From the NCBI GenBank assembly GCA_029060545.1, contig JAIDTT010000081.1:47757-95621 (forward strand): a DNA stretch of 47,865 nt, given 5' to 3'. Both the position numbers and the translations under genes were made by a program. Positions 1 through 47,865 of the stretch are shown one piece after another. Position 1 is the first letter of the stretch. Each line of letters begins with the position of its first letter. The stretch comes from Paramuribaculum sp. Its GTDB lineage: Bacteria > Bacteroidota > Bacteroidia > Bacteroidales > Muribaculaceae. The notes under the pieces are model-generated. The model was not told where the DNA came from and made no database searches. It saw nothing but the letters and a program-made list of their open reading frames with translations.

Positions 1-701
1 ACGCTCTTGTCGGTGGCATTATCTGGTGTTACTGTAGCTACGAGTGTTTCCGTATCACCAGGGAGTAAATCGAGCGATGTCTTATTGATCGATACGGCAG
101 TTACAGCAACTGTTTTCACTGTCACTGTACATTCCGCCTGCACACCCGAGGCCTTTACGGTGATTTTAGTCGTCCCGGGAGCAAGTGCGCTTACGGTTCC
201 TGAATCATCGACAGTTGCCACGGTCGGATCCGACGATTCCCAGGTTAGGTGATCCGAGGATGCACTTGCCGGAGCGATTGTAGCCTTTAGTGTTTCAGTC
301 TCTCCGGGGAATAATTCCAAAGCCGACTGGTCTAAAGTGATTGAAGTGATCTGCGCTGCCGTTACTGTCACCCGACATTCCGCTTTGGCACTACCCGCGT
401 ATGCAGTTATAGTCGTGGATCCTTCAGCCACAGCAGTCACTTTGCCATTGGCCACGGTCGCTACTTTAGGATTTGATGAAGTCCACGATACACGCTTATC
501 CGTTGCGTTATCCGGCTTTACGGTAGCTGTGATATCCGCACTCTCACCTACGGCAAGCGATAGCGATGTCGGGGTCAGACTGATGGATGATACCGACACC
601 GTCGCGGGTTCGGGCTCGGAATCCGAGCCTGAGCCCGAGCAGCCACTGAGTAGCAGAATAAGCAGCGATGTGAATAGAAGATTGGTTTTGCTTACGTACA
701 T
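1..701 (-). CDS. Big2/Ig-like repeat surface lipoprotein, C-terminus beyond window
   Basis: The minus-strand frame is open from an ATG at 701 to the left edge (233 codons, no stop), so the gene is partial. Residues 1-21 form a lipoprotein signal (hydrophobic LLILLLSGC with C21 as lipid site), followed by an acidic, Ser-rich stretch SGSGSDSEPEPEP-like that may favour surface display. Then come tandem bacterial Ig-like (Big2) domains at about residues 38-113, 117-197 and from 199 onward, with typical motifs such as TVKPDNATDK, VATV, GTTKITVKA and the closing CTVTV strand. Big2 domains are stalks of adhesins and other surface proteins; the effector part, if any, is outside the window. The start is fixed by the signal peptide and by the leader RNA ending 56 nt upstream. 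Family assignment is sure; the role is not. Confidence 0.88.
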   Translation of the reverse strand, partial: MYVSKTNLLFTSLLILLLSGCSGSGSDSEPEPATVSVSSISLTPTSLSLAVGESADITATVKPDNATDKRVSWTSSNPKVATVANGKVTAVAEGSTTITAYAGSAKAECRVTVTAAQITSITLDQSALELFPGETETLKATIAPASASSDHLTWESSDPTVATVDDSGTVSALAPGTTKITVKASGVQAECTVTVKTVAVTAVSINKTSLDLLPGDTETLVATVTPDNATDKS

Positions 702-757
702 CAGCAATAGTTTTTGTTTTCTCCGGCTGATACCCTGCGCCGGATTGGTACAAAAAC

Positions 758-1011
758 GAAAAACGTGGGTACCTTACCATTGCTCGTCCCACAGTTAGAG
801 GCTCTGGCATGTGCCCATCTTCATAGGAAGAGCAATGTGCAGAGCCCACGCATATATGTATATACACCAATAGCCTCATATTGCCTCGCGGCAACAAGCC
901 ATCAGTAGAGATACATATCCATAAGCATCTACCATTGCTACTGCCTTGATGAAGATTTGAAACTGCCAGATTTCTAACTGTCAAGAACAGAAACGCTGAT
1001 AAACGTCTTTC
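758..1011 (-). ncRNA. Pseudoknotted 5'-leader RNA, copy A (upstream of Big2 lipoprotein)
   Basis: Read on the minus strand. P1 pairs GAAAGACG (1011-1004) with CGTTTTTC (765-758), one G-U. P2 pairs CAGTTAG (980-974) with CTAACTG (798-792). P3 pairs TCTGGCA (970-964) with TGCCAGA (809-803). P4 pairs ATCTTCAT (956-949) with ATGAAGAT (824-817). The pseudoknot pairs ATTGCTCTTCCT (836-825) with 790-779, 11 of 12 positions. Joining segments are AAA (P2/P3), GTTTCAA (P3/P4), GGGCACA (P4/P3 return) and GCCT (P3/P2 return). The variable domain inside P4 (837-948) can fold further, for example ATATGTAT with ATACATAT. The element ends 56 nt before the ATG at 701. A small hairpin (722-744, GCCGGA/TCCGGC) sits in that linker. 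Confidence 0.85.
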
Positions 1012-1101
1012 TAAAATGTCCGTGCCCGGCACGGATGCCGGTCACTCGTCGCATCCCACCCGCGTACCCGCATACACGGCTCTGCGGATGTAATGCGCTC
1101 A

Positions 1102-1133
1102 CAAATATAGCCACAAATTCCCACATGCACAAA
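1102..1133 (-). promoter_or_regulatory. Bacteroidetes-type promoter of the Big2 lipoprotein
   Basis: On the minus strand a TTTG (1133-1130) is followed after 20 bp by TATATTTG (1109-1102), the standard -33/-7 arrangement. Transcription would start near 1096. The leader then contains a strong hairpin TCCGTGC/GCACGGA (about 1019-1035) before P1 of the structured RNA. Confidence 0.75.
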
Positions 1134-1360
1134 ATTTCCTCGCCCCACTAATTTTTTTAAATTTCGGGCAACCCCCACCCTAATCCCGTCGTAACTTTGC
1201 ATCCACAAACCGCCACTACATACCTCCGAACCGTCAGCCATGTCCAACCAGTCCGATGGATGCCACTGCGTAGCCCGGGAGCAGAGCCTACAGATTGCGC
1301 GGCAATTCTGCCTCCATCATCCACTAATTTTTTTGTGGCTATATCACGAAACGATTTAAT

Positions 1361-1391
1361 TTTGTATTTTGGGATAATTGGAGTATTTTTG
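1361..1391 (+). promoter_or_regulatory. Promoter of the 433-aa secreted protein
   Basis: TTTG (1361-1364), 19 bp, TATTTTTG (1384-1391). The transcript would begin near 1397, within or just before a hairpin GCGCAA/TTGCGC (1397-1412), and runs into the structured RNA at 1428. Confidence 0.75.
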
Positions 1392-1427
1392 CAGGGCGCA
1401 AAGAGTTGCGCGTACATACATAGTTAT

Positions 1428-1648
1428 AAGAAGCGTTTCGTGCTTTATCCTTTAACAGAAAATCGCCAATTTTCAATGACAGATAAGGAAACGAGCAGAC
1501 ATCGAACGCTCATGCTTGTCGTATATCCACTCCCCGACAAGGGGATATCGATATTCGATTAGGCGTGGGAGTGGATTGTCTATTTATCTGTCAGGCGTTT
1601 GGCGATGCCTCTGTTAAGATAGACAAGAACATCATTCCACGTCTTCTT
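1428..1648 (+). ncRNA. Pseudoknotted 5'-leader RNA, copy B
   Basis: P1 pairs AAGAAGCGT (1428-1436) with ACGTCTTCTT (1639-1648), with one bulge. P2 pairs TTAACAG (1452-1458) with CTGTTAA (1611-1617). P3 pairs ATCGCCAA (1462-1469) with TTGGCGAT (1599-1606). P4 pairs TGACAGATAA (1477-1486) with TTATCTGTCA (1584-1593). The pseudoknot pairs TTGTCTAT (1576-1583) with ATAGACAA (1619-1626). Joining segments are AAA, TTTTCAA, GGCGT and GCCT. None of the stem sequences match the other copies, yet every pairing and junction is kept. The variable domain (1487-1575) holds further hairpins, for example CCACTCC with GGAGTGG. The element ends 57 nt before the ATG at 1706. Confidence 0.85.
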
Positions 1649-1705
1649 TTTTATCTAATCCCAAAATCGTCAACTCGGGAATGGAGGCGACACACAAAAA
1701 TTACT

Positions 1706-3007
1706 ATGATCAAAAAACAATTGCTATCAGTAGCTTTGTCCACAATTGCGCTCGCGGCATCAGCGCAGTGGACTCTCAGCGGCGGTCACGTAGGTGACCG
1801 ACAGTTCACGGAGAAATCATCGGGCGTATATGAGTTGTCGCTCCCCGGAGATACTATCTATGGCCGCTTCTTATTGAAAAACGGAGACAATATACGCTAT
1901 GGAGCGACAAATACGTATGTGTGTGGAGGTGTAGCTTATACGCTTGCATCCGAGGGCGATAGCCTTATGATGGCCTCCTCGATCGCAAGCCCCGTTCTGA
2001 CTCTCGACACCAATGCCGGTACCCTGACAGCATCCGGCGATGTGCAACCGCTCTATCTGTTTGGTAATTTCAAAGGCAATTACTACAAGATTTATAAAGA
2101 TGTGTCGCCCGAAGCCTACTATGAAGGCAATGGTATCTATAAGGCGACGGATGTACAGATGCATGGAAACGACTTGACTGTATGCCAGATCGTGAGTCCG
2201 CCATCGTTGATAGGTGTGGCCTCCGGTGATTTCATTGCACCTTATAGATTTTCCGCAGTCGAAAGGACTTTGAAGTGGGATGAGCCGGCGGCTATGGAGC
2301 CGTGTGTGCGTTTGGCGGAGAAGAATTTCTCACTCCCCGAATATTTTGCTCTCATTGATGTAACTATCAATATGGTCGATGTGACATTTGAGGCGACACC
2401 CGTAAAGCTCTTCAATTTCGATCTCGAAAAGTTCTATGCTATCGGAAGCAATATATCTAATGAGTCAGCTACATCACGCTGGACCGATACGGGTTGCACT
2501 ACCGGTCTGCTAATGGATAGAACAGAAGAGGATGGTGTGATCACATTCTCTCTCAGCAATGTGGCTATACGCTCTACCGCTACTGCTGATTCCGAAGATC
2601 CGCGTGGTGAGATTGAGTTTGCAAGCAACCTCGGAAGTTGGGATGAAATTTATAGTGGTTATTGCTGGGGTTGGAATATCACGACGGATACGCTGACTCT
2701 CAATACAAATAATGTTGCAGCAGCTGTACTTCGCGACACCGGTAAATGGACAGCTCCTTATTCACTCCCGGTCGGGAAATATGATATATCGGTGACTGTG
2801 AGGGAGAAGGCTGCCATGCAATTTCGCGCAGTGCAGACGAGCACAAGCGCCGTCGAAGCAGTGAAGGCTGATGAGGTTGATCCCAATGTCCCGATTGAAT
2901 GGTATGATCTCGATGGGCGCCGTATCGCCGAGCCGGTAAAGAATGGTGTATTCCTTCGTCGTCAGGGTCAACGCACGCAGAAAGTATGGATCTTTAGCCG
3001 CAATTGA
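1706..3007 (+). CDS. Secreted protein with Bacteroidetes C-terminal module
   Basis: The 433-residue product starts at MIKKQLLSVAL, a signal peptide cleaved near ASA-QW. An in-frame start at 1565 lies inside the leader RNA and is not used. The mature part is rich in beta-strand-like and aromatic segments, including YLFGNFKGNYYKI and a second FYAIGSNIS segment, reminiscent of repeated SusE/SusF-type outer-membrane domains; that resemblance is by eye only. The C-terminus has WYDLDGRRIAEPVKNGVFL followed by a basic tail, matching the YxLxGxxV...GIYIxxGxK pattern common at the ends of exported Bacteroidetes proteins and suggestive of type IX-like sorting. No catalytic motif was recognised. It is transcribed from its own promoter through leader RNA copy B and ends at the shared terminator at 3032. 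Confidence 0.8.
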   Translation: MIKKQLLSVALSTIALAASAQWTLSGGHVGDRQFTEKSSGVYELSLPGDTIYGRFLLKNGDNIRYGATNTYVCGGVAYTLASEGDSLMMASSIASPVLTLDTNAGTLTASGDVQPLYLFGNFKGNYYKIYKDVSPEAYYEGNGIYKATDVQMHGNDLTVCQIVSPPSLIGVASGDFIAPYRFSAVERTLKWDEPAAMEPCVRLAEKNFSLPEYFALIDVTINMVDVTFEATPVKLFNFDLEKFYAIGSNISNESATSRWTDTGCTTGLLMDRTEEDGVITFSLSNVAIRSTATADSEDPRGEIEFASNLGSWDEIYSGYCWGWNITTDTLTLNTNNVAAAVLRDTGKWTAPYSLPVGKYDISVTVREKAAMQFRAVQTSTSAVEAVKADEVDPNVPIEWYDLDGRRIAEPVKNGVFLRRQGQRTQKVWIFSRN

Positions 3008-3031
3008 AATCTGCGATATAACAATATGAAG

Positions 3032-3062
3032 CAGGCCGGAATCCGATGGTGGATCCGGCCTG
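3032..3062. terminator. Bidirectional terminator between the secreted protein gene and ilvA
   Basis: CAGGCCGG (3032-3039) plus ATCC pairs with GGAT plus CCGGCCTG (3055-3062), with one bulged A, followed by TTTTG on the plus strand. It separates convergent genes. Confidence 0.75.
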
Positions 3063-3085
3063 TTTTGATAACTTCTAAAAGCTGC

Positions 3086-4297
3086 TTAGTTGGCGACTGT
3101 GAAGCCGGCGTCGGCAAGACCTTTGCGTAGGTCTGCGATATGAGCGGCGTCGCGCGTCTCAAGTTCGAAGTCGACTGCGCAGCCTCCAATATCGGTCGAA
3201 GCATTGTTGCGCTTATGCTCTACAGACATGATATTGGCACCGAGTTCGCCGATCACGGCGCATACGCGCGAAAGCTGGCCGGGCTTGTCGGAGAGGATTA
3301 CTGTGAGCGAGGCATTGCGTCCGCTACGTACCAGACCGCGGGTGATGACACGGTTTAGCGAGGTGACGTCGATGTTGCCCCCCGATACGAGGCACACTAC
3401 TTTCTTACCATTGATAGGTACTTTATTGAACATTGCAGCTGCTACGGATACGGCGCCCGCGCCTTCTGCCACGAGCTTCTGTTGCTCGATGAGAGCAAGG
3501 ATTGCAGCCGCAACTTCGTCGTCGGTGACGGTGACAATCTCGTCGACGTACTTAGAGCAGAGTTCGTAGGTATTGACGCCGGGCTCTTTCACGGCAATTC
3601 CGTCGGCGATAGTGGCCACTGACTGCAGGCGCTTGCGCTGCCCATCCTTGATGGATTCGACCATTGAGGGCGCGCCCTGAGCCTGTACACCGTAGACTTT
3701 CACATTGGGCTTGATTGTCTTTATGGTGAAGGCTACGCCGGATATCAGCCCGCCACCGCCTACTGGTACGATCACGGCATCTACATCAGGCATCTCGGTG
3801 ATGATCTCAAGGCCGATAGTTCCCTGACCTGCGATGACGAGCGGATCGTCGAAGGGATGTACGAGTGTGTAGCCGTGCTCCTTCTGCAGTTCGAGAGCAC
3901 GATTATAGGCATCGTCATATACTCCGGGCACGAGACAGACTTCGGCTCCGAGTGCTTTGGTCGCTTCGATCTTGGAGATGGGGGCGCCTGCCGGGAGGCA
4001 GATGATGGACTTGATACCGTTGTGTGTCGCGCCAAGAGCCACGCCCTGCGCATGGTTACCGGCGGAGCAGGCTATCACGCCACGCTTCTTCTCTTCTTCG
4101 CTGAGCTGAGATATCTTGTAGTATGCGCCTCGGAGTTTAAATGAGCCGGTGTACTGCAAGTTTTCGGGTTTGAGATATACCTGTGCGTCATTGCTGAGTT
4201 TGGTAGGACCTATGAGTTTGGGGTGACGCGCTACATTCTGGAGCACTTCGGCCGCGCGGTACACTTCGGCTATATCGATTACGGAGGTATTTGACAT
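3086..4297 (-). CDS. ilvA: Threonine ammonia-lyase with ACT domain
   Basis: This 403-aa PLP enzyme deaminates L-threonine to 2-oxobutanoate, the first step to isoleucine. The PLP lysine is K54 in SFKLRGAYYK. SAGNHAQG, the glycine-rich phosphate-binding PVGGGGLISG and the C-terminal LVSGGN follow in the usual order. Residues from about 325 on form a single ACT domain (SLTVILSDKPGQLSRV), which in this family senses amino acids. Length fits the short single-ACT type also seen for catabolic TdcB-like enzymes, so biosynthetic versus catabolic use is not settled by sequence. It is the last gene of a minus-strand run that begins at dxs, 42 bp after the SPOR lipoprotein gene. Confidence 0.93.
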   Translation of the reverse strand: MSNTSVIDIAEVYRAAEVLQNVARHPKLIGPTKLSNDAQVYLKPENLQYTGSFKLRGAYYKISQLSEEEKKRGVIACSAGNHAQGVALGATHNGIKSIICLPAGAPISKIEATKALGAEVCLVPGVYDDAYNRALELQKEHGYTLVHPFDDPLVIAGQGTIGLEIITEMPDVDAVIVPVGGGGLISGVAFTIKTIKPNVKVYGVQAQGAPSMVESIKDGQRKRLQSVATIADGIAVKEPGVNTYELCSKYVDEIVTVTDDEVAAAILALIEQQKLVAEGAGAVSVAAAMFNKVPINGKKVVCLVSGGNIDVTSLNRVITRGLVRSGRNASLTVILSDKPGQLSRVCAVIGELGANIMSVEHKRNNASTDIGGCAVDFELETRDAAHIADLRKGLADAGFTVAN

Positions 4298-4339
4298 GAT
4301 CGGTGAGTTGGTTATATCTATAAAGACGTTAGTGGTTAA

Positions 4340-4855
4340 TCAGCGTATATACATAGCTGGGCGCAATATGTACGGATATGGATCGCGAAGGGTAAGCGAT
4401 GTGTCAGCGCGTACCTTGTCGAGCAGTGTGGCTGCTTCGGCCGGCACGGATGTGCTGCAGGCCACGACGAAGTATTCCTGAGATCCGTTGTATACTACGA
4501 TGGCTTCGGGATAGCCGTTGGCAGCGAGACGCTCACGCATACTCCTGGCATTGAAGATCTGCTTGAACTTGCCGACGACCACGCCATAGCGCAGCATGGA
4601 TGATCCCTCTGGGTTACCGGCCTCTTTGCTGAGGGCGACGTGTTGGGTGATGACGGGGAGTTCCACATCACCGATTTTAAGCATTTTTGGTTCAAGACTT
4701 GAGCGAAGGTCAGCGGTAGTGGTGGAGTCACCGGTATCGGTGGCGCGCTCGCGTGCTTTGAGGTAAGCCTCACGGTAGTTGTTTTCGTTGGTCTTGCAAC
4801 CACCGATGATGATCGTGGCAAGTACGGTGAGTAGGATTAATATTTTTGTCTTCAT
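4340..4855 (-). CDS. SPOR-like domain lipoprotein
   Basis: The 171-aa product has a lipoprotein signal ending in TIIIGGC (C20). After a charged linker, residues about 88-160 resemble a SPOR domain: RYGVVVGKFKQIFNARSMRERLAANGYPEAIVVYNGSQEYFVV has the usual alternation of a beta strand, a helix with 'A..L...G', and a second strand. SPOR domains bind denuded glycan strands of peptidoglycan, so a periplasmic envelope role is likely. The start overlaps the stop of the upstream phosphoesterase gene by 4 bp, indicating translational coupling. The SPOR call is by pattern recognition and moderately confident. Confidence 0.72.
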   Translation of the reverse strand: MKTKILILLTVLATIIIGGCKTNENNYREAYLKARERATDTGDSTTTADLRSSLEPKMLKIGDVELPVITQHVALSKEAGNPEGSSMLRYGVVVGKFKQIFNARSMRERLAANGYPEAIVVYNGSQEYFVVACSTSVPAEAATLLDKVRADTSLTLRDPYPYILRPAMYIR

Positions 4856-5346
4856 TTTGAGAGATGTATTACTTCGAGATCAGAGATGTTGCCACTATCG
4901 AGCGTAAGTTTCACGAGCGTGCGGAATCGCTGCCAGCCTTGCTGTCCTGCTGCTCCGGGATTGACGTGCAGAAGGTCGAGCGCAGGGTCAGGCATCACCT
5001 TGAGGATGTGGGAGTGACCGCATACCATCAACTTGATGCGCTCATCGGAAAGCACATGTTTCAGCCCCGGGGTGTAACGGCCGGGGTAGCCACCGATATG
5101 AGTGAGAAGCACATTGACGCCTTCAACAGTGAAAATGAGCATCTCAGGACACGCACGCGTCACATCGCCATGATCCACATTGCCGCGTACAGCTCGCACC
5201 TCGGGGCCAATCCCCTTGAGTCGCTCAAGCAGAGAGATGTCGCCTATATCGCCGGCATGCCATATCTCGTCGCAGTCAGCGAAATGCTTTGCGTAGCGGT
5301 CGTCCCAGCAACTGTGGGTGTCCGACAGGATTCCTATGCGTTTCAT
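4852..5346 (-). CDS. YfcE/MJ0936-family metallophosphoesterase
   Basis: The 164-aa protein has the calcineurin-like metal-binding motifs in order: GILSDTHSCWDD at the N-terminus, WHAGDIGD near residue 31, VRGNVDH near 54, LLTHIGGYPGRY near 80 and MVCGHSH near 107. The size and motif set match the YfcE/MJ0936 family of small cytoplasmic phosphodiesterases, whose physiological substrates are generally unclear. It lies 23 bp after the alkaline phosphatase gene and overlaps the SPOR lipoprotein gene by 4 bp, so it is in the same transcription unit. Confidence 0.88.
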   Translation of the reverse strand: MKRIGILSDTHSCWDDRYAKHFADCDEIWHAGDIGDISLLERLKGIGPEVRAVRGNVDHGDVTRACPEMLIFTVEGVNVLLTHIGGYPGRYTPGLKHVLSDERIKLMVCGHSHILKVMPDPALDLLHVNPGAAGQQGWQRFRTLVKLTLDSGNISDLEVIHLSK

Positions 5347-5369
5347 GCCTCCGGGTACAGTGACGGTGG

Positions 5370-6770
5370 TTACTGATTGATGCCTGTGAGCGAGCGGATG
5401 ATTTCGGGAAGCTCGGTATTATCGTGGATTGGAGCGAAGAGCTCGGAGCCTACGCCTATGGCGAATACGGGCACCACGGCGCCGGAGTGATCGTTGGTTG
5501 TCCAACCGATACCGGCGGCACGGTTGATCACGTCGAATACCTCGTCGGCAAACTTATTGAATGACTTTCCGAGAGCATCCATATCGCCTTTAGAACGATA
5601 GTCGAGCACGATGGCAAACATCTCTTGTAGCTTCTGCTCGTCAGCTTCGCTCACCTCAATCGCATTGAAGAGATTGAGGTTATCGGTGAGGAGTTGCTTC
5701 ATGTAAGGCCAGTCGATGACCATACGGGAGCGGTTGAGTGCCATACACTGACCTTTGAAGCGCTCTTTCGACATAGCTGGGTAGCGGAGATACTGCGGTT
5801 CGATTCGGTAGCCCATCGAGCGGTTGGCCAGAGCGAGACCGCCTGTCTCGTGGTCGGCAGTGACTACGATGAGCGTTTCATCGGGATGAGCACGGTAGAA
5901 GTCAAGCGCGATATCCAGCGCGCTGTTGAAGCCCATCATCTCCCGGAGGAGAGTGGCGGCATCGTTAGAGTGTGCGGCATGGTCGATGCTTCCGCCCTCT
6001 ACCATCATGAAGAAGGCATCGGGACTCTTGGCCTTGAGGAAGTCGAGGCACGTCTGTGTCATAGCAGGGAGAGTGAGCACTCCGGGGAGTGAGTCGATAA
6101 GTAGACCTACTTCGTTATCGTATTCAGTGGATGTATTGAGCATCAGCACTCGCGGATGCTTGGCGGTAGCTACGGCTTCTGTTCCGCGCACTACGGATAC
6201 TCCGTTAGCCTCGAATACGTCGAGTAAGTCTGTGGCTTCGCCAGTCTGCTTATCGACGAGTCCGCGGAGATTGGCGCCGGCTATGAAGTCGAACCCGGAG
6301 GTCGCTGCCTGGCAACCGATCTGATAGAACATAGATCGGTGGGGCACGTGGGCGTAGTGGGCGGCCGGAGTTGCGTCGTCGGGAGCGACAGTAGTGACGA
6401 GACCTATACCATAGCCCATATCCTTAAGCTGAGTGGAGATGGAGGTGACGGGTACAGAGTCGGCATTCATACCGAGCATCCCGTTTTTGGTCTTGGAGCC
6501 GGTAGCCAGTGCTGTGCCGGCTGCGGCGGAGTCTGTTACACCCGACGAAGCGGAGTGGGTAGTAGCGGCTGAGGCTACTGGGAATGTCATCATGGTGATG
6601 AGCGAGTCGCTGCCAAGTACCATACGGTTGTAGGCCTGCGCAAGCGTTACGGCTCCGAAGCCCATACCGTCGCCGATATAACAGAATATGTATTTGGGTG
6701 CCTTGGGCGCGGCGTGGCCTATGCCGAAGCAAATGGCCAGAAGGACTAAAATGATGTTGAATCTACGCAT
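5370..6770 (-). CDS. Secreted alkaline phosphatase
   Basis: The 466-aa protein has a signal peptide (FNIILVLLAICFGIGHA) and the alkaline phosphatase core. YIGDGMGFG carries the first metal-binding Asp. SGVTDSAAAGTALATG carries the phosphorylated serine S81. VEGGSIDHAAH and VVTADHETGGLA supply further zinc ligands, and a late histidine lies in TTNDHSGAVVP. The enzyme releases phosphate from monoesters in the periplasm. Its position between maeB and a phosphoesterase gene with 21-23 bp gaps suggests co-transcription. No Pho box-like site was recognised. Confidence 0.92.
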   Translation of the reverse strand: MRRFNIILVLLAICFGIGHAAPKAPKYIFCYIGDGMGFGAVTLAQAYNRMVLGSDSLITMMTFPVASAATTHSASSGVTDSAAAGTALATGSKTKNGMLGMNADSVPVTSISTQLKDMGYGIGLVTTVAPDDATPAAHYAHVPHRSMFYQIGCQAATSGFDFIAGANLRGLVDKQTGEATDLLDVFEANGVSVVRGTEAVATAKHPRVLMLNTSTEYDNEVGLLIDSLPGVLTLPAMTQTCLDFLKAKSPDAFFMMVEGGSIDHAAHSNDAATLLREMMGFNSALDIALDFYRAHPDETLIVVTADHETGGLALANRSMGYRIEPQYLRYPAMSKERFKGQCMALNRSRMVIDWPYMKQLLTDNLNLFNAIEVSEADEQKLQEMFAIVLDYRSKGDMDALGKSFNKFADEVFDVINRAAGIGWTTNDHSGAVVPVFAIGVGSELFAPIHDNTELPEIIRSLTGINQ

Positions 6771-6791
6771 GTGATGATGATATTAGAGTGG

Positions 6792-9080
6792 TTAATGATC
6801 CTGAACACCGCCTTTGCTCATGACCTGAGCATCGATTGCGGCTATTACAGCAAGGTTGAGAATATTACGTACCGGGGAGTTGACGCTGATATAGTGGATA
6901 GGCTTGTTGAGACCCATCTGGATCGGGCCGATGGCTTCGCCGACTCCCAGCTCGAGCATAGTGCGGTAGGCGGTAGACGATGCGCTGATATTGGGGAATA
7001 TGAGCGTGTTGACCTGGTGCCCGCGGAGTTTGTTGAAGGGGAATGTCTTGTCGCGAAGGGTGGTGTTGATGGCGAAGTTGATCGACATTTCACCGTCGAT
7101 AAGCAATTCGGGGTATTCGGCCTTCATTCGTTCGGCCACGGCGCGTGATTCGCGGCACTCCTTCTCATCGGCAGAGCCGAAGTTGCTGTAGGAGAGCATA
7201 GCCATTACTGGAGTGTGGGCGAAGTATTCGACAGAGTTGCGTGTGAGTCGGGCTATATCGTAGAGAGTCTCCTCATCCATCTCCTTATTGATCTGGGTAT
7301 CGGCGAGGAAGAATGTGCCGAGCTTGGTGGTGAAGATGTGCATGGCAGCGAAGTGGGAGTAGGAGGGACGGATACCCACTACTTCTTCGGCAATCTTACC
7401 GATGGTATGGGTGGCTGCATAGGTGCCTCCGAGGAATGCGTCGGCATCGCCCATCTCCACCATCATCATGCCGAAGTAGTTGCGATCAAACATCTTCTCC
7501 TGCGATTCGGGCTGTGTGACGCCCTGACGCTGGCGCATCTCATAGAGGTGCTTGGCGTAGCGTCCGCGGCGGGCAGCCTCGCGGTCGTGGCGGAGATTGA
7601 TGATCTCGATACCTTCGATATCAAGGCCGAGCTTGCGGGCGCGCTTGGCTATCATCTCTTCGTTGCCGAGCAGGATGGGGATGAGTACACCCTCCTTGCG
7701 GGCGATAACGGCAGCCTTGAGCATCTTGTCGGTGTTAGCCTCGCCAAACACTACGCGGCGCGGATTTGAGCGGGCCTGATCGTAGATACGGCGCAGTAAT
7801 TTGTTATCATAGCCCATAAGTCTACGGAGACGCTCGTCGTAAGCATCCCAGTCGGTGATGGGGCGAGTGGCCACACCCGATTCCATGGCTCCGCGGGCTA
7901 CAGCGGGTGCTACTGTCGTTAGCAGGCGGGGATCGAGCGGCTTAGGTAGGATGTAGTCGCGGCCGAAGTGTAGGTTGGCTATGTCGTAGGCTGTGTTGAC
8001 CACCGGGGGGACGGGGAGTTTGGCCAGATCTGCGATGGCGTGGACAGCAGCAAGTTTCATAGCCTCATTGATGGCTGTGGCACCGCAATCGAGAGCGCCG
8101 CGGAAGATGTAGGGGAAGCCAAGCACATTATTGATCTGATTGGGATAGTCGCTGCGTCCGGTGGCGAAAATGAGGTCGGGACGCGAGGCCATGGCTACTT
8201 CGTAGGCGATTTCCGGATCTGGATTGGCGAGGGCGAATACAATCGGACGCTCAGCCATGGACTTAAGCATATCTACCGAGACTACGTCCTTTACCGACAG
8301 TCCGAGAAAAACGTCGGCATCGACCATCGCTTCAGCCAGTGTTTCGATGGGGCGCGTGGTCATAAATTCCCGCTTCTGTTCGTTGAGATTGGTGCGGCGG
8401 TCGGAGATTACGCCTTTGCTATCGCACATCACGATATTCTCCTTTTTCACACCGAGCTGCATATAAAGTTTTGTGCAGGCTATGGCTGCTGCACCGGCGC
8501 CATTGACCACGAGGCGCACATCACCGATATTCTTTTTCTGAATTTCGAGGGCGTTGAGTAGGCCGGCTGCTGAGATGATGGCTGTGCCGTGCTGGTCATC
8601 GTGCATTATTGGGATGTTGCACTCCTCTTTGAGTCTACGCTCAATTTCAAAACACTGAGGTGCCTTGATGTCTTCGAGGTTGATGCCGCCGAATGTTGGG
8701 GTGAGTGCCTTGACTATTTCGATAAACTTGTCGGTATCGGTGGCATCGACTTCGAGGTCAAAGCAGTCGATACCGGCGAATATCTTGAAGAGCAGAGCCT
8801 TGCCTTCCATTACCGGCTTGCCGGCCAGAGCGCCTATATCACCGAGGCCGAGCACTGCGGTGCCATTGGAGATTACCGCTACGAGATTGCCTTTGTTGGT
8901 GTAACGATATACGTCGGCGGGATTCTCTTCGATGGCCTGACAGGGGTAGGCTACTCCGGGGGAGTAGGCCAACGCGAGGTCATGAGCAGTGGCGTACGGC
9001 TTGGTGGGTACTACTTCGATTTTGCCCGGGCGACCTTCTTCGTGGTATTCGAGGGCGGCTTTTTTAGTTACAGTCGACAT
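6792..9080 (-). CDS. maeB: NADP-dependent malic enzyme-phosphotransacetylase fusion
   Basis: The 762-aa protein combines an N-terminal malic enzyme (about 1-430) with a C-terminal phosphotransacetylase-like domain (about 430-762). The N-terminal half shows [28 protein letters not shown], the metal-site HDDQHGTAI and an NAD(P)-binding [11 protein letters not shown]. The C-terminal half begins [16 protein letters not shown] and ends with the PTA-like signature SGANTLIFPN-type segment [13 protein letters not shown]. It decarboxylates malate to pyruvate; in MaeB the PTA domain is usually regulatory (acetyl-CoA sensing) rather than catalytic. It lies 41 bp after dxs and 21 bp before the phosphatase gene. 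Confidence 0.95.
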
Positions 9081-9121
9081 AGCGGAAATAGTTGTGTATT
9101 ATTTCAACAAAGGTAGTGTTT

Positions 9122-10876
9122 TTACTTAATTATATCTAAAATATCTTTTACGATTTGGGGCGAGGTGAGTCGGTTTGCTTCGAGCATATCGGAGTAGCTG
9201 TATCGGTCGGCAAACTCCTTCTTGACACCATAGCACCGCACCTTCATGTCTGTGGGACCGTAGTAGCGGGCTATCTTCTCACCGAAACCGCCGTCGAGTA
9301 CACCGTCTTCGATTGTCACTACGAGGGTATGGTCCTCGGTAAGTTCGTCGAGCAGAGGCGTGTCGAGGCCACTGAGGAAGCGTGGGTTGATCACGGTGGC
9401 GTCGATGCCTTCGGCTTTAAGCGCCTGAGCTACCTGTTCGGCAAGAGGATAGAAGGTGCCGGCACCTATGAGGGCAACCTGTGATCCGCGATGGCCTACC
9501 ATATAGGCATTGAGATCAGAATAGTCGGTCGGATATTTACGGCCTGTGGATAGGAGCTTTCCGCCGGGCAGACGCAGAGCCACGGGATAGCGGTCTTGAT
9601 TCATGGCCCAGTCGAGCATGGCCATGTGCTCTTCGGCGCAGGTCGGTGCGAGGTATACCATATTGGGGATATTGGATACGAGGGCTATGTCGAACCATCC
9701 GAGGTGGGTGGCGTCGGTCATACCAAGTATGGAACCGTAATAGATGCCGATCACAGCCGGTGAATTGTTGAGAGCCAGATCCTGCGAGAGCTGATCATAA
9801 GCTCTCTGGAGGAAGGAGCTGACAACGCCGAAGTAGGGTTTGCCCCCGCCTTTCGCAATGCCTGATGCGAGTGCTACGGCTTCCTGCTCGGCGATTCCGA
9901 CGTCGATAAACTGTCGGCCTGCCTGCGCGCGTCGCTCAGGTCCGAATTCCAATACGCCGGGGGTACCGGCAGTGATTACGGCTACCGTAGGATCATCGTG
10001 CATCATCTTCAAGAGATATGAGGCGGTGAGTTCTGCGTAAGATGACTCGGTGTTGACGCTGAGCGATGCACCTGTATTGCGGTCGAAAGGGCCGGAGAAG
10101 TGGAAATGCTCACGGTCGGCCTCAGCGGGTGCAAAGCCTTTGCCTTTCTGAGTGTTGACGTGGAGCACGATAGGGTGATCGAGATCTTTCACCTCTTCAA
10201 GCGCTTTGACGAGAGTGTGGAGGTCGTTGCCATAGGCAATGTAGCGGTAGTCAAGCCCCATGGATTTGAAAAGGTTGCAGGTAGCCTGTCCGTCGGTCTG
10301 ACGGAGCAGGGCGAGATTCTCATAGATGCCTCCATGGTTTTCGGCTATCGACATTTGATTGTCATTGACTATGATGATGAAGTTGCCTTTGATAGCCGAT
10401 GCGTGGTCAAGGCCTTCGAATGCCTCGCCTCCCGACAGAGATCCGTCGCCTATTACTACTGCGATGCGATAGTCCTCACCACGAAGTTCGCGAGCCGTGG
10501 CAAGTCCGCCGGCAAGGCTTACACTGGTGGATGTGTGGCCAATATTGAACAAATCGGTAGGGCTTTCAGCCGGATTAGTGTAGCCGGTGACATCGTCATA
10601 TTTTGCAGGATCCGTAAAGGCCTCCATACGGCCGGTGAGCATCTTGTGAACGTAGGACTGGTGAGATACGTCGTAGACGATCTTGTCGGTCGGCAGGTCG
10701 AGTACGTAGTGGAGCGCGAGTGTAAGTTCTACGGCGCCGAGGTTGGGACCCACGTGTCCGCCGTGGCGTGAAAGTTTCTGAAGGAGAGCGTCGCGTAGGG
10801 GAGTGGCGAGATCATTGAGTTGATCTACCGAGAGAGCCTTTAAGTCTGCGGGACTGTGAATATCTTGAAGGGTCAT
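9122..10876 (-). CDS. dxs: 1-deoxy-D-xylulose-5-phosphate synthase (short form)
   Basis: The 584-aa TPP enzyme condenses pyruvate and glyceraldehyde 3-phosphate, feeding isoprenoid (with ispE at 45065) and thiamine/pyridoxal synthesis. Visible signatures are DVSHQSYVHKMLTGR (the family norm is DVGHQAYPHK), the TPP motif GDGSLSGGEAFEGLDHA ending in NDNQMSI, and the catalytic-region VGIAEQEAVALASG. It is shorter than the usual 620-640 residues, so it may be a second, divergent paralogue; a different transketolase-like acyloin role cannot be excluded. The start at 10876 is preferred because an upstream in-frame TTG at 10912 lies in the -7 box. It heads the minus-strand run to ilvA. Confidence 0.8.
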   Translation of the reverse strand: MTLQDIHSPADLKALSVDQLNDLATPLRDALLQKLSRHGGHVGPNLGAVELTLALHYVLDLPTDKIVYDVSHQSYVHKMLTGRMEAFTDPAKYDDVTGYTNPAESPTDLFNIGHTSTSVSLAGGLATARELRGEDYRIAVVIGDGSLSGGEAFEGLDHASAIKGNFIIIVNDNQMSIAENHGGIYENLALLRQTDGQATCNLFKSMGLDYRYIAYGNDLHTLVKALEEVKDLDHPIVLHVNTQKGKGFAPAEADREHFHFSGPFDRNTGASLSVNTESSYAELTASYLLKMMHDDPTVAVITAGTPGVLEFGPERRAQAGRQFIDVGIAEQEAVALASGIAKGGGKPYFGVVSSFLQRAYDQLSQDLALNNSPAVIGIYYGSILGMTDATHLGWFDIALVSNIPNMVYLAPTCAEEHMAMLDWAMNQDRYPVALRLPGGKLLSTGRKYPTDYSDLNAYMVGHRGSQVALIGAGTFYPLAEQVAQALKAEGIDATVINPRFLSGLDTPLLDELTEDHTLVVTIEDGVLDGGFGEKIARYYGPTDMKVRCYGVKKEFADRYSYSDMLEANRLTSPQIVKDILDIIK

Positions 10877-10909
10877 GAGTATGTAGAGTTTATTTAAATT
10901 CAGTTTAGG

Positions 10910-10917
10910 CAAAGTTA
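10910..10917 (-). promoter_or_regulatory. -7 element of the dxs-maeB-ilvA operon
   Basis: TAACTTTG on the minus strand (10917-10910). Transcription would start near 10904 and leave a leader of about 28 nt before the ATG at 10876. A TTG lies about 22 bp upstream, slightly further than ideal. This element decides the dxs start. Confidence 0.6.
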
Positions 10918-11018
10918 CAAAAAATCAACAACGATATAACAACTATTGTGAATACATAGACGGAACTTTAACAACTATTTTGATTCGGTGTCGGGAGTAT
11001 TGAGTAAATTTGTGTGAA

Positions 11019-11049
11019 TTGTCGGATTGATATAAAATCCGTATATTTG
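11019..11049 (+). promoter_or_regulatory. Helicase promoter giving an almost leaderless mRNA
   Basis: TTG (11019-11021), 20 bp, TATATTTG (11042-11049). The helicase ATG at 11057 is only 7 bp beyond the -7 box, so the transcript should begin at or within a few bases of the start codon. Confidence 0.7.
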
Positions 11050-11056
11050 CAGAGAT

Positions 11057-12406
11057 ATGAGATTTGACGAATTTGATTTTAACTACGATGTGCTCGACGC
11101 GCTTGATGCGATGCGCTTCAGCGAGTGCACACCCATACAGGAACAAGCAATCCCGCTGGCTCTCGAAGGCCGCGACCTTATAGCTGTGGCCCAGACCGGT
11201 ACGGGCAAGACTGCAGCATATCTTCTGCCGGTGCTCAACCGCCTTGCCGACGGCGAATTTCCCGAGGATGCGGTAAACTGCATAGTGATGTCGCCTACGC
11301 GCGAACTTGCTATGCAGATCGACCGTCAACTGGAAGGCTTCGGATATTTTTTGCGAGTGAGTTCGCTGGCTATCTACGGCGGTACCGACGGCGCTACTTT
11401 CGCGCGCCAGCAGAAGAGCCTGATGACAGGTGCCGATGTGGTGATAGCCACCCCCGGCCGTTTGATTGCACATCTGCAGCTCGGCAAGATCGATCTCTCG
11501 AAAGTGTCGTTTTTCATTCTCGACGAGGCCGATCGAATGCTCGATATGGGATTCTATGAAGATATCATGCAAGTGGTGAAGCATCTGCCTGCCGATCGTC
11601 AGACACTGATGTTCTCCGCTACGATGCCACCCAAGATTCAGCAGTTGGCCAAGTCGATACTGAATGATCCGGCTGTGATCAAACTCGCGGTATCGCGTCC
11701 GGCCGACGGTATTCATCAACAGGTAGCTATGTGCTATGAGCCTACCAAGCTCCCTCTGCTCAAGCATATCTTCAAGAATGTAGAGTCGAAACGCGTGATC
11801 GTGTTCGCCTCTTCCAAATTGAAAGTGAAGGAACTTGCCCGCGAACTCCGTAAAAACGGTTTTAAGATCGGCGAGATGCACTCCGACCTCGAGCAGACAC
11901 GCCGCGATGAGGTGATGCACGACTTCAAGTCGGGGCATATCGATATACTTGTGGCTACCGATATTGTGGCCCGAGGCATTGACATTGACGATATCAAGAT
12001 GGTGGTAAACTACGATGTGCCTCACGATGCCGAGGATTATGTGCACCGCATTGGCCGTACGGCACGTGCCGGAGCCGGTGGTGAGGCGCTTACATTCGTT
12101 AGCGATCGCGATGCTCGCCGCTGGGCTGATATTGAGAATTTTCTTGAAAAGCAGATCGAGCGCTATCCAATCCCGGAAGAGGTAGGGGAGGCTCGCCCTG
12201 AGCGCCCGTCGAGAGGCCGCGATTCGCGCGGATCGAAGGGAGGCAAATCTAAATCGAGATATTTCAAAGGCCGGAGAAACCGAACCGGCAATAACAATAG
12301 TAACACTCCCGGTGGCAATGAGGGTGATTCCGGAAATCAGAAGCCTAAAAGATCGCGACGCCGCCCCTCGCGTCGCAACGATAATACACCACAGACTCCT
12401 AAATAA
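11057..12406 (+). CDS. DEAD-box ATP-dependent RNA helicase, RhlE-like
   Basis: The 449-aa protein has all helicase motifs: Q motif (F..L...TPIQEQAIP), Walker A AQTGTGKT, PTRELA, TPGR, DEADRMLDMGF, SAT, VATDIVARGIDI and HRIGRTARAG. The C-terminal 60 residues are basic, Arg/Ser/Gly/Asn-rich and probably unstructured RNA-binding tail, as in RhlE/CsdA-type helicases active in ribosome assembly or RNA decay in the cold. The start fits the family (the conserved Phe and Leu of the Q region begin right after it). It is followed after 12 bp by a small secreted-protein gene. Confidence 0.93.
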   Translation: MRFDEFDFNYDVLDALDAMRFSECTPIQEQAIPLALEGRDLIAVAQTGTGKTAAYLLPVLNRLADGEFPEDAVNCIVMSPTRELAMQIDRQLEGFGYFLRVSSLAIYGGTDGATFARQQKSLMTGADVVIATPGRLIAHLQLGKIDLSKVSFFILDEADRMLDMGFYEDIMQVVKHLPADRQTLMFSATMPPKIQQLAKSILNDPAVIKLAVSRPADGIHQQVAMCYEPTKLPLLKHIFKNVESKRVIVFASSKLKVKELARELRKNGFKIGEMHSDLEQTRRDEVMHDFKSGHIDILVATDIVARGIDIDDIKMVVNYDVPHDAEDYVHRIGRTARAGAGGEALTFVSDRDARRWADIENFLEKQIERYPIPEEVGEARPERPSRGRDSRGSKGGKSKSRYFKGRRNRTGNNNSNTPGGNEGDSGNQKPKRSRRRPSRRNDNTPQTPK

Positions 12407-12418
12407 ACGAATAATATT

Positions 12419-12811
12419 ATGATACGCAACCTCCTTACTCTGATAGCATTCTCAGTCGTTGCGATAATAGCAAAGGCCGCTACGCCGCAGTTTACCGCCG
12501 CAGTTTATGACGACAATGGTAATTTTCTCGACATAATGACGGTAGAAGTCGATGCCACTCCTGAAGCCGTTACTTTCACTGTGCCGGGATCTGAAATAAA
12601 GGGATCTCTGGAATTCGCTCTGCCGATGAACGAGGGCGACGGATTCCTTTGGCTTAAGGGTAGCAATGAAAAAGCTCGCTATATGATAGTGGACAACGAT
12701 AATTGCTCGTTGCGCTTTGCAGAGGCTATGCCGCAAAGTGTCAGTGACTTCAAATATGCACTGTCGTTTGACCCGAAAGATTGGGCCACTCTGCGATCGA
12801 TACTGAAATAA
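12419..12811 (+). CDS. Small secreted protein of unknown function
   Basis: The 130-aa product has a signal peptide (LLTLIAFSVVAIIAKAA) and a short beta-rich mature domain (PQFTAAVYDDNGNFLDIMTVEV, with two further strand-like segments). I do not recognise a family. The gene sits 12 bp after the helicase and 24 bp before the GH2 gene, both on the same strand, so it is probably co-transcribed. There is no structured leader here, unlike other secreted-protein genes of the window. Confidence 0.7.
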   Translation: MIRNLLTLIAFSVVAIIAKAATPQFTAAVYDDNGNFLDIMTVEVDATPEAVTFTVPGSEIKGSLEFALPMNEGDGFLWLKGSNEKARYMIVDNDNCSLRFAEAMPQSVSDFKYALSFDPKDWATLRSILK

Positions 12812-12835
12812 TAATCATTCATTAATTACGATACC

Positions 12836-15325
12836 ATGAAGAAGATATATCTCGCAGCTCTACTTATGGCGGTGACTTTATATTCAGAAGCCCGCACCAC
12901 GACTACTCTTAAAGAGGGATGGCGATTTACCCGCACTGATAATGCTTCGTATAAATTGCCTGATTGCAACGACAGCGCGTGGCAATCGGTAACCGTGCCT
13001 CACGACTGGGCCATATACGGCCCATTCAGCTGGGATAACGACCGTCAGAATGTAGCCATTACTCAGGACGGTCAGAAGGAGGCTATGGAGCATGCCGGCC
13101 GCACCGGTGGTCTGCCATTTGTTGGTACCGGCTGGTATCGCCTGAATTTCGATATACCTCAGTTTAAGAAGGGACAACGGGCTACGCTTGTGTTCGACGG
13201 CGCTATGTCGGGTGCTCAGGTATGGCTCAACGGACGTGAGGTGGGCAAGTGGCCATACGGCTACAATTCGTTTTATTTCGACGTGACCCGCTATGCGCGC
13301 CGTGGTGATAATCTTCTTGCCGTGCGACTGGAGAATCTACCCGAATCATCGCGATGGTATCCCGGTGCTGGTCTTTATAGAAATGTACGTCTGATTATCA
13401 CCGAGGGTGCCCATATACCGGTGTGGGGCACTTATATCACTACTGAATTGCCTCGCAAGGATATGGCGAAGATCAATGTGAAGACTGAGGTTGTGTTGCC
13501 TCGCGATGCCGATACCACGGCTTTTCGCCTGCGTACCGTGATACAGAATCCTTCAGGTATGGAGGTGGCTCACGCTATGACGCCCGTAATCAACTTCCAG
13601 TTCACCGGCAATGCCGTGGAACAGCAACTCTTCGTGTCGAATCCCGACCTTTGGACCGTTGATACTCCGAATCTCTATACAGCACAGATTCAGTTGATCG
13701 GCCCCGATGGCGTTACGGATGAGATGATGCAGGACTTCGGTATCCGTACTATTGAAATCCGACCTGACGACGGATTTTATCTCAACGGGGAGAAGATAAA
13801 GTTTAAGGGCGTATGCAATCACGCAGATCTCGGTCCGCTGGGTATGGCCGTCAACAAGTCGGCCATAGAGCGTCAGATCCGCATTCTCAAGGATATGGGC
13901 TGTAATGCGATACGCACGTCTCACAATATGCCTGCCCCCGAGCTGGTAGATGCTTGCGACCGGATGGGTATGATGCTTATGGTGGAGAGCTTCGACGAAT
14001 GGAAGGAAGCCAAATGCAAGAATGGCTACCATCGCCTGTATGACGACTGGATGGAGCAGGATCTGACGAATCTCGTGCGTCACTATCGTTGCAATCCCTC
14101 GGTGGTGATGTGGTGTATCGGCAATGAGGTGCCCGACCAGTGGAATGAAAGCGGAAGTCAACTGGCATATAATATGCAGCGCATCGTACACCGGCTCGAC
14201 CCGACACGTCCGGTGACACAGGGCATGGATGCTCCCGACGCTGTCCTTGCCAACAATATGGCAGCCACGATGGACGTGGCCGGATTCAACTATCGTCCCT
14301 TCCGCTACCAGGAGGAATACCGTAAGTTGCCTCAGCAACTGATCCTCGGCACGGAGACCGCCAGCACGGTGTCGTCGCGTGGAGTGTATAAACTACCCGT
14401 AGAGCGCAAGGCTATGGCTACATATCCCGATCATCAAAGTTCGAGTTACGATGTGGAGCACTGCGGATGGTCGGAACTCCCGGAGGATAATTTCATCCTT
14501 CACGACGATTTGCCTTACACGATGGGCGAATTCGTTTGGACCGGTTTCGACTATCTCGGTGAGCCGACACCTTATTATACCAACTGGCCAAGCCACAGCT
14601 CGCTCTTCGGTATCATTGACCTTGCCGGCATACCCAAGGATCGCTATTATCTCTACCGCAGTCATTGGAATCCTGAGGCAGAGACGCTTCACATTCTGCC
14701 ACACTGGACGTGGCCCGGACATGAGGGCGACACTATTCCGGTGATGGTTTACACCAATTATCCGGAGGCAGAACTGTTTATAAATGGTGTGAGCCAAGGT
14801 CGTCGTAAGAAGGATCTTAGTGTGACCATCGACAGTACCCTCACTGATGCTTCACGTGCGACTTTCGAGCGCCAGAAGCGCTACCGCCTGATGTGGATGG
14901 ATACCCGCTACAAGCCGGGTACGCTGAAGGTAGTGGCGTATGATGCCGACGGCAAGCCGGTGGCAGAGCGTAAGGTATCTACCGCGGGCAAACCCGATCA
15001 TATCGAACTGTCGATTGACCGCGACGATTTGCTTCCCAACGGTGAGGATCTTGCCTTTATCACCGTGCGAGTAGTCGACAAGAAGGGTAATCTTTGTCCG
15101 GATGCCGATAATCTGATTTCGTTTACTACGACTGGCGCAGGTACGTTCCATGCCGTAGCCAATGGCGATCCATCGTCGCTTGAGAGCTTCCAGGCTCCGC
15201 AGATGCACGTATTCCACGGTATGCTCACGGCTATCGTAAAAGCCGGCAAGACCGACGGCACTCTCACCCTCACTGCCACATCGCCGGGTCTGAAACCCGC
15301 CACCATCTCCGTCGAAGTCTTCTAA
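12836..15325 (+). CDS. Secreted glycoside hydrolase family 2, beta-galactosidase-like
   Basis: The 829-aa protein has a signal peptide, an N-terminal jelly-roll sugar-binding domain (GWRFTR..., VPHDWAIYGPF, GTGWYRLNF), an Ig-like middle domain, the TIM barrel and C-terminal beta domains (EAELFINGVSQGR, KVVAYDADGKPVAERKV). The barrel carries KGVCNHADLGPLG, IRTSHNMPAPE, the acid/base E431 in WCIGNEVP and the likely nucleophile E507 in LILGTETAST. This is the GH2 plan of periplasmic Bacteroidetes beta-galactosidases; exact substrate (galactoside, glucuronide or mannoside) is not determined. No SusC/SusD genes are near. Confidence 0.92.
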   Translation: MKKIYLAALLMAVTLYSEARTTTTLKEGWRFTRTDNASYKLPDCNDSAWQSVTVPHDWAIYGPFSWDNDRQNVAITQDGQKEAMEHAGRTGGLPFVGTGWYRLNFDIPQFKKGQRATLVFDGAMSGAQVWLNGREVGKWPYGYNSFYFDVTRYARRGDNLLAVRLENLPESSRWYPGAGLYRNVRLIITEGAHIPVWGTYITTELPRKDMAKINVKTEVVLPRDADTTAFRLRTVIQNPSGMEVAHAMTPVINFQFTGNAVEQQLFVSNPDLWTVDTPNLYTAQIQLIGPDGVTDEMMQDFGIRTIEIRPDDGFYLNGEKIKFKGVCNHADLGPLGMAVNKSAIERQIRILKDMGCNAIRTSHNMPAPELVDACDRMGMMLMVESFDEWKEAKCKNGYHRLYDDWMEQDLTNLVRHYRCNPSVVMWCIGNEVPDQWNESGSQLAYNMQRIVHRLDPTRPVTQGMDAPDAVLANNMAATMDVAGFNYRPFRYQEEYRKLPQQLILGTETASTVSSRGVYKLPVERKAMATYPDHQSSSYDVEHCGWSELPEDNFILHDDLPYTMGEFVWTGFDYLGEPTPYYTNWPSHSSLFGIIDLAGIPKDRYYLYRSHWNPEAETLHILPHWTWPGHEGDTIPVMVYTNYPEAELFINGVSQGRRKKDLSVTIDSTLTDASRATFERQKRYRLMWMDTRYKPGTLKVVAYDADGKPVAERKVSTAGKPDHIELSIDRDDLLPNGEDLAFITVRVVDKKGNLCPDADNLISFTTTGAGTFHAVANGDPSSLESFQAPQMHVFHGMLTAIVKAGKTDGTLTLTATSPGLKPATISVEVF

Positions 15326-15369
15326 ACATCTGAGGCCGATAATACAATTACCTGTATATAGAAGTAGTG

Positions 15370-15403
15370 CTAATGCCGAGCAACAAAGATGCCTTGGCAT
15401 TAG
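15370..15403 (+). terminator. Terminator after the GH2 gene
   Basis: CTAATGCC (15370-15377) pairs with GGCATTAG (15396-15403), with an alternative tight hairpin ATGCC/GGCAT inside, and a TTGTCTTTTG tail follows. It separates the GH2 gene from the next cassette. Confidence 0.65.
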
Positions 15404-15446
15404 TTGTCTTTTGTTAGCTACTGCATATATTTCTCCGATGGATATA

Positions 15447-15477
15447 TTGATAAATAAAAAACTTTTTCCTAAATTTG
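15447..15477 (+). promoter_or_regulatory. Promoter of the 583-aa secreted protein
   Basis: TTG (15447-15449), 20 bp, TAAATTTG (15470-15477). The leader that follows contains a hairpin CCCC/GGGG (about 15500-15510) inside a longer ACAC...GTGT pairing, before the structured RNA at 15538. Confidence 0.72.
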
Positions 15478-15537
15478 CGTACGTATAACACTGGCGGAGC
15501 CCCAACGGGGTGAAGAGGGTGTAATACTTACATATTT

Positions 15538-15786
15538 GGAAGCGTTTGTCATACGCTTATTCTTGGCTACTTGAAATCTGGCAGTTTCTGAATCACAGTC
15601 AAGGATGGGTACACGATAGGCGCCTTTATGGGTATGGTATACCAAGTCGAGAGGACGATGACGCGTCCGCCCTCTCACAATATATCCATACAGCGTGAGG
15701 CTCCGCGTTGCTCGTTCCACTGTGATGGGCACATGCCAGAGCCTCAAGTAGCGGGATGAGCAACTGATACAGACTCTCACGCTTTT
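15538..15786 (+). ncRNA. Pseudoknotted 5'-leader RNA, copy C
   Basis: P1 pairs GGAAGCGT (15538-15545) with ACGCTTTT (15779-15786), two G-U at the end. P2 pairs CTACTTG (15567-15573) with CAAGTAG (15745-15751). P3 pairs TCTGGCA (15577-15583) with TGCCAGA (15734-15740). P4 pairs ATCACAGT (15592-15599) with ACTGTGAT (15719-15726). The pseudoknot pairs GTTGCTCGTTCC (15707-15718) with GGGATGAGCAAC (15753-15764), 12 bp with two wobbles. Joining segments are AAA, GTTTCTGA, GGGCACA and GCCT. The variable domain (15600-15706) contains GTATGG/CCATAC and GAGAGG/CCTCTC helices. The element ends 52 nt before the ATG at 15839, and a GCCC/GGGC hairpin (15796-15822) sits in the linker. Confidence 0.87.
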
Positions 15787-15838
15787 CTTGTTTTGGCCCG
15801 AATCCGAGGAGTCTATAAGGGCGCAAAAAATCAATAAT

Positions 15839-17590
15839 ATGAAAAATATTTACGGAGGTATCGTGTTGCTATTTTGCAGTATGTTCACCGTCGCGCAAGT
15901 CAAGGCAGAGCCTTTGGCTGAATCGTTAGGCAATCTTTATGATATGCACTACAATCTGATCCTATCGGATAAAGTTATTGGCAGCTATCAGGAGTTGACG
16001 CAAGTAAATTTTGTTTTGAACAGATCCAACTATGGTTTTGCGGGCGATCAGAGTGATGCTCAAATCACGGTCAACGGTATTGATGCTTCATACGAGGTCA
16101 AGGACTATCAGTCAGAGGGTGATTGCCGGGTATTGTGTATTCTCATCCCACAGCCGGCAGCATTGCCGTCTACTAATCTGGTAGAGATGCAAACATTTAA
16201 TTTAAATGTAGTTAATACTTCCAATCCTACTGAATTAAAGAAATTGTATGAGCTTAATACAAAGATACCGTCGAATTTTTATACCCTTAAAAGATGCTAC
16301 CGCTATGATATAGCGACAACAGATAATTGGGATTACAAATATGAACTCAACAGAAGTGTCAATCGGCCTCAATTTATTGGTGGTTCGTATATCATGAATC
16401 TGTATTCGGGTGATTACTCTTCCAATAATTTTTCGGGTAACCTTACTTTCAGACAGTATACTCCCGACGCAGCGGATGGTGATGAGTCCGAACCTGTAGA
16501 AGGGGAGTTGCTGAAAATGGATAGCGGGAGTCTTGTGCATATTTGCCCGGCTCAGTTTGATTACTCACAGTCAAATTTCAGTCTCGTAATCAATCATTGC
16601 GTATCAGAATCAGGAGTATACTATCTTCGATTCCCTCTTTATGGTACCATTAATACCAATTCTGATTCGGATCTGAACTCGTTGAGGAATATTCATTGCA
16701 ATAATATACTGATCGGCCCGATTGAAATTACGGAAGGCTCGCTTCCGACACCTATTCTTATGGCTACATCGCGTATGATGCCAAGTGTGATTTACTCCGA
16801 CGATATTCCTGATAATTGCGATCTGCGAGTAGATAACTGCAATAGCTTGTATTTTGACGTGGAGCATCCTAAGTTCAGAATCAAGATTACAGATGGCGAT
16901 AATACGGCCAAAATTGTTGCCGAATATGAGGTTGAGCCTATATTGTCCGGTAATATTATTTCGTTCCCGCTTAAGAAAGAAGCCGTGTCAGCTCCCGGTT
17001 CTTATAGATTCAATTATTATGTGGATGAACCGATTAAAGGATTCAGCACATTCAATAGTCCATTATTGAGAGAGAAAACATCTTCTGCATATTACCTTAC
17101 ACTCAAAGTTGTGGATTCGGAGCCAACAGCAAATGTAGATATGTTTGTGAAGACTACTAATGCCGAGCAAGTGGAAATGGAAGATGGAGAGGAATTGACT
17201 GTCCGTCTGTTTCACCCATCAACAAATCATCGCATCTTCACGAAATGGATCCCGGAGGAAGAGGGAAATACATCTGCATATAGTGTGGCTGGTGCTGGAG
17301 AAATCCCGGCAGATTTTACTGAGCATACTCAGGATTTAACGATTATATGCCCGGGTACACTCCAGTATTTTACTCGGTTGAGTAATACCAATTCAGAGAC
17401 AAAGACAATACATTTCGTAAGGAAAGAGGTGGTGCCGGATATCTCATCGGTAGACGGTGTGGCTACAGATGCAATTGAGAATGATACAAGGGAATTATGG
17501 TATCATATCAATGGAATGCCCGCGACTGCGAATGATAAGGGGATTCTTATATTGCGAAAAAATGGACAAGCCACTAAGGTGTTAAAATAA
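15839..17590 (+). CDS. Large secreted protein with C-terminal sorting-like module
   Basis: The 583-aa product begins MKNIYGGIVLLFCSMFTVAQVKA, a signal peptide; the longer in-frame start at 15788 would lack one and lies in the leader. The mature region is AT-rich in codon use compared with neighbouring genes and contains several beta-sandwich-like segments, but no family I recognise. The C-terminus RELWYHINGMPATANDKGIL followed by LRKNGQATKVLK resembles the Bacteroidetes YxLxGxxV...GIYIxxGxKxxK terminal module, as does the end of the 433-aa protein at 1706. It is a one-gene unit: own promoter, leader RNA copy C and strong terminator at 17617. Probably a lineage-specific surface or secreted protein. 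Confidence 0.8.
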   Translation: MKNIYGGIVLLFCSMFTVAQVKAEPLAESLGNLYDMHYNLILSDKVIGSYQELTQVNFVLNRSNYGFAGDQSDAQITVNGIDASYEVKDYQSEGDCRVLCILIPQPAALPSTNLVEMQTFNLNVVNTSNPTELKKLYELNTKIPSNFYTLKRCYRYDIATTDNWDYKYELNRSVNRPQFIGGSYIMNLYSGDYSSNNFSGNLTFRQYTPDAADGDESEPVEGELLKMDSGSLVHICPAQFDYSQSNFSLVINHCVSESGVYYLRFPLYGTINTNSDSDLNSLRNIHCNNILIGPIEITEGSLPTPILMATSRMMPSVIYSDDIPDNCDLRVDNCNSLYFDVEHPKFRIKITDGDNTAKIVAEYEVEPILSGNIISFPLKKEAVSAPGSYRFNYYVDEPIKGFSTFNSPLLREKTSSAYYLTLKVVDSEPTANVDMFVKTTNAEQVEMEDGEELTVRLFHPSTNHRIFTKWIPEEEGNTSAYSVAGAGEIPADFTEHTQDLTIICPGTLQYFTRLSNTNSETKTIHFVRKEVVPDISSVDGVATDAIENDTRELWYHINGMPATANDKGILILRKNGQATKVLK

Positions 17591-17616
17591 CGGGTTGCAA
17601 TAGATCCGTAAAGACA

Positions 17617-17648
17617 ACAGGGGTCGGATTGTGGAATCCGACCCCTGT
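17617..17648. terminator. Strong bidirectional terminator
   Basis: A perfect 14-bp stem pairs 17617-17630 with 17635-17648 around a GTGG loop. It separates the convergent secreted-protein and rpmE2 genes. Confidence 0.85.
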
Positions 17649-17671
17649 CTGTGCAAGTATGGTTGTAGATT

Positions 17672-17926
17672 TTATTTCTTCTTGCGGTTGCCGTAGCGGC
17701 TCATGAACTTGTCTACACGGCCTGCGGTGTCGACGAGCTTCTGCTTGCCGGTGAAGAAGGGGTGAGACGAGCTGGTGATTTCAAGCTTTACCAGAGGATA
17801 TGTCACGCCGTCGACTTCGATTGTCTCTTTTGTGGCGATTGTGCTACGGGTGATGAAGATCTCCTCGTTGGACATATCTTTGAATACTACTTCGCGATAA
17901 TTGGAAGGATGAATATCTTTTTTCAT
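17672..17926 (-). CDS. rpmE2: Ribosomal protein bL31 type B
   Basis: The 84-aa protein begins [17 protein letters not shown] and contains [21 protein letters not shown], the bL31 signature, but no CxxC zinc motif, which defines the type B (C-minus) form. It binds the 50S subunit and bridges to 30S. In organisms with both forms, type B replaces the zinc form under zinc limitation; here no second copy is visible. It has its own promoter and a leader of about 70 nt. Confidence 0.95.
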
Positions 17927-18003
17927 TTTTCGTTTGGATATGAAATATTGTAAATCAGACTGTTAGTAATTTTGGCTGGTAAGGCCTCAATCGTAATGGC
18001 CTG

Positions 18004-18034
18004 CAAATTTACGGATTATTCTCTAATTACCAAA
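18004..18034 (-). promoter_or_regulatory. rpmE2 promoter
   Basis: On the minus strand TTG (18033-18031), 19 bp, TAAATTTG (18011-18004). Transcription starts near 17998. The leader contains an AGGCC/GGCCT pairing (about 17983-18003) near its 5' end, a possible regulatory hairpin. Confidence 0.65.
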
Positions 18035-18037
18035 ATA

Positions 18038-19906
18038 TTAATCCTCAAATTCAATAAGAGGAGCATCTGTGCCCACTACTTCGTCGACTTTTACGAACAC
18101 TCGCTTCACGGTTTCTTCCTTCTCGGCTGTGACGTCGTTTTCCATCTTCATTGCTTCGTATACGAGCAGTACTTCGCCGGGCTTCACTTTGTCGCCGGCT
18201 TTCACATTCACGGCAATCACACGGCCACCCATGGGAGCGCTGAGGAGTTCGCCGGTGATGGGACGGTTGTCGACTTCCTCTTCGGGTTGAGGATTCTTGG
18301 CTGCTTCCTCGGCTTGCTTCAGCTCGAATTCTTTGGTGCGAAGACCGCGGAGATAGCCGTTGGCTACGGTGGGGAGAAGTTGAAGAAGGAGATACTCTTC
18401 GTTGTTGGAGGCCAGTTTTACGCCACCCAGATCGTTGAGCACAGGGTTGTCGGGCTGACGGTAGGAGGATGTATCGTAGGGGTGTTCGGTTGCATCGCCG
18501 GTGATCTTTTCGCGGAATGCGGGATCGATGGCTACGGGAGTGTGGCCGTATTCACCCTTGATGAGGGAGATGAATTGGTTGGATTTAGTAGTGTAGTCAG
18601 GATTGCCTTTCTTGCGGTCGAGGGCGAGGCTTACAGCTTGTGAGCCTACGATCTGGGATGTAGGTGTCACGAGTGGTACAAGACCGGCATCGCGACGCAC
18701 CTTGGGAATAAGGAGCATAGCGTCGTCGAGCAGATCGGATGCCTGAAGGGCCTTGAGCTGTGCTACCATATTCGAGTACATACCGCCGGGCACTTCCGCA
18801 GTCTTGACGAGTTCGTTGGGCTTGGGGAAGTGGAAGTAGTCCTCGATAGCGTGGCAGGCATCGAGTAGGCCTTCCTCATCGTTGGCGCGAGCGCACTCGA
18901 TCGCTTTATCGAATAGAGCCGATACGTGGTCGGGCAGTGTGTCGTTGAGCGGATCGAAGGGGATAGGCATATTGTCTTTGTAGAGGTCGAAGTCGGCAAG
19001 AGCCTTGCGGGCATCCAGCAGGTGTGTGCGAATCTTGCCTACGGCTTCCATATTCACGTCGAGCTCAATGCCGAGACGCTGGGCGAAGATATAGATGAGC
19101 TCGATTGCAGGTGCTGCAGATCCACCACCGAACCACCAGATATTGGTGTCAAGGATGTCGAGGCCGTTCATTATGGCCATAAGTGAAGAAGCGAGACCGT
19201 AACCGGGAGTACAGTGGGTATGGAAGTCGACTTCGCACTTAAGCTCGGCTTTGAGGCGGGAGATGATGGATGCGGCACGGAGAGGATTGACCAAACCTGC
19301 CATATCCTTAAGGGTGATGATCTTGGCGCCGAGTGCTTCCATCTCTTTTGCTTTCTCCACGAAGTATTCGTCGGTGAATATCTTCTCGGGTTCTGCGGGC
19401 TTGCCACCAAACAGACGCTTGAAAAATCCGGGTTTCGATTCGGGTGCCTCGGGCTTGGGATCGACTGTGTAGCACACAGCGCCGTCGGCTATACCGCCGA
19501 GTTCATTGATAAGACGGATGGATTCCTTTACGTTGTCGATATCGTTGAGAGCGTCGAATATGCGCATCACATTGAGGCCGTTTTTGATAGCCTCCTTGTA
19601 GAAGCCTTCGAGCACACTGTCGGGGTAGGGAACGTAACCGAAAAGGTTGCGACCGCGCGACAGAGCGGATAGAAGGGAGCGGCCTTTCATTGCTTCGGAT
19701 ACCTTACGCAGACGATCCCAGGGGGACTCGCCGAGATAGCGCATCACTGAGTCGGGCACAGCACCGCCCCATACTTCCATAATATAATAGCCGGCCTCTT
19801 CGTAGTAGGGCAGGAGGGAGTCGATGGTCTTCTGATCCATGCGGGTTGCAAAGAGCGATTGCTGGCCGTCGCGCAGCGTAAGGTCTCTGATTTTAAGTTT
19901 CCTCAT
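18038..19906 (-). CDS. Oxaloacetate decarboxylase / pyruvate carboxylase alpha subunit with biotin domain
   Basis: The 622-aa protein has an HMGL-like carboxyltransferase barrel (LTLRDGQQSLFATRM, metal ligands in FHTHCTPGYG), a PYC/OADA conserved domain (about 300-480) and a C-terminal biotinyl domain with K587 in VYEAMKMEN. The linker region is Pro/Glu-rich (about 525-555). It moves a carboxyl group between biotin and pyruvate/oxaloacetate. It may serve as OadA of a sodium-pumping decarboxylase or as subunit B of a two-subunit pyruvate carboxylase; neither OadB nor a biotin carboxylase gene is in the window, so the choice is open. Symbol left blank for that reason. Confidence 0.9.
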   Translation of the reverse strand: MRKLKIRDLTLRDGQQSLFATRMDQKTIDSLLPYYEEAGYYIMEVWGGAVPDSVMRYLGESPWDRLRKVSEAMKGRSLLSALSRGRNLFGYVPYPDSVLEGFYKEAIKNGLNVMRIFDALNDIDNVKESIRLINELGGIADGAVCYTVDPKPEAPESKPGFFKRLFGGKPAEPEKIFTDEYFVEKAKEMEALGAKIITLKDMAGLVNPLRAASIISRLKAELKCEVDFHTHCTPGYGLASSLMAIMNGLDILDTNIWWFGGGSAAPAIELIYIFAQRLGIELDVNMEAVGKIRTHLLDARKALADFDLYKDNMPIPFDPLNDTLPDHVSALFDKAIECARANDEEGLLDACHAIEDYFHFPKPNELVKTAEVPGGMYSNMVAQLKALQASDLLDDAMLLIPKVRRDAGLVPLVTPTSQIVGSQAVSLALDRKKGNPDYTTKSNQFISLIKGEYGHTPVAIDPAFREKITGDATEHPYDTSSYRQPDNPVLNDLGGVKLASNNEEYLLLQLLPTVANGYLRGLRTKEFELKQAEEAAKNPQPEEEVDNRPITGELLSAPMGGRVIAVNVKAGDKVKPGEVLLVYEAMKMENDVTAEKEETVKRVFVKVDEVVGTDAPLIEFED

Positions 19907-20076
19907 TTGTATTTTTTTTTGGTTTGAGTTAGTCTATATGTTTGGACAATGCAAAATAAATGCTTTTTGGTGAAATACGGAAATTTTTCTTTAATAAAAA
20001 TCGGGACGCAATGAAAATTGGACGATTTGGTCGGATAAGTCTGATATGCGTAACGTAGGGTGGCTACGCAATAGAA

Positions 20077-20099
20077 GAGCCCGGTGGTCGGCCGGGCTC
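20077..20099 (-). terminator. Terminator after the META lipoprotein gene
   Basis: GAGCCCGG (20077-20084) pairs with CCGGGCTC (20092-20099). A second hairpin GCGTA/TACGC lies next to it at about 20048-20069. Confidence 0.7.
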
Positions 20100-20131
20100 G
20101 GTATATATAGAATGGTAAGAGAGTGTATGCG

Positions 20132-20995
20132 CTATTTGAGGTCAAGTCGTGAGAGTTCGACTACGGTGTTGCCTTCGCTGTTGAGCAACTGGGCCGTTTC
20201 GGACGTTGAGCCGGGACGAACGGATGTGACTGTGGCGAGTGCATTGAGCAGACTCTGCTCTATATCGATGTTGGGGCATGTCATACGCGTTGTGATGAGA
20301 TCGGAAAAGTGGATGGCAGATCCGCTGTTGTTGTCCACAGACACTTTACCGTTGAGCATATTGCAGCCGGCATTTCCGTGGATTGACTTCTGAGGAACGT
20401 CAATCACAAGTTCGATCTCCGCTGACTGAGGTACGGATACACCGTTGATCAATGTGGCCGTCCATGCGCCGTTGATAAAATCAATATTGCTCTTGCGGAG
20501 TACGAGAGTAGTCTCGCCGGCGGCGTTTTTCAGGTAGAGCATATAGGTGTCTCCTTGCTTATCTATATTATAAGAGGCCACCGAACTTATGCCGGATACT
20601 ACGCCGACTTCATAAGGGGAGTCGCCGCAGAATTTCATGGTGGCTATGGGGTGGCCGGCAAGTTTCATCTGCCCGTTGGGAGTGACGGAGTAAGTGCCGT
20701 TATTGTAGTTGCACCCGTCATAAGCGCTGTAATTCACAAGGTAAGGATTCTGCTCCTGACTTTCGCCGAAACTCATAATGGGCATTGCCGAACCGGTGGA
20801 AGCAAGGTCGAGATTGCCGGCCCGAGTGATGAACCAGTCGCCGTAAAGCACTTTTTCGATCACGTTTTCAGTCTGGCCGAGTGTCTGGGTCTTGAGATGC
20901 TCTGGAGTAGTGGCGGAGGCCGTCTTGGAAGAATTACAGGATGATATACTCATAAGAGTTGCGAGGCATATTGCCGGTAAAATAATTCGTTTCAT
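20132..20995 (-). CDS. META-domain (HslJ-like) lipoprotein
   Basis: The 287-aa protein has a lipoprotein signal ending SISSC (C20). The C-terminal half (about 165-280) is a META/HslJ domain: NGAWTATLINGVSVP, then HGNAGCNMLNGKVSVDN and a TRMTCPN segment, the usual GC...N and TxMxC landmarks. The first half (about 45-160) looks like a second, diverged copy (GDWFITRAGN, YDGCNYNNGTYSV, MKFCGD). META proteins are envelope or heat-inducible proteins of unclear biochemical role. The gene is divergent from the chromate transporter pair. Confidence 0.85.
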   Translation of the reverse strand: MKRIILPAICLATLMSISSCNSSKTASATTPEHLKTQTLGQTENVIEKVLYGDWFITRAGNLDLASTGSAMPIMSFGESQEQNPYLVNYSAYDGCNYNNGTYSVTPNGQMKLAGHPIATMKFCGDSPYEVGVVSGISSVASYNIDKQGDTYMLYLKNAAGETTLVLRKSNIDFINGAWTATLINGVSVPQSAEIELVIDVPQKSIHGNAGCNMLNGKVSVDNNSGSAIHFSDLITTRMTCPNIDIEQSLLNALATVTSVRPGSTSETAQLLNSEGNTVVELSRLDLK

Positions 20996-21106
20996 ATCGT
21001 AGGATAAGTTAATTAGGCTTTATAGTTATAATGCCTGAGAGCGTAGATTGTTCATTATTGACATGCAAGGCAGCAAAGATAATTGAAAAAATTGTAATTT
21101 TGCGTT

Positions 21107-21703
21107 ATGAAACAAACGATAACTCCTACAGAAAAGCCCCAGGCTACGCTTTGGCAACTTTTCGTTACCTTCTTCAAAATCGGATCGTTTACGTTTGGTG
21201 GCGGCTGGGCTATGATAGCTATAATAGAGCGCGAGGTTGTCGACAAACGCCGGTGGCTCACCAAAACCGAATTTCTCGATCTGCTCTCCGTGGCTCAGGC
21301 TCTGCCGGGCATCCTTGCCGTGAATATCGCCGTAGCTGTGGGCGACAGCCTGCGTCGACGTACAGGTGCTACGGTATCTGCTCTTGGAGCAATATTGCCG
21401 TCGTTCACTATGATTCTGATTATTGCGGTGTTCCTCACTCCTGATATGATCAAAAATTCGCCGACAGTCAACGCTATATTCAAAGGTATCCGCCCGGCAG
21501 TAGTGGCGCTGATTATCGCGCCCGTGATCACTACTGGTAAGTCGGTCGGCATCAATTGGCGCACGATAGTCATTCCGGTAGGCGTGGCACTGCTTGTGTG
21601 GTCGCACTGGCCGGTGGTGAGCAATCCCATATTGTATATTGTCATCGGTGGCCTCGTGGGCTACCTGATTGAGCGTAAGAACAGAAAGGAGGCCGCGCAA
21701 TGA
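21107..21703 (+). CDS. chrA: Chromate transporter, first half-size subunit
   Basis: The 198-aa membrane protein carries one CHR domain: FFKIGSFTFGGGWAMIAIIEREVVD at the N-terminus, then LLSVAQALPGILAVNIAV and several hydrophobic helices. Short-chain ChrA proteins work as pairs of oppositely oriented halves that together export chromate or a related anion. The next gene overlaps by 4 bp and is the partner. A TAATTTTG (21095-21102) stands only 4 bp before the ATG, suggesting a very short leader, although no good -33 element is present. The physiological anion in an anaerobe may differ from chromate. Confidence 0.9.
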   Translation: MKQTITPTEKPQATLWQLFVTFFKIGSFTFGGGWAMIAIIEREVVDKRRWLTKTEFLDLLSVAQALPGILAVNIAVAVGDSLRRRTGATVSALGAILPSFTMILIIAVFLTPDMIKNSPTVNAIFKGIRPAVVALIIAPVITTGKSVGINWRTIVIPVGVALLVWSHWPVVSNPILYIVIGGLVGYLIERKNRKEAAQ

Positions 21704-22269
21704 TATATCTGAAACTTATATGGGCATATCTCAGAATTGGCCTCTTCGGCTTTGGCGGAGGTTACGCGATGCTGTCGCTTATCGAGAGTATAATAGTAGG
21801 CTCGGGTTGGATCACCGAGCAGACGTTTACTGATATTGTAGCAATATCGCAGATGACCCCCGGCCCGATAGGTATTAATTCCGCAACTTATATAGGATAT
21901 GTGGCTCCGGGCGTAGCCGATCCGGCGTTTGCCAATCCGCTGTTCGGACTATTGGGCTCGATACTATGCACGGTAGTGGTGGTAGTGCCCTCCTTCATTC
22001 TCACAATCAAGGCGAGCCACTACATCAAGAAGCATCGTGAAGAGCCATTCGTGGCTGGAATGATGAAGGGTATGCGTCCGGTGGTGGTAGGTCTGATCGC
22101 ATCGGCGGCATTGCTGCTGATGAACTCAGCCAATTTCGGTACGGAGACGCGCGATGTGATCTGCTCCATCGCCATCTGTGCTGGCTCGTTCAGCCTCGTG
22201 TTTTGGGCTAAGTTGCATCCTATAATCGTGATACTGATAGCCGGTGCTGTCGGATTCTTTATATTCTGA
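21700..22269 (+). CDS. chrA: Chromate transporter, second half-size subunit
   Basis: The 189-aa protein is the second CHR half: LIWAYLRIGLFGFGGGYAM, then ITEQTFTDIVAISQMTPGPI and further hydrophobic helices. It overlaps the first half gene by ATGA and abuts folC (its stop TGA overlaps the folC ATG), so the three genes are translationally coupled. The two halves share the GFGGG and Q.xPG motifs but differ elsewhere, as expected for an old duplication. Confidence 0.9.
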   Translation: MIYLKLIWAYLRIGLFGFGGGYAMLSLIESIIVGSGWITEQTFTDIVAISQMTPGPIGINSATYIGYVAPGVADPAFANPLFGLLGSILCTVVVVVPSFILTIKASHYIKKHREEPFVAGMMKGMRPVVVGLIASAALLLMNSANFGTETRDVICSIAICAGSFSLVFWAKLHPIIVILIAGAVGFFIF

Positions 22270-23579
22270 TGAACTACGCAGATACACTTGAATTTCTGTA
22301 TAATAGTATGCCGGCTTTCGAACGGCAGGGGAGCGACGGCTACAAGCCCGGGCTTGAGCGCGTAAAGGCGCTTGCTGAAGCGTTCGGCAATCCGCATAAG
22401 TCCTTCCCGTGCGTGCATATCGCTGGTACCAACGGCAAAGGCTCCACAGCCCATCTCTTGGCCGCCATAATGCAGTGTGCAGGCTATCGCACCGGGCTCT
22501 TTACCTCGCCGCATCTGGAGCATTTTGAAGAGCGTATACGCATTGATGGCCGACCGATTACACAGGAGCAAGTGGTAGAGTTTGTCGACCGATATAGAGC
22601 TAAGGCTCTGGATATAGAGCCGAGTTTCTTCGAGCTTACTACTGTGATGGGCTTTGATGCCTTTGCGGCAGCGAATGTGGATATCGCTATAGTGGAGACC
22701 GGCCTCGGTGGCCGGCTCGATAGTACGAATATCGTGGATCCGCTGCTGAGCCTAATAACTAATGTCGACTTTGATCATACTGATCTGTTGGGAGATACAC
22801 TCGAAGCTATAGCCCGGGAGAAAGCCGGTATCATTAAACCGGGGCGTCCGGTTGTAGTGTCGGAAGCCAACGGAATCGTTCGTAGCACGTTTGAAGCAGT
22901 CGCGCAAGAGAAGGGGGCTCGCGTCTCCTTCGCCGAAGATTGCGGAGAAATCATTGCCGCGCGACCATTGGACGGGGAGTATGAGACCAATACATTCGGA
23001 CAGATCGAGAGTGCTCTCACCGGCCAATGGCAGGTAGCTAATGCCCGCGGTGTGTTGGAGGCCGTCAGGCAGCTGCGGCAGATGGGATATATAATTCCCG
23101 ACAATGCAATGGCGGAAGGCTTTCTTAATGTCGTAAAACTGACCGGTCTGAGAGGACGTTGGACTGAGCGAGAGCTTTCTGATGGCGTGCGATTGGTCTA
23201 CGATACCGGCCACAATCCGGCCGGATGGCGGTATATCGTTGACCGCCTGAGCCGGCGCGACGGTCGCGTACATCTGTTGCTCGGGTTTGTAGCCGATAAG
23301 GATGTATCGGCAATATTGCGAATGCTCGCGGAGAAGATGCCTGCCGATACGGTTTATCATCTTACGCAGCCCGATAGCCACCGCGCTCTTCATGTGGAGC
23401 AACTGGCTGCGTTAGCCTCAGCCGCCGGAATTGCGGTGACGAGCACGAGTGCCGATCCCATCGTGGCATACGAAAAAGCAAAAGAGGGCGCCGCTGCTGG
23501 CGACACCCTCTATGTGGGGGGAAGCAACTATCTTATTGGAGGGTTGCTATCGTCTCTATCTCCACAAGCACATCCTTAG
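22269..23579 (+). CDS. folC: Folylpolyglutamate synthase / dihydrofolate synthase
   Basis: The 436-aa Mur-ligase-like enzyme adds glutamate to folates. The P-loop is [16 protein letters not shown] near residue 57, followed by [12 protein letters not shown], the central [22 protein letters not shown] and the C-terminal YDTGHNPAG. The length is normal for FolC. The end of the gene (23533-23579) overlaps the ridA gene on the other strand; the overlapped C-terminus still carries the family-typical GGS-hydrophobic strand, so both reading frames look genuine. Confidence 0.93.
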
Positions 23580-23910
23580 GCAGAGCCTTTACTGCTACTG
23601 CGGAGCGCGCCGGGAAAGGAGCCGTGAAATTAGCGGCATACACTTCGTTCATTTCCACGAAGAGGCTCATGTCGGCGAGGAATACTGTGGTCTTTACCAC
23701 ATTGTCGATCGAGAGGCCGGCCTCTGCGAGGATGGCTTTGATGTTGGCGATCGACTGTGCCGTCTGAGCTTTGATGCCTTCGGGCACAGAGCCGTCGGCA
23801 GGATTCACGGGTATCTGACCCGAGATGAAGAGAAGGTTGCCACACTGGATAGCTTGGCTGTAGGGGCCGATGGCGCCTGGAGCGTTGGTAGTTGAGATTG
23901 CTTTTTTCAT
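23533..23910 (-). CDS. ridA: RidA-family 2-iminobutanoate/2-iminopropanoate deaminase
   Basis: The 125-aa protein shows the Rid signature: [42 protein letters not shown], and FPARSAVAV with the catalytic arginine, ending VLVEIETIA. RidA hydrolyses the enamine/imine released by PLP enzymes such as threonine ammonia-lyase (ilvA, 3086), protecting other PLP enzymes. The start codon overlaps the stop of the upstream BrkB gene (ATGA), so translation is coupled. Its 3' end runs 47 bp into folC on the opposite strand. Confidence 0.94.
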
Positions 23911-25268
23911 TTTGCTTTTATTTCAATGTCTAAATCGATTATGAGTTTTTCACCTGAGTCTTTGAGCACCTCGCTCATCATATCGGCATAAACCTTGTCA
24001 ATCGCACGGAAGCGGTGACTGAAGCCCGGTATGAAATCGGAGTGTCCGTTGTTATTGAGCCTGCGCACTACTTCACCTACTGTGAGCCCGGAGATATCCA
24101 TCGCCGGCTGTGCGGCCGACGGGTTATTGCCGTCGGAATTTGTTATGTAGCAAATCAGGCCTGCCCGTTCGAGAGCCTGCAATGCCGGTGTGACGAGGTT
24201 GATCGGAAGAGCATAGTTGGTGGATATTTCCTGCGCGGTGTAAGCCGGGAGTCCGCGATGGAACCGTTTTACTATGACGGTGAATATGCCGAGAGTAGTG
24301 CGGCGTCCGTATGACGGCGACATAGCCTCTATACTGCTGCAGAAATTAAATTGCTCGATATTCTGCATCGCATAGCATATCACGGCGCCTGTGAGAGTGA
24401 TGAGCCATACTAGCTGCGCCCAGATAAGCAGAAGCGGGAGAAATGACACGCTTCCGTAGATAGCATTGTAGCGAGCCACGTAGAGCTGACCGCTTACGAA
24501 GAGCCACTGCAGAATCTGGAAGGCGGTGCCGACGAGGATGCCGGGGATAATGGCATTGCGGATGCGCACCTTAGTGTTAGGCACGAGCACATAAGTGGCG
24601 GCAAAGAGCACCCACGTGATTATTAGACCCGTGAGGTCGATGAGCACTTCGGCTGCCGGACGGAGAAATTCGTAGGGTAGTAACGCGTTAAGCGACGTCG
24701 TCATCACGAGCGATATACCGCTTGAGAGAATGAGCAGAATGGGGAGTATCACAATGATGGCAAGATATTCGGCTATCGCCCGCCATAGCGAACGCGGACG
24801 CGTCACCTGCCACACGCTATTGAAGGCCAGTTCGATATTCCGGATAAGGCTGATCACTGTCCACAGCAGGAATACCACGCCCACACCTACGAATACACCG
24901 CCCGATGCTTGGTCAAGATACCCGTCGACGTAGCCGAAGGCAGCTTCGAGCGCCGTGGCCTGAGAGGGTATCTGATTTACGAGCTCATTGCGTATCACAT
25001 CCTGTAATCCGAAGCCGCGACCGATGGCCAATACAAGTGCAAGCGCCGGTACAAGCGCAAGAATACTCCTGTAAGTGAGAGCGCACGAATGCGACTGTAG
25101 ATCGCGGTCGAGAAAGGAGCGGCACGAGAGATTCACCACTTTTATTGCCTTCACCCACCATAGCGACCGGGTGTCGCGCCATACCTCCGTCGTGCAGTAT
25201 GCCCACCATTTGAGGGCTTGCAGGCGCAGTGTCTCGATCTGTCGGGATATGGATTTGAACATTGGCAT
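23907..25268 (-). CDS. YihY/BrkB-family inner-membrane protein
   Basis: The 453-aa product has a cytoplasmic N-terminus, about six hydrophobic helices between residues 55 and 320, and a soluble C-terminal domain of about 130 residues. The family hallmarks are present: [44 protein letters not shown], and the PN.KV motif [19 protein letters not shown]. The family was once called ribonuclease BN by mistake; its function is uncertain. The C-terminal part resembles a winged-helix ([24 protein letters not shown]...). The start MPMFKSI is chosen because a -7 box TAATTTTG (25294-25287, minus) precedes it; a longer reading from 25328 would run through this promoter. Confidence 0.85.
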
Positions 25269-25310
25269 AATCAAAAGTGTCAACGACAAAATTACTAAAA
25301 AAGTTTCGGT

Positions 25311-25342
25311 TTTGTAAATATCAAACAAAATCGCTAACTTTG
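25311..25342 (+). promoter_or_regulatory. Promoter of the GH92 gene
   Basis: TTTG (25311-25314), 20 bp, TAACTTTG (25335-25342). A leader of about 23 nt follows. It is back-to-back with the BrkB promoter. Confidence 0.75.
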
Positions 25343-25370
25343 TATTATAACCAAAAACTTAAAATAGCAA

Positions 25371-27635
25371 ATGACACACCTGATACGAATAGCACTGGCC
25401 ATCGCGCCTGCTGCCTTATTGTGTTCGTGTGGCTCCGGCAAGCAGTCGGCCACTACGGATGCTGATACCACTGCTTATCACGCACTGGTGAATCCGCTGA
25501 TAGGAACTGACTTTACCGGCAATACTTACCCCGGTGCTCAGGTGCCGTTCGGTATGGTGCAGTTGAGCCCCGACAACGGTTTGCCCGGTTGGGATCGCAT
25601 CTCCGGCTATTACTATCCCGACAGCACTATTGCCGGATTCAGCCATACCCATCTGTCTGGTACCGGAGCCGGTGATCTCTACGACATCTCTTTTATGCCC
25701 GTGATGATTCCATGGAAAGAGGCTGAGGCTCCTCTCGGTATCCACAGCAAGTTCAGCCACGACGAGGAAGATGCGTCTGCCGGATATTATAAAGTACGTC
25801 TGGCCGACTACGATATCACTGTGGAACTGACGGCCACCGAGTGTACAGGCGTGCAGCGCTACACCTTCCCCGGTGGCGAGGCCGCCGTCATCGTGAATCT
25901 TGCCAAGGCTATGAACTGGGATGCTACCGTCGACAGCCGCATAGATGCCGTGAGCGATAATACTATAGAAGGCTATCGCTTTTCCAATGGATGGGCGCGC
26001 AATCAGCAGCTCTATTTCGTATCGACTTTCTCCAAGGATTGGGACAAGATCGAAATCGATTCTACCGCTATCGATCATGAGGCGGGCACATACGGCTATG
26101 TGGCAAAAATATATTTCAACACCACTCCCGGTGAAGTTATCACCGTGGCTACCGCTCTCTCGGCAGTAGATGTAGAAGGCGCTGCAAAGAATTTGCGGGC
26201 AGAGCATCCGGATGGTATCAGTGATACTACATTCGACACCACTCTTGCCGCTGCGCAAGCCCGTTGGGACAAAGAACTCGGCGCTATTGCCGTAGAGGCC
26301 GATACTACGCAAGTCGGTCGCGACGATGAAGTGACATTCTATACCGCATTATATCATAGTATGCTTGCGCCTACTATCTACAGCGATGTCGACGGTCGCT
26401 ATCGCGGACCTGATGGCAAGATCCACAGCACGGACGACAAGTGGACCAACTACTCCACCTTCTCGCTCTGGGATACATATCGCGCCGCACATCCGCTCTA
26501 CACGCTTATCGATCCGAAGGCAGCCTCCGATATGGTGCAGTCTATGCTCGCCTTTTATGAGCAGAATGGTCGCCTGCCCGTGTGGAATTTCCAAGGTTCC
26601 GAGACCGATATGATGATTGGCTATCATGCCGCCGCCGCCATTGCCGATGCTTATCTCAAGGGAATCGGAGGATTTGATCCCGAAAAAGCCCTTGAGGCTT
26701 GCGTGGCCACTGCCAATCTCGACCCGTACCGTGGTATCGGATTATATAAAGAGAAGGGATATATACCCTACGATGTGAAGGACCCCTACAACGAGGCCGA
26801 CGATTGGTCGATGTCGCGTACGCTCGAATACGCCTACGATGATTATGCAATAGCCCGTATGGCCGAAAAGATGGGGCGTGACTCGATTGCTCAGGTATTC
26901 TACGCCCGGTCGCAGAACTATCGCAACCTGTTTGATCCTGCCACTCGCTTTTTCCGCCCGCGCGATAGCAAGGGTGGCTGGTGGCCGTCTTACAATCCCG
27001 ACGACTACATCGCGCCTATCTGTGAGAGCAACGGTTGGCAATATTTCTGGGCGCCTGTCCATGATCTCGATGGCTTGTCGGAACTAATGGGAGGCAAAGA
27101 AGCCCTCACCCTGCGACTCGACAGCATGATGACGTATACTCCCGAGGGTACTGAGCTTCCGATATTCTCCACCGGTATGGTAGGGCAGTATGCACAGGGC
27201 AATGAGCCGTCGCACCATGTAATATATTTGTATAACTATCTGCGCCAGCCTTGGATGGCAGCGCGCTATCTCAATCAGGTGATGACCGATCTCTATACCA
27301 ATACTCCTGAAGGTTTGTCTGGCAACGAGGACTGCGGACAGATGTCGGCATGGTACGTATGGTCGGCCCTCGGATTCTATCCGGCCGATGCCGTGTCCGG
27401 CCGATATGAGCTCGGTACACCGCGCTTCCGCAAGGCGACGATCAATATTCCCGGCACTGACGGCACTACTTTCACCGTCTCGGCACCCGGCCGCTCGTCT
27501 GAGAATATCTATATCAAGAGTGCACGACTTAACGGCGAACCGCTAACACGCAGTTATATCACGCACGAAGAAATCCTGAACGGTGGTACACTTGAACTGG
27601 AAATGACCTCCGAAGAGGGAAATATATGGTATTGA
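25371..27635 (+). CDS. GH92 alpha-mannosidase lipoprotein
   Basis: The 754-aa protein has a lipoprotein signal (ALLCSC, C20) and the GH92 fold: an N-terminal beta domain (VNPLIGTDFTGNTYPGAQVPFGMVQLSPDN, GFSHTHLSGTGAGD) and a C-terminal (alpha/alpha) barrel with WNFQGSETDMMIGYHAAA, FRPRDSKGGW and GNEDCGQMSAWYVWSALGFYP, which contains the catalytic-base region. GH92 enzymes are calcium-dependent exo-alpha-mannosidases used by gut Bacteroidetes on host or fungal N-glycans and mannans, usually alpha-1,2. It is monocistronic and lies directly before the clpP promoter. Confidence 0.94.
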   Translation: MTHLIRIALAIAPAALLCSCGSGKQSATTDADTTAYHALVNPLIGTDFTGNTYPGAQVPFGMVQLSPDNGLPGWDRISGYYYPDSTIAGFSHTHLSGTGAGDLYDISFMPVMIPWKEAEAPLGIHSKFSHDEEDASAGYYKVRLADYDITVELTATECTGVQRYTFPGGEAAVIVNLAKAMNWDATVDSRIDAVSDNTIEGYRFSNGWARNQQLYFVSTFSKDWDKIEIDSTAIDHEAGTYGYVAKIYFNTTPGEVITVATALSAVDVEGAAKNLRAEHPDGISDTTFDTTLAAAQARWDKELGAIAVEADTTQVGRDDEVTFYTALYHSMLAPTIYSDVDGRYRGPDGKIHSTDDKWTNYSTFSLWDTYRAAHPLYTLIDPKAASDMVQSMLAFYEQNGRLPVWNFQGSETDMMIGYHAAAAIADAYLKGIGGFDPEKALEACVATANLDPYRGIGLYKEKGYIPYDVKDPYNEADDWSMSRTLEYAYDDYAIARMAEKMGRDSIAQVFYARSQNYRNLFDPATRFFRPRDSKGGWWPSYNPDDYIAPICESNGWQYFWAPVHDLDGLSELMGGKEALTLRLDSMMTYTPEGTELPIFSTGMVGQYAQGNEPSHHVIYLYNYLRQPWMAARYLNQVMTDLYTNTPEGLSGNEDCGQMSAWYVWSALGFYPADAVSGRYELGTPRFRKATINIPGTDGTTFTVSAPGRSSENIYIKSARLNGEPLTRSYITHEEILNGGTLELEMTSEEGNIWY

Positions 27636-27636
27636 A

Positions 27637-27668
27637 TTTGGAAATCCGACTTGGAATTATTAATTTTG
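27637..27668 (+). promoter_or_regulatory. clpP promoter
   Basis: TTTG (27637-27640), 20 bp, TAATTTTG (27661-27668). It begins right after the GH92 stop codon and gives a leader of roughly 28 nt. Confidence 0.72.
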
Positions 27669-27701
27669 AATTAAGAAACGCATAATATATCAAATTAATA
27701 T

Positions 27702-28385
27702 ATGAACTACGACTTTAGAAACTACGCTGTAAAGCACTTGGGTATGAATTCCCTCGCGCTCGACAAATACACCGATACAATCAATTCCGTAGCCGCAAGC
27801 TACATTTCACCTACCATTATCGAAGAGCGTACGCTCAATGTAGCTCAGATGGATGTGTTCTCGCGTCTGATGATGGATCGCGTGATCTTCCTCGGTACTG
27901 ATGTCAACGACTATACTGCTAATGTAATTCAGGCTCAGCTCCTCTATCTCGATTCCACCGACCCCGGCAAGGATGTGAATATCTACATTAACTCGCCCGG
28001 TGGATCTGTATATGCCGGTCTCGGTATCTACGATACTATGCAGTATATCTCCAGCGACGTGAGCACCATCTGTACAGGTATGGCCGCTTCTATGGCTGCC
28101 GTGCTTCTTGTTGCCGGTGCCGAGGGCAAGCGTTTCGCGCTGAAGCATTCGCGCGTGATGATACATCAGCCTATGGGCGGTGCTCAGGGTCAGGCATCCG
28201 ATATCGAAATCACAGCCCGTGAGATTCAGAAACTCAAGAAGGAACTTTATACCATCATCTCCGATCATTCCGGTCAGCCTTTCGATAAAGTAGAGCGGGA
28301 CTCCGACCGCGATTACTGGATGACTGCCATGGAAGCCAAGGAGTATGGTATGATCGATGATGTGCTCATAAAAGCCAAACACTAA
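27702..28385 (+). CDS. clpP: ATP-dependent Clp protease proteolytic subunit
   Basis: The 227-aa serine protease forms the tetradecameric chamber that degrades proteins unfolded by ClpX. Catalytic S130 is in GMAASMAAV and H155 in HSRVMIHQP; the acidic residue lies in the ERDSDRDYWM segment. INSPGGSVYAGLGIYD is the typical handle region entry. Three bases separate it from clpX. In many Bacteroidetes trigger factor precedes clpP; here a GH92 gene does. Confidence 0.97.
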   Translation: MNYDFRNYAVKHLGMNSLALDKYTDTINSVAASYISPTIIEERTLNVAQMDVFSRLMMDRVIFLGTDVNDYTANVIQAQLLYLDSTDPGKDVNIYINSPGGSVYAGLGIYDTMQYISSDVSTICTGMAASMAAVLLVAGAEGKRFALKHSRVMIHQPMGGAQGQASDIEITAREIQKLKKELYTIISDHSGQPFDKVERDSDRDYWMTAMEAKEYGMIDDVLIKAKH

Positions 28386-28388
28386 AGT

Positions 28389-29654
28389 ATGGCCAAGAAG
28401 AAACAGACTGGTGCCGAAGGACCTTCGTGCAGTTTTTGCGGACGTCCCGCCTCCTATGGTGATATGCTCGTGCCGAGCCCGCTTGGCAATACCTATATAT
28501 GTACGGGCTGTGTGGAGCACATCCATGAGGCTCTTCGTGAGTACAACGAAGACGCGAAAGGGAAGTCCGCCGGTAAAGGCACCGCTGAACTCAACATACC
28601 CAAACCGAAAGAAATTTGTGAATTTCTCGATCAGTATGTGATCGGTCAGACCGATGCCAAACGTTACTTGTCGGTTGCCGTCTACAACCACTACAAGCGC
28701 CTGCAGCAATCTGTCACCGATGATGTCGACATCGAAAAGAGCAATATCGTCATTGTTGGTCCTACCGGTACGGGCAAGACGCTTTTGGCCAAGACAATCG
28801 CACGGTTGCTCGACGTACCGTTTACTATCGTTGATGCCACTGTGCTCACCCAGGCCGGATATGTTGGCGAGGATATCGAGAGCCTGCTCACGCGACTGCT
28901 TCAGGCGGCCGACTATGATGTGGAGCGCGCCGAGCGCGGTATCGTATTTATAGATGAAATCGACAAAATAGCGCGTAAAGGCGACAATCCATCGATCACC
29001 CGCGATGTAAGCGGCGAGGGCGTGCAGCAGGGACTGCTCAAACTCCTTGAGGGCTCAGTGGTGAATGTACCTCCGCAAGGCGGACGCAAGCACCCTGAGC
29101 AGCGAATGATTCCCGTCGATACTAAAAACATCCTCTTTATATGCGGAGGCGCTTTCGACGGCATCGAACGTAAGATAGCCCAGCGACTCAATTCCCACAC
29201 CGTTGGTTACTCCAATACCGCTCGCAAGGGCGTCAACCGCGACAACTTCCTCCAGTATGTGGCTCCGCAGGATCTCAAATCGTTCGGACTCATCCCCGAG
29301 ATCATAGGCCGCCTGCCCATTCTGGCTCATCTCGAACCGCTCGATCGCGAGGCACTTCGCAGGATTCTCACGGAGCCTAAGAATGCCATCGTGCGTCAGT
29401 ACAAGAAGCTGTTCGAAATGGATGGAATGACACTTGATTTTACTGAAGATGCACTCGACCTGATAGTCGATAAAGCTATAGAATACCGCCTTGGTGCCCG
29501 CGGTCTCCGTTCCATTGTGGAGACGATAATGATGGACGCCATGTTTGAGATGCCATCTGACCCGGATGGATCCAAGCACCTTGATGTGACGGCAGAGTAC
29601 GCTCTGCGAAAACTGGAGGAAGCGAATTTCGAAGTGAACCGGCTTCAGGAATAG
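28389..29654 (+). CDS. clpX: ATP-dependent Clp protease ATP-binding subunit
   Basis: The 421-aa AAA+ unfoldase starts with a C4 zinc-binding domain (CSFCGRP...YICTGC), followed by Walker [14 protein letters not shown], Walker [13 protein letters not shown], the pore and arginine-finger segments and the sensor region [12 protein letters not shown]. It recognises tagged substrates and feeds ClpP, encoded just upstream. It is complete, of normal length, and probably shares the clpP promoter. Confidence 0.97.
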
Positions 29655-29700
29655 CACAATCAGCCTATCCTTTTCCTCTCATTCCATACCTTATTGAATT

Positions 29701-31881
29701 ATGCCAAAAACTGACCAGCTTTCGCTCACATTGAAGAAGTATTTCGGCTTCGATACCTTCAAAGGCAATCAGCAAGCAATCATGGAGAGCCTCATCGAGG
29801 GCAACGACACATTCGTGCTCATGCCCACCGGTGGCGGTAAGTCACTCTGCTATCAGCTGCCTTCGCTACTGATGGAGGGCACCGCGATAGTGATATCTCC
29901 CCTTATTGCTCTGATGAAAAATCAGGTAGATGCGATGCGAAATTTTGGTGAGGAGGATGGCATAGCTCATTTCCTCAACTCGTCGCTCAACAAGGCGGCA
30001 GTCGATCGAGTGAAGTCGGATATACTGGCCGGCGTTACACGTCTGCTATATGTGGCACCCGAATCGCTTACCAAGGAGGAGTATATCGAGTTTCTGAAGT
30101 CGGTGAAGATCTCGTTCTATGCCGTCGACGAAGCTCATTGTATATCTGAATGGGGGCATGATTTCCGCCCCGAGTATCGCCGCATTCGTCCGATCATCAA
30201 TGAGATCGGTTCGCGTCCGGTAATTGCTCTCACAGCTACGGCCACTCCCAAGGTGCAGCACGACATTCAGAAAAATCTCGGTATGCTCGGTGCCAAAGTG
30301 TTTAAGTCGTCGTTCAACCGCTCTAACCTGTACTACGAGATACGCCCCAAGACCTCACAGATCGATAAGGATATCATCAAGTACGTGAAGGGTATGGAAG
30401 GTAAATCAGGCATTATCTATTGCCTGAGCCGCAAGAAGGTAGAGGAATTGGCTCAGCTGCTTATCGTCAACGATATCAAGGCGCTCCCATATCACGCCGG
30501 TATGGATTCCGCCACCAGATCGGCCAATCAGGATGCTTTTCTTTATGAGAAGATAGATGTGATTGTGGCCACGATTGCTTTCGGTATGGGTATCGACAAG
30601 CCCGATGTGAGATTCGTGATTCACTACGATATGCCGAAATCTCTCGAAGGCTACTATCAGGAGACCGGTCGTGCCGGACGCGATGGTGGCGAAGGTCGTT
30701 GCATCACCTTTTATGCCGCTAAGGATCTGCAGAAGATGGAGAAATTTATCCAGAATAAGCCCATCGCAGAGCAGGAGATATCCCGACAGCTTCTTATGGA
30801 GACGGCTTCGTATGCCGAATCGAGTGTATGCCGCCGCCGATCATTGCTTCACTATTTCGGTGAAACGTATTCGGATGATAACTGCGGTAATTGCGACAAC
30901 TGTCTGCGTCCGCGTCAGCTTGTCGATGCCAAGGATGATTTGCTCGATGTGCTCGAACTTATATCATCCCTGCCCGCCAGGTTTAAAGCCAACTATATCA
31001 CGGATATCCTTGTGGGCCGTCGCACGGCCGATATCCGTTCGTATGGACATGACTCTCATGAACTTTTTGGAGCTCTGTCGCATCAGACGGAGCGACACGT
31101 GGCGGCCGTGATCCGTCAGGCTGTAATCGCCGGTTATCTCGACAGAGATATAGAGCAGTATGGCCTTCTAAAAATCAGTCCCCTCGGGGAGCAATACTTA
31201 TCAAACCCGACTCAGTTTAAAATTGTGGAAGATATAGAATTTTCAGATGAACCGAGTGCCGATGGCGTCAAGCCGGGTGTAGGCTGCGCAGCCGATCCCG
31301 AGCTCTACGCCATGCTCAAGGACCTCCGCAAGAAGGTGGCCAAAAAGGCCGGCCTTCCCCCCTATGTAATATTTCAGGAACCGTCGCTCGAAGCTATGGC
31401 CACCACTTACCCGGTGTCGCTTGAGGAGCTTGCCGGTATCTATGGAGTGGGTACAGGCAAAGCTCATCGCTACGGCAAAGAGTTCGTGGAGCTTATCAAG
31501 CGCCATGTAGAAGAAAATGAGATAGAGCGCCCCGAGGATATGGTGGTGCGTACCGTAGCCAACAAGAGCAAGGTGAAGATTGCCATCATCCATGCCATCG
31601 ACCGTAAGATACCCCTCGATGAAATCGCCCGCTCCCACGGATTCGATATGCCCGAACTGCTTGAGGAGATCGAGGCTATAGTCAATTCCGGTACACGTAT
31701 CAACGTAAAGTATTTTATAGATGAGATACTCGATGAGGATCAGCAGAGCGAGATCATCGACTACTTCATGTCGAGCGAAAGTGGTAGCATCGACGACGCC
31801 GTGAAAGAATTCGACGACGAATATACACCCGAGGAAATTCGGCTCGTACGGATCCGCTTCCTATCTGAAATGGGCTATTGA
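29701..31881 (+). CDS. recQ: ATP-dependent DNA helicase RecQ
   Basis: The 726-aa protein has the RecQ helicase core (LMPTGGGKSLCYQLP, VDEAHCISEWGHDFRPEY, ATIAFGMGIDKPDVRFVIH, QETGRAGRDG), the zinc-binding RQC cysteines (CRRRSLLHYFGE...CGNCDNC), a winged-helix region and an HRDC domain (about 540-600, KAGLPPYVIFQEPSLEAMA). A further C-terminal helical region (about 620-726) extends beyond E. coli RecQ, as in other Bacteroidetes members. It repairs stalled forks and acts in recombination. It follows clpX after 46 bp and precedes ftsE by 3 bp. Confidence 0.95.
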   Translation: MPKTDQLSLTLKKYFGFDTFKGNQQAIMESLIEGNDTFVLMPTGGGKSLCYQLPSLLMEGTAIVISPLIALMKNQVDAMRNFGEEDGIAHFLNSSLNKAAVDRVKSDILAGVTRLLYVAPESLTKEEYIEFLKSVKISFYAVDEAHCISEWGHDFRPEYRRIRPIINEIGSRPVIALTATATPKVQHDIQKNLGMLGAKVFKSSFNRSNLYYEIRPKTSQIDKDIIKYVKGMEGKSGIIYCLSRKKVEELAQLLIVNDIKALPYHAGMDSATRSANQDAFLYEKIDVIVATIAFGMGIDKPDVRFVIHYDMPKSLEGYYQETGRAGRDGGEGRCITFYAAKDLQKMEKFIQNKPIAEQEISRQLLMETASYAESSVCRRRSLLHYFGETYSDDNCGNCDNCLRPRQLVDAKDDLLDVLELISSLPARFKANYITDILVGRRTADIRSYGHDSHELFGALSHQTERHVAAVIRQAVIAGYLDRDIEQYGLLKISPLGEQYLSNPTQFKIVEDIEFSDEPSADGVKPGVGCAADPELYAMLKDLRKKVAKKAGLPPYVIFQEPSLEAMATTYPVSLEELAGIYGVGTGKAHRYGKEFVELIKRHVEENEIERPEDMVVRTVANKSKVKIAIIHAIDRKIPLDEIARSHGFDMPELLEEIEAIVNSGTRINVKYFIDEILDEDQQSEIIDYFMSSESGSIDDAVKEFDDEYTPEEIRLVRIRFLSEMGY

Positions 31882-31884
31882 TAT

Positions 31885-32550
31885 ATGGAAAATGTAATAG
31901 AATACAAGAGCGTGGATCTCAATCGCGGCCCTGTGGCCGTGCTCCGCGATGTCAACCTCTCGGCAGGGGAGGGCGAATTGGTATATCTTATCGGTAAGGT
32001 AGGCTCCGGAAAGACCACATTGCTCAAGTCGCTTTACGGTGAAGTACCTGTCGCATCCGGTCAGGCTACTGTGCTCGGATATGACCTTACACGGCTCAAT
32101 CACAAGCAGGCCGCTATGCTTCGTCGCCAAGTGGGTATTCTGTTTCAGGACTTCCGTTTGCTGCCCGACAGAAGTGTAGCCGACAATCTCGATATTGTGC
32201 TTCGTGCCACCGGATGGAAAGACAAGCTTGAGCGTGAGACTCGCATTGAAGAGGTGCTCAAGCGCGTAGGTATGTTTGGCAAGAGCTATAAGATGCCGCA
32301 TCAGCTTTCGGGTGGCGAACAGCAGCGCGTAGTTATGGCTCGTGCCGAGCTCAATAGTCCGCGTCTGATGCTTGCCGATGAGCCTACGGGTAATCTTGAT
32401 CCCGATACTGCCGCTTTGATTATGCAGCGCTTGAAGGAGATAGCCGAAGGTGGAGCTACGGTCCTGATAGCCACACATAATCTGGCACTGGCATCGCAGT
32501 TTGATGCCCGTACCTTTCATTTTGCTGACAAGAGCGTTACTATCGATTAA
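31885..32550 (+). CDS. ftsE: FtsE-like ABC transporter ATPase
   Basis: The 221-aa ATPase has Walker [15 protein letters not shown]-loop [13 protein letters not shown] (the FQDFRLLP pattern is characteristic of FtsE), signature LSGGEQQRV and Walker [13 protein letters not shown]. FtsE with membrane partner FtsX controls peptidoglycan hydrolases at the division site. No ftsX gene is adjacent, which is common in this phylum. Its last 4 bp overlap the end of the aguB gene on the other strand, and no terminator lies between. Confidence 0.88.
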
Positions 32551-33437
32551 TCATTGTAGCGTCGCAGGATCGGCGTGTAGGCGTCGATACGTCGGTCGCG
32601 TAGAAACGGCCACCAGCGGCGCACTGTTTCCGTCCGTTCCATATCTATTTCCACTACCTTGATCCACTCGCTTTCGGCCGGTGCCATAGCGAGGATTTCT
32701 CCTTGTGGACCCGCTACGAAGCTGTGTCCCCAGAATGTGATTCCGTTGGTCACTCCCGATGGATCGGGCTCAAACCCGGTACGGTTTACGCTTATCACCG
32801 GGATGCCGTTGGCTACTGCGTGTGAGCGCTGGATCGTGATCCATGCGTTGAGCTGGCGCTCCTTCTCTTCAGGGGTATCAGTGCTTTCCCAACCAATGGC
32901 AGTAGGATAGATAAGCAATTCCGCTCCCGACATCGCCATCACTCTTGCTCCTTCTGGATACCACTGATCCCAGCATACCATCACACCGAGACGCCCGATC
33001 GAAGTATCGATCGGATGAAATCCCAGATCGCCGGGTGTGAAATAGTATTTCTCGTAATATGCAGGGTCATCAGGAATATGCATCTTACGGTACTTCCCTG
33101 CCATAGAGCCGTCGCGATCGAATACTACGGCGGTGTTGTGATATAGGCCGGGTGCGCGACGCTCAAAGAGCGATGTCACAAGTACAGCGTCGGCCTCACG
33201 TGCGAGAGCGGCATAGTCGTCGGTCACGGCAGAAGGGATCTCAATGGCGAGATCGAAGTTATCGGCCGACTCTGTCTGGCAGAAGTAGAGTGAGTCGTGG
33301 AGTTCCTGTAATACTATGAGGTCGGGATGGTGTTCTTTCGTCACTGCGCGAACGGCTTCGGCAAGTCGTGTGCGATTGAGGGCTACGTCGGCCGTCTTGG
33401 CCTGCTGTATGAGGGCTGCTTTTATTGACTTTTTCAT
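32547..33437 (-). CDS. aguB: N-carbamoylputrescine amidase
   Basis: The 296-aa nitrilase-superfamily enzyme has the Glu-Lys-Cys triad: E in VLQELHDSLYF near residue 44, K in GKYRKMHIPD near 118 and C in GVMVCWDQWYPEGAR near 155. HSFVAGPQG and the C-terminal RRWWPFLRDRRID fit plant/bacterial N-carbamoylputrescine amidases. It converts N-carbamoylputrescine to putrescine, the second step after AguA, whose gene overlaps it by 4 bp upstream. Together they make putrescine from agmatine. Confidence 0.94.
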   Translation of the reverse strand: MKKSIKAALIQQAKTADVALNRTRLAEAVRAVTKEHHPDLIVLQELHDSLYFCQTESADNFDLAIEIPSAVTDDYAALAREADAVLVTSLFERRAPGLYHNTAVVFDRDGSMAGKYRKMHIPDDPAYYEKYYFTPGDLGFHPIDTSIGRLGVMVCWDQWYPEGARVMAMSGAELLIYPTAIGWESTDTPEEKERQLNAWITIQRSHAVANGIPVISVNRTGFEPDPSGVTNGITFWGHSFVAGPQGEILAMAPAESEWIKVVEIDMERTETVRRWWPFLRDRRIDAYTPILRRYND

Positions 33438-34480
33438 AAGAGTGGTAGGGGGATCTGCATTGTGGCACAGTGCAGAGAGCCATTTTGGTGAATGAGGGTA
33501 GTGGCATCGACAGGTACGACCGGGCGCTCGAACACGGCTTCGATTGTCATAGCCGCGAGGCGGTCGGACATAGGCTGACGATATGTGGGCATAAACACCA
33601 CATCGGGCAGAGCCAGGAAATTGGCATAAGTCGCTGCAAGCCGACGGCCGTCGGCATCATAAATCGGTTCGGGCATAGGCAGCTCTACGAGGTGATAAGG
33701 CATACCGTCGGCATCGGTGAATTCCCGTAGTTGCGAGAGCATCGCTTTTAGTTCGGGATAATGCGGGTCGTCCGGATCAGAACACCCGTTGTATAGAATC
33801 ACGTTGCCTGGTGCGAAGCGGGCTATTGTATCGATATGACCGTCGGTGTCATCGCCCTCCATTCCTCCATGGTCGAGCCACAGCACTTTCTTAGCGCCAA
33901 GCAGCCTGTGTAGGCGTTCCTCAATCTCCTCTTGAGAGTATGAGCCGTTGCGGTTAGGGGAGAGCAGGCAGCGCGATGTAGTGAGTATCGTACCATCGCC
34001 GTCGGATTCGATAGAGCCACCCTCGAGTATGAAGCTCAGACAATTGGCTGGCTGATCGCGTAGCACCCCACACAGATGCATCCGGTCGGTGACCTGATTG
34101 TCGAGGTTCGCGGCGAATTTCAGTCCCCAGCCGTTGAAGCCGAAGTTGAGGGCAAGGAGCGTGCCGTCGTGTTTCACCACGGTAATTGGTCCGTAGTCGC
34201 GCGTCCATGTATCGTTGGTGGGAATCTCTACTATAGAAATATTATCCCGGCAGGGGAGGGTAGATATTTTTTCCTCCACGACCGCCGAGTCGGGCGCTAC
34301 GATGATTACTCGTGCGTGGCGCGAAAATGCGTCGGCCATCGTCGCGTAGCAGTCGGTAGCATCCGGAAGGATATCTGCCCAGTCGGTATCGGCATGAGGC
34401 CATGCAATCATTATGGCGGATTCAAGTTGCCATTCGGCAGGCATACTCGCAATCGGCGGAATATTATTCATTGTCGTCAT
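33434..34480 (-). CDS. aguA: Agmatine deiminase
   Basis: The 348-aa guanidino-modifying enzyme converts agmatine to N-carbamoylputrescine and ammonia. Typical motifs are MPAEWQLESAIMIAWPH at the N-terminus, PTNDTWTRDYGPI, ILEGGSIESDGDGTIL, DHGGMEGDDTDGHID and the C-terminal nucleophile Cys338 in GSLHCATMQIP. The start may be at 34480 or nine bases later at 34471 (MNNIPP); the first overlaps the end of the upstream small gene by 17 bp, the second by 8. It is coupled to aguB by a 4-bp overlap. Confidence 0.94.
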   Translation of the reverse strand: MTTMNNIPPIASMPAEWQLESAIMIAWPHADTDWADILPDATDCYATMADAFSRHARVIIVAPDSAVVEEKISTLPCRDNISIVEIPTNDTWTRDYGPITVVKHDGTLLALNFGFNGWGLKFAANLDNQVTDRMHLCGVLRDQPANCLSFILEGGSIESDGDGTILTTSRCLLSPNRNGSYSQEEIEERLHRLLGAKKVLWLDHGGMEGDDTDGHIDTIARFAPGNVILYNGCSDPDDPHYPELKAMLSQLREFTDADGMPYHLVELPMPEPIYDADGRRLAATYANFLALPDVVFMPTYRQPMSDRLAAMTIEAVFERPVVPVDATTLIHQNGSLHCATMQIPLPLL

Positions 34481-34706
34481 AGTCGCTTAGTGCGTTCCAC
34501 ATATCATTGAGCCCCTGCGAATGTTCGTCGCAGAAGTCGCGGAAACCATCTCTCTCGCTGCTTCCTACTTCATGACACCACTCGCGGTAGGCGGCGTGCA
34601 ACTCGGGATCGTCGGCTGCATCTTTCTTAAACTGCGACTCTGCTATGTCGTAGCTTCCGTACTGATTGATGTACTGCTCAAAGATATCGGTAATCTCGTT
34701 CATCAA
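34464..34706 (-). CDS. Small acidic cytoplasmic protein of unknown function
   Basis: The 80-aa product (MMNEITDIFEQYINQYGSYD... ending SDYDDNE) is acidic, predicted helical, and has no signal peptide or membrane segment. I do not recognise the family. It overlaps the start of aguA and lies upstream in the same orientation, so it may be a small partner or leader gene of the agmatine operon. Codon use looks normal for the region, which supports it being real. Confidence 0.6.
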   Translation of the reverse strand: MMNEITDIFEQYINQYGSYDIAESQFKKDAADDPELHAAYREWCHEVGSSERDGFRDFCDEHSQGLNDMWNALSDYDDNE

Positions 34707-34841
34707 GTCATTTATGGTTTAGAGTGCTCAAATTTATTATTTATCGGCGGGTGTTGCAAATCAATTAAGAACTTTTCGCATCCTGATGCGTTAAAATGTA
34801 TATAGTGTTAAATAGTATATAATCCGTAAATAGATACAATT

Positions 34842-35450
34842 ATGAAAAAGTTACTGATGTTGATAGCGGCTGTCGCGGTGCTTAGCGGATGCAGCCAGTA
34901 TGCACTGGTCAACAGTGAGGTGTATAACAATGCCGATCTGGCAGCCTATAAGACATTCCGAATCGTCACCCCCGACGATGGCAAGACACCTCCCGGTATG
35001 CAGATGGTGACATACTACAATATCGCTGCCGCTATACGCGAGCAGATGGTAGAGCGAGGCTATACAGAGGATCCCTCCTCTCCGTTGCTGATCAATATGG
35101 CCGTAAGTGTGCAGAAGGAGTTGCAGACGGAGCCTCTATATCAGAACTTCTATCCCTACTATGGCCCGGCTCCCTATCCGGCTTACTATCCATTCTTTAT
35201 GTATCCGCGTCAGTATTATTGGCCGCAACCCGATCCTAATGCTCAGGTGATCACAGGTATGTATCGCGAGGGTGTGCTCACTATGGATATGGTCAATATC
35301 GACAAGAAGATACCTCTCTATTCTTCATCGGTAGCCACTATACTTGATGGTCCGGGCTCAGGCCAGTTCCGCAATCTCAAGGGTATCGATCAGGCAGTGC
35401 AGGTGCTCTTCTCCCGATTCCCGGTGCCGATGCTCCCTCAATATAAGTAG
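34842..35450 (+). CDS. DUF4136-like lipoprotein
   Basis: The 202-aa protein has a lipoprotein signal ending VLSGC (C17). The mature part starts with YKTFRIVTPDD and IREQMVERGYTEDPSSPLLINMAV, the layout of DUF4136 lipoproteins ('aYkTF...i..ai...L..kGy....dPdl.v'), followed by an unusual Pro/Tyr-rich loop (YPYYGPAPYPAYYPFFMYP). Function of the family is unknown. It is followed closely by the hydrolase gene at 35474 in the same direction. Upstream, 34706-34841 holds a small palindromic hairpin CGCATC/GATGCG near 34780. Confidence 0.78.
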   Translation: MKKLLMLIAAVAVLSGCSQYALVNSEVYNNADLAAYKTFRIVTPDDGKTPPGMQMVTYYNIAAAIREQMVERGYTEDPSSPLLINMAVSVQKELQTEPLYQNFYPYYGPAPYPAYYPFFMYPRQYYWPQPDPNAQVITGMYREGVLTMDMVNIDKKIPLYSSSVATILDGPGSGQFRNLKGIDQAVQVLFSRFPVPMLPQYK

Positions 35451-35473
35451 CACATCCATTGCTATATAACGAT

Positions 35474-36505
35474 ATGAAGAGATTTACATTGTCAGCTCTG
35501 TTTGCTGCGCTGTGGCTTATGGCCGCGGCGCAGTGGCATTGGATGCCTGATTCCCTGGGCGATGGTTTCGAGAAATGCTACGTGGATCAGGGTCGTTCCT
35601 ACGATGGAGAAGTGAGGTCTACGGTGATTCGTTACCGTGTACCTGCCGATAGCGGCCGCAAGGTCGGAGCATTGTATATCCATGGCTTCAATGATTACTT
35701 CTTCCAGGCGGAGATGGCCAAGCAATTTGATGCTCACGGCTATGACTTCTATGCAGTCGATCTCCGCCGATATGGACGTTCGCTCGAACCGTGGCAGAAG
35801 CGCTGCGATATCCGAGATATGCGCAGTTACTTCGCCGATATCGATTCGGCACTGGTGATTATGAAAGCGGCCGGTATCGAGCGTGTGGCTCTGATCGGAC
35901 ACTCCACAGGTGGTTTGCTTGCATCGTATTTCTGTAGTTATAATCCGCAGGCCGACACCATCGTGAAAGCTCTCGTACTCAATAGCCCGTTTCTCGATTG
36001 GAATCTTGGCAAGACGGAATCGCTGGTCGGTGCAGTTAGCAATCTTGGCAAGCTATTCCCCAATATGAAGATTCCCCAGGGACACTCCGATGCCTATTCC
36101 CAAAGCCTCTTACGCGATGGTGGCCACGGCGAGTGGACGTATAATGTCGAGTGGAAATCTCCGCAGTCGCCCGACGTCACCGCCGGATGGGTCAGAGCTA
36201 TCAATTCGGCCCAGCGCTATCTGCGCCATCATGAATACAGTATACCGGAGCCAATTCTGCTTATGTATTCATCGCGCAGTCTCAATGTATCGGATTGGAT
36301 GCCGGCGGCCGATAGCGCCGATGTGGTGCTCGACGTGGCCGAAATCAAGGCACTCGGCTCGAAATTAGGCCGCAACGTCACGATGTATCGTGTCAACAAC
36401 GGGCTACACGACCTTATCCTGTCGGCTCCCGATGTCCGCTATCCTCTCTATAAGGAAATTTTTGCGTGGTTGAGGCCGCGGATGATGAACAATCAGCAGC
36501 CTTAG
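35474..36505 (+). CDS. Secreted alpha/beta hydrolase, lysophospholipase-like
   Basis: The 343-aa product begins MKRFTLSALFAALWLMAAAQ, a signal peptide (an in-frame start 15 bases earlier only adds residues ahead of it). The fold is serine hydrolase: oxyanion region YIHGFNDYF, nucleophile elbow GHSTGG with S144, and a late histidine in NNGLHDLILS. The arrangement resembles monoacylglycerol lipase/lysophospholipase (Hydrolase_4) enzymes. Substrate unknown. It lies 24 bp after the DUF4136 lipoprotein gene and 46 bp before the superoxide dismutase gene. Confidence 0.85.
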   Translation: MKRFTLSALFAALWLMAAAQWHWMPDSLGDGFEKCYVDQGRSYDGEVRSTVIRYRVPADSGRKVGALYIHGFNDYFFQAEMAKQFDAHGYDFYAVDLRRYGRSLEPWQKRCDIRDMRSYFADIDSALVIMKAAGIERVALIGHSTGGLLASYFCSYNPQADTIVKALVLNSPFLDWNLGKTESLVGAVSNLGKLFPNMKIPQGHSDAYSQSLLRDGGHGEWTYNVEWKSPQSPDVTAGWVRAINSAQRYLRHHEYSIPEPILLMYSSRSLNVSDWMPAADSADVVLDVAEIKALGSKLGRNVTMYRVNNGLHDLILSAPDVRYPLYKEIFAWLRPRMMNNQQP

Positions 36506-36550
36506 CGCGTTATAATGATATAAAACAACGAAACACTTTTAAGTATCACT

Positions 36551-37144
36551 ATGAAAACCGTACAATATACTCTCCCCGAACTTCCTTATGCCAAGGATGC
36601 TCTCGAACCCGCTATCAGCGAGCGTACCATCGATTACCACTATGGCAAGCATGAGCAAGCCTATATTGACAATCTCAATAATCTGATCAAAGATACAGAG
36701 TATGAGGATATGTCGCTCGAAGAGATAATCGAAAAGGCTGAAGGCCCGCTCTTCAACAATGCTTCTCAGGCGTGGAATCATATCTTCTACTTCTTCACAT
36801 TCTCTCCTACAGGATCGCGTGAACCTTCCGGTGAGCTTCGTAAGGCCATCGAACTTCAGTTCGGATCATTCGAAGCCTTTAAGAAGGACTTCGTTGAAGC
36901 CGGTGTGAAGATATTCGGTAGCGGCTGGGTATGGCTTGCTTGCGATGAGGATGGCAAACTCCTTATCATACAGAAGAGCAACGCCGGCAACCCCATCACC
37001 GACGGACTTACCCCGCTGCTGGTATTTGATGTCTGGGAACATGCCTACTATCTCGATTACCAGAACCGTCGTGCCGAAGCCCTCAACAAGCTTTGGGATA
37101 TCGTAGACTGGGATGTGGTAAGTTCAAGATTTGAAGTGGACTGA
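36551..37144 (+). CDS. sodB: Fe/Mn superoxide dismutase
   Basis: The 197-aa enzyme disproportionates superoxide. Metal ligands are visible in ERTIDYHYGKHEQAY, SQAWNHIFYFFTF and DVWEHAYYLDYQNRR (Asp and His). FGSGWVWL is the conserved core. Length is typical. Bacteroidetes enzymes are often cambialistic, using Fe without oxygen and Mn with it; sequence alone does not decide. It ends before the terminator at 37281. Confidence 0.95.
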   Translation: MKTVQYTLPELPYAKDALEPAISERTIDYHYGKHEQAYIDNLNNLIKDTEYEDMSLEEIIEKAEGPLFNNASQAWNHIFYFFTFSPTGSREPSGELRKAIELQFGSFEAFKKDFVEAGVKIFGSGWVWLACDEDGKLLIIQKSNAGNPITDGLTPLLVFDVWEHAYYLDYQNRRAEALNKLWDIVDWDVVSSRFEVD

Positions 37145-37280
37145 AGTCAGATTTAAGCACCCTGACAATAACTATACAACACATTATCGGAAGTATACAG
37201 GCGGAGTCAAACGATATGAACAAATCCAAACTGTAGTATGCGCAGTCATGCACAGCTTTTTAACATAATGTGATGAATGG

Positions 37281-37315
37281 AAAGAGAGGAGCTTGGGAAA
37301 GTCCCTCTCTTTTTG
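37281..37315 (+). terminator. Terminator after sodB whose T-tract overlaps the glgA promoter
   Basis: AAAGAGAGG (37281-37289) pairs with CCTCTCTTT (37304-37312), followed by TTTG. The TTTG at the end of the T-run is also the -33 element of the next promoter. Confidence 0.75.
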
Positions 37316-37342
37316 TTATTACCAAAAAAATGAGTAACTTTG
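37312..37342 (+). promoter_or_regulatory. Promoter of the glycogen synthase-phosphorylase operon
   Basis: TTTG (37312-37315), 19 bp, TAACTTTG (37335-37342). The transcript starts near 37348 with a leader of about 45 nt. Because the box spans 37340, an in-frame start there is excluded. Confidence 0.75.
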
Positions 37343-37393
37343 CGCGAAAATTATAGAAAATCACCCGATATCGAAAATTCTGCCACGTTATAT

Positions 37394-39061
37394 ATGGAAG
37401 AAAACCCTAAAGGTGTGGATCTGCTTTTTGAAACCTCGTGGGAGGTATGTAACAAAGTAGGTGGTATCTACACAGTACTCTCAACCAAAGCCAAGACTCT
37501 CCAGAATCTCTATAAAGATAAAGTGATATTCGTCGGCCCCGACGTATGGACTGCCGACAAGCCGGCTCCCGACTTCGCGGAATCACCCACCATTCTCCGT
37601 AAGTGGGTATCAAATCTCGATCTGCCTTACGGCATCGAGGTGCGTGTAGGTCGCTGGCAGATTCCCGGCAAGCCTATTGCAGTACTTGTGAAGTTCGACG
37701 GACTTTACGCCGTGAAGAATGAACTCTATGGTCGTATGTGGGATGCTTTCGGTGTGGATTCGCTCCATGCCTACGGCGACTACGACGAAGCATGCGCTTT
37801 CAGCCACGCTGCCGGTATTGTGATCGAAAGTCTTTATCGTTTTATGGGAGGCGAGAAACTCAACACCATCGCCCACTTCGATGAGTGGACCACCGGTATG
37901 GGGCTTCTCTATACGCGCCTGAATATGCCGGAAGTTGCCACGGTATTTACCACCCACGCTACCTCTATCGGCCGCAGTATATGTGGCAATGGCAAAGATC
38001 TTTATCGTTATCTTCCTTACTACAACGGCGACCAGATGGCCGGTGAGCTCAATATGGAGTCGAAGCACTCGCTTGAGAAAGCTGCCGCGCTCAATGCCGA
38101 CTGCTTCACCACGGTGAGCGACGTCACCGCCCGCGAATGTGAGCAACTGCTCGGCCGCAAGCCCGACGTGGTCACACCCAACGGCTTCGAGCCTAACTTT
38201 GTCCCGGCTCGCACCCGTTACAACACTTGCCGTATGGCAGCCCGCAAGGAACTCCTTGAGGTAGCTTCCGCCCTTACCGGCAAGCAGTATCCCGAAGATA
38301 CGTTCCTCGTATGCACATCAGGTCGTGCCGAGTATCGCAACAAAGGCCTCGACCTCTTCCTTGATGCAGCCGCCACTTTGCAGCGCATTCACCCCGGCCG
38401 TCAGACTATCGCGTTCGTGATGGTCCCGGCATGGTGCGTAGGTCCGCGTGCCGACCTACGGAAGGCACTTACCGAAAAGAATCATACGCAGGCGTTACCA
38501 GAGCCGGTCATCACTCACTGCCTCGGCAATACGGATTATGATCCGGTGCTCGGCCGTATTCGTGGACTCGGCATCTCTAATTCCGCTCAGAGTGAGGTCG
38601 ACGTGATATTCGTGCCCTGCTACCTCAATGGTATGGACGGTGTGTTCACGCTCTCATACTATCAGTTACTCATCGGCATGGATGCCACCGTATTCCCGTC
38701 CTACTACGAGCCTTGGGGATATACTCCGCTTGAGAGCGTCGCATTCGGCGTACCCACCATCACCACCTCTCTTTCCGGCTTCGGCCAGTGGGTGGAAAGC
38801 AATTTCGAAAATGATTTCTCGGCTTCGGGTGTATTCGTCGCTGACCGTACCGATACCAATTATTGGGAAGTGGTCGACGGCATCTCCCGTTCACTCAAAT
38901 TCCTGAGCAGCGCCGATCGTTCTACTACCGAAAAGATATCGAAGAGTGCGTTCCATACAGCTGCGCAGGCCAACTGGTCGTACTTCATCGACTATTATAT
39001 TAAGGCTTACGATATCGCCCTCACCAACGAGGAAAAGCGTAATGCCGGTACCGACAAGTGA
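37394..39061 (+). CDS. GT3-type glycogen synthase
   Basis: The 555-aa protein starts [32 protein letters not shown], the N-terminal signature of eukaryote-like GT3 glycogen synthases rather than bacterial GlgA (GT5). Other family points are [33 protein letters not shown] and the C-terminal donor-site motif [15 protein letters not shown] with the catalytic glutamate. It builds alpha-1,4-glucan from a nucleotide-glucose donor. It overlaps or abuts the phosphorylase gene region, so both are in one operon: storage and mobilisation together. The symbol glgA is left out because that name usually denotes the GT5 enzyme. Confidence 0.92.
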
Positions 39062-39090
39062 ATAATATTTTAATACAAACTAAAATCAAT

Positions 39091-41646
39091 ATGAAGATTA
39101 AAGTTAGTCAGGCCAACGCGCCTATAATGCATGAGGCTACCGTGATAGCCGAACTGCCCGCTTCGCTCCAGCCCCTGTGGGAGCTTGCCCATAATCTCTG
39201 GTGGGTATGGAACAGCGACGCAAAATCTCTCTTCCGCGACATTCACCCCGATCTGTGGCGCTCCACAGGCGAAAATCCCGTGATGGTGCTCCAGCGCATA
39301 TCCTCAGAGCGTCTCAAGGCGATCATGAAGGATGCCGATATGATGGAACGCATCAATCAGGTATATGCCGACTTCAAGGAATATATGAGCAAGCCGATGC
39401 GCAAGGATGTACCTTCGGTATCTTACTTCTCTATGGAATACGGTCTCTGCAACTGTCTGAAGATCTATTCCGGTGGTCTCGGCGTGCTCGCCGGCGACTA
39501 TATCAAGGAAGCATCCGACAGCTGTGTCGATATGACTGCCGTCGGCTTCCTCTATCGTTACGGTTACTTTACTCAGTCGCTTTCCGTCGACGGCCATCAG
39601 GTAGCCAACTACGAGCCTCAGAACTTCAACCAGCTCCCCATCGAGCAGGTACTTGATGAGAATAATCAGCCGATGATACTCGAAGTGCCCTATCCCGGCC
39701 GTATCATCTACTCCCACGTATGGCGCGTGAATGTAGGCCGTATGAAGCTCTATCTGCTCGATACCGACTTCGACCTCAACAGCGAATACGACCGCTGCAT
39801 TACCCACAAGCTTTACGGCGGTGACTGGGAAAATCGTCTCAAGCAGGAATACCTCCTCGGTATCGGCGGTGTGCTCATGCTCAAGAAACTCGGTGTGAAT
39901 TCCACCATCTATCACTGCAACGAAGGTCATGCAGCTCTGCTCAACCTCCAGCGCCTCGTCGACTTCGTTGAGGAGAAACACCTCGCATTCCCTGCCGCTC
40001 TCGAAATGGTGCGCAGCTCTTCGCTCTACACCGTTCATACCCCCGTGCCCGCAGGCCACGACTACTTCGACGAAGACCTCTTCGGCAAGTATCTCCACGA
40101 GTTCCCCGCACGTTTGGGCATCTCCTGGAGCGACCTCATGAACATGGGCCGTGAGAATCCCGATACTAACGAACGCTTCTCCATGAGCGTATTCGCCCTC
40201 AACACCTGTCAGGAAGCCAACGGCGTTAGCTGGCTCCACGGCGAAGTGTCGAAGAAGATGTTTGCCGGAATCTGGAAAGGCTACTCCTGGGAAGAAAGCC
40301 ATGTTGGCTACGTGACCAACGGTGTCCACATGCCCACCTGGGCCGCTTCCGAGTGGAAAAAATACTATGCAGAGAAGCTCGGCAAGGAAATGTTCACTCA
40401 CCAGAGCGATCCCAAATACTGGGCTAAGATTTTCGATGCTCCCGACGAAGAGATCTGGGAAATGCGCATGACGATGAAAAACAAATTCATCAACTTCCTC
40501 AAGCGCGATTTCAAGGAGAAATGGTTGGCCAATCAGGGCGATCCCTCCGCTGTGATGAATATCGTGGAGAAGATCAACCCCAACGCCCTCATCATCGGCT
40601 TTGCCCGCCGCTTCGCAACATATAAGCGCGCACACCTCCTCTTCACCGACCTCGACCGTCTCGCCAAGATCGTCAACAACGAGCAGTTCCCCGTGCAGTT
40701 CGTATTCTCCGGCAAGGCTCACCCCGCCGATGGCGCAGGTCAGGGTCTTATCAAGCGCATCATTGAGATCTCCCGTATGCCCCAGTTCCTCGGCAAGATC
40801 ATCTTCCTTGAGGACTACAATATGGTAGTGGCCAAGCGCCTTGTCACCGGTGTCGACATCTGGCTCAACACACCTACCCGTCCTCTCGAGGCTTCCGGTA
40901 CATCCGGCGAGAAGGCTGAGATGAATGGTGTGCTCAACTTCTCCGTGCTCGACGGCTGGTGGTACGAAGGCTATAAGTTCGACGAGAAAGCCGGTTGGGC
41001 TCTCACCGACAAGCGTACCTACACCGATCAGGGTATGCAGGACCGTCTCGACGCAGCCACCATCTACCAGATGCTCGAAAACGAGATCATTCCTCTCTAT
41101 TTCGCCAAGAACTCCAAAGGCTATTCGCCCGAATGGATTCAGTATATCAAGGGCTCCATCGGTCATATCGCTCCCCACTTTACCATGCAGCGCATGATCG
41201 AGGACTACATCCAGCGCTTCTACGATCCCGAAGCCAAGCGCTTCAATAAGCTCGCTGCCAACGACTACGCTCTCGCCAAAGAGATCGTGGCTTGGAAAGA
41301 GCAGGTTGTCGATGCCTGGGACGGCGTGAAAGTACTCGAATTCAATATCGAAGGTCCCGCTCAGTCCGCATCCGGTAAGGACTACAATGTTGAAGCCGTG
41401 ATCGATACCAACGGCCTCGGCCGTAGCCTCGGCCTCGAGTACGTTGCCTACCGCGTGGAAGACGGTCAGGAACACCTCGCTGAAGTTAAGCCCTTCACCG
41501 TAGTATCGGAGAAGGATGGTGTGATCAAATACGAGCTCCACGAGACCGTGCAGGACGCCGGCGTCTACCGCTATGGCTTCCGCCTCTATCCCGCCAGCGA
41601 CAAGCTGCCCCATCGTCAGGACTTCGCTTACGTTCGTTGGATCTAA
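39091..41646 (+). CDS. glgP: Alpha-glucan phosphorylase (GT35)
   Basis: The 851-aa enzyme releases glucose 1-phosphate from glycogen or maltodextrin. It begins [21 protein letters not shown], then [20 protein letters not shown], the start of the DUF3417-type short phosphorylase subgroup. Further motifs are [32 protein letters not shown]-like segment, [24 protein letters not shown] and the PLP-lysine region [14 protein letters not shown]. The start at 39091 matches the family; an upstream in-frame start at 39058 overlaps the synthase stop. The gene is visibly rich in preferred C/G-ending codons, implying high expression. Confidence 0.94.
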
Positions 41647-41672
41647 TCTCCGACGCAACGATCCATAATGTC

Positions 41673-41700
41673 AAAGGCTGCATCTTCCGGTGCAGCCTTT
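41673..41700 (+). terminator. Terminator after glgP
   Basis: AAAGGCTGCA (41673-41682) pairs with TGCAGCCTTT (41691-41700) around an 8-nt loop. Confidence 0.85.
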
Positions 41701-41737
41701 GATATTTCATATATACTTAGTAAAGTTCGATAATATT

Positions 41738-41768
41738 ATTGTCAGTTAATAAATAATTGCTACATTTG
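41738..41768 (+). promoter_or_regulatory. Promoter of the AT-rich small secreted-protein cassette
   Basis: ATTG (41738-41741), 19 bp, TACATTTG (41761-41768). The short leader carries a hairpin TGCTGA/TCAGCA (about 41772-41791) before the structured RNA at 41808. Confidence 0.72.
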
Positions 41769-41807
41769 CGGTGCTGAACCGCGGATCAGCAGACATATTG
41801 TATTTTA

Positions 41808-41975
41808 AGAAGCGTTTTGCTTATCTTGCTAAAGAAAACCTGAGAAATTTTCAACAAGAGCAACGGATAACAAGACGGTTCTCACGCTATAGCGTGGGCT
41901 ACTGTTTTCATATCTTGCTCTTAAGGTTTTCTCAGGACCGTCTTTAGGGATATGGCAAAGTCAGTCCACGTTTCT
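41808..41975 (+). ncRNA. Pseudoknotted 5'-leader RNA, copy D (shortest)
   Basis: P1 pairs AGAAGCGT (41808-41815) with ACGTTTCT (41968-41975), one G-U. P2 pairs CTAAAGA (41829-41835) with TCTTTAG (41941-41947). P3 pairs CCTGAGAA (41839-41846) with TTCTCAGG (41929-41936). P4 pairs AAGAGCAA (41856-41863) with TTGCTCTT (41915-41922). The pseudoknot pairs CATATC (41909-41914) with GATATG (41949-41954). Joining segments are AAA, ATTTTCAAC, AAGGTT and ACCG. The variable domain is only 45 nt and is largely one hairpin CACGCTATAGCGTG (41883-41896). The element ends 55 nt before the ATG at 42031; a GGTC/GACC hairpin (41991-42010) sits in the linker. This minimal copy best defines the core. Confidence 0.86.
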
Positions 41976-42030
41976 GTTATATTTATTACCGGTCGAAGGG
42001 CTGTAAGACCACCCAAAATCATTTTATCAA

Positions 42031-42387
42031 ATGAAAAAAATAATTATTGTGATGCTAATTGCATTATTTTCCCCATTGGTGTCCTACGCAGCAGAAAATT
42101 ACGAGGTCACAATTAATTACAAGTATGAGAAAATATTTAAATATAATGGAAAAACTGTCACTATAAATGCTTATAATAGTTCTGTAGTGATAACAGTTGA
42201 CGCAACTAATAGAGAATTCGCCAGACAAAAAGCAAAAAATGAATTTCACAGACGATATCCGAACACAAGCGAAAGTATAAGAAAAAGAATATATGATTAT
42301 GATCCCAATGATGGTACTATGGTAACGGGAACAGAATCTACTACATATACCGTAACGTCAAGTGAGGTGGTTAATAGATGGAGATAA
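42031..42387 (+). CDS. Small secreted protein, AT-rich gene
   Basis: The 118-aa product has a signal peptide (IIIVMLIALFSPLVSYAA) and a short mature domain rich in Tyr, Thr and charged residues, probably beta strands (YEVTINYKYEKIFKYNGKTV is the first). The middle has ATNREFARQKAKNEFHRRYP, a helix-like segment. I recognise no family. The gene is clearly AT-richer than glgP and dnaJ around it, which suggests later acquisition. It is expressed through leader RNA copy D. Confidence 0.75.
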   Translation: MKKIIIVMLIALFSPLVSYAAENYEVTINYKYEKIFKYNGKTVTINAYNSSVVITVDATNREFARQKAKNEFHRRYPNTSESIRKRIYDYDPNDGTMVTGTESTTYTVTSSEVVNRWR

Positions 42388-42403
42388 ATATTAATATTAA
42401 TTA

Positions 42404-42529
42404 ATTGGTATCCGGTAAATGTATTTAACTTACTTTGTTATTATTAGGCGGAGACCCATTTTGACTCCATTGGGGGGTATATAGAACTGCTGTCTGATAA
42501 TAGCATCAAAAGGTTTACCGGATACCAAT
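42404..42529 (+). repeat. 16-bp inverted repeat enclosing a 94-bp segment before a small secreted-protein gene
   Basis: ATTGGTATCCGGTAAA (42404-42419) is repeated perfectly in inverse at 42514-42529. Inside, TATTATTAG (42439-42447) can pair with CTGATAATA (42494-42502), and GGAG (42450-42453) with CTCC (42465-42468), so the whole can fold as a long nested hairpin in RNA. A TTACTTTG (42430-42437) resembles a -7 box within the segment, so a flippable promoter is the alternative. The right arm ends 22 nt before the ATG at 42552. Confidence 0.7.
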
Positions 42530-42551
42530 AAATAATAAATATAATGATGAA

Positions 42552-42977
42552 ATGAAGAAGATAGTTGTAATCCTTGCATTATCATTACTCTCATCGTTAA
42601 CAATGTGGTCGGCGACGATAACTGTTTTTCGTAGTGAAGGAAAAAAATTTGAGAGAGTTGCAGGAACTGTAAGTTTGAATCCGAGATCGGTTTTTGTTGT
42701 AAATCATGTGCCTGAAGAATATGGTCTTAGGCACTATGGGAATCATAAATATGAAGCCGGTATTATCTATATGGCAGGCATGCGTAATGCGTCGTATATG
42801 GGTGCTATCCACAACATTACTGATCATGATATTTCGGTAAAATGCTATTTTTATAGTGGAAATGATGTCGTAGATAGCATTATTGTTAATGTACAAGCAA
42901 GGACTTGTAAAAAGTTTGGATTAGGAAATAAGAATATTAATTCTAATAATATAACAAAAGTGGTATTTATCCGCTGA
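42552..42977 (+). CDS. Second small secreted protein of the AT-rich cassette
   Basis: The 141-aa product starts MKKIVVILALSLLSSLTMWSA, a signal peptide, followed by a beta-rich domain (TITVFRSEGKKFERVAGTV, DHDISVKCYFYSGND, DSIIVNVQARTCKKFGL). I do not recognise the family and see no similarity to the 118-aa protein next door apart from size and composition. The coding sequence is AT-rich like its neighbour. It may be transcribed from the upstream promoter or from within the inverted-repeat segment. Confidence 0.72.
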   Translation: MKKIVVILALSLLSSLTMWSATITVFRSEGKKFERVAGTVSLNPRSVFVVNHVPEEYGLRHYGNHKYEAGIIYMAGMRNASYMGAIHNITDHDISVKCYFYSGNDVVDSIIVNVQARTCKKFGLGNKNINSNNITKVVFIR

Positions 42978-43126
42978 TTCCTATTGTAATAGGTCTGAAA
43001 AATGCGAAGGTATTATCGCTTCAAATGGCGGAAAACAGAAGGCGAGTGTAAGATAATCAGATAGCGACAATGCTATTCCAAGCAAGTGGATGTATCAAAA
43101 ATGATTTATTGTTGTAATCGAAATGC

Positions 43127-43150
43127 AAAGGCCGCCCGAAAGCGGCCTTT
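43127..43150. terminator. Terminator between the AT-rich cassette and dnaJ
   Basis: AAAGGCCGC (43127-43135) pairs with GCGGCCTTT (43142-43150) around CCGAAA. It is symmetric and can serve both convergent units. The 42978-43126 stretch before it contains only a small palindrome CCTATT/AATAGG near 42980. Confidence 0.85.
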
Positions 43151-43177
43151 GTCGTGTAAGTAGGAAGTGGGGAATCG

Positions 43178-44344
43178 TTAGTCGAATACGTGGCGGAGCT
43201 TCGAGAAGATACTGTTTTTCACGGATTCGCTCGGCTGCATGCCGGGTTCGCCGCGGAGCTTCTCGATATTGGCCTTTGCCTCGTCGGATAGTTGCTCGGG
43301 GATGTAGACCATCACATTGATGAGCTGGTCGCCATGACCGCGTCCGTCGGGTGAGGGGAGTCCCTTGCCGCGCAGACGGAGTATCTTGCCGGGCTGCGTG
43401 CCGGGGGCGATCTTCACTCTCACGCGGCCACCGATAGTAGGCACCTCCACTGATCCGCCGAGGGCGGCAGTGGGGAAGTCGAGCATAAGATTGTAGATCA
43501 CATCCTGACCGTCGCGTATAAGTTCGTTGTGGGGGAGTTCCTCTACCACTACGAGGAGGTCGCCGGCCACGCCGCCATGCATCGGGGCGTTGCCTTTACC
43601 CTTCACGGTGAGCACCGATCCGCCTGCCGTGCCTGCGGGGATGGTGAAGGTGACCGTCTGGTCGGTTTTCACTACGCCCGAGCCGTGGCAGTGGGGGCAG
43701 TTTTCGGAGATAGTCTTGCCTTCGCCCTGACACTGCGGACAGATAGCCTGCACATAGTTGACACCGAAGAGAGTCTGCTGTGCCTGCTGTATGGTGCCGG
43801 TTCCGTGACAGCGCGAGCAGGTAGTGAAGGCCGTGCCATCCTTGGCACCGGTACCGTGGCATGGCTGGTCAGGTACGAATGTCTTAAGTTTTAGGGTCTT
43901 GGTGACGCCCTTGGCCAGATCCTCGAGCGAGAGCTTGAGAGTGATACGGAGATCGTCGCCGCGGCGCTGGCGCTGACGGGCACGTCGTCCGCCGGCTGCG
44001 CTGCCGAAGCCGCCCATATCGGTGTGGCCGCCGAAGATGTCGCCAAACATTGAGAAGATGTCGTCCATCGACATACCACCGCCGCTGTACTCGTAGGTGC
44101 CTCCACCCGGGAATCCCTGCGGACCCATCGAGTGACCGAACTGGTCATACTTCTGGCGCTTGTCGGGATCCGACAGCACATTATAGGCTTCGGCCGCTTC
44201 CTTGAATTTCTCTTCGGCCTGCTTGTCGCCCGGATTCTTGTCGGGGTGATACTTTACGGCAAGCTTGCGGTATGCTTTTTTGAGTTCCTCAGGCGTGGCG
44301 GTTTTCGACACACCGAGCACTTCATAGTAATCTCTTTTGTCCAT
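43178..44344 (-). CDS. dnaJ: Chaperone DnaJ with one zinc-ligand cysteine missing
   Basis: The 388-aa co-chaperone has an N-terminal J domain with the HPD motif (KYHPDKNPG), a Gly/Phe-rich linker ([23 protein letters not shown]), a zinc-binding domain and C-terminal substrate domains. The zinc region should have four CxxCxGxG repeats. Repeats 2-4 are intact ([24 protein letters not shown]), but repeat 1 reads DQPCHGTG: D159 stands where the first Cys belongs. It stimulates DnaK ATPase. It follows grpE by 21 bp, forming a grpE-dnaJ operon; dnaK is elsewhere. Confidence 0.95.
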
Positions 44345-44365
44345 ATCGGGATGCGTATAGTGGGA

Positions 44366-44962
44366 TTATTCGCCTACGGCTACTTTTGCAAATCTAAGCA
44401 CCTTGTCGCCATTGAGAGTGTAGCCCTTGGCGACGGTATCTATCACTTTACCCTTCTGGTCCTCCGAGGGTGCGGGCACCATAGCTATGGCCTCGTGGCG
44501 GTCGGGATCGAAGTCGGCGCCGTTGGTATCCATAGCTTTCACGCCGTTCTGCTCAAGATATTTCACGAGTTTGGAGTAGATAAGCTCCATACCCTGACGC
44601 ACGGCTTCGGCATCGTCGCTCGTAGCGGAAGCCTGCAGGCCGCGCTCGAAGTCATCGACGATGGGTAATAGACCCTTAAGCACCGATTCGGCTGCGTTTT
44701 TGATAAGTTCGGATTTCTCTTTAAGGGTGCGCTTGCGGAAGTTGTCGAATTCGGCCATAAGGAAGAGGTATTCCTTCTTCTCCTTTTCCAGTTTCACCTT
44801 CTCTTCAGCAAGCTGCTTGCAGAGGCTGTCGATCTCCGAGAGTTCGGATTCTTCTATTTGTTCGGCCGATTCATCTTCTGATGCGGCCTCGGGTACATTG
44901 TCGAAAATCTCAGCTTCCTCTTCCTGAGGGCGCTGATCGTCGTTTTGGTTATATTTGTTCAT
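44366..44962 (-). CDS. grpE: Nucleotide-exchange factor GrpE
   Basis: The 198-aa protein has an acidic, disordered N-terminus (about 1-50), a long helical coiled coil (about 50-105, EEKVKLEKEKKEYLFLMAEFDNFRKRT) and a C-terminal beta domain with GVKAMDTNGADFDPDRHEAIAM, the GrpE signature. It releases ADP from DnaK. It is co-transcribed with dnaJ. No CIRCE element was seen upstream; a 16-bp palindrome lies at 45038. Confidence 0.95.
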   Translation of the reverse strand: MNKYNQNDDQRPQEEEAEIFDNVPEAASEDESAEQIEESELSEIDSLCKQLAEEKVKLEKEKKEYLFLMAEFDNFRKRTLKEKSELIKNAAESVLKGLLPIVDDFERGLQASATSDDAEAVRQGMELIYSKLVKYLEQNGVKAMDTNGADFDPDRHEAIAMVPAPSEDQKGKVIDTVAKGYTLNGDKVLRFAKVAVGE

Positions 44963-45037
44963 AATGAGCTATGATTTTATTAGTTGCTGAATTCCGGTTA
45001 TACTTCACAGCAAAAATGCTGCCAAAGATTCATTGTC

Positions 45038-45053
45038 GTTATAATTTTATAAC
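45038..45053. promoter_or_regulatory. Palindrome upstream of grpE-dnaJ, possible operator
   Basis: GTTATAATTTTATAAC is an inverted repeat of 7-bp arms with AT-rich centre, in the 102-bp gap between ispE and grpE. It could be a repressor site for the chaperone operon. A short AT-rich palindrome may also arise by chance, so confidence is low. Confidence 0.3.
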
Positions 45054-45064
45054 AAATTCAGCCA

Positions 45065-45901
45065 CTATTGGTTTAATGGCAGACGCACAACGGCTGCTCT
45101 GCACCCCGATATTGCCGATTTGGCAGCCCGGGCACTCTCCTCGCTCTCGAATATGCCATACACTGCGGAGCCGGAGCCGGAGAGCGACGAGTATAGGGCG
45201 CCGGCATCGTACATCACAGCCTTCAGCTGCGGTATCACAGGGTATTTAGCCGATAAGGAATCCTCGAAATCGTTGTGAAGCAGTTCGCTCCATCGCTCGA
45301 TAGGCTGCGCAATCACTTCGCGCAGAGAGTGGTCGGGTACCCGCGGAGTGGTGCCGCGATATGCTTCTGCGGTGGATATATGTACGTCAGGCTTTACGAT
45401 TAGCACCCATTTCCCCGCAATCTGAGGAATAGCTATGGGCTCCATCACGATGCCTGTACCGGTGCATATCATCGGACGATTGTAGACGAAAAACGGGCAG
45501 TCAGAGCCGAGACGCGCGGCATACTCAGCCAATTCTGTATCCGTGATCCCCAGATTACATACCGCATTGATAGCGCGCAGGGTGAATGCTGCGTCGGCCG
45601 AACCGCCCCCGAGACCTGCTCCCGAGGGTACACATTTTTCCAGATATATGTCGAGTGGTGGGAGAGTGTAGTCCGTTGCAAGCAGCCGCTGGGCTCTCAT
45701 TATGAGATTGTCGTCCGGAGCGCAGTCGAGCTGTATGCCCGATTGGGTGAGGGTTGTCTGATCAGACTGGGAGCGCACCACTTCCAGCACGTCTGACCAT
45801 CCTACCGGCACCATACAGGTTTCTATCTCATGGAAGCCGGATGGAAGGCGTCGGAGGATATTGAGGCCAAGATTGATTTTGGCACCGGGAAATACTACCA
45901 T
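45065..45901 (-). CDS. ispE: 4-diphosphocytidyl-2-C-methyl-D-erythritol kinase
   Basis: The 278-aa GHMP kinase phosphorylates CDP-methylerythritol in the non-mevalonate isoprenoid pathway, downstream of Dxs (9122). It starts MVVFPGAKINLGLNILRRLPSGFHEIET, has the ATP-binding VPSGAGLGGGSADAAFTLRA, and ends with the third GHMP motif SLSGSGSAVYGIF. Length is typical. It is divergent from dnaB and upstream of grpE on the same strand, with a 102-bp gap. Confidence 0.95.
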   Translation of the reverse strand: MVVFPGAKINLGLNILRRLPSGFHEIETCMVPVGWSDVLEVVRSQSDQTTLTQSGIQLDCAPDDNLIMRAQRLLATDYTLPPLDIYLEKCVPSGAGLGGGSADAAFTLRAINAVCNLGITDTELAEYAARLGSDCPFFVYNRPMICTGTGIVMEPIAIPQIAGKWVLIVKPDVHISTAEAYRGTTPRVPDHSLREVIAQPIERWSELLHNDFEDSLSAKYPVIPQLKAVMYDAGALYSSLSGSGSAVYGIFESEESARAAKSAISGCRAAVVRLPLNQ

Positions 45902-45961
45902 TGTTGAAAACGTGTAAATATCCTTTTAGATTATCGGAGAGCGAAGTTACGAAAAATATCC

Positions 45962-45969
45962 TAATTTTG
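45962..45969 (+). promoter_or_regulatory. Candidate -7 box of dnaB
   Basis: TAATTTTG stands 28 bp before the dnaB ATG. I see no clear TTG at the right distance upstream, so the call is tentative. Confidence 0.45.
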
Positions 45970-45997
45970 CTGTCACAATCATCAACTACATTACCCT

Positions 45998-47536
45998 ATG
46001 CCTACACCCACACCCGGCCGCAAGAGCGGAAAAGATCAGCAGATGTACGACTACGGCGGTCGTCAACTCCCACAGGACAAGGAACTTGAAGCAGCAGTGC
46101 TCGGCGCCCTGATGCTTGAGAAGGATGCTTATACCGTGGTGTGCGACATCCTCAAGGCCGAATGTTTCTACGAGCCCGCCAACCGCAAGATATATGAAGC
46201 TATACAGACGCTCGGCGCCGCCCAGCAGCCTATCGATATGCTCACCGTCACCGAGCAGCTCCGCCACAATGGCACGCTCGAAGAGGTGGGTGGCCCCGTA
46301 TATGTGGCCGATCTCACTTCGCGCGTGGCTTCGGGCGCACACGTGGAGTATCACTCGCGCATCGTGGCGCAGAAGTATCTTGCGCGTGAATTGATCAGCT
46401 TCGCATCCGAGATCGAGAAGAAGGCGTTCGACGAATCCAACGACGTTGATGACCTCATGCAGGAAGCCGAAGGCCGTATCTTCGAGATATCGCAGCGCAA
46501 TGTGAAGAAGGATGTCACGCAGATCGACCCCGTGATCGGTCAGGCCATTGAGCAGATTCAGTCGGCTGCCAACCGTGCATCCGGTCTCAGCGGTCTGGAG
46601 ACTGGTTTCCACAAGCTCGACAAACTCACATCCGGCTGGCAGAATTCCGACCTTATTATTATAGCAGCACGTCCGGCTGTGGGTAAGACGGCGTTTGTGC
46701 TCTCTATGGCCAAGAATATGGCTGTTAACTACAATCTGCCCACCGCCATCTTCTCGCTTGAAATGTCAAACCTTCAGCTTGTCAACCGTCTGGTGAGCAA
46801 CGTGTGCGAATTGCCGAGTGAGAAAATCAAGAGTGGTCAGCTCACACCGATGGAGTGGGATCAGCTGATGGCCCGTATCAAGCACCTCTACGGCGCTCCG
46901 CTCTATATCGACGATACCCCATCGCTTTCCATTTTCGAACTTCGCACCAAAGCACGCCGATTGGTGCGGGAGCACAACGTCCGAATCCTTATCATCGACT
47001 ACCTCCAGCTGATGAATGCATCCGGTATGAAGTTCGGATCCCGCGAGCAGGAGGTGAGTATGATATCGCGCTCGCTCAAGCAGTTGGCAAAAGAGCTGAA
47101 TATTCCTATCATCGCCCTGTCGCAGCTCAACCGAAGCGTTGAATCCCGCGGCGACTCCAAAGAAGGCAAGCGTCCGCAGCTCTCCGACCTCCGTGAATCC
47201 GGCGCGATAGAGCAGGATGCCGATATCGTATGCTTCATCCATCGTCCCGAATACTATCTGCGTTCGGGTCGCGACGCACAGGATCGTGATATTCGCGGCC
47301 TGGCCGAATTTATTGTGGCCAAGCACCGTAGCGGTCGTGTCGACGATGTCGAGCTCCGATTTAAAGCCGAGTATGCGCGATTTGAAAACTGGGACGACGG
47401 CACCGAGGCAGTGCCGCAGGGCTTCGTCTCCGTAGAGTCGAGTCTCAATGGCGAGACAGTGACCACCGACACCCCCTTCAGCGGTGGCTCCGCCGACTTC
47501 CTCTCTGGCCCTGATACCGCCCCCACCCCCTTCTAA
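45998..47536 (+). CDS. dnaB: Replicative DNA helicase DnaB
   Basis: The 512-aa helicase has an N-terminal DnaB domain (LPQDKELEAAVLGALMLEKDAY, about 20-125), a linker and a RecA-like C-terminal domain with Walker A IIAARPAVGKTAFVLS, the SLEMSNLQLVNRL segment, Walker B ILIIDYLQLM, SRSLKQLAKELNIPIIALSQLNR and the conserved SDLRESGAIEQDADIV. It unwinds the replication fork as a hexamer. No intein is present. A short acidic-Thr/Ser tail follows the core. Confidence 0.96.
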   Translation: MPTPTPGRKSGKDQQMYDYGGRQLPQDKELEAAVLGALMLEKDAYTVVCDILKAECFYEPANRKIYEAIQTLGAAQQPIDMLTVTEQLRHNGTLEEVGGPVYVADLTSRVASGAHVEYHSRIVAQKYLARELISFASEIEKKAFDESNDVDDLMQEAEGRIFEISQRNVKKDVTQIDPVIGQAIEQIQSAANRASGLSGLETGFHKLDKLTSGWQNSDLIIIAARPAVGKTAFVLSMAKNMAVNYNLPTAIFSLEMSNLQLVNRLVSNVCELPSEKIKSGQLTPMEWDQLMARIKHLYGAPLYIDDTPSLSIFELRTKARRLVREHNVRILIIDYLQLMNASGMKFGSREQEVSMISRSLKQLAKELNIPIIALSQLNRSVESRGDSKEGKRPQLSDLRESGAIEQDADIVCFIHRPEYYLRSGRDAQDRDIRGLAEFIVAKHRSGRVDDVELRFKAEYARFENWDDGTEAVPQGFVSVESSLNGETVTTDTPFSGGSADFLSGPDTAPTPF

Positions 47537-47600
47537 TCCATTAATTCTTCTCTCCTATCCTTAGCGGAGTAGGTTGCAAAATTTTTTTTAAAAATATGTG

Positions 47601-47629
47601 TTGGCCGGCCAAAACCGGCCTTAACTTTG
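47601..47629 (+). promoter_or_regulatory. Promoter with an inverted repeat between its two boxes
   Basis: TTG (47601-47603), 18 bp, TAACTTTG (47622-47629). The spacer is almost filled by GGCCGG (47603-47608) and its inverse CCGGCC (47615-47620), a likely operator or hairpin. It drives the partial gene at 47775. Confidence 0.6.
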
Positions 47630-47676
47630 TCCCCGCAAACCAAAAATCCAACCGACGTATAGCGTCAGCCCGGGAT

Positions 47677-47709
47677 CGGAGGCTACAGCGCCGTAGGCGC
47701 CTGCCTCCG
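47677..47709 (+). other. GC-rich hairpin in the leader of the last gene
   Basis: CGGAGGC (47677-47683) pairs with GCCTCCG (47703-47709) and, inside it, GCGCC (47688-47692) with GGCGC (47696-47700). A smaller GACG/CGTC hairpin precedes it near 47654-47665. The pair may modulate expression; there is no T-run, so it is not a clear terminator. Confidence 0.6.
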
Positions 47710-47735
47710 CCCCCCTCAAAATCCTAAAAATCAAT

Positions 47736-47763
47736 CGTGCATTGTGCATTGTGCATCGTGCAT
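47736..47763 (+). repeat. Four tandem heptamers YGTGCAT
   Basis: CGTGCAT, TGTGCAT, TGTGCAT, CGTGCAT follow each other without gap, ending 11 bp before the ATG at 47775. Unit number could vary by slippage. Confidence 0.85.
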
Positions 47764-47774
47764 CCAATAATACT

Positions 47775-47865
47775 ATGCCACATACATATTACTTCCGCCA
47801 ATTCCTCGGCGAGCCCCTGCCACCCGAACTCCGACGCCTCTTCTCCAACCTCGAGCTGTGGCGCC
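47775..47865 (+). CDS. N-terminus of an unidentified protein, truncated by window edge
   Basis: An ATG at 47775 opens a frame of 30 codons to the end of the window: MPHTYYFRQFLGEPLPPELR followed by RLFSNLELWR. There is no signal peptide. A promoter, hairpin and repeat lie upstream, supporting a real gene. Too little is visible to name it. Confidence 0.55.
   Translation, partial: MPHTYYFRQFLGEPLPPELRRLFSNLELWR

Follow-up and report, generated by a model that had tools for sequence, protein, structure and literature searches.

Riboswitches and attenuators are structured 5' leaders that lie between a promoter and a gene and contain a terminator-like stem and a U-tract. In the phi29 pRNA, mutually complementary loops, free in sequence as long as pairing is kept, join separate molecules. 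In the exoribonuclease-resistant RNAs of viruses, a ring-like pseudoknot forms around the 5' end of the structure. The leader RNA described here has the layout of riboswitches and attenuators, with a ligand and an antiterminator that are only putative. Unlike riboswitches, it has two long helices that change sequence between near-identical copies, and we know of no riboswitch with such changes. Set beside pRNA by description (the multimeric RNAs GOLLD, ROOL and OLE we would group with pRNA in this comparison), it has paired loops about 30–40 nt long, and it precedes a gene. With the exoribonuclease-resistant RNAs it shares a ring-like pseudoknot, in its case a predicted double-stranded loop–loop ring. 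We propose, with moderate confidence and from sequence analysis, that it represents a Bacteroidales family of cis-acting 5'-leader RNAs outside Rfam, most probably transcription attenuators: the leader RNA may decide whether the downstream gene is transcribed.

The locus came to attention through a preliminary description of the window, by which we mean the whole 47,865-nt stretch of DNA that was analysed. It claimed a family of pseudoknotted 5'-leader RNAs, selected for structure and apparently undescribed, and our results support it on each of these points. Rfam 15 gave 0 matches to the window at E up to 1. At 15 loci with copies, Rfam gave three matches, none overlapping the element: 5S rRNA (L202), and rli51 (L160) and Acido-Lenti-1 (L064), the latter two below cut-offs. 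No such RNA is described in the open-access literature that was searched; an earlier report elsewhere is possible. The candidate structured RNAs of Bacteroidetes reported by Weinberg et al. 2010 (PMC2864571; Bacteroidales-1, Bacteroides-1, Bacteroides-2, GUCCY-hairpin and others) are like the leader in phylum or order, and differ from it in that the window is without a match to any Rfam model. The Rfam search does not extend to Bacteroides-2 and GUCCY-hairpin, which are listed in the table of that paper without an Rfam number. A term search of PMC11109978 gave none of five Bacteroidales-related names.

Four copies, here called A to D, are present in the window where the preliminary description had placed them. 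Their parts, in window coordinates, are as follows; paired strands are separated by a slash.

15470..15477, plus strand: copy C, −7 box TAAATTTG, fits TAnnTTTG
15540..15558, plus: copy C, hairpin H0 (AAGCGT/ACGCTT), covarying in 84 selected copies
15560..15565, plus: copy C, S1 5' strand, covarying
15566..15574, plus: copy C, P2 5' strand, hypervariable
15577..15583, plus: copy C, P3 5' strand
15592..15599, plus: copy C, P4 5' strand, hypervariable
15600..15605, plus: copy C, S1 3' strand
15606..15692, plus: copy C, conserved joint and variable hairpin P7, assigned by eye
15693..15699, plus: copy C, P6 5' strand GCGTGAG, paired in 96 R1 matches (see below)
15708..15718, plus: copy C, P5 5' strand (pseudoknot helix of the preliminary description)
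15719..15726, plus: copy C, P4 3' strand
15734..15740, plus: copy C, P3 3' strand
15744..15752, plus: copy C, P2 3' strand (previously a 7-nt strand, 15745–15751)
15753..15763, plus: copy C, P5 3' strand
15776..15782, plus: copy C, P6 3' strand CTCACGC
15783..15795, plus: copy C, U-tract adjoining P6, intrinsic-terminator-like
15797..15821, plus: copy C, possible small hairpin with GGAG in the loop
15839..17590, plus: gene 3' of copy C, signal-peptide-like start, without a Pfam match
751..1109, minus: copy A leader, from −7 box (1102–1109) to U-tract (751–763)
992–1007, minus: copy A, H0
981–987/944–949, minus: copy A, S1
974–980/792–798, minus: copy A, P2
964–970/803–809, minus: copy A, P3
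949–956/817–824, minus: copy A, P4
826–835/780–789, minus: copy A, P5
845–851/764–769, minus: copy A, P6
723–743, minus: copy A, small hairpin
701, minus: copy A, gene start, product with a Big_2 domain
1384..1654, plus: copy B leader, from −7 box (1384–1391) to U-tract (1642–1654)
1431–1445, plus: copy B, H0
1443–1449/1482–1488, plus: copy B, S1 (overlaps P4)
1452–1458/1611–1617, plus: copy B, P2
1462–1469/1599–1606, plus: copy B, P3
1477–1486/1584–1593, plus: copy B, P4
1576–1583/1619–1626, plus: copy B, P5
1563–1568/1637–1641, plus: copy B, P6
1669–1691, plus: copy B, small hairpin
1706, plus: copy B, gene start
41761..41984, plus: copy D leader, from −7 box (41761–41768) to U-tract (41971–41984)
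41810–41822, plus: copy D, H0
41823–41828/41855–41860, plus: copy D, S1 (overlaps P4)
41829–41835/41941–41947, plus: copy D, P2
41839–41847/41928–41936, plus: copy D, P3
41855–41863/41915–41922, plus: copy D, P4
41909–41914/41949–41954, plus: copy D, P5
41893–41897/41966–41970, plus: copy D, P6
41991–42010, plus: copy D, small hairpin
42031, plus: copy D, gene start

The P2 words previously read as CAGTTAG (A), TTAACAG (B), CTACTTG (C) and CTAAAGA (D) each have their exact complement, and P3, P4 and the pseudoknot helix (our P5) occur in all four copies. The junction geometry holds as well: the P5 5' strand adjoins the P4 3' strand, and the P5 3' strand begins one base past the previously delimited P2 3' strand. 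Copy A fits this geometry only when one mismatch and a terminal G-U are allowed in its P5. In copy D (L026) the helices were assigned by eye; the automatic parse chose others, including a helix P1 discussed below. Copies A and B are divergent neighbours with promoter boxes about 275 nt apart.

In 5' to 3' order, the leader consists of H0; the S1 5' strand; the 5' strands of P2, P3 and P4; the S1 3' strand; a conserved joint; and hairpin P7, variable by eye in both length and sequence. Then come the 5' strands of P6 and P5; the 3' strands of P4, P3 and P2; the 3' strands of P5 and P6; and the U-tract, followed in many copies by a small hairpin, and then the start codon. S1 and P5 are thus hairpins whose loops pair mutually through P2, P3 and P4. 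Helix S1 was missing from the preliminary description, and it turns S1, P2, P5 and P4 into a four-way junction. New as well are the U-tract, the promoter box farther upstream, and a small G-rich hairpin ahead of the start codon. Since S1 and P4 overlap in copies B and D, these helices may be alternatives there. The conserved joints are strand-specific.

The pairing of P2, P3 and P4 is beyond chance. In 98 of 111 copies, the best nested triple scored above all 111 mismatched 5'/3' controls. A second set of 112 copies was chosen by a 3' pattern in which the P3 3' strand is mostly fixed and the variable parts of P2 and P4 are free; it overlaps the first (L099/L209, L104/L198 and L108/L216) and includes two putatively viral contigs. 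Here the triple outscored 95% of the 336 mismatched controls in 103 of the 112, and exceeded the highest of the 336 in only 25. With P3 in register, P2 reached at least 7 bp in 98 of the 112, and P4 in 100. A few copies do not fit, among them L126 and L130 (triple scores 34 and 30); together with L038 these two are divergent or degenerate, with odd P2–P4 pairing or P3 class, and are possibly decaying.

Covariation was assessed in two alignments. The first comprises 96 matches to R1, a covariance model of the 3' half only (P5 and P6), built from ten aligned copies of the genome that contains the window; further copies from this genome were obtained by BLAST of copy C. In the 96 matches, an alignment fitted to P5 and P6 themselves, 97.1% of cells are paired and 12 of 18 pairs show double-sided changes, a figure that 0 of 500 shuffles attained. 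P5 is 95.4% paired, with nine of 11 pairs doubly changed, and P6 99.6%, with three of seven. The second alignment, A3, holds 84 full-length copies from the 112, admitted if whole, free of N, not near-identical to another, with a triple score of at least 50, a recognizable P3 and a P2 of at least 9 bp. S1 is 90.9% paired in A3, with double-sided changes in four of four counted pairs, and H0 97.3%, with two of four; P2 is doubly changed at seven of nine pairs. P2 is also 100% paired there, a figure biased by the admission rule, and P4, whose columns are badly aligned, is 49.4% paired in the main block; the fair measures of both are the mismatch controls and the counts of 98 and 100 in 112. When extended to more copies, the proposed structure thus shows strong covariation in P2, S1, P5 and P6 and clear complementarity in P4: the conserved fold and compensatory changes of a cis-acting leader RNA.

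One helix of the preliminary description gained little support. P1 (AAGCGT with ACGCTT), said to enclose the whole structure, can be written but is unsupported as a conserved helix. It is 95.1% paired across the 84 sequences, with double-sided changes in just one of seven pairs, and is weak in most types. In five sequences H0 has changed from G-C to A-U, and all five are unpaired at the matching position of P1. Its strands are better explained by H0 at the 5' end and P6 at the 3' end. P1 is longest in the type of copy D; there and in L032 an 8-bp version can be drawn, which the automatic parse picked, and P1 is possibly an alternative state. Helix P8 (GAGGC with GCCTC), a potential rival of P3 and P6, was likewise unsupported: scores were 17.3 for cognate strands, 17.2 within the same P3 class and 15.8 with another class, and the 5' strands of one class pair better with the 3' strands of another. 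As candidate antiterminators, then, P1 is pairable and hardly covaries, and P8 failed its test.

The position of the element bears out the claim that it is a 5' leader. TAnnTTTG, the −7 box consensus given in PMC7366714, is found in the 150 nt that precede H0 in 156 of 180 copies, compared with 9.2% of random windows and 20 of 180 copies on the opposite strand; most commonly it ends 40–60 nt before H0 (77 copies). At the other end, 150 of 165 anchorable copies have at least six T within the 9 nt after P6 (background, 2.4%), the terminator-like stem and U-tract expected of an attenuator. P6 does not form a compact terminator hairpin, as about 70–95 nt of structure lie inside it. In 198 of 209 copies an ATG frame of 50 codons or more begins no farther than 250 nt after P6, and in 164 of 209 it begins 30–90 nt after it (controls: divergent, 13 of 211; same-strand, 39 of 205). 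The element therefore lies between promoter and start codon, in the same orientation as the gene. A −7 box is absent from all 164 segments that separate U-tract and start codon.

Promoter, structured domain, GC-rich stem, U-tract and gene follow one another in the sequence in the layout of transcription attenuation. Termination itself, the direction of the switch, any ligand, and pairing within one molecule as opposed to between molecules are our inferences. Transcription would be driven by the −7 box, which most often ends 40–60 nt before H0, and the nascent RNA would fold hairpin S1, whose loop would present the 5' strands of P2, P3 and P4. The variable hairpin P7 would form next, and the 3' domain last, with P6 around hairpin P5 and the P5 loop presenting the 3' strands of P4, P3 and P2. 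The S1 and P5 loops would then pair, giving a loop–loop ring closed at the four-way junction. Because the U-tract comes straight after P6 and no second −7 box follows, the gene 30–90 nt on seems to depend on read-through; timely formation of the ring would set how often the polymerase stops. A ligand, a protein or an RNA might help or hinder the ring, perhaps by way of the conserved joints. Dedicated NusG-paralogue antiterminators were considered and rejected: the window's own genome (98.55% complete) has one NusG match and 17 strong leaders, so there is no dedicated antiterminator of this type per leader there.

The same region can be read differently. Of 164 leaders, 102 carry a GGAG-like word in the segment from U-tract to start codon (26.6 expected), and 71 carry it inside a hairpin loop (mononucleotide shuffles predict 10.4). 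This G-rich hairpin might just as well serve translational control, and the leader as a whole might act on translation or mRNA stability, the ring and the G-rich hairpin gating ribosomes, or the ring blocking decay, with the U-tract as a protein-binding site or spacer. The short, narrow distance to the start codon agrees with this. A GC-rich stem with a U-tract immediately behind it, in 150 of 165 copies, is terminator-like, though, and is needless for control of translation; we consider this alternative rather unlikely, and prefer attenuation.

The genes behind the leader are very mixed. After removal of near-duplicates, 186 of 198 downstream frames are distinct. Of 164 eligible proteins, 150 were searched against Pfam, with long sequences truncated to 350 residues, and 64 families were found in all. 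Among the 25 of 64 that were listed, BspA-type leucine-rich repeats (LRR_5, in 21 proteins) and LRR_8 (in 15) are the commonest; the other families listed occur in at most three proteins each. Those listed include outer-membrane barrels, lipocalin-like proteins, CsgG, glycosyltransferases, DNA methylases and LytTR. With so mixed a set, a single metabolite signal is not obvious, and a one-pathway regulon was not seen in the 150 proteins. By a crude rule, more than half of the downstream genes apparently encode exported proteins (96 of 163, compared with 179 of 660 control frames, some of which are possibly not genes). The mixture of genes would suit a free-standing, trans-acting RNA that ends at the U-tract and leaves the gene to leaky read-through, as would the leader's own promoter box and terminator-like end. 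Such an RNA would not account for the narrow spacing of gene starts (164 of 209), the missing second promoter box (0 of 164) or the enrichment of seemingly exported products, and we think it quite improbable.

The leader is found in Bacteroidales, which are common gut bacteria, and is widespread in one family of them. The strong R1 matches within the window fall at exactly the four named spots. The genome as a whole (2.1 Mb) has 17 strong R1 places (E up to 1.1e-8), five weaker ones (E 1e-4 to 2e-3) and two more at E up to 5. The window is about 2% of genome length, yet holds four of the 17 strong copies. The 3' domain is nearly symmetric, and R1 also matches the reverse strand of many copies; such shadows are excluded from the counts. 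At E up to 0.01, R1 matched 44 of 61 relatives: 37 of 37 in the same family, some weakly, and seven of the 24 from elsewhere in the order. With the threshold set at E up to 1e-6, and with the own genome counted throughout, it had matches in 123 of 136 genomes of the family (Muribaculaceae), with 20 of 20 genera represented, in 45 of 295 in an order sample and in four of 345 in a phylum sample; searches over more than 40 genomes ran under stricter filters. Two of the phylum-sample matches lie outside the order (G657, E 7.5e-7; G660, E 1.2e-7) and are model matches only. Distant copies are under-counted, because R1 represents only the 3' half of ten copies from one genome. In most tested genomes of one family, then, the leader is present, and it stands before many genes. 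A scan of named genomes with the 3' pattern found at least 117 stretches. One match, L193, comes from a cultured strain, Duncaniella muris DSM 103720; the parse of its P2 was weak. The 80 matches listed include the labels Muribaculaceae, Duncaniella, Muribaculum, Prevotella, Segatella copri, Alloprevotella, Paludibacteraceae and Salinivirgaceae; the few listed with labels outside Bacteroidales may be binning errors.

Two IMG/VR contigs of putative viral origin, L256 (574–605) and L257 (11456–11487), also match the 3' pattern; the genes after their copies encode EF-Tu-type GTPase domains in one case and PAPS-reductase and DUF4007-like domains in the other. A phage or plasmid origin was considered and set aside: copy C is without a match among 50,697 phage and 72,556 plasmid records. 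That result also counts against a mobile or recombining module that acts at the level of DNA, folds as single-stranded DNA and is copied before genes. The many copies per genome, the mixed genes and the P2/P4 words common to diverged scaffolds (L223/L251, below), which suggest an exchange of pieces, would fit such a module. The promoter box and U-tract lie on the gene strand, however, and the conserved joints are strand-specific, and we rate it as very improbable.

The most striking property of the leader goes beyond anything in the preliminary description: P2 and P4 change on a scaffold that is nearly constant. Paired sequence is expected to change slowly; contrary to this, P2 and P4 have been rewritten on both strands in several near-identical copies. 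Both helices are nearly strictly Watson–Crick, with G-U in 29 of 939 pairs of P2 and 31 of 974 of P4, counts that the helix scoring itself pushes down; P5, in contrast, has many G-U pairs. Their identity is hardly tied to likeness elsewhere in the copies. Between copies with 60–70% core identity (2,243 pairs) it is 0.49 for P2 and 0.44 for P4, and at 90–99% (84 pairs) 0.57 and 0.51; over the same two bins P3 rises from 0.72 to 0.99, and P7 from 0.27 to 0.62. At mainly free positions, pairs with core identity of at least 90% and unrelated genes (49 pairs) have identities of 0.27 in P2 and 0.36 in P4, about equal to those of distant pairs (0.32 and 0.30; 6,744 pairs), and in none of the 49 are both words alike.

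Nine hand-picked pairs of copies were compared in detail. The clearest, L141/L162, precede closely related genes in separate assemblies, and differ at 14 of 36 positions in P2/P4 and at seven of 277 elsewhere (p = 3.6e-10). The corresponding differences are 21 of 36 and 25 of 238 for L127/L128; 13 of 36 and 16 of 237 for L106/L121, and 17 of 36 and 28 of 249 for L104/L101, each pair from one genome; 10 of 36 and 17 of 207 for L027/L028 (L028 is copy B of the window); and eight of 36 and 24 of 248 for L091/L104 (p = 0.043). The excess is absent in L106/L104 (p = 0.38) and L100/L113 (p = 0.1). L223/L251 is the reverse case: its P2/P4 words are identical and 122 of 302 other positions differ, so an exchange of words among scaffolds is possible. 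Copies in front of homologues from different genomes sometimes retain their words as well (L091/L093, L169/L208 and L085/L102).

Since P2 and P4 differ between near-identical copies and yet stay paired, their words have been replaced in matched pairs. This suggests either strong selection for pairing that is distinct in each copy, or that matched strands have been swapped repeatedly among copies; selected point changes and patch exchange are each possible. Separately, the P2 words ACACTCTGA, ACGCATAGA and ACGTTCTGA recur across differently labelled genera (163 copies). Identical P2 cores occur in 126 copy pairs, compared with 52 expected from composition, a recurrence inflated by duplicate records (e.g. 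L099/L209 and L104/L198). Shared ancestry is the only explanation that we offer for it.

The turnover of P2 and P4 would also be explained if they were self-recognition barcodes, by which a leader pairs with itself or with the transcripts of its own gene, and which selection diversifies against cross-pairing. By analogy with pRNA, the contacts between transcripts would be homotypic loop–loop contacts; pairing within and pairing between molecules look the same in sequence. If true, this would be RNA-level sorting of self from non-self among the mRNAs of bacteria. Tests for avoidance of shared words within genomes (orthogonality) gave no sign of it, being level or without power. Where two copies had their P3 word in common, they also had a near-identical P2 or P4 word in 0.111 of 45 within-genome pairs, compared with 0.106 of 737 between-genome pairs. 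Both words were common to 0 of 302 within-genome pairs and 13 of 4951 between-genome pairs, with fewer than one expected among the 302 at the between-genome rate. We therefore treat barcodes as a minority reading, and a doubtful one, and retain attenuation by a ring formed within the leader as the more probable.

A last observation concerns the region upstream of copy D, where an 862-codon plus-strand frame (39058–41646) is overlaid by a minus-strand open frame of 784 codons (39304–41658).
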